From: Streptomyces sp. SLBN-31
GTDB taxonomy: Bacteria; Actinomycetota; Actinomycetes; Streptomycetales; Streptomycetaceae
Direction: 5' to 3'
Length of the DNA: 64,000 nt
Assembly (NCBI RefSeq): GCF_006715395.1
Contig: NZ_VFNC01000001.1
Coordinates: 4,030,001-4,094,000 of the forward strand
Made by a program: the position numbers and the translations under genes. This document shows, piece after piece, positions 1 to 64,000 of the stretch (position 1 is its first letter; each line of letters begins with the position of its first letter). A model generated the notes under the pieces. It saw only the letters and a list, made by a program, of their open reading frames with translations. It was not told where the DNA came from and searched no databases.

Positions 1-620
1 AGCTGCGCCGCCGCCTGGGGACCGCCATGGGGCCCGGCGCCCCCGGCACCGCCAAGGACGTGCTCGCCACCCGGCACGGCGGCTACCTGCTGCAGATACC
101 GGCCGACGCCGTCGACGTCCACGCCTACGAACGCCTGGTCACCGAAGGCCAGCAGGCCTTCGAACACGGCGATGACGAGCTCGCGGCCCGCACCTACCGC
201 AGCGCGCTGGATCTGTGGCAGGGGCCCGCCCTGGTCGACGTCCGCGTCGGCCCGGTGCTGGAGATCGAGGCGATGCGGCTGGAGGAGAGCCGGCTGGTCA
301 CCCGCGAGCGCCGCATCGACGCCGACCTGCGCCTGGGCCGGCACGCCGAGGTGACGGCCGAGCTGATGGATCTGACCGCCCGCCACCCCGAGCACGAGGG
401 ACTGCACTCGCAGGCCATGGTGGCGCTGTACCGCTCGGGCCGCCAGGCCGCCGCGCTCGACGTCTACCACCGGCTGCGCCGCCGCCTGGTCGAGGAGCTG
501 GGCGTGGAGCCCTCGCCGCAGCTGCAGCGGCTGCACCAGGCGATGCTGGCCGTCGACCCCCAGCTGGACGTGACCTCCTGCCCCCGGCGCATCTCCACCT
601 TCGACCTCTACGCCGCCTGA
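1..620 (+). CDS. SARP-family transcriptional activator, 5' end cut by window edge
   Basis: The open frame runs in from base 1. The first visible residues, LRRRLG, look like the end of the DNA-binding winged helix of a SARP. The following roughly 170 residues are the helical bacterial transcriptional activation domain, with RTYRSALDLWQG, EHEGLHSQAMVALYRSGRQ and LVEELGVEPSPQLQRLH, all typical of ActII-ORF4/RedD/AfsR-type activators. The internal ATG at 27 is not the true start. SARPs switch on polyketide operons by binding spaced direct repeats next to the -10 box, and a candidate pair lies before the oxygenase operon at 10.12-10.16 kb. The family call is secure; its target is inferred from position. 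Confidence 0.88.
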   Translation, partial: LRRRLGTAMGPGAPGTAKDVLATRHGGYLLQIPADAVDVHAYERLVTEGQQAFEHGDDELAARTYRSALDLWQGPALVDVRVGPVLEIEAMRLEESRLVTRERRIDADLRLGRHAEVTAELMDLTARHPEHEGLHSQAMVALYRSGRQAAALDVYHRLRRRLVEELGVEPSPQLQRLHQAMLAVDPQLDVTSCPRRISTFDLYAA

Positions 621-659
621 CCCCGCCACCCCGCCGCGGTGCCGGGCGCGCCGGACCGG

Positions 660-893
660 TCAGTCCACGAGGCCCAGATCCCTCAGCAGGGAGCGTTCCA
701 GCGCGGTCAGGGGCACATCCGGGCGCAGCCGCTCGGGATGGCCGGGAGCGGGTTCGTGCAGCAGCCGGCCGGCATCGGCCCGGGCCGTCTCGCCCGCCAA
801 CTGCACGGCGCCGGCGGCCACCAGGCACTGCCAGACGCAGGCCGCCAGGGCGCGGGCGGCCCGCCGCAGGCGCCGGGCACCACGAAACGCCAT
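660..893 (-). CDS. small conserved streptomycete protein (DUF6059-like)
   Basis: This 77-residue protein has its start fixed by a strong ribosome site, GAAGGAGGGG, just before the ATG (reverse strand). The N-terminus is Arg/Ala-rich with a short hydrophobic helix (ACVWQCLVAAGAVQLAG). The C-terminal half carries PGHPERLRPDVPLTALERSLL, a pattern I associate with the small DUF6059 proteins that often sit beside SARP genes in streptomycete clusters. It converges on the SARP gene. Function is unknown; it may be a membrane-associated accessory. The coding call rests on the ribosome site and the C-terminal motif. Confidence 0.6.
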   Translation of the reverse strand: MAFRGARRLRRAARALAACVWQCLVAAGAVQLAGETARADAGRLLHEPAPGHPERLRPDVPLTALERSLLRDLGLVD

Positions 894-1084
894 CACCCCT
901 CCTTCGGGCGGCGGGATGCCGCCCCCGCCCGTCACCGTCGGTCCGTGCGCTCGCGAACCGCCTGACACGGTCTGGAACGCCAGGCCGGCCGACCCCGCAG
1001 GGCCCCGGTCAGGGGAGTGCCCTGGTGCGGTGCGCCAAGGAAAATCCGGCCGCGGCGGGGCGCCGGGGCGGGCACCATGGCGGG

Positions 1085-1594
1085 GTGTCCGAACTGCTGT
1101 GGGCCGACATTGCGTACTTCTTCGACCCGGACTTGATGGGGTCGCTGCCGGATGTGCGTGTGCCGGATGCCTCGGTTCAGAACTGGCAGGCGGTCCTCGA
1201 CCTCGTCGGTGACAGCGGCTGGACGTACCGCTACGCAGAAGGCGAGGCGGCGCTGCCGATGCCCACGGCCGAGGCGGTGCTTTCCCGTCCGGCTGACGCT
1301 GAGTGCCCTGAGCTGCGGGTGTGGCCGTCGGACGAGGTGCTGGCGATCTTCCGTTTCCATGAGGCCGAGGAGATCGACTTCGATGTGGATCTCCACGAGC
1401 TTCAGGGACAGGAGCGACTGGAGGTCTTGTGCGGCTTCCTCCGGGCGATCGGGCGACGGCTGGGCAAGCCGGTGCTGATGGATCCAGAAGGCGACTACGG
1501 CCATCCGGTACTCGGGTTCGACGCACAAGCCGACCAGGTCGTGCTCCTGGGCCGAGCCGCCGGTCAGGTGACCGGCGCCGGCCGGGGTTCGTAG
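1085..1594 (+). CDS. conserved hypothetical protein, 169 aa
   Basis: The protein starts at a GTG (VSELLWADIAYFFDPD). It is acidic, with LPDVRVPDASVQNWQAVLDL near the N-terminus, AECPELRVWPSDEVLAIFRF in the middle and QERLEVLCGFLRAIGRRLGKPVLM towards the end. This layout resembles a common streptomycete hypothetical family of uncharacterised role, possibly an immunity-like or SMI1-like fold, but I cannot assign it. The C-terminal tail beyond VVLLGRA looks poorly conserved. The ribosome site is weak (GCGGG). It lies between the SARP and aromatase genes and need not belong to the polyketide pathway. Confidence 0.6.
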   Translation: MSELLWADIAYFFDPDLMGSLPDVRVPDASVQNWQAVLDLVGDSGWTYRYAEGEAALPMPTAEAVLSRPADAECPELRVWPSDEVLAIFRFHEAEEIDFDVDLHELQGQERLEVLCGFLRAIGRRLGKPVLMDPEGDYGHPVLGFDAQADQVVLLGRAAGQVTGAGRGS

Positions 1595-1870
1595 AAGGGC
1601 CCCGTCGCGGAGCACCGCGAAAAGGGACGCCCGGCTCGACGTCCGGCCGCCACAGCGCAGCGCCTCGCCGGCAGAGAAGGCCGAACGAGCCGCCGCATCG
1701 CCGGCCCGGCCAGAGGGGCGAGCGGACACTTGCATGTCCCTGCCCCACGAGCGGCACAGCGCCCAGGGGCCGGCCGGCCGACCCGCCGAGCACGGTCCGT
1801 GCCTGGCTTCCAGCGCGCCGAAGACCGCGCGAAGGGTGAGCTCGCCGTTGGGCAGCCGCTTCTCGCATGC

Positions 1871-1894
1871 CCGTCGTCCCGGCCGGGACGACGG
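1871..1894. repeat. 24-bp perfect palindrome
   Basis: CCGTCGTCCCGG is followed directly by its exact reverse complement, with no spacer. It could be a dyad operator or part of a hairpin. There is no T-run, so it is not a classical terminator. Confidence 0.5.
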
Positions 1895-2490
1895 CGGTGG
1901 CCTGGTGCGCCCCTCCCGACATCCCGGCCGAGGACGACACCGATGTCGCTGCCATCGGTCATGCACGTGCGTCCTTCGATCCTCCCCACCCGGCCCTCCT
2001 ACGGCACCGATCATTCATCCGCATGACGAAGAGGTCATGTCCTGATCAGCGGTCTGCCGATGCCGCCGGAGCCGGTGACACCCCCCAGGCCATACGTTCA
2101 ACGGGGGAGCCACGCGCGACGCCGGACGCGGGGCGACCGCGGCAACGGCAGGAGGGCCCGTCACATCCCCCGCCCCCCGGCTGGTGCCTCCGGCCGGTGC
2201 CCTCCGCCCCTGGCCGCCGGTGCTCCCCCTCCCGCCCCCGCGGCGCCCCGGTCATCGCCCGGCCCCGCACTCCCGTGCCCCCCCGCCCCCCGGCCGGGGC
2301 CTGCAGGGTCGGCCGCAGTGCTCGGGCCCGGGTGGAGCCGGCGTCGTACGGGATGCCCCGCGGGCGGCACCGCCGACGCCGTGCTGGGGATTCCAGCCGT
2401 GCTCCGGTGGGGGCCGAGGTGTTCTCCACCCGGTCAGGACACAGTCCATGGCGAGCCTGTACGAGCCGGGCCGGCGGCACTTTCCCGTGC

Positions 2491-2550
2491 CCGGCCCGGC
2501 CTGGGCCGGTCTGGCTCGGACCGGGCCGGCCTGGGCCGGTCTGGTCCGGG
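2491..2550. repeat. two tandem 30-bp repeats before the first aromatase
   Basis: Two 30-bp units lie end to end (2491-2520 and 2521-2550) and share the core GGCCTGGGCCGGTCTGG, with only a few changes outside it. The array ends 12 bp before the first in-frame ATG (2563) and 42 bp before the start chosen here. It could be a regulator-binding array or a slippage product. Confidence 0.6.
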
Positions 2551-2592
2551 CCGGGGTTGTGGATGTTCGAGACGAGAAATGGGGTGTGGTGG

Positions 2593-3570
2593 ATGTACCT
2601 CGCGCCTGTGCACCGTATGGCCCAGCACGCGGAGGTGGACGCCCCGGCCGGCGTGCTCTACGGCCTGATCGCGGACGCCGTGCGCTGGCCGGTGTTCCTG
2701 CCGCCCACCGTGCATGTCGAGCAGCTGGAGTTCGACGGCGCGTCGGAGCGGCTGCGGATGTGGGTGACCGCCAACGGCGAGATCAAGTCCTGGACCACGC
2801 GGCGCGTGCTGGACCCCGTCGCGCACCGGGTGGACTTCCGGCAGGAGGTGCTGCCCCGCCCGGTGACCTCGATGGGGGGCAGCTGGAGCGTGGAGCCCCG
2901 CGGGCCGGAGAAGTCTTTGGTGACCTTGCGCAACGACTTCGCCGTCGCCGACAACGCGCGCGCGGACGTGGACTGGGTCAAGCGGGCCACCACCGCCAAC
3001 ACGCGGGCCGCGCTGGCCAACCTCAAACAGCTCGCCGAGCGCTGGCGCCGCCTGGACGACCTGGTGCTCTCCTTCGAGGAGTCGGTGCACATCGACGCGG
3101 GCGTGGAGCCGGTCTACGCCTTCCTGCACCGCTTCGGCGACCGGACCGACGCCGTGCCCGGCGCCGTGAGGATCGACCTGGCCGAGCGCGCCCCCGGGGT
3201 GCAGCTGATGAGCGTGGAGCTGCCCGCCGCCGGCGGCAGGACGCGTACGACCGAATCGGTGCGCATCGGCTTCCCGCACGCCGGGCGCATCGTCTACAAG
3301 GACATCCGCGACAGCGAGCAGCCCGCGCTGCTGGCCGCGCACGCGGGGGAGTGGTCGGTCGAACCCGACCCCTGGGGGGAGGGGGTCACCGTCATCGCCC
3401 GCCACCACGCCGTGCTGGACGAGGACGGCGTGCGCGAGCGCTACGGAGTGGGCGCGGAGGCGGTGCGCGTCGCGCGCCAGGCGCTGCGTGAACGGCTGGC
3501 CCGGGAGAGCGCCGCCGCGCTTGAGCTGGCCCGCGAGCACGCCGAGGGCGTCCTCGCCCGCCGGGTGTGA
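2593..3570 (+). CDS. two-domain polyketide aromatase/cyclase (SRPBCC/START fold), copy 1
   Basis: This 325-residue protein contains two SRPBCC helix-grip domains. The first has VDAPAGVLYGLIADAVRWPVFLPPTVHVEQ and RMWVTANGEIKSWTTRRVLD; the second starts near LVLSFEESVHIDAG. It is a clear paralogue of the protein at 14200-15141, with matching blocks including WPxxxPPTxxV, SMGGSW/AMGGTW and the VDWVKRA-like segment. The family (JadD, ActVII, TcmN-like di-domains) aromatises the first ring of ACP-bound poly-beta-ketone chains. The start is uncertain: ATG 2563, 2593 and 2617 are all in frame, and I chose 2593 so that the VHRM lead-in is kept. It is followed at 93 bp by the acyl-CoA dehydrogenase-like gene. 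Confidence 0.85.
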   Translation: MYLAPVHRMAQHAEVDAPAGVLYGLIADAVRWPVFLPPTVHVEQLEFDGASERLRMWVTANGEIKSWTTRRVLDPVAHRVDFRQEVLPRPVTSMGGSWSVEPRGPEKSLVTLRNDFAVADNARADVDWVKRATTANTRAALANLKQLAERWRRLDDLVLSFEESVHIDAGVEPVYAFLHRFGDRTDAVPGAVRIDLAERAPGVQLMSVELPAAGGRTRTTESVRIGFPHAGRIVYKDIRDSEQPALLAAHAGEWSVEPDPWGEGVTVIARHHAVLDEDGVRERYGVGAEAVRVARQALRERLARESAAALELAREHAEGVLARRV

Positions 3571-3662
3571 GCCGCGCGGCCGCCCCCGGTGGCCCAAGAG
3601 CGTGCCCGTGGCGCCGAACGGTGTCGTTTGCCGGCCTCACGGGCCGGAGTTGGAGGTCGCAC

Positions 3663-5483
3663 ATGAACGACAACCTGACAGCCGCCCCCACCCCCGCCGC
3701 CCCCGCGGTCCGGCGGACTGCGGATGGCCCGTGTCTTCCCGCGGACGGTGCGGCGCGGGCCCAGCACGTGGAGGATCTGCTGGGGGATCCCTTCGCCGAG
3801 GACAACCCGCACGGCCAGCGGGCGCTGCTGGCCGCCGACGAGCGGCGTCAGGCGCCCGCGGCCACCGAGGACCTCCTTCAGCGTTTCGGCCTGGGTGCGG
3901 AGTTCGTGCCCGCGTTGCTGGGCGGCCGCCTCACCGGCGTGGAGGACCTGGCGCAGGTACTGCGCCCGGTCTTCCGCCGGGACGTCGCGCTCGGCTTCGG
4001 CGCCGGGATGACCGCCCTGTTCGCCGCGTCCGTGGTGTGGACGGCGGGCGATGGCCGTCAGCGCCGCGACACCGCCCGGCGCCTGCTTCAGGACGGCCGG
4101 ATCACCATCCTGCACCGCGAGTTCGTGCACGCCAACGCCATCCTGCGCGGCGAGTACAGCGCCCGCCCCGCACCCGGCGGCGGGTTTGTGGTGGACGGCC
4201 GCAAGGACGTCGTCATCAACGCCGACCGCGCCGACGCCTTCGTCGCCTACGTGCGCACCGCCGACGGCGACGGCCCCGACAGCCACTCGGTGTTCCTGCT
4301 TCAAACCGACCGGCTCCCCTCCCATGCCGTGCACCGGCTGCCGCGCGTGCGCACCCACGGCATGCGCGGCGCCCACTACGCCGGACTGGACCTTGTCCAG
4401 TGCCCGGTGCCCCCCGACGCCCTCATCGGCCAGCTGGGGGAGGGCATCCACCTGTCCCTGCGCACCTTCCAGGTCAGCCGGGCCCTGGTGGCCGGCGGCG
4501 CCCTGGTCGCCGGGATGGACAGCGCCCTGCGCTACGCCGTGCGCGCGCTGGGCGACTCGCGCCGCGGGCTGGTGCTGGGCGGGCGCCGCGGCCGGGTCCT
4601 GGCCGGTGTCTTCGCCGACCTGCTGGCCTGCGACAGCCTCGCCGTCGCCGGGCTGCGCCTGCTCGACCTGGCCCCCGAGTACGCCCTCATTCCCTCGGCC
4701 GCGGTCAAGTACGCCGTCTCCGCGCTGCTGCACGAGGACCTCGACGAACTCGCCGCGGTGCTCGGCGCCCGCGGCTACGACCGCGGCCCCGCCTACGGCG
4801 GCTTCCAAAAACTCGTGCGCGACCTGCCGGTGGCCGGCCTCGGCCACGCAGGCACCGCCGACACCCAGGCCGTGCTCGTGCCCCACCTGCACACCCTGGG
4901 CCACGCCGCCCGCCGGGGCGCGCCCTGGCAGGAAGCCCCCGCCGCCCTGTTCACCCCCGGCGCCCCCGGCGCCCCGGAGTCCGCGTTCGACTTCCGGCGG
5001 CTCAACGCCGAGCCCCGCGATCCCCACCACGCCTGCGACGGGCTGCTCGCCGCGCTGCTCGGCGCCGCCGCCCGCCTCGAGGGCAAACGTGATCGCGGCC
5101 CGCGCTGGGCGGCGCTGGCCGACCTCGGCCGGGCTCTGGCCGCCGAGGTGCACCACCTCACCCAGCGGTGCGCCGCCCTCGCCGGACGCCCGGAGAACAC
5201 AGGGCCCTCCCCGGCCGCCTACGTCCTCGTCGACCGCTACTGCCTGCTGCTGGCCGCCGCCTCCTGCCTGGCCGTCTGCGAGAACGCCGCCCCCCACGCC
5301 CCGCACGGCGCCCTGCTGGCCGAACCCGACTGGGCGCTGCTGGCCCTGACCCGCTTCGCCCGCCGTCTGGGCCTGGAGGTGCCCGACGTGCCGGACGGCG
5401 TCATCCCGGACCTGGCCGCCGCACTGGTGGACCGCTACCGGCACGGGCACAGCTTCGACCTGTACGCCATGCGGCTCGCGTGA
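3663..5483 (+). CDS. acyl-CoA dehydrogenase/oxidase-like flavoprotein
   Basis: This 606-residue protein has a good ribosome site, GGAGGTCGCAC, before the ATG. The middle region (GKDVVINADRADAFVAYVRTADG, then TFQVSRALVAGGALVAGMDSALRYA) matches the beta-domain and C-terminal helices of the acyl-CoA dehydrogenase superfamily, which are FAD enzymes that desaturate acyl thioesters. The C-terminal 250 residues are longer than in ordinary dehydrogenases and resemble acyl-CoA oxidase-type extensions. Such proteins occur in several angucycline-type clusters, but their substrate is not settled. Here it is probably co-transcribed with the upstream aromatase and, through a TGATG or short gap, with the phosphopantetheinyl transferase. 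The catalytic glutamate cannot be placed with confidence by eye. Confidence 0.75.
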   Translation: MNDNLTAAPTPAAPAVRRTADGPCLPADGAARAQHVEDLLGDPFAEDNPHGQRALLAADERRQAPAATEDLLQRFGLGAEFVPALLGGRLTGVEDLAQVLRPVFRRDVALGFGAGMTALFAASVVWTAGDGRQRRDTARRLLQDGRITILHREFVHANAILRGEYSARPAPGGGFVVDGRKDVVINADRADAFVAYVRTADGDGPDSHSVFLLQTDRLPSHAVHRLPRVRTHGMRGAHYAGLDLVQCPVPPDALIGQLGEGIHLSLRTFQVSRALVAGGALVAGMDSALRYAVRALGDSRRGLVLGGRRGRVLAGVFADLLACDSLAVAGLRLLDLAPEYALIPSAAVKYAVSALLHEDLDELAAVLGARGYDRGPAYGGFQKLVRDLPVAGLGHAGTADTQAVLVPHLHTLGHAARRGAPWQEAPAALFTPGAPGAPESAFDFRRLNAEPRDPHHACDGLLAALLGAAARLEGKRDRGPRWAALADLGRALAAEVHHLTQRCAALAGRPENTGPSPAAYVLVDRYCLLLAAASCLAVCENAAPHAPHGALLAEPDWALLALTRFARRLGLEVPDVPDGVIPDLAAALVDRYRHGHSFDLYAMRLA

Positions 5484-5581
5484 TGCCCCACCTCGACAGA
5501 AACGATTCTGCCCGCCAGGGCGCGGCCCGCGCCCCCCAGCACAGCGGCGGACCGCAACGAGCAGACAAGGAGACCGACGCC

Positions 5582-6541
5582 GTGCACCCCGGTGAGCCCC
5601 CGCACCTGCGCGAGGACCGTGTCACCGACGACATCGACGCCCGCGACACCGCCGGCGTCCTGGCCGCCCTGCACCACCTGAGCGCCCTGGGCACCGTCGC
5701 CACCGCGCGCGGCTGCGCCGTCGCCCCGCCCGTGCACATCCCCCGCCCCGACAGCTCCTGGCTCAAGGTCAGGGAGAACCTCCTGGACCGCGGGGCCACG
5801 ATGGCGTACGCGACCTGGACCGAATGGCTGCCCGCGGTCCTGACCACCACGCGGCTCAGGCCGCTGCTGGGCCGCGACCTCAGCCGCTACGAACGCACCC
5901 ACGACCCCGCGGTCCGCTGCCGCTTCGCCGCCTCCCGGCTGCTGATCAAATACACCGCGGCGGCCGCGCTGGGCATCGCGGCCGAGGACATCGACATCGC
6001 CTACCGGCTCGGCGGCCGCCCCTACCTGCGCGGCCTGGACCAGGTCGAGGTGGGCCTGACCCACACCGGGGAGCTGATGGCCGTGGGCATCAGCCGCACC
6101 GGCCGGATGGGCCTGGACGCCGAACGCGCCGACCGCCGCTTCGATGTGGACCTGATGCGCCGCCAGATGTGCACCCCCGCCGAGGCCGCGGAACTCGACG
6201 CCCTGCCCGCCCACCAGCGCCCCGCATGCCTGCTGCGCCTGTGGACCCTGAAGGAGGCCTACACCAAAGCCCTCGGGCAGGGCATGCGACTGCCCTTCAC
6301 CGAGTTCGGCTTCGGCCTCACCCTCGGCGGCCTGCGCACCCCCGACGGCCGGGCGGCCCTCGGCGACGAATGGGCCTTCGCCACCTACCCGGTCCTTGGC
6401 CGCTACCTCATCAGCGCCGCCTGCCACGACGCCGGACTCGACCCCGCCGCAGACACCTCGGTCGGCACCATGCTGGACCGCCGGCTGCTCACCGCGATGA
6501 CACCACCCCCACACAACGACCCCCCGGCCGTGGACATCTGA
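5582..6541 (+). CDS. Sfp-type 4'-phosphopantetheinyl transferase
   Basis: The family signatures are plain: GLDAERADRRFD (the G-x-D-x-E magnesium-binding motif) and WTLKEAYTKALGQG (W-x-x-K-E-A-x-x-K). An upstream RLGGRPYL-like segment is also typical. The enzyme moves phosphopantetheine from CoA to the ACP serine, here most likely Ser43 of the ACP at 12985. JadM plays this role in the jadomycin cluster. I chose GTG 5582 because of AAGGAG nine bases before it (319 aa). The alternative ATG at 5483 overlaps the preceding stop (TGATG) and would add 33 poorly conserved residues. Last gene of the first plus-strand group. Confidence 0.9.
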   Translation: MHPGEPPHLREDRVTDDIDARDTAGVLAALHHLSALGTVATARGCAVAPPVHIPRPDSSWLKVRENLLDRGATMAYATWTEWLPAVLTTTRLRPLLGRDLSRYERTHDPAVRCRFAASRLLIKYTAAAALGIAAEDIDIAYRLGGRPYLRGLDQVEVGLTHTGELMAVGISRTGRMGLDAERADRRFDVDLMRRQMCTPAEAAELDALPAHQRPACLLRLWTLKEAYTKALGQGMRLPFTEFGFGLTLGGLRTPDGRAALGDEWAFATYPVLGRYLISAACHDAGLDPAADTSVGTMLDRRLLTAMTPPPHNDPPAVDI

Positions 6542-6793
6542 CTGTGCTCTTCGGGAGGTGGGTTCCACGAAGCCATCGCCCCGCCGGGTACTGCGGCAGG
6601 GTGTCGCGTGGTGGCCGGCGGTTGGGGCGAAGGTGAGGCGGGAGGCGGCAGCCGCCGCCGGACGTGCGGGCACCCGCACCCCCACCGAACGGCCGGCCCC
6701 ACCGCCGCACGGGGCCCGGCCCTGGCACACCCGCAGCCGGCCACCCGCCGCGCAGCGACGAGGGCCAGGACCACGGCGACCAACCACCCAGGC

Positions 6794-6809
6794 GGGTGCG
6801 GCAGCACCC
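6794..6809. terminator. small hairpin between convergent genes
   Basis: GGGTGC-ggca-GCACCC lies between the phosphopantetheinyl transferase and the reductase gene on the other strand. It has no T-run, so a terminator role is tentative. The rest of 6542-6837 holds nothing I recognise. Confidence 0.3.
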
Positions 6810-6837
6810 CCACCCCGGCGCACCCTGACCGCGGGCG

Positions 6838-7476
6838 TCAGCGGCGGACCAGCACCGCGTGCGTGACCGTCGGCGAGCCGAGCAGCTCCGACACCCGGTA
6901 GCCGTCGATCCCGCCGCCCAGATGGTCCAGCAATCGCTCCCCGCGCCCGATGAGCACCGGCGCGATCACCAGGTGGAGCTCGTCGATCAGGCGGGCCCGC
7001 AGATACTGCTGGATGATGGCCGCGCCGCCGCCGATCCGGACGTCTTTGCCGCCCGCGGCGTCGAACGCGCGCTGCAGCACCGTCTTGAGCGGCTCGTCGG
7101 TGAAGTGGAAGGTCGTGTTGCCTGCCATCTCAAGCGTCGGGCGCAGATGGTGGGTGTGCACGAAAACGTCGTGGTGGTAGGGCGGGTTGTCGCCCCACCA
7201 GCCCTGCCAGGACTCGTCCTGCCACGGCCCGCGCTGCGGCCCGAACATGTTCCGCCCCATGATCGTGGCGCCGATGTTCTGATCCCCGCGGGTGAAGTAG
7301 TCGACATCGATTCCGCTCCTGCCCGCGGCCGAATCCTGCGCCGCGGAGACGAACCAACTGTGCAGATCCTCACCCCAGCCGACACCGTCGCCGAACGGGG
7401 CGTCCAGTCGCTGGTTCGGGCCGGCCGCGAAGCCGTCCAGGGAGATCGTGACGTTGTGTACGCGGACCTTGGGCAT
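6838..7476 (-). CDS. dihydrofolate reductase/RibD C-terminal family protein
   Basis: This 212-residue protein starts with VRVHNVTISLDGFAAGPNQ. It has GATIMGRNMFG in the middle and KDVRIGGGAAIIQQYLRARLIDELHL near the end, the standard layout of the RibD_C/DHFR-like reductases common in actinomycetes. These bind NADPH at the GGG loop, but most have no known substrate. The start has a fair ribosome site (GAGGCGAAGG). Nothing links it to the polyketide pathway apart from position; it may be a bystander between two gene groups. Confidence 0.8.
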   Translation of the reverse strand: MPKVRVHNVTISLDGFAAGPNQRLDAPFGDGVGWGEDLHSWFVSAAQDSAAGRSGIDVDYFTRGDQNIGATIMGRNMFGPQRGPWQDESWQGWWGDNPPYHHDVFVHTHHLRPTLEMAGNTTFHFTDEPLKTVLQRAFDAAGGKDVRIGGGAAIIQQYLRARLIDELHLVIAPVLIGRGERLLDHLGGGIDGYRVSELLGSPTVTHAVLVRR

Positions 7477-7867
7477 GGCCTTCGCCTCTCGTGCTGATGG
7501 CCTTGTGTCACCCCTTGCGTCGAACAGAGCCTGCCGGGATCGACATCCCCGCGCCCGTTGTTTCCGCGTGCCCTACCGGTGCCCGGCACCGCGGGCCCTG
7601 GCGCCGAGCACGCGGCGCGGGCGGGGCGACGCCGGCGAGCAGCCGGCCCGCGCTGCCAAGACCGTCGTGCCCCGTCCTGCGGGCAGGGGCTGTCGTCGCA
7701 CACCGGGACTGTTCCCTCAAAAGGCGCCAGTCGGCGTGGCGCCCACCTCATGCGACAGCACATCTGGCCCCCGCACCACCAGGCCGGCCGCCCGGCGCCC
7801 TGGTGGGCCGGGCCCCGGCGGGCGGTGCGGGCCCGCCCGCCCTACGGCACCGGGCGGTCCGAGCGCG
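7477..7867. other. 390-bp intergenic stretch, no gene seen
   Basis: This is upstream of the reductase gene and downstream of the ATPase gene, both on the minus strand. No frame with a ribosome site or recognisable protein was found. Confidence 0.45.
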
Positions 7868-9337
7868 TCAGTCGCCGTGGTAGAGGCGCACTGGATCGAT
7901 CAGCTGGATGGTGGGGTCGTTCTCGGTGAGGTGGCGCAGTTCGTCTGTGAAGCCTGTGCCGCTGTAGCACTGCAGCCGGGTGGCGTCGGTGGCGGTGCCG
8001 CGCGCGGTGAGCAGAGCACGGATGTGCTGGAGGCGTTCGAGGTGGCTCTTTCCCATGACGTCGTTCCATTTGGCTTCGCCGATGGCGAGCAGGGTTTCGC
8101 GGCCGCTGTCGCTCTCGCCATGGACCGCGACGTCGACTTCGTGGCTGGTCTTCGCGGCAGGATCGTTGACGGTCCCGCTGGCGACCCTTGTGACCTGCCC
8201 GCCGTGGGTGGCGGCGGACGCGTGCCAGCGGGCCCATTCGCGGCAGACCTGTTCGAAGTGCGGGCCGACGACCTTGCTGCGGAAGGTGGACTGGGCGCGG
8301 TGCCAGACGGCGGGGGCGCGTCCGGGGCGTTCCAGATCGCCCCAGGCGGGGCGCATGACTGAGTGGTAGAAGGCGATGAGGGGTTCGGCGATGCGGTAGG
8401 CGGAGCGGTTGCGGCGGAAGGCGTCAGCCTCGTGAGTGATCATGCCGACGTCCTGGAGGACGCTGAGGGGGTGGGCGAGGTCGGTGGACTTGCGGCCGAG
8501 GAAGTCGGCGATGCCGCCGCGTGCGGCGTTTCCGGCGGCGATGGCGGCCAGGACGGAGTGATAGAGCGCGGTGTCGTGAAGTTCGGGTTCCTCTGCGAGC
8601 AGGTAGCGGGCCTCGCGGAAGAGCGGACGGGCGGGATTGAGGACGGCGCGGGTGACCCAGGCGTCGAAGTCGTCGGGCCCGGCGGGGATGTCGCCCTGGG
8701 TGAACTCGCGGCGGTAGGCGGGGGTGCCGCCGACGATGGCGTGGGTGAGCAGTGCGGTGCGCGGGTCGGTGATCTCCCAGAACTCGGCGGCGAGGCGGAA
8801 GTCCAGGGTGGGGACGACGAGTTCCAGGCCGGCGCGGCCGCGCAGCGGGGCGTTGCCGGCGAGGAGCTTGCCCATGAAGGACAGGGCGGAGCCGCACAGC
8901 AGGAGCCGTACGGGGGTGTTGGTGTGCTGGGCGGCGGGGTCCAGGGCGCGCTGGATGATCGAGGGAAGGGCAGGAGAGGCCTTGGCGAGGAAGGGGAACT
9001 CGTCGATGACCGCGACGGTGGGGCCGCATCTGTCGGCGATGCGCATGAGCTCGGTGATGGCCTCGTCCCAGTGAGCGAAGCGGAACGGGGTGGGCTGGTC
9101 GCGGTGGCGGGCGAGGGCTTCGCCGAACTGGCGCAGCGCGTCGGTTTCGGTGGTCTCGGTGGCGGTGAACATGAAGCCGCCGCTTGCCCGTGTGACGGCG
9201 TCCAGGAGGAAGGTCTTGCCCTGGCGGCGGCGCCCGGAGACCACGCCGAGGGTGGCGCGCGGGCCGGGCAGGGCGGCGAAGCGGGTCAGCTCGGCCCACT
9301 CGAAGTCGCGGTCGAACATCTCGGCGGGTTTGTCCAC
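7868..9337 (-). CDS. AAA-type ATPase with DUF234 / nuclease-like C-terminus
   Basis: The protein is about 489 residues. Walker A is GRRRQGKTF near residue 35 and Walker B is VAVIDEFPFL near residue 110, followed by a sensor-like LLLCGSALSFM. The helical middle and the C-terminal EVDVAVHGES...LLAIGEAKW segment give a D-x(n)-E-x-K pattern like the PD-(D/E)XK fold seen in the DUF234 group. Such ATPases are widespread in archaea and actinomycetes with no firm function; defence or signalling roles are guesses. I chose GTG 9337 (AGAGGTG six bases upstream); an in-frame ATG lies at 9352. It looks like an unrelated gene lodged inside the cluster. Confidence 0.75.
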   Translation of the reverse strand: MDKPAEMFDRDFEWAELTRFAALPGPRATLGVVSGRRRQGKTFLLDAVTRASGGFMFTATETTETDALRQFGEALARHRDQPTPFRFAHWDEAITELMRIADRCGPTVAVIDEFPFLAKASPALPSIIQRALDPAAQHTNTPVRLLLCGSALSFMGKLLAGNAPLRGRAGLELVVPTLDFRLAAEFWEITDPRTALLTHAIVGGTPAYRREFTQGDIPAGPDDFDAWVTRAVLNPARPLFREARYLLAEEPELHDTALYHSVLAAIAAGNAARGGIADFLGRKSTDLAHPLSVLQDVGMITHEADAFRRNRSAYRIAEPLIAFYHSVMRPAWGDLERPGRAPAVWHRAQSTFRSKVVGPHFEQVCREWARWHASAATHGGQVTRVASGTVNDPAAKTSHEVDVAVHGESDSGRETLLAIGEAKWNDVMGKSHLERLQHIRALLTARGTATDATRLQCYSGTGFTDELRHLTENDPTIQLIDPVRLYHGD

Positions 9338-9360
9338 AGCACACCTCTGCATGGATAGGT

Positions 9361-9392
9361 GCGCTTATTATATCTGGGCTTATTCAAGAGCC
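9361..9392 (-). promoter_or_regulatory. AT-rich promoter-like segment before the ATPase gene
   Basis: On the minus strand there is a TATAAT at 9372-9367, unusually AT-rich for this DNA. GCTTATT is repeated twice on the plus strand around it (direct repeat). No good -35 box is visible at the usual spacing. It fits a promoter for the ATPase gene, possibly with a bound regulator. Confidence 0.35.
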
Positions 9393-9586
9393 CCGCAGGG
9401 TTGCCGGACGGCCATGCGGTGCCGCGGTGCCTCGGGCGGGCACCGCCGGTCACCTCCAGGGCCCACAGGGACAGCGCCAGGTCCCTGCGCGCGCGTCTCG
9501 TGGCGGCAGTCGGCCGCACGCTCTGGGTCCGGCTCGACGACGTACTGCTCCACCAGGGCACATGAGGCGTCCTTCCCGGCCGGCTT

Positions 9587-10051
9587 TTAGGCCCGGCGCG
9601 GGGGCTCTCCCTCGGTGAACAGCACCCGGAACGACAGTGCGCTCATGCGCCACCCGTCGGGGGTCCTGCGGGCCTCGCCGAAGGCGAGCGTGCCCGCGCG
9701 GAACAGGGCCGGCCCCTGCCCACCGGGATGGTTCACGTGCGTGGTCAGCACGTGGGCGCGGAAGACGGCACGCTCGCCGTCGATGTCGACCACCGGCGGC
9801 GAGCCCAGGTGCTGGGTGCGGGTGAAGGCCGCCAGGGAGGCTTGGTGCCAGGCGGCCAGCCCGGCGCGCCCGGTGTGGGCGCTCATCGGGAAGGTGACGA
9901 CCGCGTCCTCGGTGAACAGGCTCCGGGCCCAGGCGTCGTCGAGTTCCCCGTCGTCGAGAGCGATCAGATAACGGCCCAGCAGGTCCCCGACCACGGCGGC
10001 CTCGACGAAGCCGGCGGCCGCGCCCGGGGCGGCGAGATGGTTGGAAGTCAC
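9587..10051 (-). CDS. SnoaL-like / NTF2-fold protein
   Basis: The protein is 154 residues with a GTG start (VTSNHLAAPG). The segment DLLGRYLIALDDGELDDAWARSLFTEDAVVTFP and the later TRTQHLGSPPVVDIDGERAVFRAHVLTTHV are typical of the SnoaL_4-like cone fold used by small cyclases, hydroxylase partners and isomerases in aromatic polyketide pathways. The C-terminal GWRMSALSFRVLFTEG completes the barrel. No clear ribosome site is seen, so a near-leaderless message is possible. It is divergent from the oxygenase operon and shares its regulatory region. A tailoring or chaperone-like role is inferred. Confidence 0.7.
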   Translation of the reverse strand: MTSNHLAAPGAAAGFVEAAVVGDLLGRYLIALDDGELDDAWARSLFTEDAVVTFPMSAHTGRAGLAAWHQASLAAFTRTQHLGSPPVVDIDGERAVFRAHVLTTHVNHPGGQGPALFRAGTLAFGEARRTPDGWRMSALSFRVLFTEGEPPRRA

Positions 10052-10093
10052 CGCCCGAGCATGGTGCCGTCCGCGCCTGCCAAACCAGGTTCC

Positions 10094-10109
10094 TGTCAAA
10101 GATCTGACA
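10094..10109. promoter_or_regulatory. inverted repeat TGTCA-N6-TGACA in the divergent promoter region
   Basis: A perfect 5-bp dyad with a 6-base spacer lies between the SnoaL-like gene and the oxygenase operon. Its size fits a dimeric helix-turn-helix operator. Which protein would bind is unknown. Confidence 0.4.
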
Positions 10110-10123
10110 TTGCCGGCAGAGTT

Positions 10124-10157
10124 CTGTAACGGATTGCATAAAGCCTGTACCGCATTG
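10124..10157 (+). promoter_or_regulatory. direct repeat, candidate SARP site before the polyketide operon
   Basis: CTGTAACGGATTG (10124-10136) recurs as CTGTACCGCATTG (10145-10157), 11 of 13 bases identical and 21 bp apart. SARPs bind direct repeats on one face of the helix next to the -10 region. The site is 60-90 bp before the ATG at 10217, and a SARP is encoded at the start of the window. The link is inference. Confidence 0.45.
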
Positions 10158-10216
10158 TCTTTACCGTTCTTCCGTGGCCCGGCAATACTCGTCGAATACC
10201 AGTCGGGAGAGGGCGG

Positions 10217-11701
10217 ATGAATACCTTTGACGCGGACGTGATCGTGGTCGGAGCAGGTCCCACCGGACTCATGCTCGCAGGCGAGTTGAGTCTCAATGGA
10301 GTCTCGGTCCTGGTCGTCGACCGGCTTGCCGAGCCCATCAGGGAATCCCGTGCCCTCGGCTTTTCCGCGCGCACGATCGAGGAATTCGCGCAGCGTGGAC
10401 TTCTTTCCCGGCTCGGTGACGTCGACGTCATTCCCTTCGGTCATTTCGGCGGTGTGCCGCTGGACTACCGCGTCCTTGAGGGCGGCTCCTACGGCGCCCG
10501 CGGCATCCCCCAGGCACGGACCGAGGCCATGCTCGCCGGCTGGATCGCCGAACGCGGCGTCGCCGTGCGCCGCGGCATCGAGGTCACCGGCCTCACGCAG
10601 GACGAGGACGCAGTGACCGTCCACACCGCCGACGGGGACGCCGCCGGTGTGCTGCGGGCCCGCTACGTGGTGGGCTGCGACGGCGCCCGCAGCGTGGTGC
10701 GCACCGCCGCGGGCATCGATTTCCCCGGCACCGCGCCCACCGTCGAGCTGCGCTTCGCCGACATCACCGGCGTGCAATTGCGCCCGCGGTTCAGTGGGGA
10801 GCCGGTGCCCGGCGGCATGGTCATGGTGCTGCCGCTGGGCCCGGACCGCTCCCGTGTCATCTACTACGACCGGGCCCAGCCGCTGCGCACCACCCCCGGC
10901 CCGATCACCTTCGCCGAGGTCGCCGAGGCCTTCGGACGGCTGTCGGGCGAGGACATCAGCGGCGCCACACCGCTGTGGGTGTCCTCCACCACCGACGTCA
11001 GCCGCCAGGCCGCTCAGTATCGCAGCGGCCGGGTCTTCGTCGCCGGGGACGCCGCCCACATCCACCTGCCCATCGGCGCCCAGGGCATGAGCGCCGGCAT
11101 CCAGGACGCGGTCAACCTCGGCTGGAAACTCGCCCTGGCCCTCAAGGGCCACACAGGCGAGCAGCTGCTGGACACCTACCACGGCGAGCGGCACCCGGTC
11201 GGCGCCCGCATCCTGGCCAACACCCTTGCCCAGCGCACCCTCTACCTCGGCGGCGCTGAAGTCGACCCGCTGCGCCAGGTGTTCGGCGAGCTGGTGCGGC
11301 ACGAGGAGGTGCAGCGCCACCTGGTGGGCATGGTCACCGGGCTCGACATCCGCCACGACGTCGGCGGCGAGGGCCATCGGCTGCTCGGCCGCCGCCTGCC
11401 CGACCACCAGGTCACCCGCGACGGCGTCAAGCAGAGCGTCCTGGGCCTGCTGGCGTCCGGGCGCGGTCTGCTCCTCGACCTGGCCGGCAGTGCCGAACTG
11501 CGCGCCGCGGCCCAGGGCTGGTCCGACCGGGTCGACACCGTCACGGTCCAGGAGTTTGGGGACGAGGACCTGGGTGCCGTCCTGGTCCGTCCCGACGGCT
11601 ACGTCGCCTGGGTCGGCGCCGTCGGCGAGGGCCCCGGCGCCGCCGCCAGCGGCATGCCGCTGACCCGCGCGCTGACCCGCTGGTTCGGCCCCGCCCACTG
11701 A
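10217..11701 (+). CDS. FAD-dependent aromatic hydroxylase (PgaE/JadH type), copy 1
   Basis: This 494-residue protein has a GGGAGAGGGCGG ribosome site. The N-terminal Rossmann motif is VIVVGAGPTGLMLAGELSL. The mid-protein DG motif is YVVGCDGARSVVR and the FAD ribityl motif is VFVAGDAAHIHLPIGAQG. The short C-terminal thioredoxin-like domain ends RPDGYVAWVG. These are class A flavin monooxygenases that hydroxylate angucycline cores using NAD(P)H. It heads the main polyketide operon and sits directly before the AlpJ-like oxygenase. In kinamycin biosynthesis such a pair (AlpK with AlpJ) hydroxylates C5 and then contracts the B ring, so this is the best AlpK-like candidate in the operon; that assignment is by position. 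Confidence 0.85.
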   Translation: MNTFDADVIVVGAGPTGLMLAGELSLNGVSVLVVDRLAEPIRESRALGFSARTIEEFAQRGLLSRLGDVDVIPFGHFGGVPLDYRVLEGGSYGARGIPQARTEAMLAGWIAERGVAVRRGIEVTGLTQDEDAVTVHTADGDAAGVLRARYVVGCDGARSVVRTAAGIDFPGTAPTVELRFADITGVQLRPRFSGEPVPGGMVMVLPLGPDRSRVIYYDRAQPLRTTPGPITFAEVAEAFGRLSGEDISGATPLWVSSTTDVSRQAAQYRSGRVFVAGDAAHIHLPIGAQGMSAGIQDAVNLGWKLALALKGHTGEQLLDTYHGERHPVGARILANTLAQRTLYLGGAEVDPLRQVFGELVRHEEVQRHLVGMVTGLDIRHDVGGEGHRLLGRRLPDHQVTRDGVKQSVLGLLASGRGLLLDLAGSAELRAAAQGWSDRVDTVTVQEFGDEDLGAVLVRPDGYVAWVGAVGEGPGAAASGMPLTRALTRWFGPAH

Positions 11702-11758
11702 CACCGGCAGCCCCGCCCCTCACCGCCCGTCCCATCCCTTAAGGAAGCGAAGAAGACC

Positions 11759-12454
11759 ATGCCGATCATCTCCACCGAGGACAACTACCTGACCGTCCTC
11801 AACCTGTTCACCACCGACACCCCCGCCCACCAGGAGCAGCTGCTCACCGAGATGGGCAAGATCGTCGACGCGGCCAGCTACGAGGGGTGGATCTCCTCCA
11901 CCGTGCACGCCGGGCAGGACAGCCCCGGCACCGCCAACCTGATCCAGTGGCGCAGCGGCGAGGACCTGCAAAAGCGCTACTCCGGCGAGGAGTTCAAGCA
12001 CCGCACGCTGCCCGTCTTCCGCGAGATCACCACCGCGATCCGGCTGCTGCAGAACGAGATCGTCTTCACCCAGACCCACCCCGCCCTGGGCGGCCGGATC
12101 GAGGTCTCCCCCGAGCGCGACGACTACACCGCCATCGAGGTCTACCGGGTCGGCGAGGCCGACCAGGCCGACCTGATCAAACTCCTGGGCGAGGGCCAGA
12201 GCTGGCTGGTGGACGTGCCCGGCTACCGCTCGCACTGCGTCTTCAAGGGCCTGCGCGCCATGTTCGTCGAGGGCGCCTTCGCCGTCGTGTACTCGCAGTG
12301 GGACAGCAAGGACAGCTACGACGCCTTTCGCAACCTGCCCCACGCCCGCAAGCCCGAGCCGCGCCGCGCAGGCGACGAGCGCATCGCCGAGCTGACCGTC
12401 GAGCGCGACGCCAACACCTACCGCGTGGTGCACACCCGCGCCGCGGGCCAGTAA
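11759..12454 (+). CDS. B-ring cleaving oxygenase (JadG/GilOII/AlpJ type)
   Basis: This 231-residue protein has two antibiotic-biosynthesis-monooxygenase (ferredoxin-like) halves, the first around NYLTVLNLFTTDTPAHQEQ and the second around DDYTAIEVYRVGEADQADL. This is the size and layout of the JadG/GilOII/AlpJ group, which open the B ring of angucyclines with O2; in kinamycin AlpJ leads to ring contraction to a benzofluorene. AAGGAAGCGAAGAAGACC before the ATG is the ribosome site. It is the clearest single marker that the product is not a plain angucycline. The other possible identity is a different two-domain anthrone-oxygenase-like protein. Confidence 0.8.
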   Translation: MPIISTEDNYLTVLNLFTTDTPAHQEQLLTEMGKIVDAASYEGWISSTVHAGQDSPGTANLIQWRSGEDLQKRYSGEEFKHRTLPVFREITTAIRLLQNEIVFTQTHPALGGRIEVSPERDDYTAIEVYRVGEADQADLIKLLGEGQSWLVDVPGYRSHCVFKGLRAMFVEGAFAVVYSQWDSKDSYDAFRNLPHARKPEPRRAGDERIAELTVERDANTYRVVHTRAAGQ

Positions 12455-12554
12455 CCCCCGCCCCCTTCGGCCGGCCCCCGAAGAAGCGGGCCGGCTGGCG
12501 CGGATCGGCCCGCCGGCAACCCGGCCGCCACCCCTTGCCAAGGAGCGAGAACTG

Positions 12555-12884
12555 ATGCACAGCACGCTGATCGTGGCCCGTATGGCGCCCGGTGCGAGCA
12601 CGGACGTCGCCCGGCTGTTCGCCGAGTTCGACGCCACGGACATGCCGCACCGCATGGGCACCCGGCGGCGCCAGCTGTTCGCCTTCAACGGCCTGTACTT
12701 CCACCTGCAGGACTTCGACACCGACAACGGCAGCGCACTGATCCAGGGCGCCAAGGACGACCCGCGCTTCGTGCAGATCAGCGAGGACCTCAAGCCGTTC
12801 ATCGACCCCTACGACCCCGCGACCTGGCGTTCCCCGGCCGACGCCATGGCCCAGCGGTTCTACCGGTGGCAGGCCCCCGCCTGA
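12555..12884 (+). CDS. TcmI-type polyketide cyclase
   Basis: The protein is 109 residues. MHSTLIVARMAPGASTDVARLFAEFD, then HRMGTRRRQLFAFNGLYFHLQ and FIDPYDPATWRSPADAMAQRFYRW, are standard for the TcmI/JadI cyclase family, which closes later rings of aromatic polyketides with a dimeric ferredoxin-like fold. AAGGAGCGAGAACTG before the ATG is a good ribosome site. In related clusters this gene stands immediately before KSalpha; here the next gene, after 100 bp, is the ACP. Confidence 0.92.
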   Translation: MHSTLIVARMAPGASTDVARLFAEFDATDMPHRMGTRRRQLFAFNGLYFHLQDFDTDNGSALIQGAKDDPRFVQISEDLKPFIDPYDPATWRSPADAMAQRFYRWQAPA

Positions 12885-12984
12885 ACCAGCCCCCCCGCCA
12901 CCCCCGCACGGGCGGCCCTCTCCCGCGACCCGCGAAGACCGTTCAGCTGGGGCCCCGCGCCCCGAGACCCAAAGGAAGCACCCC
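12885..12984 (+). other. cyclase-ACP junction where KSalpha/CLF would be expected
   Basis: Only 100 bp separate the cyclase stop and the ACP start. The gap is Pro/Arg-coding-like GC-rich filler ending in the ACP ribosome site (AAAGGAAG). No ketosynthase remnant is recognisable in any frame, and no ketosynthase or chain-length factor is found elsewhere in the window. Confidence 0.8.
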
Positions 12985-13260
12985 ATGGCCAGCATCCAGT
13001 TCACCCTCGACGACCTGCGGCGGATCCTGCTGGAGGCCGCGGGCGCCGACGAGAGCGTCGACCTCGCCGCCGACATCCAGGACACCTCCTTCGAGGTGCT
13101 CGGATACGAGTCCATCGCCCTGCTGGAGACCGGCGGCCGCATCGAGCGCGAGTACGGCATCGTCCTGGACGACGACGACCTCAGCGAAGAGCTCACCCCG
13201 CGTGACCTGATCGACGCCGTCAACGCCCAGCTGGCCCCGGCCGGCGCCCGGGCCGCCTGA
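12985..13260 (+). CDS. type II polyketide acyl carrier protein
   Basis: This 91-residue acidic protein has the phosphopantetheine site at LGYESIALLE, with Ser43 as the attachment point. The helices around FTLDDLRRILLEAAG and LTPRDLIDAVNAQL fit the ACP four-helix bundle. It tethers the growing poly-beta-ketone chain and should be loaded by the phosphopantetheinyl transferase at 5.6 kb. The order cyclase-ACP-ketoreductase-aromatase matches the minimal region of angucycline clusters minus the ketosynthase pair. Confidence 0.95.
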   Translation: MASIQFTLDDLRRILLEAAGADESVDLAADIQDTSFEVLGYESIALLETGGRIEREYGIVLDDDDLSEELTPRDLIDAVNAQLAPAGARAA

Positions 13261-13277
13261 AAGGGGGGAGTACACCC

Positions 13278-14063
13278 ATGTCCGACACCACCGCCAGGGT
13301 CGCCCTGGTCACCGGCGCGACCAGCGGCATCGGCCTGGAGACCGCCCGCCTGCTGGCCGAGCAGGGCCACCGGGTCTTCATCGGCGCCCGCGACGCCGAG
13401 ACCGTCGAAGCAACCGCCAAGGCACTGCGCGAGGACGGCCTGGACGTCGACGGCCACCGGCTCGACGTCCGCGACGCCGACTCCATCGCCGAGTTCGTGC
13501 GCGCCGCCGTCGCCGCGTTCGGCACCGTCGACGTCCTCGTCAACAACGCCGGCCGCTCCGGCGGCGGCCCCACCGCCGACATCAGCGACGAGCTGTGGGA
13601 CGACGTCATCGACACCAACCTCAACAGCGTCTTCCGCATGACCCGCGAGGTGCTGACCACCGGCGGCATGCGCACCAAGGACCGCGGCCGGATCATCAAC
13701 ATCGCCTCCACCGCCGGCAAGCAGGGCGTCGTCCTGGGCGCCCCCTACTCCGCCTCCAAGCACGGCGTCGTCGGCTTCACCAAGGCGCTCGGCAACGAAC
13801 TGGCCCCCACCGGCATCACCGTCAACGCCGTCTGCCCCGGCTACGTCGAGACACCGATGGCCCAGCGGGTGCGGCAGGGCTACGCGGCCGCCTACGACAC
13901 CACCGAGGACGCGATCCTGGAAAAGTTCCAGGCCAAGATCCCTCTCGGCCGCTACTCCACCCCCCAGGAGGTCGCCGGCCTGGTCGGCTACCTGGCCTCC
14001 GACACCGCCGCCTCCATCACCTCCCAGGCCCTCAACGTCTGCGGCGGCCTGGGCAACTTCTAA
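13278..14063 (+). CDS. polyketide C9 ketoreductase (SDR family)
   Basis: This 261-residue protein has the NADPH motif TGATSGIGLETA, then VDVLVNNAG, the catalytic region SVFRMTREVLTTG...INIASTAGKQG and the YSASKHGV active-site Tyr/Lys. The tail ITSQALNVCGGLGNF is diagnostic of ActIII-type type II polyketide ketoreductases. It reduces the C9 carbonyl of the nascent chain and directs first-ring formation. GGGGGGAG before the ATG is a strong ribosome site, and the gene starts 17 bp after the ACP stop. Confidence 0.95.
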   Translation: MSDTTARVALVTGATSGIGLETARLLAEQGHRVFIGARDAETVEATAKALREDGLDVDGHRLDVRDADSIAEFVRAAVAAFGTVDVLVNNAGRSGGGPTADISDELWDDVIDTNLNSVFRMTREVLTTGGMRTKDRGRIINIASTAGKQGVVLGAPYSASKHGVVGFTKALGNELAPTGITVNAVCPGYVETPMAQRVRQGYAAAYDTTEDAILEKFQAKIPLGRYSTPQEVAGLVGYLASDTAASITSQALNVCGGLGNF

Positions 14064-14199
14064 CCCCCATCCCCGCCACCCCCCCACCCCGCCGGGCCTC
14101 ACGCCCCCCGCACCCCCCGGCCCCGCCCCGCCCTGCCCCTGCCCTGCCCCGTTCCGCTGTGTTGCTGTTACGCGTACCGCGGTCCATCGAGGAGAAGCC

Positions 14200-15141
14200 A
14201 TGACGACTCGTGAGGTCGAGCACGAGATCACCATCAGCGCGCCCGCCGCCGCCGTCTACCGTCTCCTGGCCGAGGTGACCAACTGGCCGCTGATCTTCCC
14301 GCCCACCATCTACGTCGACCGGGAGGAAACCGGCAGCGGCCAGGAGCGCATCCGCATCTGGGCCACCGCCAACAACGAGCCCAAGACCTGGACCTCGCGC
14401 CGCACCCTCGACGCCGACTCCCTGCGCATCACCTTCCGCCAGGAGGTGCCCGCGCCGCCGGTCGCCGCCATGGGCGGCACCTGGATCGTCGAACCCCTGG
14501 ATGACGGCGCCTGCCGGGTGCGGCTGCTGCACGACTACCGGGCCGTCGGCGACGACCCCCACGACCTGCTGTGGATCGAGCGGGCCGTGGACAAGAACAG
14601 CCGCAGCGAACTGGCCGCGCTGAAGGAGAACGTCGAACGCGCCCACGCCGCCCAGACGCAGGAGCTGACCTTCTCCTTCACCGACACCGTGACCATCGAC
14701 GGCCCGGCCAAGGACGCCTTCGCCTTCGTCAACGAGGCCGGGCTGTGGCCCGAGCGGCTGCCGCACGTGGCCCGCGTCCGCTTCACCGAAACCACCCCCG
14801 GCCTGCAGGAACTGGAGATGGACACCCGGGCCAAGGACGGCTCCACCCACACCACCAAGTCCTACCGGGTCGTCCTGGGCGAGCACCGCATCGCCTACAA
14901 GCAGGTCACCCTGCCGGCGCTGATGACCCTGCACACCGGGGTGTGGACGTTTGAGGAGACCGAGGACGGCGCGACGGCCAGCTCCCAGCACACCGTCACC
15001 CTCAACACCGACAACATCGCCCGCATCCTGGGACCTGAGGCCACTGTCGCCGACGCCCGCGCCTACGTGCACAGCGCGCTGAGCACCAACAGCCTGGCCA
15101 CCCTGGGCCACGCCAAGGCGTACGCGGAGCGGAACCGCTGA
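14200..15141 (+). CDS. two-domain polyketide aromatase/cyclase, copy 2
   Basis: This 313-residue protein has two SRPBCC domains: EHEITISAPAAAVYRLLAEV opens the first and QELTFSFTDTVTIDGPAKDAF the second. WPLIFPPTIYVDRE and IRIWATANNEPKTWTSRRTL match the copy at 2.6 kb closely in position and pattern. It sits in the classic place after the ketoreductase, so it is the likely first-ring aromatase (JadD/AlpE-like). GGAGAAGCC before the ATG is the ribosome site. Why two homologues exist here is not clear. Confidence 0.93.
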   Translation: MTTREVEHEITISAPAAAVYRLLAEVTNWPLIFPPTIYVDREETGSGQERIRIWATANNEPKTWTSRRTLDADSLRITFRQEVPAPPVAAMGGTWIVEPLDDGACRVRLLHDYRAVGDDPHDLLWIERAVDKNSRSELAALKENVERAHAAQTQELTFSFTDTVTIDGPAKDAFAFVNEAGLWPERLPHVARVRFTETTPGLQELEMDTRAKDGSTHTTKSYRVVLGEHRIAYKQVTLPALMTLHTGVWTFEETEDGATASSQHTVTLNTDNIARILGPEATVADARAYVHSALSTNSLATLGHAKAYAERNR

Positions 15142-15142
15142 C

Positions 15143-16642
15143 ATGGCCGCCCCGCACCCGCAGCACCGGGCGCCGCACGCCGGGCCCGCGAAGACGGTCG
15201 ACACCCAGGTGATCGTCGTCGGCGCGGGCCCCGTCGGCCTGCTGCTGGCCGGTGAACTGGCCCTGCGCGGCATCCGGGTGACCCTCATCGAGCGCCGCCA
15301 CGGCCCCGACACCGCCTCCCGCGCCTCCACCCTGCACGCCCGCACCATGGAAGTCCTCGACAGCCGCGGCCTGCTCGCCGACCTCGGCCGGCCGCCGTGC
15401 GAGGTGCGCGGCCACTTCGGCGGCATCCCCCTGGATTTGACTCTGCCCGGCCCCTACCCCGGCCAGTGGAAGGTGGCGCAGACCAAGACCGAGGCCGTCC
15501 TGGAGGAGTGGGCCCTTGGCCTGGGCGCCGACCTCAAGTGCGGGCACACCCTGCACGCCGTGGACGACCGCGGCTCCCACGTCGAAGCGGCCGCCACCTC
15601 CCGCCACGGCACCCGCCTCATGCTGCGCGCCGACTACCTGGTGGCCTGCGACGGCCAGGACTCCACCGTGCGCGCCCTGACGAAGGCCGACTTCCCCGGC
15701 ACGCCGGCCGCCCGGGAACTGCTGCGCGCCGACGTGCAAGGCCTGAACATCCCTAACCGGCGCTTCGAGCGCCTGCCGGGCGGCTTCGCCGTCGCCGCCC
15801 GCAACCCCGCCGGCGTCACCCGGGTGATGGTCCACGCCTTCGGCACCACGGTCCGCGAACACCCCGGCGAGCCGCACTACGACGAGGTCGCCGCCGCCTG
15901 GAAGCAGGTGACCGGCGAGGACATCACCGCCGGCACCCCGCTGTGGGTCAACCGCTTCGACGACGAAAACCGGATCCTGACCCACTACCGGCACGGCCGG
16001 ATCCTGTTCGCCGGGGACGCCGCCCACCGCCAGATGCCCATCAGCGGCCAGGCCCTCAACCTGGGCCTGCAGGACGCCTACAACCTCGGCTGGAAACTCG
16101 CCGCCGCCGTCGACCGCACCGCCCCCGCCGGCCTGCTGGACAGCTACGACAGCGAACGCGCCGCGGTGGGCGCCGCCGTCCTGGGTAACATCCGCGCCCA
16201 GGCCCTGCTGTTGTTGGGCGGCCCCGAGATCGAGCCGCTGCGCACGGTCCTGGCCGAACTCATCGCGCACGAGGCCGTGCGCGCCCGCCTCGCCGCCATG
16301 ATCAGCGGCCTCGACATCCGCTACGACGTCGGCGGCCCCGAGCACCCGCTGCACGGGATGCGCCTGCCGCCCACCGGCCTGCGCACCGGCGCGGCCCGCT
16401 GCACCACGGCCGACCTGCTGCGTTCGGGACGCGGACTGCTGCTGGCCCTGGACGGGCCGCCACCGCCCATGGGCACAGCCCTGGCCGACCGCATCGACAC
16501 CGTCACCGCCCAGACAGAGCCCGGCTCACCCCTGAATGCCGGCGCCGTCCTGGTCCGGCCCGACGGCTACGTCGCCTGGGCGGGCGCAGAAGACGGCGCC
16601 GGGCTCGCCGAGGCCGTCCAGCGCTGGTTCGGATCCCCCTGA
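15143..16642 (+). CDS. FAD-dependent hydroxylase (PgaE/JadH superfamily), copy 2
   Basis: This 499-residue protein starts one base after the aromatase stop, so translation is probably coupled. VIVVGAGPVGLLLAGELALRG binds the FAD AMP part, YLVACDGQDSTVR is the DG motif and ILFAGDAAHRQMPISGQ the ribityl motif. The C-terminal domain ends LVRPDGYVAWAG. An extra 22-residue Pro/His-rich N-terminal tail precedes the Rossmann fold. By gene order it corresponds to the JadF/AlpF-like oxygenases that act early on the angucycline core, including 12b-position chemistry; the exact step cannot be read from sequence. Confidence 0.88.
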   Translation: MAAPHPQHRAPHAGPAKTVDTQVIVVGAGPVGLLLAGELALRGIRVTLIERRHGPDTASRASTLHARTMEVLDSRGLLADLGRPPCEVRGHFGGIPLDLTLPGPYPGQWKVAQTKTEAVLEEWALGLGADLKCGHTLHAVDDRGSHVEAAATSRHGTRLMLRADYLVACDGQDSTVRALTKADFPGTPAARELLRADVQGLNIPNRRFERLPGGFAVAARNPAGVTRVMVHAFGTTVREHPGEPHYDEVAAAWKQVTGEDITAGTPLWVNRFDDENRILTHYRHGRILFAGDAAHRQMPISGQALNLGLQDAYNLGWKLAAAVDRTAPAGLLDSYDSERAAVGAAVLGNIRAQALLLLGGPEIEPLRTVLAELIAHEAVRARLAAMISGLDIRYDVGGPEHPLHGMRLPPTGLRTGAARCTTADLLRSGRGLLLALDGPPPPMGTALADRIDTVTAQTEPGSPLNAGAVLVRPDGYVAWAGAEDGAGLAEAVQRWFGSP

Positions 16643-16733
16643 CAACCGCCCCCGGCCCGCGCGGCCCGCCCCGACTGCGCCACCCCCCGCCGTAACCGAG
16701 CCCGGTTTTGCTGACTGAGAGGGATCCCACGCC

Positions 16734-18254
16734 ATGCAGGACATCACGATGGACGCCGACGTCATCGTCGTCGGCGCAGGCCCGACCGGACTGATGCTCG
16801 CGGGTGAACTCCGCCTGGGCGGGGCCGAGGTGATCGTGCTGGACAAGCTGGCCGAGCCCACCGGCCAGTCCCGCGGGCTGGGCTTCACCGCCCGCGCCAT
16901 GGAGGTCTTCGACCAGCGCGGGATCCTGCCCCGCTTCGGGCAGGGCGAGAGCCTGGCGGTCAGCGACGTCGGCCACTTCGGCGGCGTCCAGTTCGACTTC
17001 ACCGCCCTTGAGGGCGCCCACTTCGGCGCCCGCGGCATCCCGCAGAGCCAGACCGAGGCGGTCCTGGCCGGATGGGCGGCCGATCTCGGCGCCGACATCC
17101 GCCACGGTCACGAGGTCCTCGCCCTCGACGAAGGCTTCCTCGACGGCGACCACGCCGAGATCACCGTCGTCACCCCCGACGGCGTACGGCGGATGCGCGC
17201 CCGCTACCTGGTGGGCTGCGACGGCGGCAAGAGCACCGTGCGCAAACTCGCCGGCATCGACTTCCCCGGCACCGAGGCGACCCGCGCGATGTTCCTCGCC
17301 GACATCACCGGCGTCGACCTCAAGCCCCGCTACCTCGGCGAGACCCTGCCAGGCGGCATGGTGATGGCCGCCCCCCTCAAAGAGGGCGTGCACCGCATCA
17401 TCGTCTGCCCGCACGGCGCCGCCGCCCGCAGCGCCGAGGACACCGTCACCTTCGCAGAGGTCGCCAAGGCGTGGGAGCACATCACGGGTGAGGACATCAG
17501 CGGCGGCGGCGCCGAGTGGGTCAGCTTCTTCAGCGACGCCACCCGCCAGGCCGCCGACTACCGGCGCGGCCGGGTGCTGCTGGCCGGGGACGCCGCCCAC
17601 ATCCACCTGCCCGCCGGCGGGCAGGGATTGAGCACCGGCGTGCAGGACGCCGCCAACCTCGGCTTCAAACTCGCCGCCGTCGCCACCGGCCGCGCGGATG
17701 AGGCGCTGCTGGACACCTACCACGCCGAACGCCACCCGGTGGGCCGCCGCCTGCTGATGAACACCCGCGCCCAGGGCCTGGTCTTCCTCGGCGGCGAGAA
17801 GGCCGAACCGCTGCGCAGCATCCTCACCGAACTCACCGGCCACCATGTCGTGCGCCGCCACCTGGCGGGCATCGTCTCCCACCTCGACATCCGCTACGAC
17901 CTCACCGAGGGCGAGGAAACGGGGGAGGGGGCGCATCCGCTGCTGGGGCGCCGCCTGCCCAAGACCGTGCTGAGCGCTCCCGAGGGCGCCACCGACACCT
18001 TCCGGCTGCTGCACGCCGGCCGCGGCGTCCTGCTCGACCTCACCGGCGACGCCCGCCTGCGCCAGGTTGCGGCCGCCTGGACCGGCCGCGTCGACACCGT
18101 CACCGCCACCCCGGCCGACCGCGACACGCTCTTCGCGGGCGCGGCGGCCGTCCTGGTCCGCCCCGACGGCCACGTCGCCTGGACCGGCTCCGGCACCACC
18201 GACGGCCTTCAGACCGCCCTCACCCGCTGGTTCGGCACCCCCGCCGCGCACTGA
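16734..18254 (+). CDS. FAD-dependent hydroxylase (PgaE/JadH type), copy 3
   Basis: This 506-residue protein has VIVVGAGPTGLMLAGELRLGG, YLVGCDGGKSTVR and VLLAGDAAHIHLPAGGQG. It resembles copy 1 (10.2 kb) most in the N-terminal half (LGFTARAMEVFDQRG against LGFSARTIEEFAQRG). It closes the main polyketide operon; after it the DNA changes to toxin-antitoxin genes. GAGAGGGATCC before the ATG is the ribosome site. Likely a core hydroxylase or dehydratase of the JadH group. Confidence 0.87.
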   Translation: MQDITMDADVIVVGAGPTGLMLAGELRLGGAEVIVLDKLAEPTGQSRGLGFTARAMEVFDQRGILPRFGQGESLAVSDVGHFGGVQFDFTALEGAHFGARGIPQSQTEAVLAGWAADLGADIRHGHEVLALDEGFLDGDHAEITVVTPDGVRRMRARYLVGCDGGKSTVRKLAGIDFPGTEATRAMFLADITGVDLKPRYLGETLPGGMVMAAPLKEGVHRIIVCPHGAAARSAEDTVTFAEVAKAWEHITGEDISGGGAEWVSFFSDATRQAADYRRGRVLLAGDAAHIHLPAGGQGLSTGVQDAANLGFKLAAVATGRADEALLDTYHAERHPVGRRLLMNTRAQGLVFLGGEKAEPLRSILTELTGHHVVRRHLAGIVSHLDIRYDLTEGEETGEGAHPLLGRRLPKTVLSAPEGATDTFRLLHAGRGVLLDLTGDARLRQVAAAWTGRVDTVTATPADRDTLFAGAAAVLVRPDGHVAWTGSGTTDGLQTALTRWFGTPAAH

Positions 18255-18343
18255 ACCCACACGCGCTCGGCACACGGAGAAAGAAAGGGGGCCGCGAGGC
18301 CGGCGCCATGCCCGGGTATCAGATTCCCTGAGAACATCAGTTC

Positions 18344-18595
18344 ATGAAGACGATGACCGCCACCGAAGCATCACGGAACTTCGCCTCCGTGCTGGACCGT
18401 GCGGAACGTGGGGAAACCATCGTGATCACCCGAGGAGGCAAGCGTCTGGCCGTGCTCGCTCCCGCGCCCGAGGCCACGGGACGGGCGGTGAAGGACGCTC
18501 TCCTGCGTCATCTCGGGACCCTCGACGATGCCTTCGAGGACGACGTGACGGCCACCCGTGACCTGCCGACGCTGGACGATCGGTGGAGCAATTGA
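18344..18595 (+). CDS. Phd/YefM-family antitoxin
   Basis: This 83-residue protein begins MKTMTATEASRNFASVLDRAE and continues GETIVITRGGKRLAVLAPAP, the standard Phd/YefM DNA-binding fold. Its C-terminal tail (DDVTATRDLPTLDDRWSN) is the toxin-binding region. The partner PIN toxin that overlaps its 3' end is broken, so this antitoxin is an orphan. It is probably not part of the polyketide pathway. Confidence 0.85.
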   Translation: MKTMTATEASRNFASVLDRAERGETIVITRGGKRLAVLAPAPEATGRAVKDALLRHLGTLDDAFEDDVTATRDLPTLDDRWSN

Positions 18596-18882
18596 TCCTG
18601 GACACCGGCGTGCTTTCCAGGGGAAATGGCGGACGGCGTCAACCGGGTCGCCCGCCAGTCCTTCATCGATACCGTCCTCGCCACCATCCCGGTCGAGGAA
18701 TACACCGTGGACGTGGCCCGCGCACATGCCCGGCTGCTCGCGCAGTCCGCCGAGCCGGCCAGCCCCGAGGTGCCCACGACCTGATCATCGCGGCCACCGC
18801 GCTGCACCGCTCGCACCGTGGTCACCCACGACAAGCGGGCCCGCTTCGACGACCTTCCCGGCGTTCGGGTACGTCAGTTGTG
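18583..18882 (+). pseudogene. decayed PIN-domain toxin (VapC-like)
   Basis: A GTG start overlapping the antitoxin gives LILDTGVLSRGN. The sequence then breaks into three frames. FIDTVLATIPVEEYTVDVARAHARLLAQ is in a second frame, HDLIIAATALHRS returns to the first, and VTHDKRARFDDLPGVRVRQL ends in another. All four pieces are in the right order for one PIN toxin, so at least two or three frameshifts have inactivated it. Loss of toxin next to an intact antitoxin is a common decay pattern. Confidence 0.75.
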
Positions 18883-19016
18883 ACGGGTCCTGGACGACAG
18901 CTGTGATGCGCATGCATGGGGTCGGTCATCCCACGATGCAGAAGGGCGTGGGAGTCCGCGCGGCCGCAGCCGCGCAAGAAACTCACGCCCCGGCCGACCC
19001 GTCTTATGTTTGGTTC

Positions 19017-19217
19017 ATGCCTATGAAGCGGACCACCGTCTACGCGGATCCGGAAGACCTCGCCATCATCAAGGAGGCCGCGAAACGGCGCGGCATCAGC
19101 GAAGCCGAGATCATCCGTCAGGGCATTCACCTTGCGGCCATGGCCAACCGTGTCTGGGACGAACCTCTCTTCTCCCGCACCTTCGAAGGATCTGGTCGCA
19201 CCGCCCGGCAGGGATGA
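19017..19217 (+). CDS. ribbon-helix-helix antitoxin-like protein
   Basis: The protein is 66 residues. MKRTTVYADPEDLAIIKEAAKRRGISEAEIIRQGIHLAA is a ribbon-helix-helix (CopG/Arc) DNA-binding fold of the VapB kind. A TATGTT box lies 10 bases before the first ATG with no ribosome site, so the message may be leaderless. The toxin expected downstream is degraded (next entry). Confidence 0.75.
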   Translation: MPMKRTTVYADPEDLAIIKEAAKRRGISEAEIIRQGIHLAAMANRVWDEPLFSRTFEGSGRTARQG

Positions 19218-19269
19218 GGCGCGCGCTACCGTCGCCGACGCTGTGCGGTGCGAGACCCCGGCCCGGGAC

Positions 19270-19547
19270 AGCTGCCTGATCATCGTCATCGCAGACATGT
19301 CCGGCCTGCCGAGATCGATCACGTCGCCACTGGTGACATCGCCCGTGACGCGGCACTCAGCGCGGTCGACAACATCCGGCACCGGATGCGGCGAGGTCGT
19401 ATCGTCCTTTCCGAGAACACGGAGCACCACCTGGGTGGCGCCCGGTCGGTGCGCGCCCGCTATCGCGACCTGGACCTGGATCTCGCAGATGCGGTGAACG
19501 TGGCCCCTGCCGCCGAGTACGACACCGACGCTGTGCTCAATCCCTGA
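19270..19547 (+). pseudogene. remnant of a second PIN-domain toxin
   Basis: DSCLIIVIADMSGL, in one frame, resembles a PIN N-terminus. After a frame change, RRGRIVLSENTEHHLGGA and ARYRDLDLDLADAVNVAPAAEYDTDAVLNP match the acidic C-terminal part of PIN toxins. The order and spacing fit one gene that has lost its frame and its final residues. It pairs with the antitoxin at 19017. Confidence 0.6.
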
Positions 19548-19670
19548 CCGTCGCGACTTGCGGGCCGTGCGCCCGCTCGGCCAACGCGCCTCCTGGCTCG
19601 TGCGGCGAGATTCCGGCGCGCCGTCCGGGACGAGTAACTCCGTGATCCCTCGACGGACGCCGATAGCAGC

Positions 19671-19709
19671 GTGGGGAGCAGCCCGTCCATCGGACGGGCT
19701 GCTCCCCAC
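19671..19709. terminator. strong bidirectional hairpin
   Basis: An 18-bp perfect stem (GTGGGGAGCAGCCCGTCC and its complement) with a 3-base loop lies between the plus-strand antitoxin remnant and the minus-strand VapC gene. It fits a shared terminator, although no T-run follows. Confidence 0.65.
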
Positions 19710-19886
19710 ACCTGCATCAGGTGGGTACACCGAGCAGGGCGACCGGCGTTCCCCGCTGCGGCCGGGGCAGGGCGCACCGCAGCGAGAACAGCCCTTCCGA
19801 TGGCCTTCAACCGCATCAACGTGCCCCCACTCAACGGTTGTTCACCGTCGTGGCCGGACCGCGGGGCGGAGGTCGGATGGCGGGCG

Positions 19887-20300
19887 TCAGACCTTGATGA
19901 CGGTGACGCGTCCGCCGGACAGCGCGGCGAGGTCCTCGGGATCCGAGGTGAGAACGGTGACGGGTCCAGGGGCGGCCAGCGCGGTGGCGCTGAGCATGGC
20001 GTCGATGGCGTACTTGTGGCCGTGCAGGCCGGCGTCGGCCAAGAGGGCGGCGGCATGGCGGGCGATGGGCTCGGTGACCGGTTCGACGACCAGGCGGGAG
20101 AGCGTCCACTCCAGGGCCGGTCGGTTGATCCGGGGGTGGACCACCTCGACGAGGGTGGCCGCGGAGGTGATCACGCGCAGGTCGTCGGCGCGGGCGAGCG
20201 CGAGCCAGCCGGTGACCGTGCGGTCACGCAGGATGGCCTTGGCCAGCCCTTCGCTGTCCAGGACCAGGGTGCCGCCGGGGACGGCGGGAGAACGGGTCAC
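19887..20300 (-). CDS. PIN-domain toxin (VapC-like)
   Basis: This 137-residue protein has GGTLVLDSEGLAKAILRD (first acidic residue), SAATLVEVVHPR (second acidic residue) and HKYAIDAMLSATALAAPGPVTVLTSDPEDLAAL (third cluster). This is the acid triad of PIN ribonucleases. Its GTG start overlaps the stop of the upstream antitoxin by 4 bp (GTGA), as in typical co-translated toxin-antitoxin pairs. It appears intact, unlike the two relic toxins nearby. Likely a target-RNA-cleaving VapC. Confidence 0.85.
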   Translation of the reverse strand: MTRSPAVPGGTLVLDSEGLAKAILRDRTVTGWLALARADDLRVITSAATLVEVVHPRINRPALEWTLSRLVVEPVTEPIARHAAALLADAGLHGHKYAIDAMLSATALAAPGPVTVLTSDPEDLAALSGGRVTVIKV

Positions 20301-20560
20301 GCGGCGTGCGCCCCGTCCGGTGCCTGCTCCTGCCGGGCATGGTGGAGCAGGTCGCGAAGAGCCTGGATCTCCTCGTCCGTGACGGGCCCGTGCTCGGCCT
20401 CGGCTACCTGGATGAGTTCGTTGAGATTGTCGCGTTCGATCTGGCGGGCTACGGCGGCGGCCACGTAGGCGGACAGCCCGGAGGGACCGCTGCGGGCTTT
20501 GGCGGCCTCGGCGATGTCTCGCGGCATGGTGATCGAATACTTGCCGGTAGGCTCACTCAT
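20297..20560 (-). CDS. antitoxin partner of the VapC-like toxin
   Basis: The protein is 87 residues. KYSITMPRDIAEAAKARSGPSGLSAYVAAAVARQIERDNLNEL is a ribbon-helix-helix type DNA-binding fold, and the acidic tail EEIQALRDLLHHARQEQ is the toxin-binding part. The short GGTAG motif is repeated just before the start (reverse strand), which may be the autoregulatory operator. It is the first gene of a two-gene operon with the toxin. Confidence 0.8.
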   Translation of the reverse strand: MSEPTGKYSITMPRDIAEAAKARSGPSGLSAYVAAAVARQIERDNLNELIQVAEAEHGPVTDEEIQALRDLLHHARQEQAPDGAHAA

Positions 20561-20867
20561 GCTACCTATCCTACCTTGTATCCCCTGGCGGCTGGTGAAG
20601 GGTTTGGCCCCACGTGGCGTGCCAGCGCCCGGGCCCCTTGGTGCTGATCATGTTCGCCGTGTCTCGGCGACCGGCGGCACTGTCAGCTCAACTCACCGGC
20701 CGGGAGCCCGAACATCCGACAAGTGCTGGCGCGTCCGGTACCTGCGGTGGGTCGGCGCGCTGTTCTGGCGGAGCCTCTGACCGGCACACCCGCGGGGACC
20801 TGAGCAAGAAGGGGCGCCGCCCGAAGAGCCGGGCGGCATCCCCCTTTTTCCGGGTGTGCGCGGGCCG
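20561..20867. other. intergenic, about 300 bp; terminator only
   Basis: No gene was recognised. It carries the antitoxin promoter at its left end and the terminator of the O-methyltransferase at its right end. Confidence 0.5.
20811..20849 (-). terminator. terminator of the first O-methyltransferase
   Basis: Read on the minus strand, GGGG-AT-GCCGCCCG pairs with CGGGCGGC-GC-CCCC across a short loop, just after the methyltransferase stop. An A-run (AAAAAG) on its upstream side would serve as a T-run in the other direction. Confidence 0.6.
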
Positions 20868-21950
20868 TCAGCGGACGCTGGCCTCCACCACCGAGATCGC
20901 GCCCGCGGTGGGCACCACCCGCTCCAGGTGGAAGCCCGCCTCGGCCAGCAGCTGCGCGTACTGTCCGGTGGTGCGCTCCTGGCCGCCCACAAGGAGCATC
21001 AGCCACAGGTCGACCAGTTTGGAGGCGTGCGCGGCGTTGGGCTTGTCCGGTACGACCATTTCCATCAGCAGCAGCCGGCCGTCCGGCCGCATCGCCGCCC
21101 GGACGTTGCGCAGGATCTCCAGGACCTGCTCCTTGGGCCAGTCGTGCACGATGTGCTTGAGGACGTAGGCGTCCCCGCCCTTGGGCACCGGCCCGAACAG
21201 GTCGGCGGCCACCACCTCGCACCGGTCGGCGACCTGCTGCTCGGCGAGGTAGTCGGCGGCCCCGCTGTCGGCCACCCGCGGGTCGGCGAGGATGCCCCGC
21301 ACGCCCGGCGCCTTGTTCAAGATGCCCGCGAGGAGCTCGCCGCGCCCGGCGCAGAAGTCCACGACCGTGCCGTACGGGGAGAAGTCGTAGGCGGCCAGGA
21401 TCGGTTCGGTCTCGGTGGCGGACATCGCGCCCATGCCCTTCATGAACACCTCCCCGTACTCCGGCTTGGCCTGAAGGAACTCAAAGGCCGTCATGCCGCG
21501 CAGCTTGGGCAGGCTCGGCTCCCCCGAGCGCACCGCGTCGACGAAGTGCGACCAGTCCTCCCAGTGGATGGGATGCCCCATGAGCACCGCGATGCCCCGC
21601 ATCGACATCGGCGCGTCCTCCAGCAGCGCCGTTGCCATCGGACTCAGCGCGAAGCGGCCGTCCTTGCGCTCGGTGAAGATGCCGTTGGAGGCGAGCAGCC
21701 GCAGCAGCCGGTGCAGGGTGTCGGGGTGGGCGCCGACCCGCTCGGCGACCTCCGCGACGGGCAGCGGACCGCCCTGCAGCGCCTCGGCCACGCGCAGCTG
21801 CGCGGCGGCGTAGATGGCCTGGCTGAGCATGGCGCCCTGCACCATCTCCAGCAGCGAGAACGGTGCGGGGGCCAGCTTGCGCACCAGCCTCTGCAAAGCG
21901 GCGCGTACGCCTTCGACGACTCGCACGACACGGGCGGGCGGCAGCGGCAT
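20868..21950 (-). CDS. SAM-dependent O-methyltransferase, copy 1
   Basis: This 360-residue protein starts at an ATG behind GGAGGAACCC. An N-terminal winged-helix dimerisation domain (LPVAEVAERVGAHPDTLHRLLRLLAS) precedes the SAM-binding fold with VVDFCAGRGELLAGIL. YVLKHIVHDWPKEQ carries the His-Asp pair used as general base in this family (DmpM/TcmN-C type). It is a paralogue of the protein at 62.4 kb. Substrate could be a phenol of the aglycone or a sugar hydroxyl. It is divergent from the N-N cassette. Confidence 0.88.
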   Translation of the reverse strand: MPLPPARVVRVVEGVRAALQRLVRKLAPAPFSLLEMVQGAMLSQAIYAAAQLRVAEALQGGPLPVAEVAERVGAHPDTLHRLLRLLASNGIFTERKDGRFALSPMATALLEDAPMSMRGIAVLMGHPIHWEDWSHFVDAVRSGEPSLPKLRGMTAFEFLQAKPEYGEVFMKGMGAMSATETEPILAAYDFSPYGTVVDFCAGRGELLAGILNKAPGVRGILADPRVADSGAADYLAEQQVADRCEVVAADLFGPVPKGGDAYVLKHIVHDWPKEQVLEILRNVRAAMRPDGRLLLMEMVVPDKPNAAHASKLVDLWLMLLVGGQERTTGQYAQLLAEAGFHLERVVPTAGAISVVEASVR

Positions 21951-22254
21951 GGGTTCCTCCGTGAGGGGGCGGCGGGACGGCGGGCGCCCGCGGCGGGCAA
22001 GGGCCGGGCGCGCCCGCGGCCCTGTCGGCCGCGCGTACGCGCCTTCAAGACACCGAGACTCCGGTGGCGCGGACGGGCCCCGCTCGCACACCGCTGGAGC
22101 CACCCCCACACCCACCCGCCCTCTGCCCCATGAGGGGCGGGGGGCTCCAGTTGGTCCCCACCCGCGCTCCGGGAGCAGTTGAGAGTGCCCGGTGACGATG
22201 GGCTCCGTCCGTCTCGGCCAGGGGTCGAGAAGAGTCCCGGAGGGGGCCGTTCCC
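21951..22254. other. divergent intergenic region before the N-N cassette
   Basis: About 300 bp separate the methyltransferase and ferredoxin starts and should hold both promoters. I see no clear box, StrR-type dyad or SARP-type repeat in it. Ribosome sites lie at both ends (GGAGGAACCC on minus; GGAGGGGG at 22239-22246 on plus). Confidence 0.5.
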
Positions 22255-22584
22255 GTGAAGAAGCTTGCCTCGTCTGCCGCGCTGTCGGAGCGCGCCGAGC
22301 GCATCGCCCGGCGTTCGCGCGCCGACAACTGGAAGAAGCCGCCGCGGCGCATCGAGACGTCCGAGTGCATCACCTGCGACAGCTGTCTGCGCGGCTGCCC
22401 CGCGGAGTTCGGCGCCATCTTCGACCTCGGCCTGGACGTGGTGATCGTTCCCGAACTGTGCTCGGGCTGTCCGGCCTGCGTCCTGGAGTGCCCGGTCGAC
22501 TGCATCTACGTCGACGAGGAGTGGACCCCCACCGGCGACGCGATGTGGAACCACATCGAACTCACCGCCGAGAGCGCCGCATGA
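22255..22584 (+). CDS. two-[4Fe-4S] ferredoxin of the N-N cassette
   Basis: This 109-residue protein has two cysteine clusters, CITCDSCLRGCP and CSGCPACVLECP, each fitting a C-x2-C-x2-C-x3-C[P] cluster site. An N-terminal helical extension of about 35 residues precedes them. I start it at GTG 22255 because GGAGGGGG lies nine bases upstream. Its stop overlaps the start of the next gene (ATGA), so it should be made together with the 653-residue protein and is its likely electron donor. A ferredoxin heads the related block in kinamycin-type clusters, to my knowledge. Confidence 0.9.
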   Translation: MKKLASSAALSERAERIARRSRADNWKKPPRRIETSECITCDSCLRGCPAEFGAIFDLGLDVVIVPELCSGCPACVLECPVDCIYVDEEWTPTGDAMWNHIELTAESAA

Positions 22585-24542
22585 CGGATTCCGCAGGGCG
22601 CCAGGAGTCCCGCCGCGCCGCACACGCCAGGAAGCGCATCAGCCGCCGTCCCAGCCGGCTCGGCCTGCCCGCCGGGAGCACGGCCGTACCGGACCGCGTC
22701 CGGGATGAGGAGGCCGGGTTCCCCGCCCTGCTGCAGCGCGTCTGGCAGCGTGCGGCCAAGGCACCGGACCTGCCGTCGGCTCTTGAGGTGCTGCTCACCC
22801 TCGACGGACACGTGCCCGCCGACATCCAGCTGCGGGCCCTGAACTCGGCCGAGCAGGCCGCCCTGAGCGCACTGTGCGGCCTGACCTGGCGTGACGCCGA
22901 CGCCGACGCGTCCACCGCCACCGCCGCGGAGCCCGGCGTCGGCTCCAATGGCTCCGATGAGCGGCCCGTCTTCCGCGGTGAGATCGCCCTGACCACCAGC
23001 GGCCGCATCGCCGTACGCACCCCCGGCGGCCGCCCCCTGGATGCCCGCGACCTGGTCGGCGGGGTGCGCCGGGTGCCCTGGAGCCGCGCCGTCCTGGACG
23101 TCTACCGGCGCGAGCTGCACGACGCCCGCCGGCGGCGTGCCGCCGGCGCCGCCGACTGCCGTGCCTGGCTGGCCGAGCAGGGGCAGGAGGGCCGTGATGC
23201 GCTGGTCGTCCAGGCCCGGCAGGCGGCCCTGCGCACCGCCCCGTTCGTCCTGTACCAGCAGGACACGCAGTACACCAACTTCCGCGGCCGCAACACCCTG
23301 ACCGGCAAGACGCTGTGGCCGGGCCATCCCGACTGCGCGTTGAGCGCCCTGCACGGCCTGCCGCTGGAGTTGTGGTCGGACCAGGACACCCAGCTGGTCG
23401 TCTGCCTCACGCTGCTCATCCGCTCGGCCGGCTTCGGCCGCATCGAGGAGGCCAACGGCACCCAGCTGAGCGTCGAGCACGTCGCCCACACCCTGGAACG
23501 GGTGCGCCGCACCTACAACGCCGTCCCCGTGCCCGGCGCCGAGCCGGTGCCCGCCCCCGCCTCCCACACCGTCGCCGACCTCGACCACCTCGCCGCCGCG
23601 CTGCGCGAACGCCGCCGGCAGGTGGCCGGCAGCGCCCAGCTGTACCGCGAGATCCACGGGGCGCTGATGCACAAGGTGGAGCGGGTGGCCGCCGCCCCCG
23701 GCGACGTCGCCCGCGCCCGGCAGGGGGCCGTCGCCGAGCACCTGCGCGCCCGGCTGCCGCTGACCGGCGACACGCTCGCCGACCTCGGCCGCGATCTCGA
23801 CGCCGCGCCCGGCTGGCTGGCCCGCCCGCACGGCGCCTTCGCCACCGGCCTGGAGTCTTTGGTCTACGAGGCCGTGGCCGCGACCGCCACCGCCTTCGAC
23901 GCCGACTTCGCGATGAGCCGCGGCATGCGCTCGCTGCCCGCCCTGATCCGCGCGCTGCGCGGCGAGAGCTGGGCGGAGATCTGCGACTGGGACATCACCC
24001 ACTTCTTCTGCTGTGTGGTGCCGCGCCCCGAGGCCGCCGCCCACTTCGGCCACTCCACGGCCGCGCTCGCCGACGCCGCCTGGGCGATGTCCTCGCGCAT
24101 GCAGTACAACTCCTGGCACTTCGTCGCCGGCAACCTGCCGCCGGCGCCCGAGGTGGACGCCCGCGACCACTTCGTGCCGCCCGTCATCCCCGACCTGGCG
24201 TTCTTCTCCGACCAGCACCACCACGGGCACGTCAACAACAACGTGCGCTTCTCCATCCGCTCCCCGCAGGGCGTCGACGTCGACGGCCGCCGCTTCGAGG
24301 GCTTCATGGACCTGCGGCTGCTGCGCTGCGCCGGGCAGCCGTTCGGCGAGCAGGACCTGCTCGCCGCGCACCAGGTGTCCGCCTTCATCGCCCGCGCCAC
24401 CTCACTCGCCGCCCAACTGGCCGCGGCCGGGACCGGGCTGGAGGTCACCGCCTTCGACTCCGGCTGGCACTGGGAGTCCATCACGGGCCGTGCACCGGCC
24501 GGTGCACACTCCCTGACCGGTCAGGTCCGCCGAGCGTCATGA
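22581..24542 (+). CDS. unknown 653-aa protein of the N-N (hydrazine) cassette
   Basis: I do not recognise a characterised family. The N-terminal 25 residues are Arg-rich (RRAAHARKRISRRPSR). A middle segment has YQQDTQYTNFRGRNTL. The C-terminal third carries DITHFFCCVVPRPEAAAHFGHS (Asp471, His474, Cys477, Cys478) and the striking FFSDQHHHGHVNNNVRFSIRS (His546-548, His550), which look like metal-binding residues. It overlaps the ferredoxin upstream (ATGA) and the amidase downstream (ATGA), so the three are one translational unit. By position it matches the uncharacterised large protein shared by kinamycin and fosfazinomycin clusters and is a candidate N-N bond-forming or redox enzyme; that role is inference. 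Confidence 0.7.
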   Translation: MTDSAGRQESRRAAHARKRISRRPSRLGLPAGSTAVPDRVRDEEAGFPALLQRVWQRAAKAPDLPSALEVLLTLDGHVPADIQLRALNSAEQAALSALCGLTWRDADADASTATAAEPGVGSNGSDERPVFRGEIALTTSGRIAVRTPGGRPLDARDLVGGVRRVPWSRAVLDVYRRELHDARRRRAAGAADCRAWLAEQGQEGRDALVVQARQAALRTAPFVLYQQDTQYTNFRGRNTLTGKTLWPGHPDCALSALHGLPLELWSDQDTQLVVCLTLLIRSAGFGRIEEANGTQLSVEHVAHTLERVRRTYNAVPVPGAEPVPAPASHTVADLDHLAAALRERRRQVAGSAQLYREIHGALMHKVERVAAAPGDVARARQGAVAEHLRARLPLTGDTLADLGRDLDAAPGWLARPHGAFATGLESLVYEAVAATATAFDADFAMSRGMRSLPALIRALRGESWAEICDWDITHFFCCVVPRPEAAAHFGHSTAALADAAWAMSSRMQYNSWHFVAGNLPPAPEVDARDHFVPPVIPDLAFFSDQHHHGHVNNNVRFSIRSPQGVDVDGRRFEGFMDLRLLRCAGQPFGEQDLLAAHQVSAFIARATSLAAQLAAAGTGLEVTAFDSGWHWESITGRAPAGAHSLTGQVRRAS

Positions 24543-25942
24543 GCGGGGGAGCGTTGACCGCGCACGGTGTCCGCCACACCACAGACCTCCTCAGGCGGGG
24601 CGAGCTGAGCGCTCTGGAGCACACCACCGCTGTCCTGGCCGCCGCCCGCGAACACGACACCCTGGACGCCTACGTCGCCATCGCGGGCGAGGAGGCGCTG
24701 CGCGCGGCCGCGCGCGCCGATGCGCTCATCCGCGAACTGGGTGCCGACACCTGGCGCACCTGGCCGCTGCTGGGCGTCACCGTCTCCGTCAAGGACCTGC
24801 TGCAGACCCGCGACCTGCCCACCGTGCGCGGCTCGCTGCTGCCCAACGACCGGCCCCGCCAGGACGCCCCGGCCGTGGCCCGGCTGCGCGCCGCCGGCGC
24901 CGTCATCGTCGGCAAGACCGCCACGTCCGAATACGGCTGGAGCGCCTGCACCCTCTCCCGCGTCGCCCCGCCCGTGCGCAACCCCCACGACCCGCGCCTG
25001 AGCGCGGGCGGCTCCAGCGGCGGCGCCGCCGCCGCGGTGGCCGCCGGCCTGTGCGACGCCGCCCTGGGCACCGACGGCGCCGGATCCATCCGCATCCCGG
25101 CCGCGTTCTGCGGCGTCGTCGGCTACAAACCCACCCTGGGCCGCATCCCGTACGTGCCCAACAGCGCCGACCGGCTCGCCCACCAGGGCCCCCTGGCCCG
25201 CACCGTCGCCGAGGCCGCCCTGCTCGCCCGCGTCATGGCCGGCCCCCACCCCGCCGACCCCGACTCCGCGCTCGGCTCCCTCGACGCCCCCCGCGCCGCC
25301 CGCACCCTGCGCATCGGCTGGATCGACTACGACATCACCACCGACGAGGTCCGCCGCGTCGCCGCACAGGCCCGCCTGGCCCTCATCGCCCAGGGCCACC
25401 GGGTGAGGGACGTCGAGGTGCGCTGCGAGCGCCTCTACCCCGCGCTCGTCGACCTCCTGGCCGCCTCCGAGGCGGCCGGCGCCCGCCCCGAGGACGACCA
25501 GTGGGCCGATCCCGGCCGCCTGGAGGTGATCCGCTACGGGCGCACCCTTAGCGGCGCCGACGTCATCCGCGCCGAAGAGGTCCGCCAGAACCTGCGCGCC
25601 ACCCTGCGCACCGTCATGGACCGCTACGACGTCCTGGCCATGGCCACCGTGCCCGTCGAGCCGTTCGCCTACGACGCCGTCGGCCCGCCCTGGGCGGCCG
25701 ACCCGGGTGATCTGCGGTGGCTGGCCTGGGCGCCCGCCTCCTACCCCTTCAACATGACCGGCCAGCCCGCCCTGTCCCTGCCCGCCGGCCGCACGTCGGC
25801 CGGCCTGCCGGTGGGCGTGCAACTGGTCGGCCCCGTCGGCGGCGACGACCTGGTCCTGGCCCTGGCCGGGCGCCTGGAGGCCGACCTCGGCACACCGCTG
25901 CCGCCCCCCGCAAGGGCCCTGCAGCCCGCCGCCGCCCACTAA
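24539..25942 (+). CDS. amidase-signature hydrolase of the N-N cassette
   Basis: The protein is 467 residues. The Ser-cisSer-Lys triad is visible: the lysine in VSVKDLLQTRDL, the cis-serine in LSAGGSSGGAAAA and the nucleophile in GTDGAGSIRIPAAFCG. Length is normal for the amidase-signature family. In the fosfazinomycin/kinamycin route an amidase-type hydrolase removes the acetyl group after acetylhydrazine has been loaded on glutamate, and gene order supports that job here. It overlaps the preceding gene by 4 bp and is followed at 28 bp by the glutamine synthetase-like gene. Confidence 0.85.
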   Translation: MSGGALTAHGVRHTTDLLRRGELSALEHTTAVLAAAREHDTLDAYVAIAGEEALRAAARADALIRELGADTWRTWPLLGVTVSVKDLLQTRDLPTVRGSLLPNDRPRQDAPAVARLRAAGAVIVGKTATSEYGWSACTLSRVAPPVRNPHDPRLSAGGSSGGAAAAVAAGLCDAALGTDGAGSIRIPAAFCGVVGYKPTLGRIPYVPNSADRLAHQGPLARTVAEAALLARVMAGPHPADPDSALGSLDAPRAARTLRIGWIDYDITTDEVRRVAAQARLALIAQGHRVRDVEVRCERLYPALVDLLAASEAAGARPEDDQWADPGRLEVIRYGRTLSGADVIRAEEVRQNLRATLRTVMDRYDVLAMATVPVEPFAYDAVGPPWAADPGDLRWLAWAPASYPFNMTGQPALSLPAGRTSAGLPVGVQLVGPVGGDDLVLALAGRLEADLGTPLPPPARALQPAAAH

Positions 25943-25970
25943 CCCCCGCCCCGCGAAAGGACGTTATTCC

Positions 25971-27500
25971 ATGTACGTCAGGTCATGGTCCTCGCCCGCC
26001 GCCCAGGGCAGCGTCGGGCGGCCCTCCTTCGTGGCCGACCACGCCCTGTGGGACGACGCCCGCACCGCCGCCGCCGAACGGATCGAAGCCGCCCTCGCCG
26101 ACATCGACCTCGTCCGCCTCGTCTTCGGCGACCCGCACGGACTGGCCCGCTCCAAGACCCTCACCGCCGAGGCGTTCCGCTCCGTGCTGCGCAACGGCAT
26201 GAACTTCAGCCCCGGCCCGTTCGTCTTCGACACCGGACACGCCGTCGCCGTCGACTTCCTGGGCGAGCACGGCATCGGCGTCGACGAGATCGCCGGCGCC
26301 GGCAACTTCATCCTCGTGCCCGACCCGCTCACCTTCCAGGTGCTGCCCGGCGGTGACGCCCGCACCGCCTGGGTGATCGGCGACGAGTACCTGCGCGACG
26401 GCACCCCCCACCCGCTGTCCTCCCGGGCCGTGCTGCGCCGCGTCGCCGACCGCTACGCCCAGCACGCCCTGGCCCCCGTCGTGGGCCTGGAAGTGGAGTG
26501 GTACCTCACCCGCCGCCTGGACAACGAACCCGGCAACACCGGCAACGGCTTCGGCCTCCAAGGCCAGGCCCCGCGCGTGACGGCGGTGAACGCCGGCTAC
26601 CAGTTCAACCTCGACGCCCACTACGACACCCTCGCCCCCCTGACCGACCCGCTCGCCCTGCACCTGCTCGCCCTGGGCCTGCCCCTGCGCTCGATGGAAC
26701 ACGAATCCGGGCCCGGCCAGGTGGAGACGACGTTCAGCCCGATGTCCGCCCTGGATGCCGCCGACGCCATGCTGCTGTTCCGCACCACCGTCAAGAACTG
26801 GTGCGCCCGCCGCGGCCACCACGCCTCCTTCATGTCCAAGCCGCTCCTGGACGCCGCCGACCCCAGCGGCTGGCACCTCAACCAGTCGGTCACCGACCTC
26901 ACCACGAACACCAACCTGTTCGCCGCCGACGCCCTCTGCGGCGGACCGTCCCCGCAGGGCAAGGCCTACGCCGAGGGACTGCTGTCCTTCGCCCGCGAGC
27001 TGTGCCTTGTGTCGGTGCCCACCGTCAACGGCTACCGGCGCCTGGCCGCCGAGCACACCCTGGCCCCCACCCGGCTCGGCGTCAGCCAGGAAGACCGCAG
27101 CGCCATGCTCCGCCTCGTCGGCCACGGCGCCGGCGCGCACATCGAAAACCGCATCGGCGAACCGTGCGCCAACCCCTACCTCACCATCGCCGCCCAGCTC
27201 TACGCCGGCCTCGAGGGCCTGACCGCCCAGCCCGCACCCGCCCCCGGCGGACAGCCGGCCACCGGCGGCGCCCCGGCGGCCGACGGCGCGCCGGCGGTGG
27301 TGCCGCAGGACCTGCGCGAGGCCCTCGACGCCTTCCGTACCGGACGGGCCGCCCGGCTGCTGGGCGAGCCCCTGGCCGCCTGCCTGACCAAACTCAAGGA
27401 AAGCGAACTGCGCCGCTACCAGGCCTGGTGCCTGCAGGCCGCCCCCGCCCCCGGGCAGGTCACCGAGTGGGAACAGCGTGAGTACTTCGGCGCCTACTGA
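25971..27500 (+). CDS. glutamine synthetase-like ligase of the N-N cassette
   Basis: This 509-residue protein carries glutamine synthetase landmarks: VVGLEVEWYLTRRLDN (metal ligands), MEHESGPGQVETTFSP, ASFMSKPLLDAADPSGWHLNQS (ATP/metal region) and NRIGEPCANPYL. The N-terminus is short and unlike housekeeping GlnA, and there is no adenylylation Tyr loop that I can place. In fosfazinomycin and kinamycin biosynthesis such an enzyme joins (acetyl)hydrazine to the gamma-carboxyl of glutamate using ATP. An Ala/Pro/Gly-rich insertion at about residues 420-445 is a linker. A general glutamine synthetase-like ligase is the fallback call. Confidence 0.85.
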   Translation: MYVRSWSSPAAQGSVGRPSFVADHALWDDARTAAAERIEAALADIDLVRLVFGDPHGLARSKTLTAEAFRSVLRNGMNFSPGPFVFDTGHAVAVDFLGEHGIGVDEIAGAGNFILVPDPLTFQVLPGGDARTAWVIGDEYLRDGTPHPLSSRAVLRRVADRYAQHALAPVVGLEVEWYLTRRLDNEPGNTGNGFGLQGQAPRVTAVNAGYQFNLDAHYDTLAPLTDPLALHLLALGLPLRSMEHESGPGQVETTFSPMSALDAADAMLLFRTTVKNWCARRGHHASFMSKPLLDAADPSGWHLNQSVTDLTTNTNLFAADALCGGPSPQGKAYAEGLLSFARELCLVSVPTVNGYRRLAAEHTLAPTRLGVSQEDRSAMLRLVGHGAGAHIENRIGEPCANPYLTIAAQLYAGLEGLTAQPAPAPGGQPATGGAPAADGAPAVVPQDLREALDAFRTGRAARLLGEPLAACLTKLKESELRRYQAWCLQAAPAPGQVTEWEQREYFGAY

Positions 27501-27548
27501 CCCCCCGGCCCCCGCCCCCTGCCGCTCCACTCCCGACGGAGGCCGCGC

Positions 27549-28835
27549 ATGATCGCCCGCTACACGCTGCCCGAGATGGCCGCCCTGTTCACCGACCACG
27601 CCCGCTACACCACCTGGGTGCGGGTGGAGATCCTCGCCTCCCAGGCACAGGCCGCCCTCGGCCACGTCCCCCACGAGGCGGTGAAGGACATGCGCCGCGC
27701 CCCCGTCCCCGACCCCGAGCGGGTCGCCGCCATCGAACGGGAACGCGACCACGAGGTGCTCTCCTTCCTCGCCGCCTACTGCGAGAACATCCCCGACACC
27801 TCAGCCCGCTGGGTCCATCTGGGCATGACCAGCTACGACCTCGTCGACACCGCGCTGGGCCACACCCTGGCCCGCGCCACCGACCTCCTCACCGCAGCCG
27901 CCCGCCGGCTGCGCCGGGTGCTGACCGAGCGGGCCCTGGAACACTGGGACACCGTGATGGTGGGCCGCACCCACGGCATGCACGCCGAACCCACCACCTT
28001 CGGCCACAAACTCGCCGGCCACGCCTTCGCCGTCGACCGCTCACTGCACCGCCTGGCCGCCGCCCGCCAGGCCGTCGCCGTCGGCACCATCTCCGGCTCG
28101 GTCGGCACCTACGCACTGATCGACCCCCGCGTCGAGGAACACGTCTGCGCCGCCCTCGGCCTGACCGTCGAACCCGCCCCCAGCCAGGTCGTCGCCCGCG
28201 ACCGCCACGCCCAGCTGCTGCAGGCCGTGGCCACCCTGGGCGCCTGCGTGGAACACCTCGCCCTGGAACTGCGGCTGCTGCAGCGCACCGAGGTCCGCGA
28301 GGTCGAAGAAGCCCGCACCAGCGCCTACCAGGGCTCCAGCGCCATGCCCCACAAACGCAACCCCACCACCAGCGAACGGCTGTGCGGCCTGGGCCGCCTG
28401 CTGCGCGGCTACGCCGACACCGCCCTGGAAAACGTCGCCCTGTGGCACGAACGCGACCTCGCCCACCAAAGCGTGGAACGGGTGATCCTGCCCGACAGCC
28501 TGGGCGTCGGCCACTTCCAGGCCACCAAGGCCGCCGACCTGGTGGCCACCCTCACCGTCGACACCGACCGCATGCGCGCCCACATCGACCACACCGACGG
28601 CCTCCTCTACAGCTCCTCGGTCCTGGCCGAACTCCTCAGTGACGGGGTGGAACGCGAACACGCCTACCGCAGCGTGCAGGCCGCCGCCAACCACACCCTG
28701 GCCACCGGCGAGCACTTCGGCGCCGCCCTGGCCAAACAGGGCATCGACCTGGCCGGCCTGGGCCCCGAGCGCTTCCTCACCCACCACGACGTGATCCGCA
28801 CCCGATTGGAGAAGCTGCATGAGCTGGAAGATTGA
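27549..28835 (+). CDS. adenylosuccinate lyase-like protein of the N-N cassette
   Basis: This 428-residue protein has MIARYTLPEMAALFTDHARYTTW, HTLARATDLL, VGRTHGMHAEPTTFGHKLAG and the family signature GSSAMPHKRNP with the catalytic serine loop. It is close to PurB in overall pattern. Fumarate-releasing lyases of this superfamily are shared by the kinamycin and fosfazinomycin clusters; CreD-like relatives release nitrite from nitrosuccinate. The present protein looks more PurB-like, so elimination of fumarate from an N-succinyl hydrazine-type intermediate is a plausible but unproved role. The GGAGG ribosome site is good. It overlaps the GNAT gene by 17 bp. Confidence 0.85.
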   Translation: MIARYTLPEMAALFTDHARYTTWVRVEILASQAQAALGHVPHEAVKDMRRAPVPDPERVAAIERERDHEVLSFLAAYCENIPDTSARWVHLGMTSYDLVDTALGHTLARATDLLTAAARRLRRVLTERALEHWDTVMVGRTHGMHAEPTTFGHKLAGHAFAVDRSLHRLAAARQAVAVGTISGSVGTYALIDPRVEEHVCAALGLTVEPAPSQVVARDRHAQLLQAVATLGACVEHLALELRLLQRTEVREVEEARTSAYQGSSAMPHKRNPTTSERLCGLGRLLRGYADTALENVALWHERDLAHQSVERVILPDSLGVGHFQATKAADLVATLTVDTDRMRAHIDHTDGLLYSSSVLAELLSDGVEREHAYRSVQAAANHTLATGEHFGAALAKQGIDLAGLGPERFLTHHDVIRTRLEKLHELED

Positions 28836-29223
28836 GCGTGTCGACGGGGCCGCACTCGACCTCGACGAGGTCCTGGGCGTCTACCGCGCCTCCGGCCTGG
28901 GCGAGCGGCGCCCGATCGCCGAGCGGGAGCGGTTCGCGGCCATGCTCGCCCACGCCAACCTCGTCCTCACCGCCCGCGACGACGACGGCACCCTCCTGGG
29001 CATCGTCCGCGCCGTCTCCGACTTCTCCTACGTCACCTACCTCTCCGACATCGCCGTCACCCGCGACCGCCAGCGCGCCGGCATCGGCCGCGCCCTGATC
29101 GACGCCACCGCCGCCGAGGCCCCCCAGGCCAAGCTCGTACTGCTGTCCGCGCCCGCGGCCGTCGACTACTACCCGCACATCGGCTTCACCCGCCACGACT
29201 CCGCCTGGGTCCTTAACCCCTGA
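28819..29223 (+). CDS. GNAT N-acetyltransferase of the N-N cassette
   Basis: The protein is 134 residues. TLLGIVRAVSDFSYVTYLSDIAVTRDRQRAGIGRALIDA contains the acetyl-CoA binding motif RQRAGIGRAL, followed by LVLLSAPAAVDYYPHIGF. It overlaps the lyase gene by 17 bp and completes the cassette. In the related pathways a GNAT enzyme converts hydrazine to acetylhydrazine, which is then moved to glutamate; that is the inferred role. Confidence 0.88.
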   Translation: MSWKIERVDGAALDLDEVLGVYRASGLGERRPIAERERFAAMLAHANLVLTARDDDGTLLGIVRAVSDFSYVTYLSDIAVTRDRQRAGIGRALIDATAAEAPQAKLVLLSAPAAVDYYPHIGFTRHDSAWVLNP

Positions 29224-29361
29224 CACCCCCGGGGGCCCGGGCAGCCGGCTCCTGACGGGGGCGGCCGGGGCTGTACCGGGGCTCGACCGTGCGTGCCTAG
29301 ATTCAGGTGTCAGGGCGGCAGGCCCGCACCCGCGCACCGCACTCCCGGGGGAGGCAACACC

Positions 29362-30144
29362 GTGACATCGGCACAGGCGCTGCTCGAGACCCGCCCGCCC
29401 GCCGGACCCGCCCCGGCCGCCCCCCGCCCCGCCAGGGAGCGGGAGCCGGTGGCGGCCGGCCGCTCCGCGGCCGTCGCGATGCCCTCCGGCCGCCGTGTCC
29501 TGGTCGTCGACGCCGACACCGCCGGCGCCGAATCGCTGCTGACCCAGTTGCGCCGGCACGGTCACGAGGCCTTCGCCGTGCGGCGTGGCGAGGCCGCGCT
29601 GCGCGCCCACGAGGACGCCGATCTGATCCTGCTGGACCTGGAACTGCCCGACCTGGACGGGCTGGAGGTCTGCCGCGCCGTGCGCGCCGTCAGCCGGGTG
29701 CCCGTCATCATCGTCACCGCCCGCGCCTCCGAACTGGACTGCGTCCTGGGCCTGCAGGCGGGCGCCGACGACTACGTCGCCAAGCCCTACGGGCTGCGCG
29801 AGCTGATGGCCCGCATCGAGGCCGTGATGCGGCGGGCGCAGTGGCAGCCGGCCGCCGCCCGCGAGATCCGCCGCGGCCCCTTGCACATCGACGTCGGTTC
29901 CCGCGAGGTGATGGTCGGCGGCGAGGAAGTAGCCCTGACCCGCAAGGAGTTCGACCTGTTGTGCCTGCTGGCCTCGCACCCGGACACCGTCATCCCGCGC
30001 AAGCAGCTCCTGCAGCAGGTCTGGGGTGACTCCTGGTCCCGGCGCACCGTCGACACCCACGTCAGCAGCCTGCGCGGCAAGCTGGGCGACAGCGGCTGGA
30101 TCGTGACGGTCCGCGGCGTCGGCTTCATGCTCGGCACTCCCTGA
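29362..30144 (+). CDS. OmpR-family response regulator (JadR1-like)
   Basis: This 260-residue protein starts at a GTG behind GGGGGAGG. After a 45-residue Ala/Pro-rich tail comes a receiver domain (RVLVVDADTAG, LILLDLELPDLDG with the phospho-acceptor Asp, VPVIIVTARASE, DDYVAKPYG). A winged-helix output domain follows (VALTRKEFDLLCLLASHPDTVIPRKQLLQQVWG, RTVDTHVSSLRGKL). The first acidic pocket reads DAD rather than DD. No histidine kinase is next to it. JadR1/AlpV-like orphan regulators activate angucycline clusters and can answer to the product itself, which is the likely role. Confidence 0.87.
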   Translation: MTSAQALLETRPPAGPAPAAPRPAREREPVAAGRSAAVAMPSGRRVLVVDADTAGAESLLTQLRRHGHEAFAVRRGEAALRAHEDADLILLDLELPDLDGLEVCRAVRAVSRVPVIIVTARASELDCVLGLQAGADDYVAKPYGLRELMARIEAVMRRAQWQPAAAREIRRGPLHIDVGSREVMVGGEEVALTRKEFDLLCLLASHPDTVIPRKQLLQQVWGDSWSRRTVDTHVSSLRGKLGDSGWIVTVRGVGFMLGTP

Positions 30145-30146
30145 GA

Positions 30147-30372
30147 GCGGTCTTCGACCATCTCAACGGCCTGCTCCGACGCCTCGTCCGCGAAGCCGAA
30201 GGCCGTGACGCCGAGCCGAGCGCCTGCGTGCTCGACGCCCAGAGCATCAAGACCTCAGCTAACGTGCCTGCGGCAGGTCAGGGCATCGACGCAGGCAAGA
30301 AGATCGCAGGCCGCAAACGCCACCTCGGCGTCGACACACTCGGCCTCCTCCTGGCCGTGCTGGTTCGCACCT
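30147..30372 (+). pseudogene. IS5-family transposase fragment
   Basis: Immediately after the response-regulator stop, one frame reads VFDHLNGLLRRLVREAEGRD, then CVLDAQSIKTSANVP and AGKKIAGRKRHLGVDTLGLLLAV. This is the middle of an IS5-group DDE transposase (LDAQSIKTS and GRKRHLGVDTLG are typical). Both ends are missing, so it is a relic. It marks an insertion point at the edge of the N-N/regulator block. Confidence 0.85.
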
Positions 30373-30379
30373 TGATTCC

Positions 30380-32122
30380 TCACGCCTCGTCAAAGGCCTC
30401 GAGCAAGCGCTCGTACGCCAGCTTCGGCCGCAGGGCCGCGTCCCACGGCAGGGAATCGGCCGTGCGCGGAGGATAGATCTTGGTGTCGGCGGTGGAACCG
30501 TACCGGTCGGTGAATCCCCATGTGGAGAACGATGTGCAGTTCGGCTCCTCCAGACAGACCCGCAGCTTGCCCGCCATCTCATCAGCCTGGGTCTGCCGCC
30601 CGTCCTCCTCGTCCTCACCTATGGGGACGTCCATCTCCGACACCCGCGCCTGAACCCCGAGCTCCGCCAGATCCCGCACATGGCTGCGGAAGGTCTCCGG
30701 GTCGATGCGGTCGCCGGGTGCGTACTCATGGTTCTGGAAACCCACGCCGTCGATCGGTACGCCGCGTTCCTTGAGCCGCTTGACCAGATCGTAAAGGGCG
30801 TCCCACCGCTCGCCTTCCTCCTCGACCCCGTACTCGTTGAGGAACAGCCGTGCCTTCGGATCGGCCCGGTGGGCGGCCCTGAACGCCTCGTCGATGTACT
30901 CCTCGCCCATGGCCTCGAACCACGGGCTCTGCTCGGAGCGCAGACCGAGATCCCCGTTGGTGTAGCTCTTCTCGTCGTCGGACATGGGCTCGTTGACCAC
31001 ATCCCATTCCGCGACCTTTCCCTTGAAGTGCCCGGCGACCATGGCGATGTGCCGGAGCATGGTCCGGCACACCTCCTCGGGGTCGTCGTTCTCCCGCATC
31101 CAGTTGGGCAGAGCCTCGTGCCAGACGAGGGTGTGCGCGTGCACCTTCATGTCGTTGGCGCGGGCGAAGCGTACGAGTAGGTCCGCGTCGCGGAAGTCGT
31201 AGACGCCCCGGCGTGGGTGGAGGAACTGTGGCTTGAACGCGTTCTCCGGAGTGAGCATGGAGAACTGGCTCCCCGCGAGCGCCCGATAGCGTGAGTCGGT
31301 GAGCAGCGGGTTCTCGGCCAGGGCGGCGCCGACGTCGAACGGCCGCCCCACGTCTGCGGCCCGCGCACGCAGCGAGTCGTCCAACTGCTCCTGGCGCAGC
31401 TGCGGCGCCTCGATCACGCGGAGCGAGTCACCGCTCTCTGCCCGCGCGATCAGCTGCGTCAGACGCCATCCCTCGCGGCGCTCGTCTTCGCCCGCGTCCG
31501 CCTCCAGACCGAACCAGACAGTGCCCTCGGCGAACACCCCCGGGTCCTGCACGGTTCCCAGCCGCCGCCCGTCGGCTTTCACGCGGAAGGTGTCACCGAT
31601 GCTCGACACGGCGAGCGTCACCGTCCCGGAGCAGCCGCAGTCGAAATCCTTGGAGATGGCCGGCTCATCGCCCTCGCCGTCCCATATCTGTACCTTCACT
31701 TGTCCGTCAGCGCTCACGCCGACGCGGAGTGAGGGCCGCTCCTGCCGCCACTCGTCGTAGATGACCGGTACACGTCCGTACAGCCGCAGCCATGAGTCGC
31801 CGTCATCGTCACCCACACCGGACATGTGCGCGGTGACGGTGAAGTCGCCATCGGTCTTGAGATGCGGGCCGGCCAGGTTCAGCGGGGGATTGGGCTGACC
31901 GCCGGAGGAGTCCTGCTCCACGATGCGCCGATCCAATGCGCTGACCCGCAGGATGTCGTTCCGCGCGGTGGTGCCCGGCATCTGCGTCCAGTCGTGGTTC
32001 CGCAGCAGGTCTTCGTCGATTCCGCCGCCCGCGCCTTCGCCCTGCCCCGTACACCCGGCCGCCACCGCCATGACGAGCACCACGGCGGTCAGTCGCTGCC
32101 GCGTCCCCCCACCAAGGCCCAC
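30380..32122 (-). CDS. GH10 endo-1,4-beta-xylanase lipoprotein
   Basis: The protein is about 580 residues. The N-terminal signal RQRLTAVVLVMAVAAGC ends in a lipobox cysteine, so it should be anchored outside the membrane. An approximately 190-residue region (residues 25-215, FTVTAHMSGVGDD...) looks like a carbohydrate-binding or concanavalin-like module. The C-terminal GH10 barrel has the acid/base glutamate in WDVVNEP (Glu378) and the nucleophile in VSEMDVPI (Glu496). The start GTG 32122 is chosen for GGGAGGG upstream; 32176 is also open. It degrades plant xylan and is unlikely to belong to the antibiotic pathway. Confidence 0.9.
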   Translation of the reverse strand: MGLGGGTRQRLTAVVLVMAVAAGCTGQGEGAGGGIDEDLLRNHDWTQMPGTTARNDILRVSALDRRIVEQDSSGGQPNPPLNLAGPHLKTDGDFTVTAHMSGVGDDDGDSWLRLYGRVPVIYDEWRQERPSLRVGVSADGQVKVQIWDGEGDEPAISKDFDCGCSGTVTLAVSSIGDTFRVKADGRRLGTVQDPGVFAEGTVWFGLEADAGEDERREGWRLTQLIARAESGDSLRVIEAPQLRQEQLDDSLRARAADVGRPFDVGAALAENPLLTDSRYRALAGSQFSMLTPENAFKPQFLHPRRGVYDFRDADLLVRFARANDMKVHAHTLVWHEALPNWMRENDDPEEVCRTMLRHIAMVAGHFKGKVAEWDVVNEPMSDDEKSYTNGDLGLRSEQSPWFEAMGEEYIDEAFRAAHRADPKARLFLNEYGVEEEGERWDALYDLVKRLKERGVPIDGVGFQNHEYAPGDRIDPETFRSHVRDLAELGVQARVSEMDVPIGEDEEDGRQTQADEMAGKLRVCLEEPNCTSFSTWGFTDRYGSTADTKIYPPRTADSLPWDAALRPKLAYERLLEAFDEA

Positions 32123-32142
32123 CGTCCCTCCCACTCTCTTGT

Positions 32143-32167
32143 TCGAGACGAGATCAACGTCTCGAAA
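32143..32167. promoter_or_regulatory. operator-like dyad upstream of the xylanase
   Basis: TTCGAGACG and its exact complement CGTCTCGAA are separated by 7 bases (agatcaa), 21 bp before the chosen start. The form is typical of a LacI-type sugar-responsive repressor site. Confidence 0.5.
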
Positions 32168-32246
32168 CCGGGTCACAGTTCATCACACGTGAGGTACCGG
32201 GGCCTTGTGTGGCACGTCCCAGCTCGTGTGGCGGAGCGGGCCCGGA

Positions 32247-32489
32247 TCATTGCGGCCTGCGCGAGGCTGAGCGTACGGAGTTGACGCGCTGGTCGTGACA
32301 GGCGATGACGACCGGGCCGGGATCGGCGCCGGGCCTGTTGGTGTCGACATAGGTGATGCACTGCCTGCACGCCGACACCACGCCTGACGAGAAAGCCAAG
32401 CAGGCTCGGTGCCATCGCAGGCTCCTGCCCTCTCCGGCCGCGGACAGCCGGTCCCACAAGGGGTTCTCCATACCTGCATTGAATCCCAC
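32247..32489 (-). CDS. possible small protein, 80 aa
   Basis: A GTG start behind GAGAGGGTGG opens an 80-residue frame with ENPLWDRLSAAGEG, then ACLAFSSGVVSACRQC and a Pro/Gly-rich tail. The composition is less skewed than the shadow frames around it and it has clustered cysteines, but I recognise no family. It may be a gene remnant. The rest of the 775-bp space (32123-32897) between the xylanase and the neocarzinostatin-like gene shows no other gene. Confidence 0.3.
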   Translation of the reverse strand: MGFNAGMENPLWDRLSAAGEGRSLRWHRACLAFSSGVVSACRQCITYVDTNRPGADPGPVVIACHDQRVNSVRSASRRPQ

Positions 32490-32897
32490 GTGCCACCCTC
32501 TCGAGCGACCGTGACCTACTCAACTTCGCCGCCTTATCAAACGCCCCTGGCGGAACGAGCGCATCGCGTCGTTTCACGCCCCGTGTCACTCGTGCGGCGC
32601 GGGGCCCACTGCTGCCCGCACCCCTGCCCGCACTGCTGCCTGCCCTGCGGGCTGAACCGGGGTCCGTGCTGCGGCAGTCGGGCGGCGGGCACCTCGCGCG
32701 GCCGGCAGCCGACACGGTCTGATCCGCCACGGTGGCGCGCACCGCGCCGCACCCGCGGCCCGCACTGCGCCGAAAGTCGAGCCCCTCTCGAGCGGGCTTC
32801 CAGCCGGTCTCATGCGTTCCGGTCAACTCTGGGTGAGGCGTGATCAACCGAACGCGCTTTCCGCTTCCGTCTTTTTCGCACCCCATGGGAGACGAAC

Positions 32898-33314
32898 ATG
32901 CAGATCAGCTCGCGTCTGACCAAGGCCGGCATGCTGGGCTTCGCCGTCGTGTCCGCCCTTGCGATCTCCACCGCTCCGGCCTTAGCGGCCGCCGCGGTGA
33001 CCGCCTCGCCCAGCAGCAACCTGGCCGACGGGCAGAGCGTGACCGTCACCGGCACCGGGTTCCCGGCGGGGGCCTCGGTCGCCGTGTCGCAGTGCCGGGA
33101 GAACACCACCTGCACCGACGCGCTGGCCACGGTCACCGTCGGCGCCGACGGCACCTTCACTGCGCCCTACACCGTGCACAAGCAGTTCACGGCCACCGAC
33201 TGGAGCACCGGCACCGGCACGTCGGTGAGCGTCGACTGCGCCGTGCAGCAGTGCCAGCTGGTCGCCTACCTGGACGCCACCGGCCCGGTCGGCACGAACA
33301 TCTCCTTCGGCTGA
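32898..33314 (+). CDS. secreted neocarzinostatin-family apoprotein-like protein
   Basis: This 138-residue protein has a signal peptide (MQISSRLTKAGMLGFAVVSALAI...APALAA) with cleavage expected near residue 31. The mature part matches the enediyne apoprotein fold: VTASPSSNLADGQSVTVTGTGF, then a first cysteine pair in SQCRENTTC and a second in VDCAVQQCQL, ending VGTNISFG. Neocarzinostatin and macromomycin have the same two disulfides and the same end. Those proteins bind and protect a reactive chromophore. No enediyne polyketide synthase is in the window, so here it may bind the cluster product outside the cell, or serve an unrelated role. Confidence 0.88.
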   Translation: MQISSRLTKAGMLGFAVVSALAISTAPALAAAAVTASPSSNLADGQSVTVTGTGFPAGASVAVSQCRENTTCTDALATVTVGADGTFTAPYTVHKQFTATDWSTGTGTSVSVDCAVQQCQLVAYLDATGPVGTNISFG

Positions 33315-33341
33315 GGCGCCCGGTTTTCCTCGAAAACGGCA

Positions 33342-33382
33342 GCCCACCGTGCGGTGCCCGCGACCGGCACCGCCCGGTGGGC
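33342..33382. terminator. long hairpin after the neocarzinostatin-like gene
   Basis: A 17-bp stem (GCCCACCGTGCGGTGCC against its complement with one mismatch) and a 7-base loop lie between two convergent genes. Confidence 0.65.
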
Positions 33383-33399
33383 GCGTTCGTGTGTGCGGC

Positions 33400-33422
33400 C
33401 GCCCCTTCCGGGGGGCGTCTTT
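33400..33422 (+). terminator. second terminator hairpin
   Basis: CGCCCC pairs with GGGGCG across a 6-base loop, followed by TCTTTT, which fits rho-independent termination on the plus strand. Confidence 0.6.
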
Positions 33423-34055
33423 TCAGGCCTGGGCGGAGGTGACCGGCGCGGTCTCCCACGCGAAGCCGTCCGGGTCGGTGAAGGCCCCGGCGGTGCCGCC
33501 GAGCACGATGCGGTGCGAGCCGCTGCCCTCCTCGGGCACCCCGACGTCCTTGGCCAGGCCCTTGCGCTTGTAGAGGGCCAGCTTGACGGGGGCGTCGTCG
33601 CCGGCGGCGAACTCGACGTACTTGCCGCCGAAGCTCTTGGCGACGGACAGGCCCTGCTCGACGTAGAACTGCTTGCTGGCCTTGACGTCCTCGGCGCCCA
33701 GCAGCAGCACCAGGTCGTCGACCTTGCGGGTGGCGGGGCCGGTGTTCTTCTTCGAGCTGGTCGCCATCTTCCAGATGGTGCCGTCGGGGGCCTTGACGAC
33801 ACCGCCGTAGCCCCACAGGGACTTCTCGGCCGGCTTCAGCGTGGTGGCGCCGGCGGCGAGGGCGGAGGCGATGAAGCTGTCGACGTCGGCCGGCTGGGCG
33901 ACGGTGATCGACATGGAGAACCCGCGGAATCCGGTCGTCTCCGCGTCGGAGGCGCGCAGCCGTAATTGCGGGCCCAGCCCGAAGGCGTCGGCGTAGAAGC
34001 GTTCGGCGGCCGCGAGGTCGGCCACCTCCAGGGTGACGGATGTGAGGGAGATCAT
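33423..34055 (-). CDS. VOC/glyoxalase-superfamily protein
   Basis: This 210-residue protein starts at ATG 34055. It has two vicinal-oxygen-chelate modules: SVTLEVADLAAAERFYADAFGLG...and the later VDDLVLLLGAEDVKASKQFYVEQGLSVAK...ending FTDPDGFAWETAPV. Members bind a metal and act as lyases, dioxygenases or antibiotic-binding resistance proteins (bleomycin-resistance type). Next to a neocarzinostatin-like protein, a drug-binding role is possible, but the family is broad and the function is open. An in-frame extension to 34265 has no ribosome site. Confidence 0.8.
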   Translation of the reverse strand: MISLTSVTLEVADLAAAERFYADAFGLGPQLRLRASDAETTGFRGFSMSITVAQPADVDSFIASALAAGATTLKPAEKSLWGYGGVVKAPDGTIWKMATSSKKNTGPATRKVDDLVLLLGAEDVKASKQFYVEQGLSVAKSFGGKYVEFAAGDDAPVKLALYKRKGLAKDVGVPEEGSGSHRIVLGGTAGAFTDPDGFAWETAPVTSAQA

Positions 34056-34371
34056 GGCGGTCACTGTAGTCCCGGGGATGCGGGGGAGCCGGGTGATGCG
34101 ACGCCGTCCGGAAGGGGGATGTCGGCGGCCGGCGGGCGTGCACATCCCGGGCAGCGGGTGCGGCCGGCCGCCGCAGTCGGCGGGCCTGCCGGAAACCGGC
34201 AGTTGAGGCCGCGTCACGCCGGCCGCCGGCCCGCTGCGCGTGCTTTTCGGTGCCCGGTTTTTCACCGGCGCGGGCCTGTAGCGGTCTTCGAGTGGTCCTT
34301 TAGCGGATCAGGACGGGCGCGCGCCACCCTGTTGAGCGGATCGGCACGTGGTGCGGCCAGTGAGGTGAGGC
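34056..34371. other. divergent intergenic region, about 315 bp
   Basis: This lies between the VOC gene (minus) and the AraC-type regulator (plus) and should hold both promoters. I see no clear dyad or box apart from the regulator's ribosome site (GTGAGG). Confidence 0.45.
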
Positions 34372-35220
34372 ATGGACGCAATGGTGGAGGCGGCGGTCGC
34401 CTGCATGTACGAACGATTCGGTGATCCGCTGACCGTCGCGGACATCGCCCAAAACGCCGGGCTCGGCCTTTTTGATTTCTCCCGCCTCTTCAAGGAGGAG
34501 ACCGGGGTGAGTCCCGGGAAATTTCTTGACGCGGTCCGTATCGGAGAGGCGAAGAAACTTATCGACGCCACCTCGATGAGCATCACGGAAATCTCCCGTG
34601 CGGCCGGATACGACGGCCTGGATTCGTTCGCCGATGCCTTCACGGCCGGTGTCGGCCTCTCGCCCGGCCGGTACCGCCGGCTGTGCCGGGGCGAGGGGGA
34701 GGTGCCGCCCGGGCCGCAGCCGGGCCCGGCCCCGCTGCACGGCTCGGTGGCGGGCACCGTCTCGCTGCCCGGGGGGCACGGCAACGCGCGCGCTTTCGTG
34801 GGGGCCTTCGCCACGGCCCTCCTCGCCTACCCGGCGCTCGCCTCGGCGGTCCTCGACGTCCCCGGTGACCGCCCGATCTGCTACTCCCTGCCGGGGGTTC
34901 CCCAGGGGCGCTGGCATCTGCGCGCGGTGGCGGTGGCCGCCGGCACCGCTCACGATCCGCAAGCCGTGCGCACCGCGCTCGTCGGGGGCGCCGCCCGGGC
35001 CGTGACCGTGACGGCCGGCGAGGTCAGCAGCGCGGCGGTGCGGCTGCGTGCGGCCGGCCCCGCCGATCCGCCGGTCCTGCTCGCGCTGCCCCGCCTGGAG
35101 CCGCCGGTGAGCGTGGTGCCGCATCCCGGGTGCGCCGCCGCCGCGGATGCGGCCGGCCCGGGCCTGGGCGGCGCGGGCCGGCTGCGGGTGGTGCCCGCCG
35201 CGCCGGGGTCAGGGGCCTGA
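34372..35220 (+). CDS. AraC-family regulator with unusual C-terminal extension
   Basis: This 282-residue protein has its AraC DNA-binding domain at the N-terminus (residues 5-105): DPLTVADIAQNAGLGLFDFSRLFKEETG and MSITEISRAAGYDGLDSFADAFTAGVGLSPGRYRRL are the two helix-turn-helix units. The remaining 170 residues (SVAGTVSLPGGHGNARAFVGAFATAL...) form a beta-rich effector-like region resembling those of some actinomycete AraC proteins with C-terminal domains. Most AraC regulators have the reverse order. It overlaps the convergent StrR-type gene by 12 bp. Target unknown. Confidence 0.83.
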   Translation: MDAMVEAAVACMYERFGDPLTVADIAQNAGLGLFDFSRLFKEETGVSPGKFLDAVRIGEAKKLIDATSMSITEISRAAGYDGLDSFADAFTAGVGLSPGRYRRLCRGEGEVPPGPQPGPAPLHGSVAGTVSLPGGHGNARAFVGAFATALLAYPALASAVLDVPGDRPICYSLPGVPQGRWHLRAVAVAAGTAHDPQAVRTALVGGAARAVTVTAGEVSSAAVRLRAAGPADPPVLLALPRLEPPVSVVPHPGCAAAADAAGPGLGGAGRLRVVPAAPGSGA

Positions 35221-36393
35221 GGGCGACAGCTTGCGGCACATCTCCTGGCGGGCCTTGAGCCGTTCGGCGAGCTGGCACCACTCCTTGCCGATGTGTTCGG
35301 CGAGCGGGGCGACGACGCCGAGCCAGTGCGGGGGGACGGTGTCGACGAACCGCCGCCCCTCCTCACCGGGTTCGGTGCCCTGCGACTGCATCCAGCGCAG
35401 CAGCTCCCGGCCGCCGGCGGTGTAGCGCAGGGCGGGGTCGGTGGCCATCTTGGCCGCCACCGCCGCCCAGGTGGGCGGGGTCTCGGTGTGGTTGCGGCGC
35501 TGCGGGGCGGCGCTCTCGGCGCCCGCGGCCACCTGCAGCGGCATCCGGGCGGTACTGTCGGCGGCCGTCTCGGCCGGCGCGGCGTCGTCGGGCTCGGGCA
35601 CGGACCGTACGGGCCGCATGTGCGCCGGGCGTTCGGGGTGCGGGCGGCGCCCGGTGCGTTCGGGTTCCTCGCCGCGCCGCAGCCGGGCGCTGACGTCGTG
35701 CACGGTGCCCAGGGAGACGTCGGTGGCGCGGGCGACCTGGCGCAGCGGGGCACCGGGGTGGGCAGCGATGTACTCGGCGGCGCGCCGCCGGCCCTCACCG
35801 GCGTCCACCGGGCGGCGCCGGCCGTCCTGGCCGATGCGCTTGCCGCCCAGCGGGGTGGCGATGGCGGAGCGTTCGCGCAGCGCGGCGATGGTCTTCGCGC
35901 TGAGCCCGGCGATGCCGGCGATGGCGCGGTCGGACCAGTCGGGGTGGGAGCCCAGCAGGCGCTGGGCGCCGGCGACGCGGTCGGCCCGCGACAGCGGCAG
36001 GCCGTGCAGGCCGTTGGCCTTCATGGCGATGACGAGGGCATCGGCGTTGGAGCAGTCCAGCAGGCGGGCCCGGATGTGGCCGGCGCCCATGAGCCGGGCG
36101 GCCTCCAGCCGGTGCAGTCCGTCGATGACACGGCAGCCGTCGACCTGGACGAGAATGGGAGGAAGTTCCGCCGAATCGGCGGCGTCGACGAGCAACCGGA
36201 CATGAGCGGCGTCCGTTCCGCCCTGGCGCAGGGAAACTCCGGCAGAAAGCGCGGCGACGGAAATGTCACGCGCCGGGAGTTTCTCGAAGTGGGTCAGGTC
36301 GAATTCACCGTGCGCCGACGATGCGGCGTCCTCCGTCCGGACGAGACTGAATGCACTCGTGAGCGAGACGGCTTGCGCGTTCCTCTGGGACAT
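35209..36393 (-). CDS. StrR-family (ParB-like) pathway-specific activator
   Basis: This 394-residue protein has a ParB-like domain, LPPILVQVDGCRVIDGLHRLEAARLMGA, then ANGLHGLPLSRADRVAGAQRLL, HPDWSDRAIAGIAGLSAKTIAALR and the helix-turn-helix around GAPLRQVARATDVSLGTVHDVS. This is the arrangement of StrR, NovG and related activators, which bind GTTCGA-type dyads with an 11-base spacer. Four such dyads occur in this window (38.5, 46.0, 59.8 and 62.3 kb). It is therefore the probable main activator of the right-hand half of the cluster. An approximately 70-residue Pro/Ala/Glu-rich linker precedes a C-terminal region ending KARQEMCRKLSPSGP. Confidence 0.9.
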   Translation of the reverse strand: MSQRNAQAVSLTSAFSLVRTEDAASSAHGEFDLTHFEKLPARDISVAALSAGVSLRQGGTDAAHVRLLVDAADSAELPPILVQVDGCRVIDGLHRLEAARLMGAGHIRARLLDCSNADALVIAMKANGLHGLPLSRADRVAGAQRLLGSHPDWSDRAIAGIAGLSAKTIAALRERSAIATPLGGKRIGQDGRRRPVDAGEGRRRAAEYIAAHPGAPLRQVARATDVSLGTVHDVSARLRRGEEPERTGRRPHPERPAHMRPVRSVPEPDDAAPAETAADSTARMPLQVAAGAESAAPQRRNHTETPPTWAAVAAKMATDPALRYTAGGRELLRWMQSQGTEPGEEGRRFVDTVPPHWLGVVAPLAEHIGKEWCQLAERLKARQEMCRKLSPSGP

Positions 36394-36495
36394 TTTCGGT
36401 GACTCCCTCTCTGCTGCCGCTGCCGACGAGGCTCGCAGGAGGGTCTTAAGCCGCAGTGGAGAGCAGGTCGACGTTCCCTGGAAAACGCAAAGCCG

Positions 36496-36532
36496 CCGCG
36501 GGCGCCCGCCGGGGGAGGACGGGCGCCCGCGG
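36496..36532 (-). terminator. terminator of the ABC transporter operon
   Basis: A 13-bp perfect stem (CCGCGGGCGCCCG and complement) with an 11-base loop lies directly after the permease stop on the minus strand, followed by a GC-rich then A/T-richer stretch. Confidence 0.65.
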
Positions 36533-36537
36533 GGCGA

Positions 36538-37377
36538 TCAGGCGTCCCGGCGCCGCAGTTGCACCGCCGCGGCGGCCAGCAGCAGGGCCGTCCACAGCGC
36601 GAGCACGCCCAGGCCCTGCCACGGTCCCAGCAGATCGCCGGCGCGGGCATGCTGCTGGGTGATCATGAAGCCGGCCTGGGTGGGCATCCAGGCGTGGATG
36701 TGCTCGCCGACGCTGCCGGGCAGCAGGTCCGTCATCGGGGTGATGACCAGGACGAAGCCGACGACGACGGTGATGCTGGCCGCGGTGTGCCGGATGAGGG
36801 CGCCGGCGGCGAGCGCGAACAGGCCGAGCAGGGCGAGGTAGAGGCCGCAGCCCACCACGGCCCGCAGGACCCCCGCATCGCCGAGGGCGACCGGCGCCTT
36901 GTCATGCAGGATCGGCGCGCCCAGGAAGAAGGAGCCGAACGCGGTCACCTCGCCCACCGCAAGCACCAGCAGTGCGAACACCGTGGCCTTGGCGGCCAGG
37001 ACGGGCACCCGCCGGGGCACGGCGAGCAGGCTGGCGCGGATCATGCCGGTGGAGTACTCGGAGGCGATCGCCATCACGCCCAGCACGCACACGGCCAGCT
37101 GGCTGAGCAGGATGCCGCTGCCCAGGATGGTGCCGGTCGGGTCCAGCCGCATCTCGGCCCGCTGGGCGGGGGAGGTCTTGTCCCAGTTGGCGATGCCCAT
37201 CTTCATGAACAGCGCGGTGAACACCAGGGTGAGCACGATGAGGATGGCCAGCGACCACACGGTGGAGCGCACCGAGCGGATCTTCGTCCACTCCGAGAGC
37301 ATCAGGTTCCCGAAACCCTGCCTGCGCTCGCCGGTTGCCCGGCCCTGCGCGGCCAGGGGAGCGGTTGTGGCACTCAC
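36538..37377 (-). CDS. ABC-2 type transporter permease
   Basis: This 279-residue protein has about six hydrophobic helices (for example STVWSLAILIVLTLVFTALFM, LLSQLAVCVLGVMAIASEY, LYLALLGLFALAAGALI and LGVLALWTALLLAAAAVQL) and an amphipathic N-terminus, typical of ABC-2 drug exporters. Its GTG start overlaps the ATPase stop by 4 bp (GTGA), so the two are coupled. Together they likely export the cluster product or give self-resistance, like DrrB. Confidence 0.88.
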   Translation of the reverse strand: MSATTAPLAAQGRATGERRQGFGNLMLSEWTKIRSVRSTVWSLAILIVLTLVFTALFMKMGIANWDKTSPAQRAEMRLDPTGTILGSGILLSQLAVCVLGVMAIASEYSTGMIRASLLAVPRRVPVLAAKATVFALLVLAVGEVTAFGSFFLGAPILHDKAPVALGDAGVLRAVVGCGLYLALLGLFALAAGALIRHTAASITVVVGFVLVITPMTDLLPGSVGEHIHAWMPTQAGFMITQQHARAGDLLGPWQGLGVLALWTALLLAAAAVQLRRRDA

Positions 37378-38300
37378 TTCACACCTCCGGCGGCGGGCAG
37401 GCCGGCGTCGTACTCGACGGCGTCCTTGGTCAGTTCCATGAAGGCCTCCTCCAACGAGCCGCGCCTGGTCGACAGCTCGTGCAGCACCAGCTTCTCGGCG
37501 GCGGCGAGTTCGGCGATCCGCGGCGCCTCGATCCCGGTGACGTCCAGGTCGCCGTCGTCGGTGCGGGTGACGGTGGCGCCCTGCCGCTCAAGGAGTTCGG
37601 CCAGCTGCTGCCCGTCGGGGGTGCGGATGAGGACGGAGCGCTCGGTGCTGCGCTCGATGAACTCCTCGGTGGAGCAGTCCGCGACGAGCCGGCCCCGTCC
37701 GATGACGATGAGATGGTCGGCGGTGACGGCCATCTCGTTCATCAGATGACTGGAGACGAACACCGCGCGGCCCTCGGCCGCGAGGGACTTCATCAGGTTG
37801 CGGATCCACAAGATGCCCTCGGGATCCAGGCCGTTGACGGGCTCGTCCAAAACCAGCGCGGCCGGATCCCCCAGCAGCGCGGCGGCGATACCGAGCCGCT
37901 GGCCCATGCCGAGGGAGAAGCCGCCCGCCCGCTTGCGGGCCACCGAGGCCAGCCCCACCTGCTCGATGACCTCACCCACCCGGCGCCGGCCGATGCCCTG
38001 GGTCTGCGCCAGGCACAGCAGATGGTCATAGGCGCTGCGGCCGGTGTGCACGGCGCGCGCCTCCAGCAGCGCCCCCACCACCCGCAGCGGCCGGGCCAAA
38101 TCACGGTAGGCCACCCCGTTGACGGTGGCGGTGCCGGCGTCGGGCCGGTCCAGGCCCAGCAGCAGTCGCATCGTGGTGGACTTGCCTGCGCCGTTGGGGC
38201 CCAGGAAGCCGGTGACCCGGCCGGGCTCGACCGTGAACGACAAGTCGTTCACGGCGGTCTTGTCGCCGTAGCGTTTGGTGAGGTTCTTGGCCTCGATCAT
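37374..38300 (-). CDS. ABC transporter ATP-binding protein (DrrA-like)
   Basis: The protein is 308 residues. Walker A is FLGPNGAGKSTTMRLL, the signature is FSLGMGQRLGIAAALL and Walker B is ALVLDEPVNGLDP with a following switch His in VFVSSHLMNE. The C-terminal region (about 90 residues) is the regulatory domain common to DrrA-type drug exporters. I start it at ATG 38300, since GAGGTG lies at the right distance; the GTG at 38306 would overlap that ribosome site. It pairs with the permease downstream and lies behind the 38.4-38.5 kb regulatory sites. Confidence 0.9.
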   Translation of the reverse strand: MIEAKNLTKRYGDKTAVNDLSFTVEPGRVTGFLGPNGAGKSTTMRLLLGLDRPDAGTATVNGVAYRDLARPLRVVGALLEARAVHTGRSAYDHLLCLAQTQGIGRRRVGEVIEQVGLASVARKRAGGFSLGMGQRLGIAAALLGDPAALVLDEPVNGLDPEGILWIRNLMKSLAAEGRAVFVSSHLMNEMAVTADHLIVIGRGRLVADCSTEEFIERSTERSVLIRTPDGQQLAELLERQGATVTRTDDGDLDVTGIEAPRIAELAAAEKLVLHELSTRRGSLEEAFMELTKDAVEYDAGLPAAGGVK

Positions 38301-38360
38301 GGTCACCTCGGTTGAATGGCCTGCGAGTACTTCGCTGGGGCAAAATCCCCGGCCCCCTGT

Positions 38361-38378
38361 GATAGCAGGATCGCTATC
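38361..38378. promoter_or_regulatory. dyad GATAGC-N6-GCTATC before the ABC operon
   Basis: A perfect 6-bp inverted repeat with a 6-base spacer sits 60-80 bp before the ATPase start. It looks like the operator of a TetR- or MarR-type repressor that might sense the drug. Confidence 0.45.
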
Positions 38379-38475
38379 TGTTCAGTAGTCGCCGCCTGGA
38401 GCGGCCCGTGAACGATGGCCCGCGCCTGCCGCCCCGGATATTTTGAACAGCTCGGCCCATCCGGCAAAGCGCGTG

Positions 38476-38504
38476 TTTCATCTGCTTACTTTCCTCGGTT
38501 GAAC
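38476..38504. promoter_or_regulatory. StrR-type operator, imperfect (site C)
   Basis: TTTCATCTG, 11 bases, then CGGTTGAAC. The right arm is a full match and the left arm matches 6 of 9 positions of the GTTCAACCG arm seen elsewhere. It lies between the ABC operon (176 bp away) and the C26 gene (24 bp away). Confidence 0.45.
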
Positions 38505-38527
38505 CCGAAAATCCTACAAGGGCGGTC

Positions 38528-39295
38528 ATGAATTCAGACACGAACGCTCCGGCGCGTCCCCGGCGGCCGGTGATCGGGATCTGCGCGCGCACCGCGCCGG
38601 TCACCCTCCAGGACAGTGACCTCCTAGTCGCCCTGGCCCTCAACGCGCACGTGGCCTTCTTGGCCGAGGCGGGCGCCGTCCCGGTGCTGCTGCCGCTGGT
38701 TCAGGGGGCCCGGGAGCTCATCGGCCGGCTCGACGCACTGCTCGTGCCCGGCGGCCCGGACCTGGACCCGGCGCTGTACGGCGCGGCCGCCCACCCCGCG
38801 ACCCGGGCGATGAGCCCGGACGCCGACCGTGTCGAACTGGCCGTGCTGCGGGCGGCGTTGGACGCCGGCCTCCCCGTGCTGGCGATCTGCCGGGGCATGC
38901 AGGCGCTCAACGTGCTGCACGGCGGCACCCTGCACCAGCACCTGTCGGACGTCACCGGCCACGACGGCCACCGGCCGCGCACCGCCTCGTTCACCCTGGG
39001 CCGCCAGCCGCTGACACTGCTGCCCGGCAGCCAGATCGCCGCCGTCCTTCACGGCGACGAGGAGCACACGGCCTGCCACCACCACCAGGCGGTGGACCGG
39101 ATCGGCAGCGGCCTCGCGGTCACCGCACGGACAGCGGACGGCACCGTCGAGGCCCTCGAGGTCGTAGGCCATCCCTTCGCGGTCGGCGTGCAATGGGAAT
39201 GCGGGCAGACGCCCGACAAACGACTCCACCACGCCCTCGCACACGCCGCCGCAAACCTGCGGAAAGAGCCGGCCGCCGCAATGTCGATTCATTGA
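38528..39295 (+). CDS. class I glutamine amidotransferase-like (C26, PuuD-like) protein
   Basis: This 255-residue protein has DALLVPGGPDLDPALYG and the nucleophile elbow in AICRGMQALNVLHGG (Cys121), as in gamma-glutamyl-gamma-aminobutyrate hydrolases of the C26 family. The catalytic His-x-Glu normally found in GVQWHPE is altered: here the sequence reads GVQWECGQ (residues 220-227), so the usual His is absent. A role in hydrolysing gamma-glutamyl hydrazides from the N-N cassette is tempting, given the family's taste for gamma-glutamyl amides, but the changed triad makes activity uncertain. Confidence 0.82.
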   Translation: MNSDTNAPARPRRPVIGICARTAPVTLQDSDLLVALALNAHVAFLAEAGAVPVLLPLVQGARELIGRLDALLVPGGPDLDPALYGAAAHPATRAMSPDADRVELAVLRAALDAGLPVLAICRGMQALNVLHGGTLHQHLSDVTGHDGHRPRTASFTLGRQPLTLLPGSQIAAVLHGDEEHTACHHHQAVDRIGSGLAVTARTADGTVEALEVVGHPFAVGVQWECGQTPDKRLHHALAHAAANLRKEPAAAMSIH

Positions 39296-39355
39296 GAAAA
39301 GGCGGCCGATGAGGTCAGACTGATTTTTCGAAAACCCCTCTTGTGAAGGAGCATT

Positions 39356-39862
39356 ATGTCGCCGCGGATGCCGAATCCCTCGTTGGTGGTTCCCGACGTT
39401 CTTCCGCCCATGCGCGCGCTGGTCAAGGCCGTCAACAGCGTCGGCGTGCCCCTGGCCACGCTGGTGCTGGTCCACCTCAGGGTGAGCCAGATCAACGGCC
39501 GCACGGTCCACCTGCCCACCAAGCCCCAGGAGTTCGAGGACGCGGGGGAGGAGGACCGCCGTCTGCCGGTGGTGGAGACCTGGCGGGAGCAGAGCTGCTT
39601 CACCGACGCCGAACGCTCCCTGCTGGCGCTGGCCGAGGCCGCCACCCGCATCGACGGCGTGACGGACCCGGTCTCGGACGAGGTCTGGGAGGAGGCCGCC
39701 CGGCACTGGAACCAGGTGCAGCTGGCCGCGGTGGTCCTGCACATCGGGCTGGTCAACCTGTGGAACCGGGTCAACGTCGTCACCAAGCAGGAGGCGGTGG
39801 ACTGGCGCATCAACCCCAAGACGTGGAAGCCGATGACCAGCCGGCTCACCCCGGCGCCGTAG
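39356..39862 (+). CDS. AhpD/carboxymuconolactone decarboxylase-like protein, copy 1
   Basis: This 168-residue protein has GAAGGAG seven bases before the ATG. MPNPSLVVPDVLPPMRALVKAV, LVLVHLRVSQINGR, WREQSCFTDAERSLLALAEAATRI, DEVWEEAARHW and VVLHIGLVNLWNRVNVVTK are the AhpD-like helices. Where AhpD enzymes carry the redox CxxC after ING, this protein reads INGRTVHLP, so it should not be a peroxidase. It is paralogous to the gene at the window end. It could be a non-redox tailoring or oxygenase-like member of the fold. Confidence 0.8.
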   Translation: MSPRMPNPSLVVPDVLPPMRALVKAVNSVGVPLATLVLVHLRVSQINGRTVHLPTKPQEFEDAGEEDRRLPVVETWREQSCFTDAERSLLALAEAATRIDGVTDPVSDEVWEEAARHWNQVQLAAVVLHIGLVNLWNRVNVVTKQEAVDWRINPKTWKPMTSRLTPAP

Positions 39863-39881
39863 AGCCGCCGCGCCCGAAACT

Positions 39882-39925
39882 CATCAGGCCCTGTCCGGAG
39901 GCGGTCTCCCGGACAGGGCCTGATG
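39882..39925. terminator. strong bidirectional terminator
   Basis: A 17-bp perfect stem (CATCAGGCCCTGTCCGG and complement) with a 10-base loop lies between convergent genes. Confidence 0.75.
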
Positions 39926-39955
39926 TCATGCGCGCGGGGAAAACCCCGGGCTCGT

Positions 39956-41338
39956 TCAGGGTGCGGTGGTCTGACGCAGGGCGGCGTCCAGGACGGCGAG
40001 CAGGGTCCTGGCCTGGACGTTGACGTAACGGCTGTGCGCGGCGAGCCAGTTGAGCTGGCCGGGGGTGACCCAGTGGTAGCCGGGGGGCGGCTGGGTGGGG
40101 GTGGTGGCCTCGTCGGTCTCCACGATCAGGTAGCGGCTCTCGGCGTTGAGGAAGCGGCCGCCCTCCTCGGAGTGCACCGTGGAGTAGCGCACCCGCTCGG
40201 GCGGGGCGTCCAGCATCACGTCCAAGAAGCGCGGGCGGTCCCCGGCGGGCAGGGGGGCGTAGTTGGACGGCACGCACTGTACGGTCGGGGCGAGTTCGAC
40301 GGTGTCCAGGAAGCCGCCCTCCACCAGGGCGTGCGCCAGGACGTGCGGGACGCCGTCGAAGAGGCGGTAGGCGAAGCCGACCACGCCGCGCTCGACGGGT
40401 TCGATGATGGGCTGACTCCAGCCGGCCACCTCGCGGCCGGCGCCCTCGACGGAGACCGCCACCACCCTAAAGAACCGGTCGTCGGTGCGGCTGACGGCGT
40501 GCTCGCCGGTCTGCCATCCGCTGATCTCGCGCAGCGGCATGAGGCGGGCGCGGACGTCGTGCCGGGTGCGTTCCCCGGTGAACCAGGCCAGCAGGTCCGC
40601 GTCCGAGGACAGGGCCCGGGTCTCGGACGGTACCGCCGGGGCGCTGGCGAGCACGGTGCGGGCGTCCATGTTCACGACGTTGTCCAGGCGCAGCAGCTCA
40701 AGGATCTGGCCGAGGGTGAGCCAGCAGAACGCGTCGTGGACGGGGATGTCCTCCTCGACCTCGACGATCATGTTGCGGTTGCGTTTTTGGAAGAACCAGG
40801 CGCCGTGCTCGGACTGCAGGACGTCGGTGAGGACCTGCTCGCGGCGGGGGGCGAGGAAGTGCTCCAGGTACTGCACCTCCATGCCGCCGTGGGCCTTGGT
40901 GTAGTTGCTGCGGGTGGCCTGCACGGTGGGGGAGAGCTGCACCAGGTTGGGGTTGCCGGGCTCCATCTTGGCCTGCATCAAAAAGTGCAGGACGCCGTCG
41001 AACTCCTTGGCCAGGATGCCCAGGATGCCGATCTCCGGCTGCACGATGATGGGCTGCTGCCACTCGGCTTCCGGCCGGGTCACGTGCAGTCCCTCGATGG
41101 TGAAGAACCGTCCGCTGTCGTGCCCGAGGTTTCCGGTGTCGGGGGTGAAGGACCAGTGGTCGAGCTCGGCGAACGGGATCCGCCGCACCACCGCCCCGAC
41201 GGAGCGGCGCTGCTGGGCCAGCCAGCCCGGCACCAGCGAGGTCTGGGTGTGCACGCCCTGGGGCGTTGCGGCCGACAGGGCCAGGCGTTCGGCGATTCCC
41301 GCCCGGGTGCGCGGGACGAGCAGGGTGGGGGCGCTCAC
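39956..41338 (-). CDS. NDP-hexose 2,3-dehydratase
   Basis: This 460-residue protein is built of two homologous halves, the usual form of NDP-4-keto-6-deoxyhexose 2,3-dehydratases (OleV, JadO, Gra-ORF27 type). Half one has WSFTPDTGNLGHDSGRFFTIEGL, QPEIGILGILAKEFDGVLHFLMQAKMEPGN and QLSPTVQATRSNYT. Half two has QPIIEPVERGVVGFAYRL, FLDTVELAPTVQCVPSNYA and SEEGGRFLNAESRYLIVE. It removes the C2 hydroxyl on the way to 2,6-dideoxysugars. The GTG start overlaps the upstream 4,6-dehydratase stop (GTGA), so the pair is coupled. Confidence 0.92.
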   Translation of the reverse strand: MSAPTLLVPRTRAGIAERLALSAATPQGVHTQTSLVPGWLAQQRRSVGAVVRRIPFAELDHWSFTPDTGNLGHDSGRFFTIEGLHVTRPEAEWQQPIIVQPEIGILGILAKEFDGVLHFLMQAKMEPGNPNLVQLSPTVQATRSNYTKAHGGMEVQYLEHFLAPRREQVLTDVLQSEHGAWFFQKRNRNMIVEVEEDIPVHDAFCWLTLGQILELLRLDNVVNMDARTVLASAPAVPSETRALSSDADLLAWFTGERTRHDVRARLMPLREISGWQTGEHAVSRTDDRFFRVVAVSVEGAGREVAGWSQPIIEPVERGVVGFAYRLFDGVPHVLAHALVEGGFLDTVELAPTVQCVPSNYAPLPAGDRPRFLDVMLDAPPERVRYSTVHSEEGGRFLNAESRYLIVETDEATTPTQPPPGYHWVTPGQLNWLAAHSRYVNVQARTLLAVLDAALRQTTAP

Positions 41339-42315
41339 GGCCGACCACCGCCTTCCTTCAGCGGCTTCCACCACTGGGGGTTGTCCCGGTACCAGGCGAC
41401 GGTGTCGGCCAGTCCGGCGTCGAATCCGGTCAGCGGCCGGTGGCCCAGCTCCTCTTCGATGCGGCTCTGGTCCAGGGCGTAGCGCCGGTCGTGGCCCTTG
41501 CGGTCGCCGACGTGCCGGATCATCTCCGGGCCCGCCCCGAGCAGGTCGGCGATCTTGTGGGCCAGCTGCAGGTTGGTCACCGCCGTGCCGGCGCCGATGT
41601 TGTAGGCCTCGCCCGCCCGGCCGTCGGTCAGCACCCGCTGCACCGCACGGCAGTGGTCGTCCACGTGCAGCCACTCGCGGACCTGCCCGCCGTCGCCGTA
41701 GACGGGGATCGGGCGCCCTTCGAGCAGGTGGGTGACGGCGAGCGGGATGAACTTCTCCGGGTGCTGGTGGGGGCCGTAGTTGTTGGAGCAGCGGGTGACG
41801 GAGACGTTCAGCTTGTGGGTGCGCACGTAGGCCAGGGCGATCAGGTCGGAGGCCGCCTTGGAGGCGGCGTAGGGGGAGTTGGGCAGCAGCGGGGACTGCT
41901 CGGTCCACGCGCCGTGCTCGATGGAGCCGTACACCTCGTCGGTGGAGATGTGCACCACCCGCTCCACGCCCACCGCCAGGCAGGCCTCCAGCAGGGCCTG
42001 GGTGCCCTCGACGTTGGTGCGCACGAACGCCGCGCCGCTGGCGATGGAGCGGTCCACGTGGCTCTCGGCGGCGAAGTGCACCACCGCGTCCTGGCCGTGA
42101 AGGACGTCGCCCAGCAGCGTCCGGTCGAGGATGTCGCCGTGGACGAAGGTCAGCCGGGGGTGGGCGGCGGGGAGGTTGTCACGGTTGCCCGCGTAGGTCA
42201 GCGCGTCCAGGACGGTGACGTGCGCCTCCTCGAAACCCGGATAGCCCCCCTCGAGCATGGTCCTGACGTAATGCGAGCCGATGAATCCGGCGCCGCCGGT
42301 GACGAGGATTTTCAC
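41335..42315 (-). CDS. dTDP-glucose 4,6-dehydratase
   Basis: This 326-residue protein starts at a GTG (VKILVTGGAGFIGSH, the NAD-binding motif). VDRSIASGAAFVRTNVEGT, ISTDEVYGSI and the catalytic SPYAASKAASDL are the RmlB/OleE signatures, with RCSNNYGPHQHPEKFIPL and REWLHVDDHC towards the C-terminus. It makes the 4-keto-6-deoxy sugar used by the 2,3-dehydratase downstream. The usual thymidylyltransferase, epimerase and ketoreductase partners are not in the window. Confidence 0.94.
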   Translation of the reverse strand: MKILVTGGAGFIGSHYVRTMLEGGYPGFEEAHVTVLDALTYAGNRDNLPAAHPRLTFVHGDILDRTLLGDVLHGQDAVVHFAAESHVDRSIASGAAFVRTNVEGTQALLEACLAVGVERVVHISTDEVYGSIEHGAWTEQSPLLPNSPYAASKAASDLIALAYVRTHKLNVSVTRCSNNYGPHQHPEKFIPLAVTHLLEGRPIPVYGDGGQVREWLHVDDHCRAVQRVLTDGRAGEAYNIGAGTAVTNLQLAHKIADLLGAGPEMIRHVGDRKGHDRRYALDQSRIEEELGHRPLTGFDAGLADTVAWYRDNPQWWKPLKEGGGRP

Positions 42316-43009
42316 GTGACCACATCGCAATCCGAATTCCACGCTCGAAGCATGTCCTTTTCCCTTGTCTCGAGGGGGCGGCAGGGGCGCCGCGGGCCCT
42401 GCCGGCCGGCGGGGCCCGCGCGGCGGGCGGCTGCCGGGACCTGTTTTTGGCCGGGCATCGCCGGCACGCCGCCGGCCGTTGCCGTCGTCGCGTCGCCGCG
42501 TCGGGTGGGATGAGGGGCGTGGTGCCGGCTGCCCGGGGCGGGCAGTGCCGGTCTTGTGCGTGCCGCCCGGACCGGTGTCGGTGTCGGTGTGCCCGCTCAT
42601 CGCTCTCCCTGTGCCGGGGCGGCCCTTTGAGTTCACGCCCGTCCTGCTCGTGAGCGTGGACGGCCGCCCTCGAAACCCTCTTGAGACGGGCTCGACGGCT
42701 TCAAAGGGGCGGCCGGCTGCGGTGGTCGGCTGTGGTGGCCGGACGGCTCCTCAGCTACCCCAAGGCAGGGCGACGTGGAAGCCGGCGCGGTAGTGCGCGT
42801 CGGTGTGCGGCGCGCTGCCGGGCCGGGCCGCACCGCTTGCGGGCCGTCGCCAGGTCCGCCGCAGGGTGCGGCCCGGTCCTGATCTCCCCTTCCTTCCAGG
42901 CCGTGGCAGGTCCGCCGCCTGTTCTCAAGCCGGTTTCCAGACGGCTTCGAGCGTGAGCCGACAGGCCGGTGCCACGCTGCGAGCGCGCTGAACTAGGAGG
43001 GGAAATCAC
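42316..43009. other. about 690 bp without a gene
   Basis: This is upstream of both the sugar operon (minus) and the secreted hydrolase (plus). It is GC-rich with no ribosome site except the hydrolase's own AGGAGGGG. No StrR-type dyad is seen. Both promoters should lie here. Confidence 0.5.
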
Positions 43010-44557
43010 GTGAGAAGGATTGCGTTGGCCATACCGGTCATGGCGGCCGCGCTGCTGGGCTCGGCCGTCGTCCCGGTCGCGGCGGCGAACGACGGGGCCG
43101 CCGTGGCGGCGGGCAGTATCGACTGGGTGCCGTGTCCGGGCAGCGACCCGGTCCTCGGCAACCTGCTCAAGGGCCTGGAGTGCGGCACCGTGCAGGTGCC
43201 GCTCGACTACGACCACCCCGAGGGCCGGCAGATCAGCCTGGCGCTGACCCGGGCCAAGCACACCGTCCCCGACAGCGACTACAAGGGCGTCGTCATCCTC
43301 AACCGCGGCCAGTGGCCCGGCGGCATCGGCCGCGACCTGCCCACCCGGTACGCCACCGGCACCACCGGGCTGGCCAAGGACGTCGGCACCGCCTACGACT
43401 GGATCGGCTTCGACCCGCGCGGCGTCGGCGCCAGCGAGCCCGCCCTGGTCTGCGACACCGACTACGTCGACCCCGGGCACGCGCTGCCGAACCCGGTGCC
43501 CGCCACCGCCGCCGACGAGCAGCAGTGGGTCACCCTGGCCCGCTCCTACGCCGCCAGCTGCCAGGAGAAGTACGGCGACGTCCTGGCGCACCTGAGCACC
43601 GAGGACGCCGCCCGTGACCTGGACCGGATGCGGATCGCCCTCGGCCAGGAGAAGATCACCTACTTCGGCACCGACTGGGGCACCTACCTCGGCTCCGTCT
43701 ACGCCACGCTCTTCCCCGACCACCTGCAGCGGATGGTGCTGGACAGCGTGGTGCGCCCCAGCGGCGTGGGATACCGCAACAGCCTGCGCAAGAACGTGCT
43801 GACCGAGCGCAACGCCCAGATCTTCTTCGCCTGGGTCGCCCAGTACGACACCGTCTACCACCTGGGCACCACCGAGGCCGAGGTCGAGGCGGAGTACTAC
43901 GCCGCGCAGGACGCGCTCGCCGCCGCCCCCCTGGACGGCAGGATCGGCGCGGCGGAATGGGCGGACGTCTTCGAGCCGGTCGTCTACCGCAGCTGGACCT
44001 GGCTCTCGCGCGCCAAGGTGCTCTCCGACTACGTGGTGCGAAAGGACCCGACCTCGCTGCGGGCCACCTGGACCCTGCCCGGCTTCCCGCACCAGAACCG
44101 GCAGGCCATGAACGACGCCGCCAACTGCACCGACGGCCCCTGGCCGCTGAACTGGAAGCGCTGGCACCAGGACTACACCCGCCAGTACAACGCCGGCAGC
44201 CGCTTTTTGACGTGGACCAACGCCTGGTACAGCGCGCCGTGCGCGTTCTGGCCGCAGCCCGCGCCGAAGACGCCGATGAAGGTCGGCAACGACCAGGTCG
44301 ACGTCCTGCTGGTGCAGCCGCAGTACGACACCGCGCACGGGGTGGCCGGCGCCGTCGAGACGCACAAGCTGTTCCCCAACTCCCGCCTGGTACTGGAAAA
44401 GGGCGGCCACAACGTCGGCGCGGCGCTGTCGGCCAACAACAACCCCTGCCTGAACACCTACGTCGGTGACTTCTTCCGGGACGGCACCCGCCCCGCCTCC
44501 AAGAAGGGCATCGACGCCGTCTGCCAGGCATCCAACGATCCGGTGCCCGCGTCCTGA
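43010..44557 (+). CDS. secreted alpha/beta hydrolase with Asp nucleophile position (epoxide-hydrolase candidate)
   Basis: This 515-residue protein has a GTG start behind AGGAGGGG and a signal peptide (RRIALAIPVMAAALLGSAVVPVAAA). It resembles the secreted tripeptidyl-aminopeptidase (Slp/TAP-like) branch of the alpha/beta hydrolases. At the nucleophile elbow, where those peptidases have G-x-S-x-G, it has G-T-D-W-G (Asp222). The acid (near LLVQPQYDTAHG) and His (KGGHNV) are still present. An Asp nucleophile is the epoxide-hydrolase form. Alp1U and Lom6 were described as epoxide hydrolases in kinamycin and lomaiviticin biosynthesis, so this is a candidate of that kind acting outside the cell. Confidence 0.83.
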   Translation: MRRIALAIPVMAAALLGSAVVPVAAANDGAAVAAGSIDWVPCPGSDPVLGNLLKGLECGTVQVPLDYDHPEGRQISLALTRAKHTVPDSDYKGVVILNRGQWPGGIGRDLPTRYATGTTGLAKDVGTAYDWIGFDPRGVGASEPALVCDTDYVDPGHALPNPVPATAADEQQWVTLARSYAASCQEKYGDVLAHLSTEDAARDLDRMRIALGQEKITYFGTDWGTYLGSVYATLFPDHLQRMVLDSVVRPSGVGYRNSLRKNVLTERNAQIFFAWVAQYDTVYHLGTTEAEVEAEYYAAQDALAAAPLDGRIGAAEWADVFEPVVYRSWTWLSRAKVLSDYVVRKDPTSLRATWTLPGFPHQNRQAMNDAANCTDGPWPLNWKRWHQDYTRQYNAGSRFLTWTNAWYSAPCAFWPQPAPKTPMKVGNDQVDVLLVQPQYDTAHGVAGAVETHKLFPNSRLVLEKGGHNVGAALSANNNPCLNTYVGDFFRDGTRPASKKGIDAVCQASNDPVPAS

Positions 44558-44575
44558 CCCACCCCGCCCGAAAAG

Positions 44576-44609
44576 GGGGGCCCCGCGTGAACCCTCACGC
44601 GGGGCCCCC
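44576..44609. terminator. strong bidirectional terminator
   Basis: A 15-bp perfect stem (GGGGGCCCCGCGTGA and complement) with a 4-base loop, AAAA before and TTT after it, sits between the convergent hydrolase and glycosyltransferase genes. Confidence 0.8.
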
Positions 44610-44652
44610 TTTCGCGCATCCCCCGTCCCGGCGCCGTGCCCGCCCCCTCCCG

Positions 44653-45981
44653 TCAGCGTCCGGCGGGCACCGGGCCGGCCCGGCGGGCGGCGGCCAGGCC
44701 TTCAAGGGTGAGCGCCAGCTCGTTGGGCGAGGGCAGCGCCAGCATCTCCTCGCGCAGCCGCACCGCGTTCGCCCGCACGGCCGGATCGTCCAGCAGCCGC
44801 ACGAGCGCGGCCCGCACCGCCGGCCCGTCCGCCTGGGCAGGCGTCATCGCCAGCCCCGCGCCCGAGGCCTGAAGGCAGGCGAACTTCAGCGGGGCGTCGA
44901 ACGCCCGGCTGATCAGCAGCTGCGGCACCCCGTGGCGCAGCGCGCAGCCGAAGGACCAGGTGCCGCCGTGATGCACCACAGCCGTACACGTCGGCAGCAC
45001 CTCCGCCAGCGGAACGGAGTCCACCAGCCGGGTGTTGGCCGGCACCTCGCCCACCTCCCGCCGGGCGTTCGCCGGCAACGCCAGCACCAGCTCCATCTCC
45101 AGCCCTGCCACCGCCTGCAGGATCTGCCGCAGGCGCTCGACGGGCAGCGGCAGCCGGGCCTGGACGTCGTCGACGGAGTCGCCGAACGTCATCAAAACCC
45201 GCGGCGCCGCCGGCGCCGCGGGCGGCTTCGTGAGCCATTCGGGCACGACGGCCGGGCCGTTGTAGGGGACGAACTGCACGGGCAGGGTGCTCGCCGAGGC
45301 ATCGGGCCTAAACGCCCCGGGCAGCGGGGCGATGGTGAACTGGCCGCCCACCAGGTCCTCGGCGAAGGGCACCCCGAACCGGCCCGCCCAGCCCTCCAGC
45401 CACTGCCGCAGCGCGTCGGTGCGCTGCCCGGGCGGCCGGCCGGCCTGGGCGTGCAGGAAGTCCTCCCGCATCCGGGTGTAGACGTCGACGGAGTACAACA
45501 CCCGGGCGTGCGCGGCGCCCACGGCCTCGGCGGCCACCGCGCCGGCGAACGCCTTGGCGCCCCACAGCACCAGATCCGGCCGCCAGGCGCGGGCGGCGGC
45601 GACGAGGTCGTCCATCATCGAGTCGTTGGAGCGCCGCGCCTGCGGCAGCACCAGGTCCTCGAAGACCCGCGTCGCCTGCTCCCAGCCCAGCCGCTCACGG
45701 CCCGGCCGTATGTCGAACAGCGCCTCCAGGCCCTGCTGCGGGGCCCGCTGCGCGGCGGCGGCGCGGTCGGAGCTCTGGCGCCGGTCGCGCTGGGTGCGCA
45801 CCTGTGCCGTCTCGCCGGGACCGACGGCCACGGCGGTCAGCCCGGCCGAGGTGACGGCGTCCAGCAGATCCGGCCAGCAGGCCACCCGCACCTCGTGCCC
45901 GGCCGTGCGCAGCGACCACGCCAGCGGCACCAGATTGAACACGTGCGCCTTCCACGGAAACGGCACGACGAGAACTCGCAC
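44653..45981 (-). CDS. GT1-family glycosyltransferase
   Basis: This 442-residue protein starts at GTG 45981 (GGAAAGGAG upstream). It begins VRVLVVPFPWKAHVFNLVPLAWSLRTAGHEVRVA, the usual N-terminus of macrolide/aromatic polyketide glycosyltransferases. The C-terminal donor-sugar motif is VLPTCTAVVHHGGTWSFGCALRHGVPQLLI, matching the HHGG...G.P.L pattern. It should attach the NDP-deoxysugar made by the 39.9-42.3 kb genes to the aglycone. Its own promoter region holds StrR-type site B. Confidence 0.92.
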   Translation of the reverse strand: MRVLVVPFPWKAHVFNLVPLAWSLRTAGHEVRVACWPDLLDAVTSAGLTAVAVGPGETAQVRTQRDRRQSSDRAAAAQRAPQQGLEALFDIRPGRERLGWEQATRVFEDLVLPQARRSNDSMMDDLVAAARAWRPDLVLWGAKAFAGAVAAEAVGAAHARVLYSVDVYTRMREDFLHAQAGRPPGQRTDALRQWLEGWAGRFGVPFAEDLVGGQFTIAPLPGAFRPDASASTLPVQFVPYNGPAVVPEWLTKPPAAPAAPRVLMTFGDSVDDVQARLPLPVERLRQILQAVAGLEMELVLALPANARREVGEVPANTRLVDSVPLAEVLPTCTAVVHHGGTWSFGCALRHGVPQLLISRAFDAPLKFACLQASGAGLAMTPAQADGPAVRAALVRLLDDPAVRANAVRLREEMLALPSPNELALTLEGLAAARRAGPVPAGR

Positions 45982-46034
45982 AACGCACTCCTTTCCCAAT
46001 CGGGGATAGGTGAATTCTCTTCCCCGCCCGGCTT

Positions 46035-46063
46035 GTTCAACCGGAGCGCCTCGGCAGTTGAAC
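46035..46063. promoter_or_regulatory. StrR-type operator (site B)
   Basis: GTTCAACCG, 11 bases, CAGTTGAAC; the dyad extends to an 11-bp match when the flanking GCTT/AAGC is included. It lies 54 bp before the glycosyltransferase start and 114 bp before the 29-residue peptide gene, so it could act on either. Confidence 0.7.
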
Positions 46064-46104
46064 AAGCAGAACCGCTCGACCAACACCCTTGAAAAACCAT
46101 GAAC

Positions 46105-46110
46105 TTGACA
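46105..46110 (+). promoter_or_regulatory. possible -35 box of the peptide gene
   Basis: A perfect TTGACA lies 67 bp before the peptide ATG. The -10 at 17-18 bp spacing (CGATCG/GATCGT) is poor, so this is tentative. Confidence 0.3.
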
Positions 46111-46176
46111 CAGCGGAGCACCCGACGCGATCGTCAATGCACTCGATTGCCGATACAGCTTCGGGAGGTGAATCAG

Positions 46177-46266
46177 ATGAAGACGCTTCGCCAGTGGAAC
46201 GCTCTGCGCTCGCAGCGTAAGGGCGGTGTCCGTCCGGCCGGTAAGTACTTCAAGTGGGCTGCCTGA
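46177..46266 (+). CDS. 29-residue basic peptide, possible RiPP precursor or leader peptide
   Basis: The ribosome site GGGAGGTG stands seven bases before an ATG that opens a clean 29-codon frame ending in TGA. The peptide begins MKTLRQWNALRSQRKG and ends AGKYFKWAA, with eight Lys/Arg and no acidic residue or cysteine. Codon use is less GC-biased (CTT, GCT, CGT, GGT) than in its neighbours. A very strong hairpin with a T-run follows 15 bp later, then an operon of two FGE-fold proteins, a PhyH dioxygenase and an exporter. This is the usual layout of a highly expressed precursor peptide ahead of its modifying enzymes; a regulatory leader peptide is the main alternative. I recognise no family. Confidence 0.65.
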   Translation: MKTLRQWNALRSQRKGGVRPAGKYFKWAA

Positions 46267-46281
46267 TCAGGGCGCTCTCGT

Positions 46282-46324
46282 GGCCTGTGGAGGGTGACAT
46301 CACCCTCCACAGGCCAGGGTTTTT
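46282..46324 (+). terminator. very strong terminator or attenuator after the 29-residue peptide
   Basis: A 16-bp perfect stem (GGCCTGTGGAGGGTGA and complement) with a 2-base loop is followed by AGGGTTTTT. It would stop most transcripts from the peptide gene and let a fraction continue into the FGE/PhyH operon. Confidence 0.85.
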
Positions 46325-46365
46325 GGCCCAGGGATATCTGAGTCGTGGCAATCGAGGTGGGATCA

Positions 46366-47775
46366 GTGCACAGGTGGAGTTACGAACGTTTTGCCGTCGA
46401 GCAGAAGAATGTGAACGGGCTGGTCGAACGTTTTCTGGCCCCGGAGGTCTGGCAGACATCACGCGAACCGCTGACCGGTGAAGAACGCGCCGAACTGCGC
46501 GAGGCGATCGCGGCGCTTCGCCACCCCATGGTCATCGAAGAACTCTGTGCGATGGCGGCGACCCACCCCCGTGCGGATGTCCGCCTGACGGTTCTCGAGG
46601 GCGTCGAGCCGTTTATGGCCACGCTGCCCGCGGCGCGGGAATTCCTGGTCTGGCTGCTCGGCGACGACGAGGACTTCGTCGTGTTCACCGCCGCGAAGAT
46701 CGCCGGCCGCCACCGCATCGGCGAGGCTTATGAGGAGCTGCTGCACATCACCGGACCGGCCGAGGCCGGCCTGCTGCGCAGCACCAAGCCGGTCGGCATC
46801 GGCGCCGCCGTCGTGGCCAAGGCGATGGACGCCATCCTCGGCGCCGAGGACCGCGCGGCCCGCCTTGAAATCGAGCGGGAGCACACCCGCACCGGCCAGC
46901 TGCCCGAGGAGTGCGCACTGGGCGAACACTGGGACTACGACCCGCCCAACCTGCCCCGCCCCGTCCCCGAGGGCATGGTCCTCATCCCGGCCGGCGACTT
47001 CGTCGTCGGCATCGGCATCGACGACGTCGTCCATCCGCTGTACGACGTGGACGACGCCGTGCCCCGCCAGCGCCGCCACCTGCCCGACTTCCTCATCGAC
47101 CGCCACCCGGTGACCAACGCCGAGTACGACGCCTGGGCGAACGGCCCGCTGGCCGCCGAGCACGCCCTGTGCCACCCCGACGAGCCCGAGGACAAGGACC
47201 ACCGCCGCGGCATCACCGGCGACGCCCGGTTCGGCCCCGACCACCCCGCCACCGGCGTCGACTGGTACGACGCCTACGCCTACCTCGCGCACATCGGCAA
47301 ACGGCTGCCCACCGAACTGGAATGGGAGAAGGCCGCCCGCGGCGAGAACGGCTCCCTGTACCCGTGGGGCGATGACTTCGACCCCGACGCCCTGCGCTGG
47401 TTCGGCGCCTCCTTCGGCGAGGCGAAGAACCTGGAGCACTGGCGCGACACCCTGAGCACCTTCGACGAGGAAACCCCGGCCGTCACCACCGTCCCGGTCG
47501 GCTCCCACCCCAAGAACGTCAGCAGCTACGGCGTGGCGGACCTGGTCGGCAACTGCTGGGAGTGGACGGACACCAACTTCTTCACCCGCGACCGCATGAA
47601 GCCGATGATCTCCGGCCGGCCCCGCACCGAATGGGCCACCGCCGAGGAGACCTCAGTGGTCATCCGGGGCGGCGCGTGGACCTCCATGCGCGAGCAGGTC
47701 ACGGCATACTTCCGCGGCAAGGACCTCTTCACCGACCGGCACAACGAGATCGGCTTCCGAGGAGTGATCCGGTGA
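46366..47775 (+). CDS. FGE-sulfatase-fold protein with helical N-terminus, copy 1
   Basis: The protein is about 469 residues. I start it at GTG 46366, five bases after GAGGTGG; an earlier GTG is at 46345. The N-terminal 190 residues are helical with HEAT-like repeats (HPMVIEELCAMAATHPRADVRLTVLEGVEPF). The C-terminal formylglycine-generating-enzyme/SUMF1 fold has EGMVLIPAGDFVVG, DFLIDRHPVTNAEYDAW, HPATGVDWYDAYAYLAHIGKRLPTELEWEKAARG, DLVGNCWEWT and VVIRGGAW...EIGFRGVIR. The two catalytic cysteines of true FGE are missing from the C-terminal loop, so it is not a standard sulfatase activator. It is coupled to the PhyH gene by GTGA. Confidence 0.85.
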   Translation: MHRWSYERFAVEQKNVNGLVERFLAPEVWQTSREPLTGEERAELREAIAALRHPMVIEELCAMAATHPRADVRLTVLEGVEPFMATLPAAREFLVWLLGDDEDFVVFTAAKIAGRHRIGEAYEELLHITGPAEAGLLRSTKPVGIGAAVVAKAMDAILGAEDRAARLEIEREHTRTGQLPEECALGEHWDYDPPNLPRPVPEGMVLIPAGDFVVGIGIDDVVHPLYDVDDAVPRQRRHLPDFLIDRHPVTNAEYDAWANGPLAAEHALCHPDEPEDKDHRRGITGDARFGPDHPATGVDWYDAYAYLAHIGKRLPTELEWEKAARGENGSLYPWGDDFDPDALRWFGASFGEAKNLEHWRDTLSTFDEETPAVTTVPVGSHPKNVSSYGVADLVGNCWEWTDTNFFTRDRMKPMISGRPRTEWATAEETSVVIRGGAWTSMREQVTAYFRGKDLFTDRHNEIGFRGVIR

Positions 47776-48551
47776 GCTCCCCGCAGCGCATTCCCCGCTT
47801 TGGCTACGACGGCACGGTGACGGCCGAACAACGCGCCTTCTACGAGCAGTACGGCTTCGTCATCTACCGCGGCATCTTCGACGCCCACGACGTGGACCTC
47901 ATCAAACGCGACGCCCAGCGCCTGGAACGCGACACCCTCGCCGGCAACGTGCCGGCCGAACACCGCGACCAGGTCATCAAACCCTCCTACGACGAGAACG
48001 GCCGGGCGACCCTGCACCGGCTGCCCTACTTCACCCTGCACTGCGCCGACACCCGCGACCTGATCGAGCGACGCAACCTGGACGCGCTCGGCCCCGGCCT
48101 GCTGGGCGGGCCGACCTGGCGGTTCGAGGACGCCGTCGACGGCGCCGTATGGCAGATGAAACGCGGCAAGCGCAGCTCCTACAGTGCCCTGGACTGGCAC
48201 CTGGACTTCCCGCACGACCTGCCGCTGACCCCCCTGGTGAACGTGGGCATCTACCTGGACGACGCCACCCTGCGCAACGGCTGCCTGGTCCTGGTGCCCG
48301 GCTCCCACCGCTATCCGCCACGCCGCCTTGAACCGGTGGGACTTCCGCTGGAGGCCGAGGCGGGCGACGTCATCTGCCACACCTACAACATCCTCCACCA
48401 CTCCGGCCCGGTACTGGACGACACCAGCCGGGCAACGCTGTACGTGTACTACTCCGCGGGGGAAAAGCCCTCGGCGGGCACCGCGTACAGCCACCGGGCG
48501 GGCGAGGACTTCGCCAAGATGATCACCGGAGCGGAGGCCGGCACACGTTGA
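47772..48551 (+). CDS. PhyH-type Fe(II)/2-oxoglutarate dioxygenase
   Basis: This 259-residue protein starts at a GTG overlapping the FGE stop (GTGA). FYEQYGFVIYRGIF is a typical PhyH N-terminus. The iron ligands are His143 and Asp145 in DWHLD and a distal His in NILHHSG (209/210), with Arg220 in DDTSRATLYV for 2-oxoglutarate. Such enzymes hydroxylate or desaturate small molecules or peptide side chains. Its stop codon lies exactly at the end of the IS200/IS605-type element, so the last residues could have been changed by the insertion. Candidate modifier of the 29-residue peptide. Confidence 0.88.
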   Translation: MSSPQRIPRFGYDGTVTAEQRAFYEQYGFVIYRGIFDAHDVDLIKRDAQRLERDTLAGNVPAEHRDQVIKPSYDENGRATLHRLPYFTLHCADTRDLIERRNLDALGPGLLGGPTWRFEDAVDGAVWQMKRGKRSSYSALDWHLDFPHDLPLTPLVNVGIYLDDATLRNGCLVLVPGSHRYPPRRLEPVGLPLEAEAGDVICHTYNILHHSGPVLDDTSRATLYVYYSAGEKPSAGTAYSHRAGEDFAKMITGAEAGTR

Positions 48552-49924
48552 CTTCCTCCCCCTCCTGAAGGAGGGGGAGTCCTACGGCTCGCGCCGTGGG
48601 GTTTTCTGCTTCATCGCCGACTGCCCGCCCGGAGTACTCCGTTGAGGTCTCACATCAGCTCCACAGACCGACGCCGTCAGCCCGACGGCCAGAATGTTCT
48701 TCGCCGCGTTCACGTCCCGGTCGTGGGTCGTGCCGCAGGCGCACGTCCACGCGCGGACGTTGAGCGGCATCGTGTCCTGCAGGCTGCCGCAGGCGGAGCA
48801 CAGCTTGGAGGAGGGGAACCATTGGTCGATCGCGATCACTGCGCGGCCGTACCACTGGGCCTTGTATTCCAGCATGCTCCGGAAATCGGACCAGGCCGCG
48901 TCGCTGATGGCGCGGGCCAGGCTGGCGTTCTTCATCATGTTTTGAACGGCGAGGTCCTCGATCACGATCGTTTGGTTTTCACGAACGAGACGAGTGGTGA
49001 TTTTGTGCAGGTGGTCGCGCCTGCGGTCGGTGATGCGGGCGTAGACCTTGGCCACCTTCCGGCGTGCCTTGGCCCGGTTGGCTCCCTCCCCCTTGGCCTT
49101 GCGGGCGAGCTGCCGCTGGGCCGTGGCCAGGCGGGCTCCATCGCGGTGCTCGTGCCGGGGGTTGGAGACCTTCTCCCCGGTGGAGAGGGTCAGCAGGTGA
49201 TCGAGGCCGACGTCGACACCGACGGCCGCGTGGGTGGGGGGAAGTGGCCGGACGGAGGGGTCCTCACACAGCAGGGACACATACCAGCGTCCGGCCGCGT
49301 CCTTGGACACCGTCACGGTAGACGGCGACGCACCCTCGGGCAGGGGACGGGACCACACGATCTCCAGCGGCTCCGCCATCTTCGCCAGGGTCAGCCTGCC
49401 GGCCCTGAACCGGAATGCGCTGGTGGTGTACTCCGCCGACTTCCGCGACTTCTTCCGCGACTTGAACCGCGGGTGCCTCGCCCGCCTGCCGAAGAAGTTC
49501 GTGAACGCCGTCTGAAGGTGCCGCAGAGCCTGCTGGAGCGGCACGGAGGAAACCTCGTTGAGGTAGGCGAGTTCCTCGCTCTTCTTCCAGGCCGTCAGCA
49601 TCGCCGACGTCTGGTGGTAGCTCACCCGCTCCTGCCTCGCCCACGCCTGCGTGCGCGCCGCAAGGGCCAGGTTGTAGACCTTCCGCACACATCCGAACGT
49701 GCGCGACAGCTCGGCTGCCTGCGCATCGGTCGGATAGAAGCGGTACTTGAACGCCCGCTTCACGAAAGTGGCCACGGCTCACAAACTATTACGCCGGCTT
49801 GTGGCCATCTGCCGGTTCGTGGAAATGGACGCCGCTCCGCCCTGGCGGCGAACCGGCTTTCCCTGCCCTGCTCCGCAGTTGCTTCGTTTCCTCCCCGGCC
49901 TGAAGGCCGGGGTATCCACGAAGG
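48552..49924 (-). mobile_element. IS200/IS605-group element carrying only tnpB (IS1341-like)
   Basis: The tnpB gene is flanked by imperfect palindromes. Near the right end is CTCCCCCTCCT-ga-AGGAGGGGGAG (48556-48579) plus a second small hairpin. Near the left end is CCCCGGCCTGAAGGCCGGGG inside 49856-49924. Both ends share TTCCTCCCC...CCTGAAGG...GGGG. No tnpA is present, so it would need help to move. It sits between the PhyH and second FGE genes of what looks like one operon. Exact borders are estimated. Confidence 0.8.
48582..49775 (-). CDS. tnpB: TnpB (RuvC-domain RNA-guided nuclease of IS200/IS605 elements)
   Basis: This 397-residue protein starts VATFVKRAFKYRFYPTDAQAAEL. The RuvC residues are Asp188 (GVDVGLDHLL), Glu273 (VIEDLAVQNM) and Asp354 (HDRDVNAAKN). 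The zinc finger is Cys326/Cys329 (CSAC) and Cys345/Cys347 (CAC). All catalytic positions are present, so the enzyme appears intact. In this family a guide RNA comes from the region overlapping the 3' end of tnpB and the element's right end, here about 48.55-48.7 kb on the minus strand. Confidence 0.93.
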   Translation of the reverse strand: MATFVKRAFKYRFYPTDAQAAELSRTFGCVRKVYNLALAARTQAWARQERVSYHQTSAMLTAWKKSEELAYLNEVSSVPLQQALRHLQTAFTNFFGRRARHPRFKSRKKSRKSAEYTTSAFRFRAGRLTLAKMAEPLEIVWSRPLPEGASPSTVTVSKDAAGRWYVSLLCEDPSVRPLPPTHAAVGVDVGLDHLLTLSTGEKVSNPRHEHRDGARLATAQRQLARKAKGEGANRAKARRKVAKVYARITDRRRDHLHKITTRLVRENQTIVIEDLAVQNMMKNASLARAISDAAWSDFRSMLEYKAQWYGRAVIAIDQWFPSSKLCSACGSLQDTMPLNVRAWTCACGTTHDRDVNAAKNILAVGLTASVCGADVRPQRSTPGGQSAMKQKTPRREP

Positions 49925-49933
49925 AAGGCCCCG

Positions 49934-51304
49934 ATGACCACCACCACCGCGGACGTTCCGCCCCAAGTCCTGCACCTCGCCGCCTGGGCCGAGGGGCCGG
50001 CCGCCGAACGCGACGCCCTGATCGCCGGCTACCTGAGCACCCTGGAGCAGCTGGCCGACCCGCAGCTGCTCGCTGAATGCCTGGCGGTCGGCCTGCTGCA
50101 CGAGATGCCCGAGATCCGCCGCCAGGCCCTCGCGGCCGCCGTACGGCTCGCCCCGGACCTGGCGGCGGAGGCCGTCGGCTGGGCGCTGGCCGACCCGGAC
50201 GAGACCGTGCGCGGCCCGGCCCTGGCGGCCCTGGCCGCAACGCCGGCCCTGCGCGCGGCGGGCGGCCCGTCCGCGCTGCACGCCCTGCTGGCCGTGCTGG
50301 GCCGCTCACCCGACCAGATCGCCGGCGGCGCCGGGAACTACGTGACGGTGGCGGACGCCCAGGCGCTGGCCTCGGCACAGACCCTGCTCGCCGACACGGC
50401 ACTGGCAGACACGGTTCTTGAGGAGCTTCCCGTCCCGTTGTCCGCGGACCGGCTGCCCAGCCGGCTCTCCCTGGAGGGGATGCGGCACATCCCGGCCGGA
50501 CGGTTGCGCCGCGGCACACCTCCCGGCGAGGAACGCTCCTGGGGTGATCCGGGTGAGCCCGCGGTGGCCGAGGTCACCGTCGAGGGCTTCTACCTGGACA
50601 CCTGCCCGGTCACCAACGACGACTACGACGCGTTCGTCGCCGACGTCGGTGAGCAGGGCCACCTGTGGTGCCATCCGGACGAGCCCAGGAACACCGACCA
50701 CACCCGCTCCACCGCCGACGACCCCCGCTGCGCCGGCGGCCATCCGGCGACCGGGGTCAGCTGGTACGACGCGGTCGCCTACGCCGCCTGGTGCGGCAAG
50801 CGGCTGCCCACCGAGGACGAGTGGGAGCGGGCCGCCCGCGGCGACGACCACCGCCGCCACCCGTGGGGAGCCGACTTCCGGCCCGAGCGGGTGCGGGGCC
50901 TGCACGCGCTCCTGGGCTGGGACGGCGATGTGGGCCTGGACCGCGCCGCGTGGCTGCGCCGGCTCGCGGATCTGTCTGTCGCCCACCTGCCCGCACTGAC
51001 CGGCCCGGTGAACCTGCCGGGTGGCGAATCCCCCTTCGGGGTGAGGGATTTGTGCGGCAACGTGTGGGAGTGGACCTCCACCCGCTTCCTGGACGGCCTC
51101 CCCCTACAGCCGCGCTTCGCCGCCATGGACCCGGGCGATCTGTGGGGGGAGTGGTCGGCCGAGGTCAGCGTCCGCGGCGGGGCGTGGAGTTCACCGCCCG
51201 CGCTGCTCACCACGCTCAGCCGGGCGGGCAAGACGCTGGTGACCAGGAGTCCGGAGATCGGGTTCCGCTGCGCGGTGAGCGAATCGGAGGGGCCCGCTCG
51301 ATGA
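49934..51304 (+). CDS. FGE-sulfatase-fold protein with HEAT-like N-terminus, copy 2
   Basis: The protein is 456 residues. The N-terminal half has HEAT-like helical repeats (LLHEMPEIRRQALAAAVRLAPDLAAEAVGWALADPDETVRGPALAAL). The C-terminal fold has EGMRHIPAGRLRRG, GFYLDTCPVTNDDYDAFV, HPATGVSWYDAVAYAAWCGKRLPTEDEWERAARG, DLCGNVWEWT and VSVRGGAW. Like copy 1 it lacks the paired catalytic cysteines at the C-terminal loop (LTTLSRAGKTLVTRSPEIGFRC). Its ribosome site (GAAGGAAGG) lies in the end sequence of the neighbouring IS element. It overlaps the MFS gene by ATGA. Confidence 0.85.
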   Translation: MTTTTADVPPQVLHLAAWAEGPAAERDALIAGYLSTLEQLADPQLLAECLAVGLLHEMPEIRRQALAAAVRLAPDLAAEAVGWALADPDETVRGPALAALAATPALRAAGGPSALHALLAVLGRSPDQIAGGAGNYVTVADAQALASAQTLLADTALADTVLEELPVPLSADRLPSRLSLEGMRHIPAGRLRRGTPPGEERSWGDPGEPAVAEVTVEGFYLDTCPVTNDDYDAFVADVGEQGHLWCHPDEPRNTDHTRSTADDPRCAGGHPATGVSWYDAVAYAAWCGKRLPTEDEWERAARGDDHRRHPWGADFRPERVRGLHALLGWDGDVGLDRAAWLRRLADLSVAHLPALTGPVNLPGGESPFGVRDLCGNVWEWTSTRFLDGLPLQPRFAAMDPGDLWGEWSAEVSVRGGAWSSPPALLTTLSRAGKTLVTRSPEIGFRCAVSESEGPAR

Positions 51305-52581
51305 CCCCGGCACGGCGCATTCAGCGGGTGCTGCCCGAGGGCTACACCCGCTGCCTGGCCAACCCCGACTTCCGCCGGCTGCAGCCCGGATTCCTCGTCT
51401 CCTTCCTCGGCGACGGCATGAGCTTCATCGGGGTGGCCTGGCTGGCCGTCGAACTGGCCGCCCCCACCCACCGGTCCCTGGTGGTGGGGCTCGCCGTCGC
51501 CGCCTACAGCCTGCCCGCCGCGCTCGGCTCCCTGACCCTGGGACGCTGGCTCAGCGGACGCAACGCCCGCAGCCTGATCCTGGTCAACGCCCTCCTGCGC
51601 GGCGCCCTGTTCGCCCTGATCCCCGCCTTGTACTGGACCGGACTGCTGACCGCCGCGACCTACATCGCCCTGCTCGCCCTGTCCTCGATCCTGCACGCCT
51701 GGGGGATCGCCGGCCGGCAGACCTTCGTCGCCGAGACCCTCCCGGCCGAAGACCGGCTGGCCGGCCACGCCCTGGTGGGCAGCCAGGAGCAGCTGTCGTT
51801 CATCACCGGCCCCCCGCTGGCCGGTCTGGTCTCGGCCGCCCTCGGGCCGGCCGCGGTGCTCGCCGCCGACGCGCTCAGCTACGCCTACCTCGCCCTGGTC
51901 ACGGCCCGGGTACGCGGCGAGGGCACCCTCGAGCGGCGGCCGCCGGTGCCGCTGCGGCGCAGCGGCCAGACCCTCGCCCGCCACCCCGAACTGCTGGGCC
52001 TGCTGGGCCTGTCGTTCGTCTTCTACCTGCTGTACGGGCCCATCGAGGTGGCCGTCCCCCTGGTCGTGGCCGAGCGGATGGGCTCCGATCCCACCGTGCT
52101 CGGCTGGATCTGGAGCGCGTTCGGTGTCGGCGCGGTGATCGGGACCTGGATCACCGGAACGCTGCGGCGGCTGCCGCTGTGGCCGACCGTGCTGGCCATC
52201 GTGGCCGGCTGGGGGCTGGCGATCCTGCCCTTCGCCCACTTCGGCACCCTCGCCGCGGGCATCGCCGGCTTCGGCCTGGGCGGCCTGATCTACGCGCCCT
52301 ACGGGCCGGTGAGCATCACCCTGCTGCAACAAAAGGCGCCCCTGGAGGAGTTGGTCAGCCTCAGCGCGTTCCGCAGCGCGATCCTGGTGATCGCCACCCC
52401 GCTGGGCGCGGTCCTCGCCGGCCCCCTGATCGGCGCGTTCGGCGCGACGGGCACCATCCGCCTGTCCGGGCAGACCACCATCGCCCTCGCCGCCCTGGGC
52501 GCCGTCCTGATCCTGCTGCTGCGCCGGCGCCGGCACCGCCCGCAGCGGCACGAACCGCTGGTGAGCACCGAACAGCGGTAG
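51301..52581 (+). CDS. MFS exporter
   Basis: This 426-residue protein has about 12 hydrophobic helices, for example FLVSFLGDGMSFIGVAWLAVEL, VVGLAVAAYSLPAALGSL, WSAFGVGAVIGTWITGTL and TIALAALGAVLILLLRR. It carries an MFS-type loop (TLGRWLSGRNARSLILVN) after helix 2. The pattern is like the enterobactin-exporter (EntS)/DHA3 group. Its start overlaps the second FGE gene, so it belongs to the peptide/FGE/PhyH unit and probably exports that unit's product. Confidence 0.88.
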   Translation: MTPARRIQRVLPEGYTRCLANPDFRRLQPGFLVSFLGDGMSFIGVAWLAVELAAPTHRSLVVGLAVAAYSLPAALGSLTLGRWLSGRNARSLILVNALLRGALFALIPALYWTGLLTAATYIALLALSSILHAWGIAGRQTFVAETLPAEDRLAGHALVGSQEQLSFITGPPLAGLVSAALGPAAVLAADALSYAYLALVTARVRGEGTLERRPPVPLRRSGQTLARHPELLGLLGLSFVFYLLYGPIEVAVPLVVAERMGSDPTVLGWIWSAFGVGAVIGTWITGTLRRLPLWPTVLAIVAGWGLAILPFAHFGTLAAGIAGFGLGGLIYAPYGPVSITLLQQKAPLEELVSLSAFRSAILVIATPLGAVLAGPLIGAFGATGTIRLSGQTTIALAALGAVLILLLRRRRHRPQRHEPLVSTEQR

Positions 52582-52684
52582 ACCCCCGCGCAAGGTGCGG
52601 GCCCCGCCCGGCCGGCCAGGTGCCGCGGGCGTGACTTCGGCATGTCCGGCGCCGGGCACTGTCAGGCAGACCAAGGAGCAACGG

Positions 52685-53182
52685 ATGAAACTCGGACAGG
52701 AAGAGATGCGCAGCCGGTTCGAGCGGGAGCGGGCCGTGCGGCTGGCCACGGTCGACGACCGCGGGCGCGCCCATGTCGTGCCGGTCATCTTCGTGGTCGA
52801 CGGCGGCATCTTCTACTCACCCACCGACAAGCCCAAGAGCGGCAATCCGCGGCCCAAGCGGCTGCGCAACCTCGACCGCGACCCGCGGGTGACGGTCCTG
52901 GCCGACTGCTACGACGAGAACTGGCTGGGGGCGTGGTGGGTGCGGCTGCGGGGCACCGCCCGGGTCATCGGCGACGGCCCGGAGCGCACCCGCGCGCTGG
53001 GCCTGCTGGACGGCAAGTACGAGCAGTTCGACGGCGCCCGCTACCTCAAGGACGGCGGACCGGTGGTGGCGGTCGACATCAAGGACTGGCTCGGCTGGGC
53101 CTACAGCGAGCAGTCCGCGGCGCCCACCGGTCGGCGCCGCACCTGGCGCGAGCGGTCGCGGCTGCGGTCCAGTCGTGCTTGA
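52685..53182 (+). CDS. PPOX-class F420/FMN-binding oxidoreductase
   Basis: The protein is 165 residues. RLATVDDRGRAHVVPVIFVVDGGIFYSPTDKPK, RLRNLDRDPRVTVLADCY and WWVRLRGTARVI match the split-barrel family TIGR03668-like F420-dependent PPOX proteins of actinomycetes. These reduce small conjugated molecules using F420H2 or FMN. The ribosome site AAGGAGCAACGG is good. It lies just before a flavin hydroxylase and may be part of the tailoring set. Confidence 0.85.
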   Translation: MKLGQEEMRSRFERERAVRLATVDDRGRAHVVPVIFVVDGGIFYSPTDKPKSGNPRPKRLRNLDRDPRVTVLADCYDENWLGAWWVRLRGTARVIGDGPERTRALGLLDGKYEQFDGARYLKDGGPVVAVDIKDWLGWAYSEQSAAPTGRRRTWRERSRLRSSRA

Positions 53183-53200
53183 CCGGTGCTGAAGAGGGCT

Positions 53201-53221
53201 TTGCCAGGCTGCGACTGGCAA
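53201..53221. promoter_or_regulatory. inverted repeat before the hydroxylase at 53.25 kb
   Basis: TTGCCAG-N7-CTGGCAA is perfect and lies 29 bp before the ATG. It could be an operator or an mRNA hairpin near the ribosome site. Confidence 0.4.
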
Positions 53222-53249
53222 GGCATCGGCCGATTCTTAAGGGGCGAAT

Positions 53250-55001
53250 ATGGGAGCCATCGAGGTTCCGGTTCTGATCGTGGGCGGTGGCGGGTGCGGT
53301 CTGTCCGCCTCCGTCTTCCTGTCCGACCAGGGCGTCGATCATCTGCTGGTGGAACGGCACCCGGACACATCGAGGGTTCCGAAGGCGCACTACCTCAACC
53401 AGCGCACGATGGAGATCTACCGGCAGCACGGCGTCGCCGACGACGTGCTCGCCGAGGCGGCGCCGCTGGAGAAGTTCGGCAAGGTGCGCTGGCAGACCAC
53501 GCTCGCCGGTGACGGGCCGCTGGAGCGGCGCCTGATCCACGAGATGGACGCCTTCGGCGGCGGCGCGCTGCGCGAGACCTATGCGGCGGCCGGGCCGCTG
53601 CTGCCCGCCAAGCTGCCGCAGATGTGGCTGGAGCCGATCCTGCGCCGGCACGCCGAGCAGCGCAATCCCGGGCGGATCCTCTTCCACCACGAGCTGACCT
53701 CCTTCCGCGAGGAGGGCGACCACGTCGTCGCCGAGATCCGCAACGTGGAGAGCGGGGAGACCACCACGGTCACGGCGCAGTACCTTCTGGGCGCCGACGG
53801 CGGCCGCATGGTCGGATCCGAGGTCGGCATCCAGCTGCAGGGCCCGCCCGGCCTGGTCAACACCACCACCGTGTACTTCTCCGCCGACCTCTCCGAATGG
53901 TGGGAGGAGGGCACGCTCATCACGCACTTCCTCAGCCCCGAGGACCCCGACCTGTCCAGCAACCTCATCGAGATGGGGCCGCGCTGGGGCAAGGAGTGCG
54001 AGCAGTGGGGCCTGCACTTCGCCCCCGGCCCGCCCGGACGCTGGAACAACGACAACGTCGTGCCCCGCATCCGCGAGCTGCTGCGCATCCCCGACCTTCA
54101 GGTGACGGTGCACAAGGTGACGGACTGGATCGTGCACGCCCACCTCGCCGACCGCTACCGGGTGGGCCGCGTGCTCATCGCCGGCGACGCCGCGCACCGC
54201 CAGCCCCCGGCCGTCGGCCTGGGCCTGAACACCGGCATCCAGGACGCCCACAACCTCGCCTGGAAGCTGGCCGCGGTCCTCGCCGGCCGCGCCGGCGACA
54301 CCCTGGTCGACAGCTACGAGGCCGAACGCCGGCCCGTGGGCCGGGAGAACGTGGACTGGGCGGTCTCCGCGGCCGTCCACCACCAGGCCGTCATCGACGC
54401 CGTCGGCGCCGGCCACAACATCCCCGCCGGCCGCCGCAGGCAGCGCCTGGAGTCCTACTTCGACCCCTCGCCGCTCGGCGACACCGTGCGGGCCCGCGCC
54501 CTGGAGATCTTCCACACCCACCGCGGGGGCTGCCAGTCCCTCGACATGGAGGTCGGCTTCCACTACGAGGACGGCGCGCTCGTCACGGACGGCAGCACGC
54601 CGCCCGCCCGCGTCCCCATGCGCAACGAGCACCAGCCCACCTCCCGCCCCGGACACCGGCTGCCGCACGCCTGGATCACCGCCGGCGGCCGGCGCCTGTC
54701 CACCCTGGACCTCACCGGCCCGACCGACTTCACCCTCATCACCGGCCCCGAGGGCACAGCCTGGCGCGAGGCGGCCGTACGCGTGGCGGAGAAGTTCTCC
54801 GTCGCCCTGCGCACGGTCAGCATCGGCGCCGGCGGCACTCACGCCGACGTCGACGGCGGCTGGGCGGCCGTGCGGGAGATCACCGACAGCGGCGCCCTGC
54901 TGGTCCGTCCCGACCAGCACGTCGCCTGGCGCAGCACGGACGGCGCCGGCGACCCCGAGCAGGTCCTGGCGCAGGTCTTCGCCACGGTGCTGGACCGCTG
55001 A
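53250..55001 (+). CDS. FAD-dependent aromatic hydroxylase (TetX/RdmE/aklavinone-hydroxylase like), copy 4
   Basis: This 583-residue protein has VLIVGGGGCGLSASVFLSDQGVD, YLLGADGGRMVG and VLIAGDAAHRQPPAVGLG. It is longer than the cluster's other hydroxylases because of an expanded C-terminal thioredoxin-like domain (TLDLTGPTDFTLITGPEG...LLVRPDQHVAWRS). The insert GGGALRETYAAAGPLLPAKLPQ in the substrate domain is like that of the 2,4-dichlorophenol/anthracycline hydroxylases. A tailoring hydroxylation is expected. Confidence 0.87.
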   Translation: MGAIEVPVLIVGGGGCGLSASVFLSDQGVDHLLVERHPDTSRVPKAHYLNQRTMEIYRQHGVADDVLAEAAPLEKFGKVRWQTTLAGDGPLERRLIHEMDAFGGGALRETYAAAGPLLPAKLPQMWLEPILRRHAEQRNPGRILFHHELTSFREEGDHVVAEIRNVESGETTTVTAQYLLGADGGRMVGSEVGIQLQGPPGLVNTTTVYFSADLSEWWEEGTLITHFLSPEDPDLSSNLIEMGPRWGKECEQWGLHFAPGPPGRWNNDNVVPRIRELLRIPDLQVTVHKVTDWIVHAHLADRYRVGRVLIAGDAAHRQPPAVGLGLNTGIQDAHNLAWKLAAVLAGRAGDTLVDSYEAERRPVGRENVDWAVSAAVHHQAVIDAVGAGHNIPAGRRRQRLESYFDPSPLGDTVRARALEIFHTHRGGCQSLDMEVGFHYEDGALVTDGSTPPARVPMRNEHQPTSRPGHRLPHAWITAGGRRLSTLDLTGPTDFTLITGPEGTAWREAAVRVAEKFSVALRTVSIGAGGTHADVDGGWAAVREITDSGALLVRPDQHVAWRSTDGAGDPEQVLAQVFATVLDR

Positions 55002-55022
55002 GCGCGCCCCGACCGCACCACC

Positions 55023-55055
55023 AAAGCGGCCGTGCCCACCGGGCACGGCCGCTTT
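55023..55055. terminator. strong bidirectional terminator
   Basis: A 15-bp perfect stem (AAAGCGGCCGTGCCC and complement) with a 3-base loop and a TTTT end lies between two convergent genes. Confidence 0.85.
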
Positions 55056-55076
55056 TGAGTGTCGGGGGAGAAGCCT

Positions 55077-56555
55077 TCAGGCTCCGACCGCCGTCGCACG
55101 GGCGGCGGCGTCCTGCTTCACCCAGGCCAGCACCTGCTCGGTGGCCTGCCGCGCGGAGGCCATGCACACCCCCACACCCACCCCGTCGTACAGGGCGCCG
55201 CACACGGCGAGACCAGGCTGGGCGGCGACCGTCTCACGGATCTGCCGCACCCGCTCGAAGTGGCCGACGGTGTACTGCGGCAGCGCGTCCTGCCAGCGGC
55301 TGACCCGGCTGGCCACCGGCACACCGTGCACCCCGGTGGCCTCGGCCAGTTCCGCGGTCGCCAGCGCCACCAGGTCGGCGTCGTCGCGGCCCAGCAGGTC
55401 CTCCTCGCCGAACCGGCCCATCGCACAGCGCACGATCTCCACCTCGCCGGCCAGGTGCGGCCACTTCACGGTGGTGAAGGTGACCTCCTTGACCGCCTTG
55501 CCCTCCGGCGCCGGCACCCGGTAGGCGGCATAGCCGCGGCCCGCAAGGCCGCCGGGGAACGCCGAACGGGGATAGGCGAGGGTCACCACCGCCACGTTGG
55601 CGTAGGGCACCTCGGCGAACGCCGAGACGGCCCGGCCGGTGCCGGGCACCTGCGCGAGCAGCCGGCCCGCGGGAGCGGCCGGAACGGCGATGATCACGGC
55701 GTCCGCCGTGAGGTGCTCCGTCCCGGAGGCCGTGCCCACGCTGATCCGCCAGCCGTCCGCACTGCGGGCCAGCTCGCGGACGGGGGCGTCGGTGCGCACC
55801 GACGCGTCCGGCGCCGCCGCCAGCACCTCGCGCACCAGCACCGCGGGCAGCGAGCCGAACCCGCCCTCCAGGGTCGCCACCCGCACCGGCGGCGGCTTCT
55901 GCCCCGGAGCGAGCACGGGCGTCAGCGAGCCGGCCGCGTCCGCCAGCGAGACGTGCGAGCGGGCCGCCTTCGCCAGCGGCGTCAGCGTGGCCTCGAACGA
56001 CAGGTCCGTGGCCCGGCCGGCGAACACCCCGGCCAGGAACGGCTCGACCAGACGGTCCACGACCTCCTGGCCGAAGCGCCCGCCGACGTAGTCGGCGACC
56101 GAGACGTCACCCTCCCGGTCGAAGGAGGGCAGCACCAGATCCTGCCGGGCCCGCTCCACGCCCTCACCCGAGACCACGCCGGAGCGGGCGAGGTCGTCCA
56201 TGTCGCAGGGCACGCCCATGAACTGACGGTCCGGCTGCTGCCGGATCTCGCCCCTGCTCCAGATCGCCGACGCCGTCACACCCGCCGACATGATCTTCTC
56301 GCCGAGTCCGGCGTCCGCGATCAGCCCGGTCGTGCGGCGCCGGTTGGCGTACAGCGATTCGGCGCCCTCGTCGACGGCGACGCCCGCGACCTCGGAGACC
56401 GACAGTTTCCCGCCGAGCCGGGAGGACGCCTCCAGCACCGTCACCCGGACCGGCTCGTTGCGGAGCTGGAACGCCGCCGCCAGTCCCGCGATGCCACCCC
56501 CGATGACGACCACATGGGGCTTTCCACTCACCTGATCCTGTTCGGTGCCAGCCAT
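55077..56555 (-). CDS. protoporphyrinogen oxidase-like flavoprotein (HemY/HemG group)
   Basis: This 492-residue protein has the FAD motif PHVVVIGGGIAGLAAAFQLRN, then EASSRLGGKLSV, ATLEGGFGSLPAVLVREV and near the end YTVGHFERVRQIRET and AVCGALYDGVGVGVCMASARQA. This is the usual layout of bacterial HemY (coproporphyrinogen/protoporphyrinogen oxidases). Such genes belong in heme operons; here it is embedded among polyketide hydroxylases. It may instead oxidise a pathway intermediate as an amine-oxidase-like flavoprotein, or be a spare resistance-type copy. The ATG at 56555 was chosen for the upstream AAGGA. Confidence 0.85.
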   Translation of the reverse strand: MAGTEQDQVSGKPHVVVIGGGIAGLAAAFQLRNEPVRVTVLEASSRLGGKLSVSEVAGVAVDEGAESLYANRRRTTGLIADAGLGEKIMSAGVTASAIWSRGEIRQQPDRQFMGVPCDMDDLARSGVVSGEGVERARQDLVLPSFDREGDVSVADYVGGRFGQEVVDRLVEPFLAGVFAGRATDLSFEATLTPLAKAARSHVSLADAAGSLTPVLAPGQKPPPVRVATLEGGFGSLPAVLVREVLAAAPDASVRTDAPVRELARSADGWRISVGTASGTEHLTADAVIIAVPAAPAGRLLAQVPGTGRAVSAFAEVPYANVAVVTLAYPRSAFPGGLAGRGYAAYRVPAPEGKAVKEVTFTTVKWPHLAGEVEIVRCAMGRFGEEDLLGRDDADLVALATAELAEATGVHGVPVASRVSRWQDALPQYTVGHFERVRQIRETVAAQPGLAVCGALYDGVGVGVCMASARQATEQVLAWVKQDAAARATAVGA

Positions 56556-56594
56556 TTGACCAGATCCTTCGCGGTTAGTGTCGAAAGAGGGGCC

Positions 56595-56627
56595 GTCTTG
56601 CGCCGCCGATTCCTGCGGCGTCAAGAC
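56595..56627. repeat. inverted repeat before the HemY-like gene
   Basis: GTCTTG-CGCCGC and GCGGCG-TCAAGAC form a long imperfect hairpin, 40-70 bp upstream of the HemY-like start. Possible operator or readthrough barrier. Confidence 0.4.
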
Positions 56628-56640
56628 AGGTCCTGGCAGT

Positions 56641-56670
56641 CTCGCCGGGGGGCCCAGCCCCCCGGTCGAG
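56641..56670 (-). terminator. terminator after the hydroxylase at 56.7-58.1 kb
   Basis: CCGGGGGG pairs with CCCCCCGG over a 5-base loop, extended by CTCG/CGAG. It is just downstream of the minus-strand hydroxylase stop. Confidence 0.6.
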
Positions 56671-56675
56671 AGCGC

Positions 56676-58139
56676 CTAGAGGGTCCCGTGTGCGGTGCCG
56701 AACCAGCGCTCGAGGGCCTGGGTGAGGTCGTCGACGGTGCCGGGGCAGGTCCAGGCGACGTAGCCGTCGGGACGGATCAGGACGGCGTCCAGGGCCGTGC
56801 CCGGCACGGTCCAGGTGCCGGTGTGGATGTCGACGCGGTCGCGGTGACCGTGGGCGGCCGCGGCAATGGCCTCGTCGGACGTCAGGAGCAGGCCGCGTCC
56901 GGTGCGCAGCAGTTCGCCGACGCGGGTGCGGGTGGTGTCGGCCAGGGTGAGGGCGGTGTCGGGGGGCATGCGCCGGCCCAGCAGGGGGTGGTCGCCCTTG
57001 GCCAGGTCGTAGCGGACGCCGAGGTTGCTCAGCATGCCCGCCGCGTACTCGGCGGCGTCCCTGTGGGCCAGCAGCTCGCCCACGACCTCGCGCACCGGGT
57101 CCATGTCCGCACCGGTCAGGCGCAGTTCGATCGCCGCGCGGGCGTTGCGCGCCAACTGCTCGCCCACCGGGTGCCGTTCACCGTGATAGGTGTCCAACAG
57201 GCCTTCAGGCGCACGGCCCTGGACGGTGGCGGCCAGCTTCCAGCCGAGGTTGACCGCGTCCTGCACGCCCACGCTCAGCCCCTGCGCCATGGCCGGGGGC
57301 TGCACGTGCGCGGCGTCGCCGGCCAGGAAGACCCGGCCGCTCCGGTATGCGGCCGCGGCGCGGGAGGCGTCGGTGAAGCAGCTGATCCAGCGGCACTGCC
57401 CGTGGTGGATGGACTCGCCCGTCAGCCGCTGCCAGGCGTCGGCGAGGTCGGCGAAGGCGATGGCGCCTCGGTCGCGGGGCGGCTGGGTGCCGGCCTCGTG
57501 GACGACGACCCGGGTGACGCCGTTCTCCAGGTCCATCGCCATCACCATGCTGCCGCCGGGCAGGTCCTCCCCGATGCGCCGCTTGCGGGTGTCGATGCCG
57601 GTGACGTCGGCGGTGAGGAAGCCGCGCCGGCCGTCGGTGCCGGGGAAGGCGATGCCGGCCAGCCGGCGCACCGTGCTGCGCCCGCCGTCGCAGCCCACGA
57701 GGTAGGCGGCGCGCTCCTCGGCGGTCCCGTCGGGGCCGTCGACGCTGACCACGACCTCGTCGTCGTCCTGGCGCAGGCCGGTCACCTCAAAGCCGCGCAG
57801 GACGGGCACGCCGAGTTCGCCCACCCACTCCTCCAGCATCCGCTCGGTGCGGAACTGGGAGACCCCCCGGTGCCCGTAGTGGTCCTCCTCCAGCATGCCG
57901 AGGTCGATGGGCACCCCGCCGAAGTGGCTGTCGGCGGGCTCGGTGGCCCCCAGCCGCTCCAGCAGGCCACGTTGGTCGAAGCATTCGGCGGTGCGCTTGG
58001 TGAAGCTCGCGCCGCGTGACTGGCGGGTGGGGGCGTCCAGGCGCTCCAGGACGACGACGTGAACGCCGCGCAGGGCGAGTTCACCGGCGGTCATCAGCCC
58101 GACCGGGCCGGCCCCGACGACGATTACATCCCTGGCCAT
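56676..58139 (-). CDS. FAD-dependent aromatic hydroxylase, copy 5
   Basis: This 487-residue protein has DVIVVGAGPVGLMTAGELALRG, YLVGCDGGRSTVRRLAG and VFLAGDAAHVQPPAMAQGLSVG. The C-terminal third is nearly the same as that of the next gene at both protein and DNA level (for example GERHPVGEQL, GDHPLLGRRMPPDTALTLAD, RPDGYVAWT). The two therefore look like a tandem duplication with later exchange, while their N-terminal halves differ more. Class A flavin hydroxylase of the PgaE/JadH type; substrate unknown. It is 36 bp downstream of copy 6 and probably shares its transcript. Confidence 0.88.
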   Translation of the reverse strand: MARDVIVVGAGPVGLMTAGELALRGVHVVVLERLDAPTRQSRGASFTKRTAECFDQRGLLERLGATEPADSHFGGVPIDLGMLEEDHYGHRGVSQFRTERMLEEWVGELGVPVLRGFEVTGLRQDDDEVVVSVDGPDGTAEERAAYLVGCDGGRSTVRRLAGIAFPGTDGRRGFLTADVTGIDTRKRRIGEDLPGGSMVMAMDLENGVTRVVVHEAGTQPPRDRGAIAFADLADAWQRLTGESIHHGQCRWISCFTDASRAAAAYRSGRVFLAGDAAHVQPPAMAQGLSVGVQDAVNLGWKLAATVQGRAPEGLLDTYHGERHPVGEQLARNARAAIELRLTGADMDPVREVVGELLAHRDAAEYAAGMLSNLGVRYDLAKGDHPLLGRRMPPDTALTLADTTRTRVGELLRTGRGLLLTSDEAIAAAAHGHRDRVDIHTGTWTVPGTALDAVLIRPDGYVAWTCPGTVDDLTQALERWFGTAHGTL

Positions 58140-58175
58140 GTCATCTACTCCTCAGTCGAAGGGTGCCGTCGGTGC

Positions 58176-59657
58176 TCACCGGCCGGCGGGCTGCCGGACG
58201 CGTGCGGTGCCGAACCAGTGCTCGAGCACCTGGGTGAGGTCGTCGGCGGTGTGCGGGGAGGTCCAGGCGACGTAGCCGTCGGGGCGGATCAGGACGGCGT
58301 CCAGGGGGGTGCCGGGCATGCTCCAGGCGGCGGTGACCGTGTGGACGCGGTCGCTGTAATCCTGGGCGGCCGCGGCAAGGGTGTCGGCGGATGTCAGGAG
58401 CAGGCCGCGTCCGGTGCGCAGGAGTTCGCCGACGCGGGTGCGGGCGCCGTCGGCGAGGGTGAGGGCGGTGTCGGGGGGCATGCGCCGGCCCAGCAGGGGG
58501 TGGTCGCCCTCGGCCAGGTCGTAGCGGATGCCCAGGCCGCTGACGATGCCCGCGGTCTGCTCGGCGGCGTCCTTGTGGGCCAGCAGTTCGCCCACCACCT
58601 CGCGCACCGGGTCCATGGCCTCGTCCCCGAGGTAGAGCCTGGCGGCGGCCCGGGCGTTGCGGATCAACTGCTCCCCGACGGGGTGGCGTTCGCCGTGGTA
58701 GGTGTCCAGCAGGCCCTCGGGCGCCCGGCCCTGGACGGTGGCGGCCAGCTTCCAGCCGAGGTTGACGGCGTCCTGCAGCCCGGCGCTCAGCCCCCAGGCG
58801 GCCAGCGGGGGGATCTCGTGCGCGGCGTCGCCCGCCAGCAGCACCCGGCCGCGCCGGTAGGTCTCGGCCAGCGCGGAGGAGTTGCCCGAGGCCCACAGCC
58901 ACAGGCACTGCGCTTCGTCGATGGACTCGCCCGTCAGCCGCCGCCACGCGTCGGCGACCTCGGCGAAGGTCAGCGCACCCGGCTCGGGGCGGGCGGGCAG
59001 GGCCGGGTCGTGGACGACCACCCGGCAGCGGCCCCCGCCCAGCGGGGTGCACACCACCATGCGGCCGCCGGGCAGCCGTTCGCCGATCGGCCGCGGGCGC
59101 GGGCTGACACCGGTGATCTCCGCGGTGTACATGCCCCGGGTGGGCTCCCAGACGGTGGTGGGGATGCCGGCCAGGCGGCGCACCGTGCTGCCCGCGCCGT
59201 CGCAGCCGGCCACGTAGCGGGCGCTTTCCTCGCCGGCGCCGTCGGGGCCGGCGTAGGACACCACGACATGGTCGGTCGCCTCGCGCAGGCCGGTGACCTC
59301 CCGGCCGCGGCGCACCGGCACGCCGAGCTCGGCCAGCCACTGGCCCAGCGCCTGTTCGGTGCGGGTCTGGGACAGGCCCAGCACCCCGCTGTGGTCCTCG
59401 TCCAGCATGCCGAGGTCGAAGCGGACCCCGCCGAAGTGGCCCATCGGGCCCCACCGCACCGCGCCCAGGCGGGGCAGCAGTCCGCGCTGGTCCAGGGATT
59501 CGGCGGCGCGCCGGTTGAAGCCCAGTGCCCGGGACTCTTCGGTCGGGGCGGGCAGCCGGTCGTAGACGGCCACGTCCACTCCGGCCAGCCGCAGTTCTCC
59601 GGCCAGCATCAGGCCGACCGGGCCCGCACCGACCACGATGACGTCAGTTGTTTTCAT
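58176..59657 (-). CDS. FAD-dependent aromatic hydroxylase, copy 6
   Basis: This 493-residue protein starts at ATG 59657 (AAAGGG upstream; a TTG at 59684 is also open). TDVIVVGAGPVGLMLAGELRLAG, YVAGCDGAGSTVRRLAG and VLLAGDAAHEIPPLAAWG are the three FAD motifs. In the ribityl motif, Glu replaces the more usual residue after His, and AWG replaces the AQG seen in copy 5. First gene of a two-gene minus-strand operon behind StrR-type site D. Confidence 0.88.
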   Translation of the reverse strand: MKTTDVIVVGAGPVGLMLAGELRLAGVDVAVYDRLPAPTEESRALGFNRRAAESLDQRGLLPRLGAVRWGPMGHFGGVRFDLGMLDEDHSGVLGLSQTRTEQALGQWLAELGVPVRRGREVTGLREATDHVVVSYAGPDGAGEESARYVAGCDGAGSTVRRLAGIPTTVWEPTRGMYTAEITGVSPRPRPIGERLPGGRMVVCTPLGGGRCRVVVHDPALPARPEPGALTFAEVADAWRRLTGESIDEAQCLWLWASGNSSALAETYRRGRVLLAGDAAHEIPPLAAWGLSAGLQDAVNLGWKLAATVQGRAPEGLLDTYHGERHPVGEQLIRNARAAARLYLGDEAMDPVREVVGELLAHKDAAEQTAGIVSGLGIRYDLAEGDHPLLGRRMPPDTALTLADGARTRVGELLRTGRGLLLTSADTLAAAAQDYSDRVHTVTAAWSMPGTPLDAVLIRPDGYVAWTSPHTADDLTQVLEHWFGTARVRQPAGR

Positions 59658-59759
59658 TTTTTGAGGCCCTTTGCGCTGTGGCAATGGTTGGCCATGGTGA
59701 AGCTACTCAGGGCAATCTCCGGCCGCAACGATTCACCAATTCCCTGCGCGGTGGGGGGT

Positions 59760-59788
59760 GTTCGACCGTGGAGTCGGCGCAATTGAAC
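59760..59788. promoter_or_regulatory. StrR-type operator (site D)
   Basis: GTTCGACCG, 11 bases, CAATTGAAC. The left arm matches the published StrR arm GTTCGACTG at 8 of 9 positions. It is 103 bp before the hydroxylase (minus) and 117 bp before the SDR gene (plus), well placed to control both. Confidence 0.75.
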
Positions 59789-59904
59789 GCGGAGCTGAAC
59801 ACTTGAGCATGCGGTCCGCGCCGCAGCAATATCGTCGGGTGCCTTCGGGAATTTTTCTCCCCCGGTGAATGCGCGCATTACCGGCCCCGCGAAAGGAAGC
59901 TGAC

Positions 59905-60633
59905 GTGACGGACGAGAAGATCGCTCTGGTCACCGGTGCCAACAAGGGCATCGGATTCGCCGTGGCACGCCGGCTCGGTGAGCGGGGGATCGTCGTCATC
60001 GTCGGCGCGCGCGAGGAGACGCGTGGCAAGCAGGCCGCCGACGCGCTGGCCGCCGACGGCATCGCCGCGACAACGCTCAGGCTCGACGTGCGGGACCCGG
60101 CTTGTGTCGCCGAGGCCGCGGCGGAGATCGAACGGCGTTATGGCCGCCTGGACATCCTGGTCAACAACGCCGGCACCGCGGGCAGCTTCACCGGCCCCCC
60201 GAGCGCCGCGAGCGCGGCGGATCTGCGGGAGGTGTACGAGACCAACGTCTTCGGCGTGGTCACCGTCACCGGCGCGATGCTGCCGCTGCTGCGCCGCTCG
60301 AAGGCCGGCCGGATCGTCAACCTCTCCAGCCACACCGCCTCGCTGGCCCTGACCTCGGACCCCGGCTCCCCGCTGGCGGGCGTCAACATGATCGCCTACC
60401 AGTCGTCGAAGACCGCGCTGAACGCGCTCACGCTCGCCTACGCCAAGGAGCTGCGCGGGACTTCCGTCAAGGTCAACGCGGCCCTGCCCGGCGTGGTGGC
60501 CACGGACATCAACCACCACCGCGGCCGGCGCACACCCGCCGAGGGGGCGGCCGTCGTGGTCCGCCTGGCCCTGCTGGAGGAGTCCGGCCCGTCGGGCGTG
60601 TGCCTGGCGGACGAGGGACCGATCCCCTGGTAG
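59905..60633 (+). CDS. short-chain dehydrogenase/reductase (carbonyl-reductase like)
   Basis: This 242-residue protein starts at GTG 59905, behind AAGGAAG. IALVTGANKGIGFAVARRLGERG binds NADP(H), LDILVNNAG follows, and IAYQSSKTALNALTLAYAKEL holds the catalytic Tyr and Lys. VKVNAALPGVVATDIN and the EESGPSG tail resemble human-CBR1-like bacterial reductases. A ketone or quinone reduction in tailoring is likely. Confidence 0.87.
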   Translation: MTDEKIALVTGANKGIGFAVARRLGERGIVVIVGAREETRGKQAADALAADGIAATTLRLDVRDPACVAEAAAEIERRYGRLDILVNNAGTAGSFTGPPSAASAADLREVYETNVFGVVTVTGAMLPLLRRSKAGRIVNLSSHTASLALTSDPGSPLAGVNMIAYQSSKTALNALTLAYAKELRGTSVKVNAALPGVVATDINHHRGRRTPAEGAAVVVRLALLEESGPSGVCLADEGPIPW

Positions 60634-60723
60634 CCCGCCCGACGCACGGCGGCCGCCTGGCGGCCGCATCCGACCGCACCGCCGGGCGCGTTGTCCGGCG
60701 GGCACGAGACTTGGAGAGACACA

Positions 60724-61602
60724 GTGGCGCTTGAGGGAACGATCCTGGTGCTCGGCGCAACCGGCCGGCAGGGCGGGGCGGTGGCCCGCGAACTGCTGCG
60801 GCGCGGCCACCGCGTGCACGCCCTGGTCCGCGATGCGGCCAAGGACCAGGCGCGGGCGCTCGCGGAGGCGGGCGCGGTCCTGATCCGCGGCGACATGGAC
60901 GACCAGGCCTCCCTGGCGGCGGCGATGGACGGCGTGCACGGGGTGTTCAGCGTGCAGACCTTCCGCCAGCCCGGCGGCGTCGAGGCCGAGGAGCGCCAGG
61001 CCCGGGCGGTGGCGGATGCCGCGGTGCGGGCCGGGGTGCGGCACTTCGTCTACAGCTCGGTCGGCGGCGCGGACCGCGACACCCGGGTCCCGCACTTCGA
61101 GAGCAAGCACCGCGTCGAGCAGTACCTGGCCACCCTCGACCTGCCCACGACCGTGCTGCGCCCGGTGATGTTCCACGACATCCTGCTCGACATCGCCCCG
61201 CGCCCGGCCGGGGACGGCCTGGTGCTGGCGATGTGGCTGGACCCGCAGATCCCGGTGCAGCTCATCGCCACCGGTGACATCGGCGTGTTCGCCGCGGACG
61301 CCTTCGAGAACGCCGACGCCTGGCTGGGCCGGACGGTGGAGATCGCCGGCGACGCCCTGACCGGGCCGCAGATGGCCGCGGCCTTCGAAGCGGTCTCAGG
61401 GATCCCCACCCGCTACCAGCAACTGCCGATCGAGCCGCTGCGAAGCGCCCGCCCCGACCTGGCCAACATGTTCGACTGGTTCGAGCGCGACGGCTACCGC
61501 GCCGACCTTGAGGAGTTGCGCCGCACCCGGCCCGGCCTGATCACGCTGGAGAGCTGGCTGGCACAGAACTGGACCGCCCCGGTGACGGCGGCGGCCCGCT
61601 GA
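60724..61602 (+). CDS. NmrA-like NAD(P)-binding protein
   Basis: This 292-residue protein starts at GTG 60724 (GGAGAG upstream). TILVLGATGRQGGAVARELLRRGHRVHALVRD is the Rossmann motif, VRHFVYSSVGGADRDTRVPHFESKHRVEQYL the middle region and LPTTVLRPVMFHDILLD a typical NmrA/HSCARG segment. The usual YxxxK is replaced by a HFESKHRVE pattern. Members act as redox sensors or quinone/isoflavone-type reductases. It lies directly after the SDR gene and is probably co-transcribed. Confidence 0.85.
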   Translation: MALEGTILVLGATGRQGGAVARELLRRGHRVHALVRDAAKDQARALAEAGAVLIRGDMDDQASLAAAMDGVHGVFSVQTFRQPGGVEAEERQARAVADAAVRAGVRHFVYSSVGGADRDTRVPHFESKHRVEQYLATLDLPTTVLRPVMFHDILLDIAPRPAGDGLVLAMWLDPQIPVQLIATGDIGVFAADAFENADAWLGRTVEIAGDALTGPQMAAAFEAVSGIPTRYQQLPIEPLRSARPDLANMFDWFERDGYRADLEELRRTRPGLITLESWLAQNWTAPVTAAAR

Positions 61603-61606
61603 GGCC

Positions 61607-62224
61607 TCAGGTGAAGACCGGTCCCCGGGTGCGGGTGCGCTTGAGCTCGAAGAACCCCTCGGTCGCCGCCATGGCGAGCACCCCGTCCCACAGCCGCACC
61701 GCGGCCTCACCCCGGGGGGCGGGGGTCACCACGGGCCCGAAGAACGCCACGTCCCCGACCGCGACGACGGGCGTGCCCACATCCGCGCCGACCCGGCCGA
61801 TGCCGTCGTGATGCGAGGCGCGCACCGCGCCGTCGTACGTCTTGGCCCCCGCCGCGTCGGCGAGGCGGGGGTCGAGGCCCGCCGCCGTCAGGGCGGCCGC
61901 GTAGGTGGCGTGCTCCTTGGGCGCCTGCCGCAGGTGGAAGCGGGTGCCGAGCTCGGTGTACAGATCGCCCAGCACCTGCGGGCCGTAGGTCTGTTCGGCG
62001 GCGGCGCACACCCGCACCGGCTCCATCCGCACCGCGAGGTCGCGGTGCCAGCGCTCGGGCAGATCGGTCCGTCCCTCGTTGAGGACGGTCAGGCTCATCA
62101 GATGCCAGCGCAGCTCGAGCGGCCGCTGCCGGGCGACCTCGAGGATCCAGCGGGAGGTCATCCACGCCCAGGGGCAGGTCGGGTCGAACCAGAAATCCAC
62201 CGGGGTTGGGGTGTCGTACCGCAA
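61607..62224 (-). CDS. DsbA-family (mycothiol nitroreductase/FrnE-like) protein
   Basis: This 205-residue protein starts at TTG 62224, with GAGGAGG six bases before it; a longer TTG frame from 62257 lacks a ribosome site. PVDFWFDPTCPWAWMTSRWI holds a CPWA active site: the second cysteine of the CPxC motif is Ala. Single-cysteine forms occur in mycothiol-dependent oxidoreductases of actinomycetes. GVGTPVVAV-like cis-Pro region is present as DVGTPVVAVGDVAFFGPV. It could act on quinone adducts of the product. Confidence 0.82.
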   Translation of the reverse strand: MRYDTPTPVDFWFDPTCPWAWMTSRWILEVARQRPLELRWHLMSLTVLNEGRTDLPERWHRDLAVRMEPVRVCAAAEQTYGPQVLGDLYTELGTRFHLRQAPKEHATYAAALTAAGLDPRLADAAGAKTYDGAVRASHHDGIGRVGADVGTPVVAVGDVAFFGPVVTPAPRGEAAVRLWDGVLAMAATEGFFELKRTRTRGPVFT

Positions 62225-62307
62225 CGGGGCCTCCTCGACGTAGCCGGGCCGGAACAATTTGACAAGCCGCCCCGGAATTTCACTGGAGCAGCGCTGGACG
62301 GAGCCCT

Positions 62308-62335
62308 GTTCAACCGCTCAATTCCCCGGTTGAAC
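62308..62335. promoter_or_regulatory. StrR-type operator (site A), perfect dyad
   Basis: GTTCAACCG, 10 bases, CGGTTGAAC; T and A flank it symmetrically, making each arm 10 bp. It lies 84 bp before the DsbA-like start (minus) and 101 bp before the methyltransferase ATG (plus). Confidence 0.75.
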
Positions 62336-62435
62336 ATCCCGGAAGGCGTGGTGGGAATACGGAAGTTGCGGGTTCCCAAATCGCCGACCTATGGTCTGGA
62401 AATCCACGAAAAAAAGGCGCTCCGAAAGGAAAGGC

Positions 62436-63464
62436 ATGTCCGTGCTGCCCGAGGTTCGCGACCAGTCAGACTCCTATGCGCTGCTCCATCTCATCCAGGG
62501 CGCGGTGATCACCCAGGCTCTTTCGGTCGCGGCCCGGCTCGGCGTCGCGGACGTGCTGGCCGGCGGCCCGCTGTCCGTGACCGACATCGCGGCCCGCGTC
62601 GGCTCCGACCCGCAGGCGACCCACCGCCTGCTGCGCGCACTCGCCGGCCATGAGGTGTTCGCCCGGCGTGCGGACGGCCGCTACGAGAACACCCCGATGT
62701 CCGAGCACCTGCGGGAGGACGCCCCGGACTCGATGCGCGGCTTCGCCGTGCTGATGAGCCACCCCACGCTGTGGGAGGAGTGGGGGCACCTGGCCGCCAC
62801 GGTGGAGAGCGGCGAGGCCAACCTGCCCAAGCTGCGCGGCATGGGCGCGCTGGACTTCTTCCACGCCAACCTCGACTACGCCCGGGTGTTCTTCGAGGCG
62901 TTCGGCGGGCTCTCGGCCTCCGAGACCGACCCGATCCTGGCCGCCTACGACTTCTCCGTCTTCGGCACGGTCGTGGACGTCATCGCCGGCCGCGGCAACC
63001 TGCTGGCGGGCATCCTGAAGCAGGCACCGGACACCAAGGGCGTGCTGTACGACTCCAAGATCGCCACCGTCGACTCGCCGGCGCTGTTCGAGGCGGCCGG
63101 GGTCGCCGACCGGTTCACCATCGAGCACGGCGGCTACCTCGACAAGCTGCCCACCGGCGGCGACGCCTACGTCTTCAAGCACATCATCCACGACTTCTCC
63201 CGGGCCGACGCCATCACCGCGCTGCGCAACGCGCGCGAGGCGATCGCCCCCGGCGGCAAGCTCCTCGTCATCGAGTACGTGATCCCCGAGAGCAACGAAA
63301 AGCACCTGGGCAACACCATCGACCTCTGGCTGATGCTGATGCTCGGCGCCCAGGAGCGCACCCTCGCCGAGTACACCGAACTGTTCGCCGAGGCCGGCTT
63401 CCAGCTCACCCGGGCCGTGCCCACCAGCGCGCCGATCTCGGTCATCGAGGGCATCCCGGTCTGA
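62436..63464 (+). CDS. SAM-dependent O-methyltransferase, copy 2
   Basis: This 342-residue protein starts at ATG 62436 behind GAAAGGAAAGG. ALLHLIQGAVITQALSVAARLGVADVLAGGPLSVTDIAARVG is the winged-helix dimerisation part, and VVDVIAGRGNLLAGIL the SAM motif. YVFKHIIHDFSRADAI contains the His-Asp base pair, then IDLWLMLMLGAQERT. It is a close paralogue of the protein at 20.9 kb (shared SETDPILAAYDFS / TETEPILAAYDFS and LPKLRGM). Controlled, by position, from site A. Confidence 0.9.
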   Translation: MSVLPEVRDQSDSYALLHLIQGAVITQALSVAARLGVADVLAGGPLSVTDIAARVGSDPQATHRLLRALAGHEVFARRADGRYENTPMSEHLREDAPDSMRGFAVLMSHPTLWEEWGHLAATVESGEANLPKLRGMGALDFFHANLDYARVFFEAFGGLSASETDPILAAYDFSVFGTVVDVIAGRGNLLAGILKQAPDTKGVLYDSKIATVDSPALFEAAGVADRFTIEHGGYLDKLPTGGDAYVFKHIIHDFSRADAITALRNAREAIAPGGKLLVIEYVIPESNEKHLGNTIDLWLMLMLGAQERTLAEYTELFAEAGFQLTRAVPTSAPISVIEGIPV

Positions 63465-63526
63465 ACGACCCCGCGCACCGCACCCGACTTGTCACGGGTG
63501 TCGGCCGGTGGCCGCAGACACCGCAT

Positions 63527-63615
63527 CGTCCTGGAGGCGGTTCGCCTTTCCCTGCCCTGCTCCGCAGGAGCTTCGTTTCCTCCCCGGCCTGAAGGCCGGC
63601 ATATCCACGAAGGAA
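63527..63615 (+). repeat. solo copy of the IS200/IS605 left end
   Basis: This segment is nearly identical to 49840-49925. TTTCCCTGCCCTGCTCCGCAG, TTCGTTTCCTCCCCGGCCTG and ATCCACGAAGGAA recur in the same order. There is no tnpB next to it, so it is a solo end, an excision scar or a palindrome-associated mini-element. It supplies the ribosome site of the next gene. Confidence 0.8.
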
Positions 63616-63620
63616 TCCCG

Positions 63621-64000
63621 ATGACTGCACGGATGGACAACCCCTCCCTGGTCGTTCCCGGCGCCCTGCAGCCCCTGCTCGACCTGACCGAGGTCATCGG
63701 CAAGACGGGCGTGCCCAAGACCACCCTCGATCTGGTCCGGCTGCGCGTCAGCGAGATCAACGGCCGCGTCTACACCTTCCCCGACGAGCAGGCGGGCGCG
63801 TGGGACGCGCGGCTGCCCCGGGTGGCCGGCTGGCGCACCGAGTCCTGCTTCGACGAGGCCGAGCGGCACGCGCTGGAGATGGCCGAGGCCGTCACCCTGA
63901 TGACCGACCCCCAGGACATGGCCTCCGACGAGGTCTGGGAGAAGTCCGCCCAGTACTACACCGACGAGCAACTCGGCGCCCTGGTCATGCACATCGGCCT
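63621..64000 (+). CDS. AhpD/carboxymuconolactone decarboxylase-like protein, copy 2, cut by window end
   Basis: The visible 126 residues run MDNPSLVVPGALQPLLDLTEVIG, LDLVRLRVSEINGRVYTFP, WRTESCFDEAERHALEMAEAVTLM, DEVWEKSAQYYTDEQLGALVMHIGL. They line up with the protein at 39.4 kb throughout, including the missing CxxC after ING. The ribosome site GAAGGAA belongs to the solo IS end just upstream. The C-terminus lies beyond base 64000. Confidence 0.82.
   Translation, partial: MTARMDNPSLVVPGALQPLLDLTEVIGKTGVPKTTLDLVRLRVSEINGRVYTFPDEQAGAWDARLPRVAGWRTESCFDEAERHALEMAEAVTLMTDPQDMASDEVWEKSAQYYTDEQLGALVMHIG

Follow-up and report, generated by a model that had tools for sequence, protein, structure and literature searches.

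A Lys-Trp precursor peptide gene and its FGE-fold partners in a Streptomyces antibiotic-type cluster: a candidate RiPP-like pathway

Gene organisation at the locus

The window, i.e., the whole 64,000-nucleotide stretch of Streptomyces sp. SLBN-31 that was analysed, carries a gene for a short peptide with a Lys-Trp (K-W) core in the setting of an antibiotic-type cluster. The gene (46177..46266 including the stop, + strand) encodes a 29-residue precursor, MKTLRQWNALRSQRKGGVRPAGKYFKWAA, composed of a leader, to which R14 is assigned, and the K-W core, assigned to K26 and W27; it contains no Cys. A Shine-Dalgarno sequence, GGGAGGT, is read at 46163..46169 (+ strand), and a purine-rich one likewise precedes the peptide gene in nine type A relatives, the type to which the window peptide belongs. 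Upstream lies a perfect 11-bp inverted repeat, GCTTGTTCAAC / GTTGAACAAGC (46031..46067, without strand), with arms 15 nt apart. Flanked by the peptide gene on one side and the divergent GT gene on the other, it is possibly an operator; it has counterparts as a 10-bp form in locus L146 and an 87% form in L063.

The peptide gene is followed by a hairpin with a run of five T (46281..46324, + strand), for which the inverted repeat, the fold z-score and the relatives all provide evidence. The perfect repeat measures 17 bp (46281-46297/46300-46316), rather than the 16 bp of the first-pass annotation, the T5 lies at 46320-46324, and the fold of 46120-46345 has a z-score of -3.57 against shuffles.

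Next come HEAT-FGE1 (46366..47775, + strand), a conserved partner protein with the signature KPVG ... RGKDLxTDRHxE, and a PhyH-type Fe/2-oxoglutarate oxygenase (47772..48551, + strand; PF05721), whose HxD...H metal site (H143, D145 and H209) is kept in 16 of 16 aligned proteins. For HEAT-FGE1, the GTG at 46366 is a more likely start than 46345, since L068-L070 carry an ATG there and a 91% relative is annotated from the same codon. HEAT-FGE2 (49934..51304, + strand) is a degenerate paralogue without KPVG, D460 and H466, and is followed by an MFS transporter, a putative exporter (51301..52581, + strand), and by a PPOX-class oxidoreductase that recurs as a neighbour in the family (52685..53182, + strand), the latter two assigned by profile matches.

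The first-pass annotation had read this region as a 29-codon frame followed by two FGE-fold proteins, a PhyH enzyme and an MFS protein, with 4-bp stop/start overlaps at FGE1/PhyH and FGE2/MFS. The frame, the overlaps and the protein assignments (PF03781 on both FGEs, PF05721, MFS matches) all hold. What the operon reading overlooked is an IS200/IS605-type element with a TnpB gene (48552..49925, ends approximate, - strand; ORF 48582-49775) at the PhyH/FGE2 junction, where the gap measures 1382 nt in the window and between -4 and 35 nt in the nine relatives compared. In four of these nine (L063, L064, L065 and L070) a 4-bp overlap joins PhyH to FGE2, so the element has split a chain of overlapping genes in the window.

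Conservation of the peptide and its partner

Scanning 84,980 species genomes yielded at least 60 family loci, a lower bound that comes from the best 80 of 180 relatives; the family counts given below share this scope. The motif rule (KPVG and RG[KR]..DRH) was passed by 47 loci; a further 12 that it missed, being variants or broken frames, were included manually (L070, L072, L073, L078, L081, L083, L085, L086, L091, L092, L093 and L096). L119 was shifted from the controls to the family after the tree, L118, with KPVG by chance, was kept as a control, and in L087, L094, L105 and L111 the FGE gene escaped the gene caller. The pair of peptide and HEAT-FGE occurs in bacilli and marine alphaproteobacteria as well as in actinobacteria. 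Among the latter, Streptomyces clavuligerus has its KW peptide gene on pSCL4 (L145, 11637-11696), and Streptomyces coelicoflavus has one too.

Of the 60 loci in the family (best 80 of 180 relatives), 57 contain a short ORF with Lys-Trp at its end or followed by no more than two residues, the three with no passing KW peptide being L078, L081 and L119. By a single fixed rule, the peptide was present in 49 of 60 loci versus none of 19 generic FGE genes. Applied to other genes of these loci, it gave 5 of 421, each a displaced family peptide; on block-shuffled segments it gave 2 of 1200. By group, the peptide occurs in 10 of 13 at 70% identity and in 36 of 39 at 90%. A looser rule (no Shine-Dalgarno, up to four residues past KW) finds KW frames at one of the 19 generic genes (L131). 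Displaced peptides were chosen from whole-locus lists, likewise under a loosened rule; the remaining [KR]W frames of these lists, in L072, L081, L084, L093, L094, L099 and L119, were discarded as chance. The second KW frame of L097 and both of L131 were left out too.

Within the genus, 4 of 295 genomes contain the peptide, and these same four are the ones with FGE1 at an identity of no less than 86%. A peptide search with E up to 1 matched 155 of these 295, four of them below 0.001 and the next at 0.0075; matches beyond the four were counted as chance. The FGE1-PhyH-FGE2-MFS set is found, among the best 80 of 180 relatives, in ten actinobacterial loci, counting the window, and in two of Bacillota (L072 and L093). 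The refuting check named in the first-pass annotation, whether related FGE/PhyH operons have no similar short frame next to them, was run and did not refute the reading: a close homologue adjoins the set in nine loci from Streptomyces, Actinomadura and Actinoallomurus, a divergent KW frame lies beside it in L072 and L093, and a KW frame adjoins most of the remaining family HEAT-FGEs.

Precursors in the family have 18-49 residues. KW is the exact C-terminus in 33 of 43 distinct peptides, while the other ten, including all type A ones, extend one or two residues beyond it. Since KW is built into the search pattern, the constancy of K and W is circular for the wider family; non-circular evidence is provided by the control counts above, by an untargeted count of C-terminal dipeptides (KW in 7 of 13 groups, runner-up 3), and by a leader pattern independent of the search criterion (a hydrophobic residue, two residues, [STAQL], Arg), present in 37 of 43 distinct peptides. 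Among ten type A copies, window included, dN/dS is 0.26. On these results and the genus co-occurrence, a chance short ORF is rejected. Of the ending KYFKWAA named at first, the constant core is only K-W, which the peptide of the window has in common with the other type A copies. In the two annotated plasmid records inspected, no gene is listed for the precursor peptides.

The main alternative put forward in the first-pass annotation was a regulatory leader peptide, in which translation of the short frame governs read-through of the hairpin into FGE1. The window itself has the expected arrangement, with the short frame, the strong hairpin and the T5 all immediately 5' of FGE1. Among the best 80 of 180 relatives, however, the peptide is not immediately 5' of the FGE in six loci from four lineages: it is downstream of the FGE in L072, a whole gene separates the two in L113, L084, L094 and L099 (the latter three being related), and it lies about 1 kb away in L093. 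These six loci argue against an attenuation leader. The hairpin, furthermore, keeps company with the peptide in displaced loci, trailing it even when the next gene is not an FGE (L113, L072, L084, L094 and L099), and the peptide is conserved at the protein level. Hence, the attenuation leader is rejected for the family and is extremely improbable. Of 58 loci (best 80 of 180 relatives), 51 have a strong hairpin no more than 80 nt downstream of the peptide's stop codon, and the one at 46281..46324 is probably a partial terminator, or the 3' end of the peptide mRNA.

HEAT-FGE proteins and known systems

Both FGE proteins match PF13646 (HEAT-like) on their N-terminal part, below the curated cut-off. 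The AlphaFold model of FGE1 (pLDDT 77.9, pTM 0.70) supports a helical N-terminus plus an FGE fold, and Foldseek matches it to FGE structures; given residues 460-465 of the signature loop are modelled at low confidence, no active site can be drawn. In the residue alignment, which comprises the window and 59 loci with L119 left out, Asp460 and His466 are present in 60 of 60 FGE1 and in none of 12 FGE2 (best 80 of 180 relatives), and may be active-site residues. For L072, whose FGE1 is apparently split across two frames, the C-terminal piece was compared. The FGE2 clade has a support of 0.98, and alignment and tree indicate that FGE2 is an old degenerate paralogue of FGE1. The same activity as FGE1 is unlikely for it, with D460 and H466 gone in 12 of 12.

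In FGE, two catalytic Cys bind Cu(I) and the substrate motif contains Cys. Ser447, present in 60 of 60 family FGE1 (best 80 of 180 relatives), stands at what we take to be the position of the first copper-binding Cys. Window FGE1 has no Cys from residue 442 to its end, and the peptide has none; many relatives have some Cys in that region. The HEAT-like part N-terminal to the FGE domain is a further difference from FGE/SUMF1. The top solved match for both the family profile and the FGE1 model is CalU17 from the calicheamicin cluster (PDB 7ml6, 6vqp), likewise an antibiotic-cluster protein with an FGE fold, although the alignment is confined to the FGE part and does not preserve the RGKDLxTDRH signature. 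CalU17 is named by no paper among the literature matches listed, and neither for it nor for ToxD did the literature matches give a function applicable here. EgtB is the top NCBIfam match of both FGEs and shares the FGE-like domain with SenA, yet FGE1 scores 79 (79.4) and 69 bits against cut-offs of 360 and 420, the sulfoxide synthase equivalog cut-off being the 360. These sulfoxide and selenoxide synthases carry an iron-binding DinB-like domain where HEAT-like helices are found here.

A defence system was considered and rejected: PADLOC assigned zero families to both window FGEs and to the FGEs of L100 and L107. A STAND-NTPase match occurs in 6 of 60 family loci (L087, L100, L101, L105, L107 and L111; best 80 of 180 relatives), which are without the hairpin and look less like biosynthesis.

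Crocagin biosynthesis (CgnA, CgnB/CgnE, CgnC; PMC10070186) has a short precursor with a basic leader and an (I)-Y-W core, one Fe/2OG dioxygenase, and a homologous peptide-binding pair, CgnB/CgnE, of M29-aminopeptidase-like fold, the second copy being without active-site residues. The present unit resembles it in the short precursor, the basic leader, the core ending in Trp, the single Fe/2OG dioxygenase in the operon (H143-x-D145...H209) and the protein pair with one degenerate copy (D460/H466 lost in 12 of 12); single copies are intact except in L119, whose signature is decayed. It differs in that the pair is HEAT-FGE (PF03781 with a helical N-terminus), not M29-aminopeptidase-like, and in that the core is K-W, with two more residues in type A, and not a C-terminal Tyr-Trp. 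A peptide, an intact and a degenerate copy, and one Fe/2OG oxygenase thus repeat the crocagin logic with unrelated proteins. An FGE domain also appears in a RiPP context in Bufferins, for which PMC12452194 lists a small number of proteins that fuse Buf1|Cytochrom_C|FGE-sulfatase; these fusions belong to copper-related clusters of MNIO enzymes, whereas here a separate FGE protein partners the K-W peptide.

Proposed pathway and competing explanations

We propose, with a probability of about 0.72, that the unit is a RiPP-like pathway, in which a Lys-Trp precursor is processed by HEAT-FGE1, oxidised by PhyH and exported by the MFS protein. The first-pass suggestion of such a unit gains support from the pairing of peptide and FGE1 across family loci and from the dN/dS, i.e., from a precursor conserved as a protein beside its partner enzyme. 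The hairpin would stop the majority of transcripts past the precursor, so that precursor would exceed enzyme. HEAT-FGE1, together with the degenerate HEAT-FGE2, would bind the leader and present or process the K-W core, which PhyH would oxidise, most likely starting with beta-hydroxylation at Lys, Trp or both, on the way to a cyclised K-W alkaloid of small size. The leader and the Ala-Ala tail would be removed by a protease, and the MFS protein would carry the small product out of the cell. No common protease was noticed across family loci, where none was searched for systematically.

Judged from gene content, the core of the family is the pair of peptide and HEAT-FGE, whereas PhyH, the second FGE and MFS are one subtype's additions. 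PhyH is encoded at 25 of the 60 loci (best 80 of 180 relatives), so its step cannot be common to the family. MFS occurs in 36 of the 60, PPOX in 25, ATP-grasp in 22 and AsnB in 17. Tailoring sets elsewhere include ATP-grasp, AsnB and PhyH; aldolase II, LLM and aminotransferase; and PPOX, MFS and ATP-grasp. Such varied sets around one core would make K-W a starting point of general use.

The peptide could also be a scaffold, the K-W tail being a mere tether on whose C-terminus a small molecule is built and then cleaved off, with the peptide recycled. Peptide aminoacyl-tRNA ligase (PEARL) or ammosamide-type pathways, with a LanB-like ligase in the cluster, are the precedent. Peptides that terminate precisely with KW fit this, and ATP-grasp and AsnB could act on the C-terminal carboxylate. 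The extensions past KW, found in every type A peptide, do not fit, and neither ATP-grasp, AsnB nor a PEARL-type ligase is among the scanned window proteins, which cover part of the genes; we consider the scaffold unlikely. Very unlikely, in our view, is conversion of K-W to a small redox cofactor or amine serving neighbouring oxidoreductases. PQQ and mycofactocin are likewise small molecules made from two residues of a short ribosomal peptide, there via radical-SAM enzymes; none was noticed among the scanned neighbours here, without a systematic search. A shared building block of this kind would account for K-W in unrelated clusters and suits the very different neighbourhoods of the core pair, with their PPOX and other flavin/2OG oxidoreductases, but the frequent MFS suggests export, the neighbour tally shows no client enzyme common to the loci, and the system is rare in the phylum (3 of 396 genomes).

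Building on the RiPP-like pathway, a broader proposal is tentative, and we would sooner doubt than adopt it: HEAT-FGE would be the maturase that defines a class of RiPPs found in three or more phyla; it would be an FGE fold that lacks the Cys pair and has a pocket re-tooled (K148-P-V-G, H277, D460, H466, E468) to activate Lys-Trp in a ribosomal peptide. The active/presenting duplication around an Fe/2OG oxygenase would be convergent with crocagin, and the K-W product would be used by unrelated pathways, including the window's aromatic polyketide cluster.

On sequence evidence, the precursor/HEAT-FGE pair points to a class of ribosomal peptide products that is apparently undescribed. Peptide biosynthesis thereby gains a conserved precursor/partner pair that is present in soil and industrial actinomycetes, bacilli and marine alphaproteobacteria, and a specific candidate role for FGE-fold proteins without FGE's Cys pair is now testable. 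If the crocagin design, with an intact and a broken copy around a single oxygenase, had arisen independently a second time, this would hint that the presentation of peptide cores to oxygenases follows a general rule.

The peptide unit in the window

The first-pass annotation had described a possible RiPP-like unit, and its parts are confirmed: a 29-codon frame at 46177-46266 with a Shine-Dalgarno (SD) site, a hairpin (perfect 17-bp stem followed by T5), and the genes FGE1 (46366-47775, plus strand), PhyH (an Fe/2OG oxygenase), FGE2 (49934-51304, plus strand) and MFS. The 4-bp overlaps FGE1/PhyH and FGE2/MFS are likewise borne out. The gene list stands for these genes, but it overlooked an IS605-type element on the minus strand (48552-49925; TnpB gene 48582-49775), located between the PhyH stop and the FGE2 start. 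The PhyH stop and the FGE2 match are 1382 nt apart in the window, versus -4 to 35 nt in nine relatives with the same FGE1-PhyH-FGE2-MFS order (type A; the two genes overlap by 4 nt in loci L063, L064, L065 and L070 of other genomes); the element entered at the PhyH/FGE2 junction. This insertion may have cut FGE2-MFS off from the promoter. In L065, a TnpB with 85% identity lies in the corresponding operon region, between MFS and PPOX. Ahead of the peptide gene, at 46031-46067, lies a perfect 11-bp inverted repeat that is also present in L146 and, less perfect, in L063; it is a possible operator.

The unit is flanked by a divergent glycosyltransferase gene on one side and a PPOX/FAD-monooxygenase pair on the other. 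Its host cluster is large, with ACP, polyketide cyclase, several FAD monooxygenase and NDP-sugar genes, and a pair of neighbouring matches to the ketosynthase family is located 25 kb to the right of the window. Consecutive amidase, glutamine-synthetase-like, adenylosuccinate-lyase and GNAT-like genes occupy 23315-29223, a row which we take to resemble the hydrazine cassette of kinamycin and fosfazinomycin; together with the aromatic polyketide genes, it suggests a diazo-type product. The protein encoded at 32898-33314 matches the enediyne antibiotic chromoprotein model with 113 bits, against a cut-off of 86; no enediyne gene stood out in the window.

The KW peptide and its pairing with HEAT-FGE genes

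Among 295 Streptomyces genomes, the peptide occurs in four, the window's own included (E < 0.001; identities of 100, 100, 100 and 93%), and exactly these four carry FGE1 at 86% identity or more. Ten type A copies, including that of the window, present a pN/pS of 0.31 and a dN/dS of 0.26, with silent differences per site about three times the replacement differences. Eleven further genomes of the genus encode a HEAT-repeat plus FGE-fold protein (HEAT-FGE) at 36-40% identity, and in all eleven (L051 and L055 among them) a short frame ending in KW or KWxx lies upstream of it. The family is rare: in a sample of 396 genomes from the phylum, 3 contain it (window's included; E < 1e-80), all of one genus.

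Genome contigs were scanned with a profile from an alignment of the 15 HEAT-FGE proteins of these four and eleven genomes. The best 80 of 180 relatives yielded 79 loci, among which many earlier-found genomes recur. Sorting by motifs, with 12 loci decided by hand and L119 reassigned to the family after the tree, gave 60 family loci and 19 generic FGE loci. A fixed rule required an SD, 12-75 codons, KW at most two residues from the end, and a start no more than 600 nt upstream of the open FGE frame and no more than 60 nt into it. In these loci from the best 80 of 180 relatives, it was positive for 49 of the 60 family loci and none of the 19 generic ones; as controls, 421 further genes of the same loci gave 5 hits, all five being displaced family peptides, and 1200 two-base-block shuffles gave 2. 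A looser rule without the SD also found KW frames at one of the 19 generic genes (L131). Adding the displaced five, L093, and L083 and L098, which the fixed rule missed, a peptide is present in 57 of 60 family loci. The three loci without a passing peptide are L078, from Bacillus, where there is just the FGE domain; L081, a 5.5 kb contig from Flavobacteriales; and L119, whose signature is decayed. Grouped by protein identity, it is present in 10 of 13 groups at 70% and in 36 of 39 at 90%, and its hosts include Streptomyces, Actinomadura, Actinoallomurus, Nocardia, Rhodococcus, Lentzea, Kineosporia, Thermomonospora, Anoxybacillus, Siminovitchia and Stappia.

The 43 distinct peptides are 18-49 residues long; 33 of them terminate in KW itself, and the remaining 10 have one or two residues after it. 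A leader pattern that was no part of the search (hydrophobic, two others, [STAQL], Arg) occurs in 37 of the 43, and 30 of them match the narrower [FWIL]x(2-3)[ST]R, a frequent form being M[ST]xxxF[ILM]x[ST]R[DE]...[TS]KW. When all C-terminal dipeptides were tallied, KW ranked top with 7 of 13 groups (runner-up 3); at the exact end it had 4 groups versus 2.

The main alternative in the first-pass annotation was that the frame acts as an attenuation leader through the hairpin. In 51 of 58 loci the 80 nt after the peptide stop do contain a hairpin at z < -2 (45 at z < -3; median -4.2); at z < -2 it is absent from that interval in seven (L092 and L087, L100, L101, L105, L107 and L111, the loci with a STAND-NTPase hit). 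The attenuation leader is rejected for the family, given the peptide is displaced from the FGE gene in six loci: it lies downstream in L072, is separated by an MFS gene in L113 and by a metallo-beta-lactamase-fold (MBL) gene in the related L084, L094 and L099, and in L093 adjoins divergent genes about 1 kb away. The hairpin follows the peptide in all six.

Partner proteins and proposed working

In an alignment of 41 HEAT-FGE sequences from the window and the 60 family loci, K148-P-V-G, H277-P, D306-W, S447, G458, D460, H466 and E468 are invariant. Ser447 sits at the position of the first copper Cys of formylglycine-generating enzyme, and Cys is absent from residue 442 onwards in the window's FGE1. 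Its AlphaFold model (pLDDT 77.9) comprises helices at 13-183 and an FGE domain, and both profile search and Foldseek ranked CalU17 first and EgtB second.

In the tree, the twelve FGE2 sequences group in a single clade with support 0.98 that includes the two Bacillota members; this suggests that the duplication happened once and long ago, and leaves FGE1 non-monophyletic. KPVG is missing from every one of the twelve, D460 is replaced by K or R, and H466 by S or N, while all retain H277, W307, N403-x-W-E and S447. D460 and H466 are intact in the FGE1 of the window and 59 loci, the exception being the single-copy L119. The crocagin pair CgnB/CgnE is unrelated, yet shares this pattern of an intact plus a degenerate copy: PMC10070186 reports that second copies always lack the metal site, that single copies have it, and that the metal-free copy appears to bring the peptide to the Fe/2OG oxygenase.

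Gene pairing, conservation, displaced positions, signature loss in FGE2 and PhyH site residues are observed here, and every chemical step of the most likely working model is inferred. HEAT-FGE would bind the leader and core of the peptide and, with the PhyH oxygenase, would oxidise Lys-Trp; FGE2 would present the core, as is thought for CgnE, and a protease, MFS and local enzymes would complete the product. Within a coverage that leaves out most subscription literature and gives no proof of absence, no publication joined SUMF1 and RiPP as whole words, and the titles and abstract openings of the matches listed described no KW peptide with an FGE-fold partner. PMC12452194 mentions a few bufferin-FGE fusion proteins.

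Subtypes and hosts

Neighbours of the 60 family loci were counted by tblastn (1e-8) with chosen representatives: MFS 36, PPOX 25, ATP-grasp 22, MBL 22, AsnB 17, LLM 10, aldolase II 9 and STAND 6. PhyH is found in 25 loci as two kinds, both of which occur in L069. Only the peptide and HEAT-FGE are common to all subtypes in this tally. Type A comprises the window, L063-L071, and L072 and L093 from Bacillota, in whose 10-13 kb no polyketide genes were recognised by eye. A protein of 350-390 residues (L120 11351-12511 and relatives), without a Pfam match in two representatives, is present in 24 of 60 loci.

The six loci with a STAND-NTPase hit, five of which have PPOX and some of which, judged by eye, have a caspase-like N-terminus, may represent a form of the peptide/HEAT-FGE pair used in signalling or conflict; only a few bases separate the end of the peptide from FGE in L100 and L107. 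In Actinoallomurus spadix, two different KW units (L069 and L091) are adjacent on one contig, the first followed by beta-eliminating lyase and aldehyde dehydrogenase genes.

Two plasmid records annotate HEAT-FGE as 'SUMF1/EgtB/PvdO family nonheme iron enzyme', and neither lists the peptide gene in the PLSDB tables, which are incomplete. On one of the two, pSCL4 of the tractable host Streptomyces clavuligerus, the KW peptide MTAEDFLGSREAGEAATKW (L145 11637-11696) stands in front of a cluster of HEAT-FGE, aldolase II, LLM, aminotransferase, PPOX and P450 genes.
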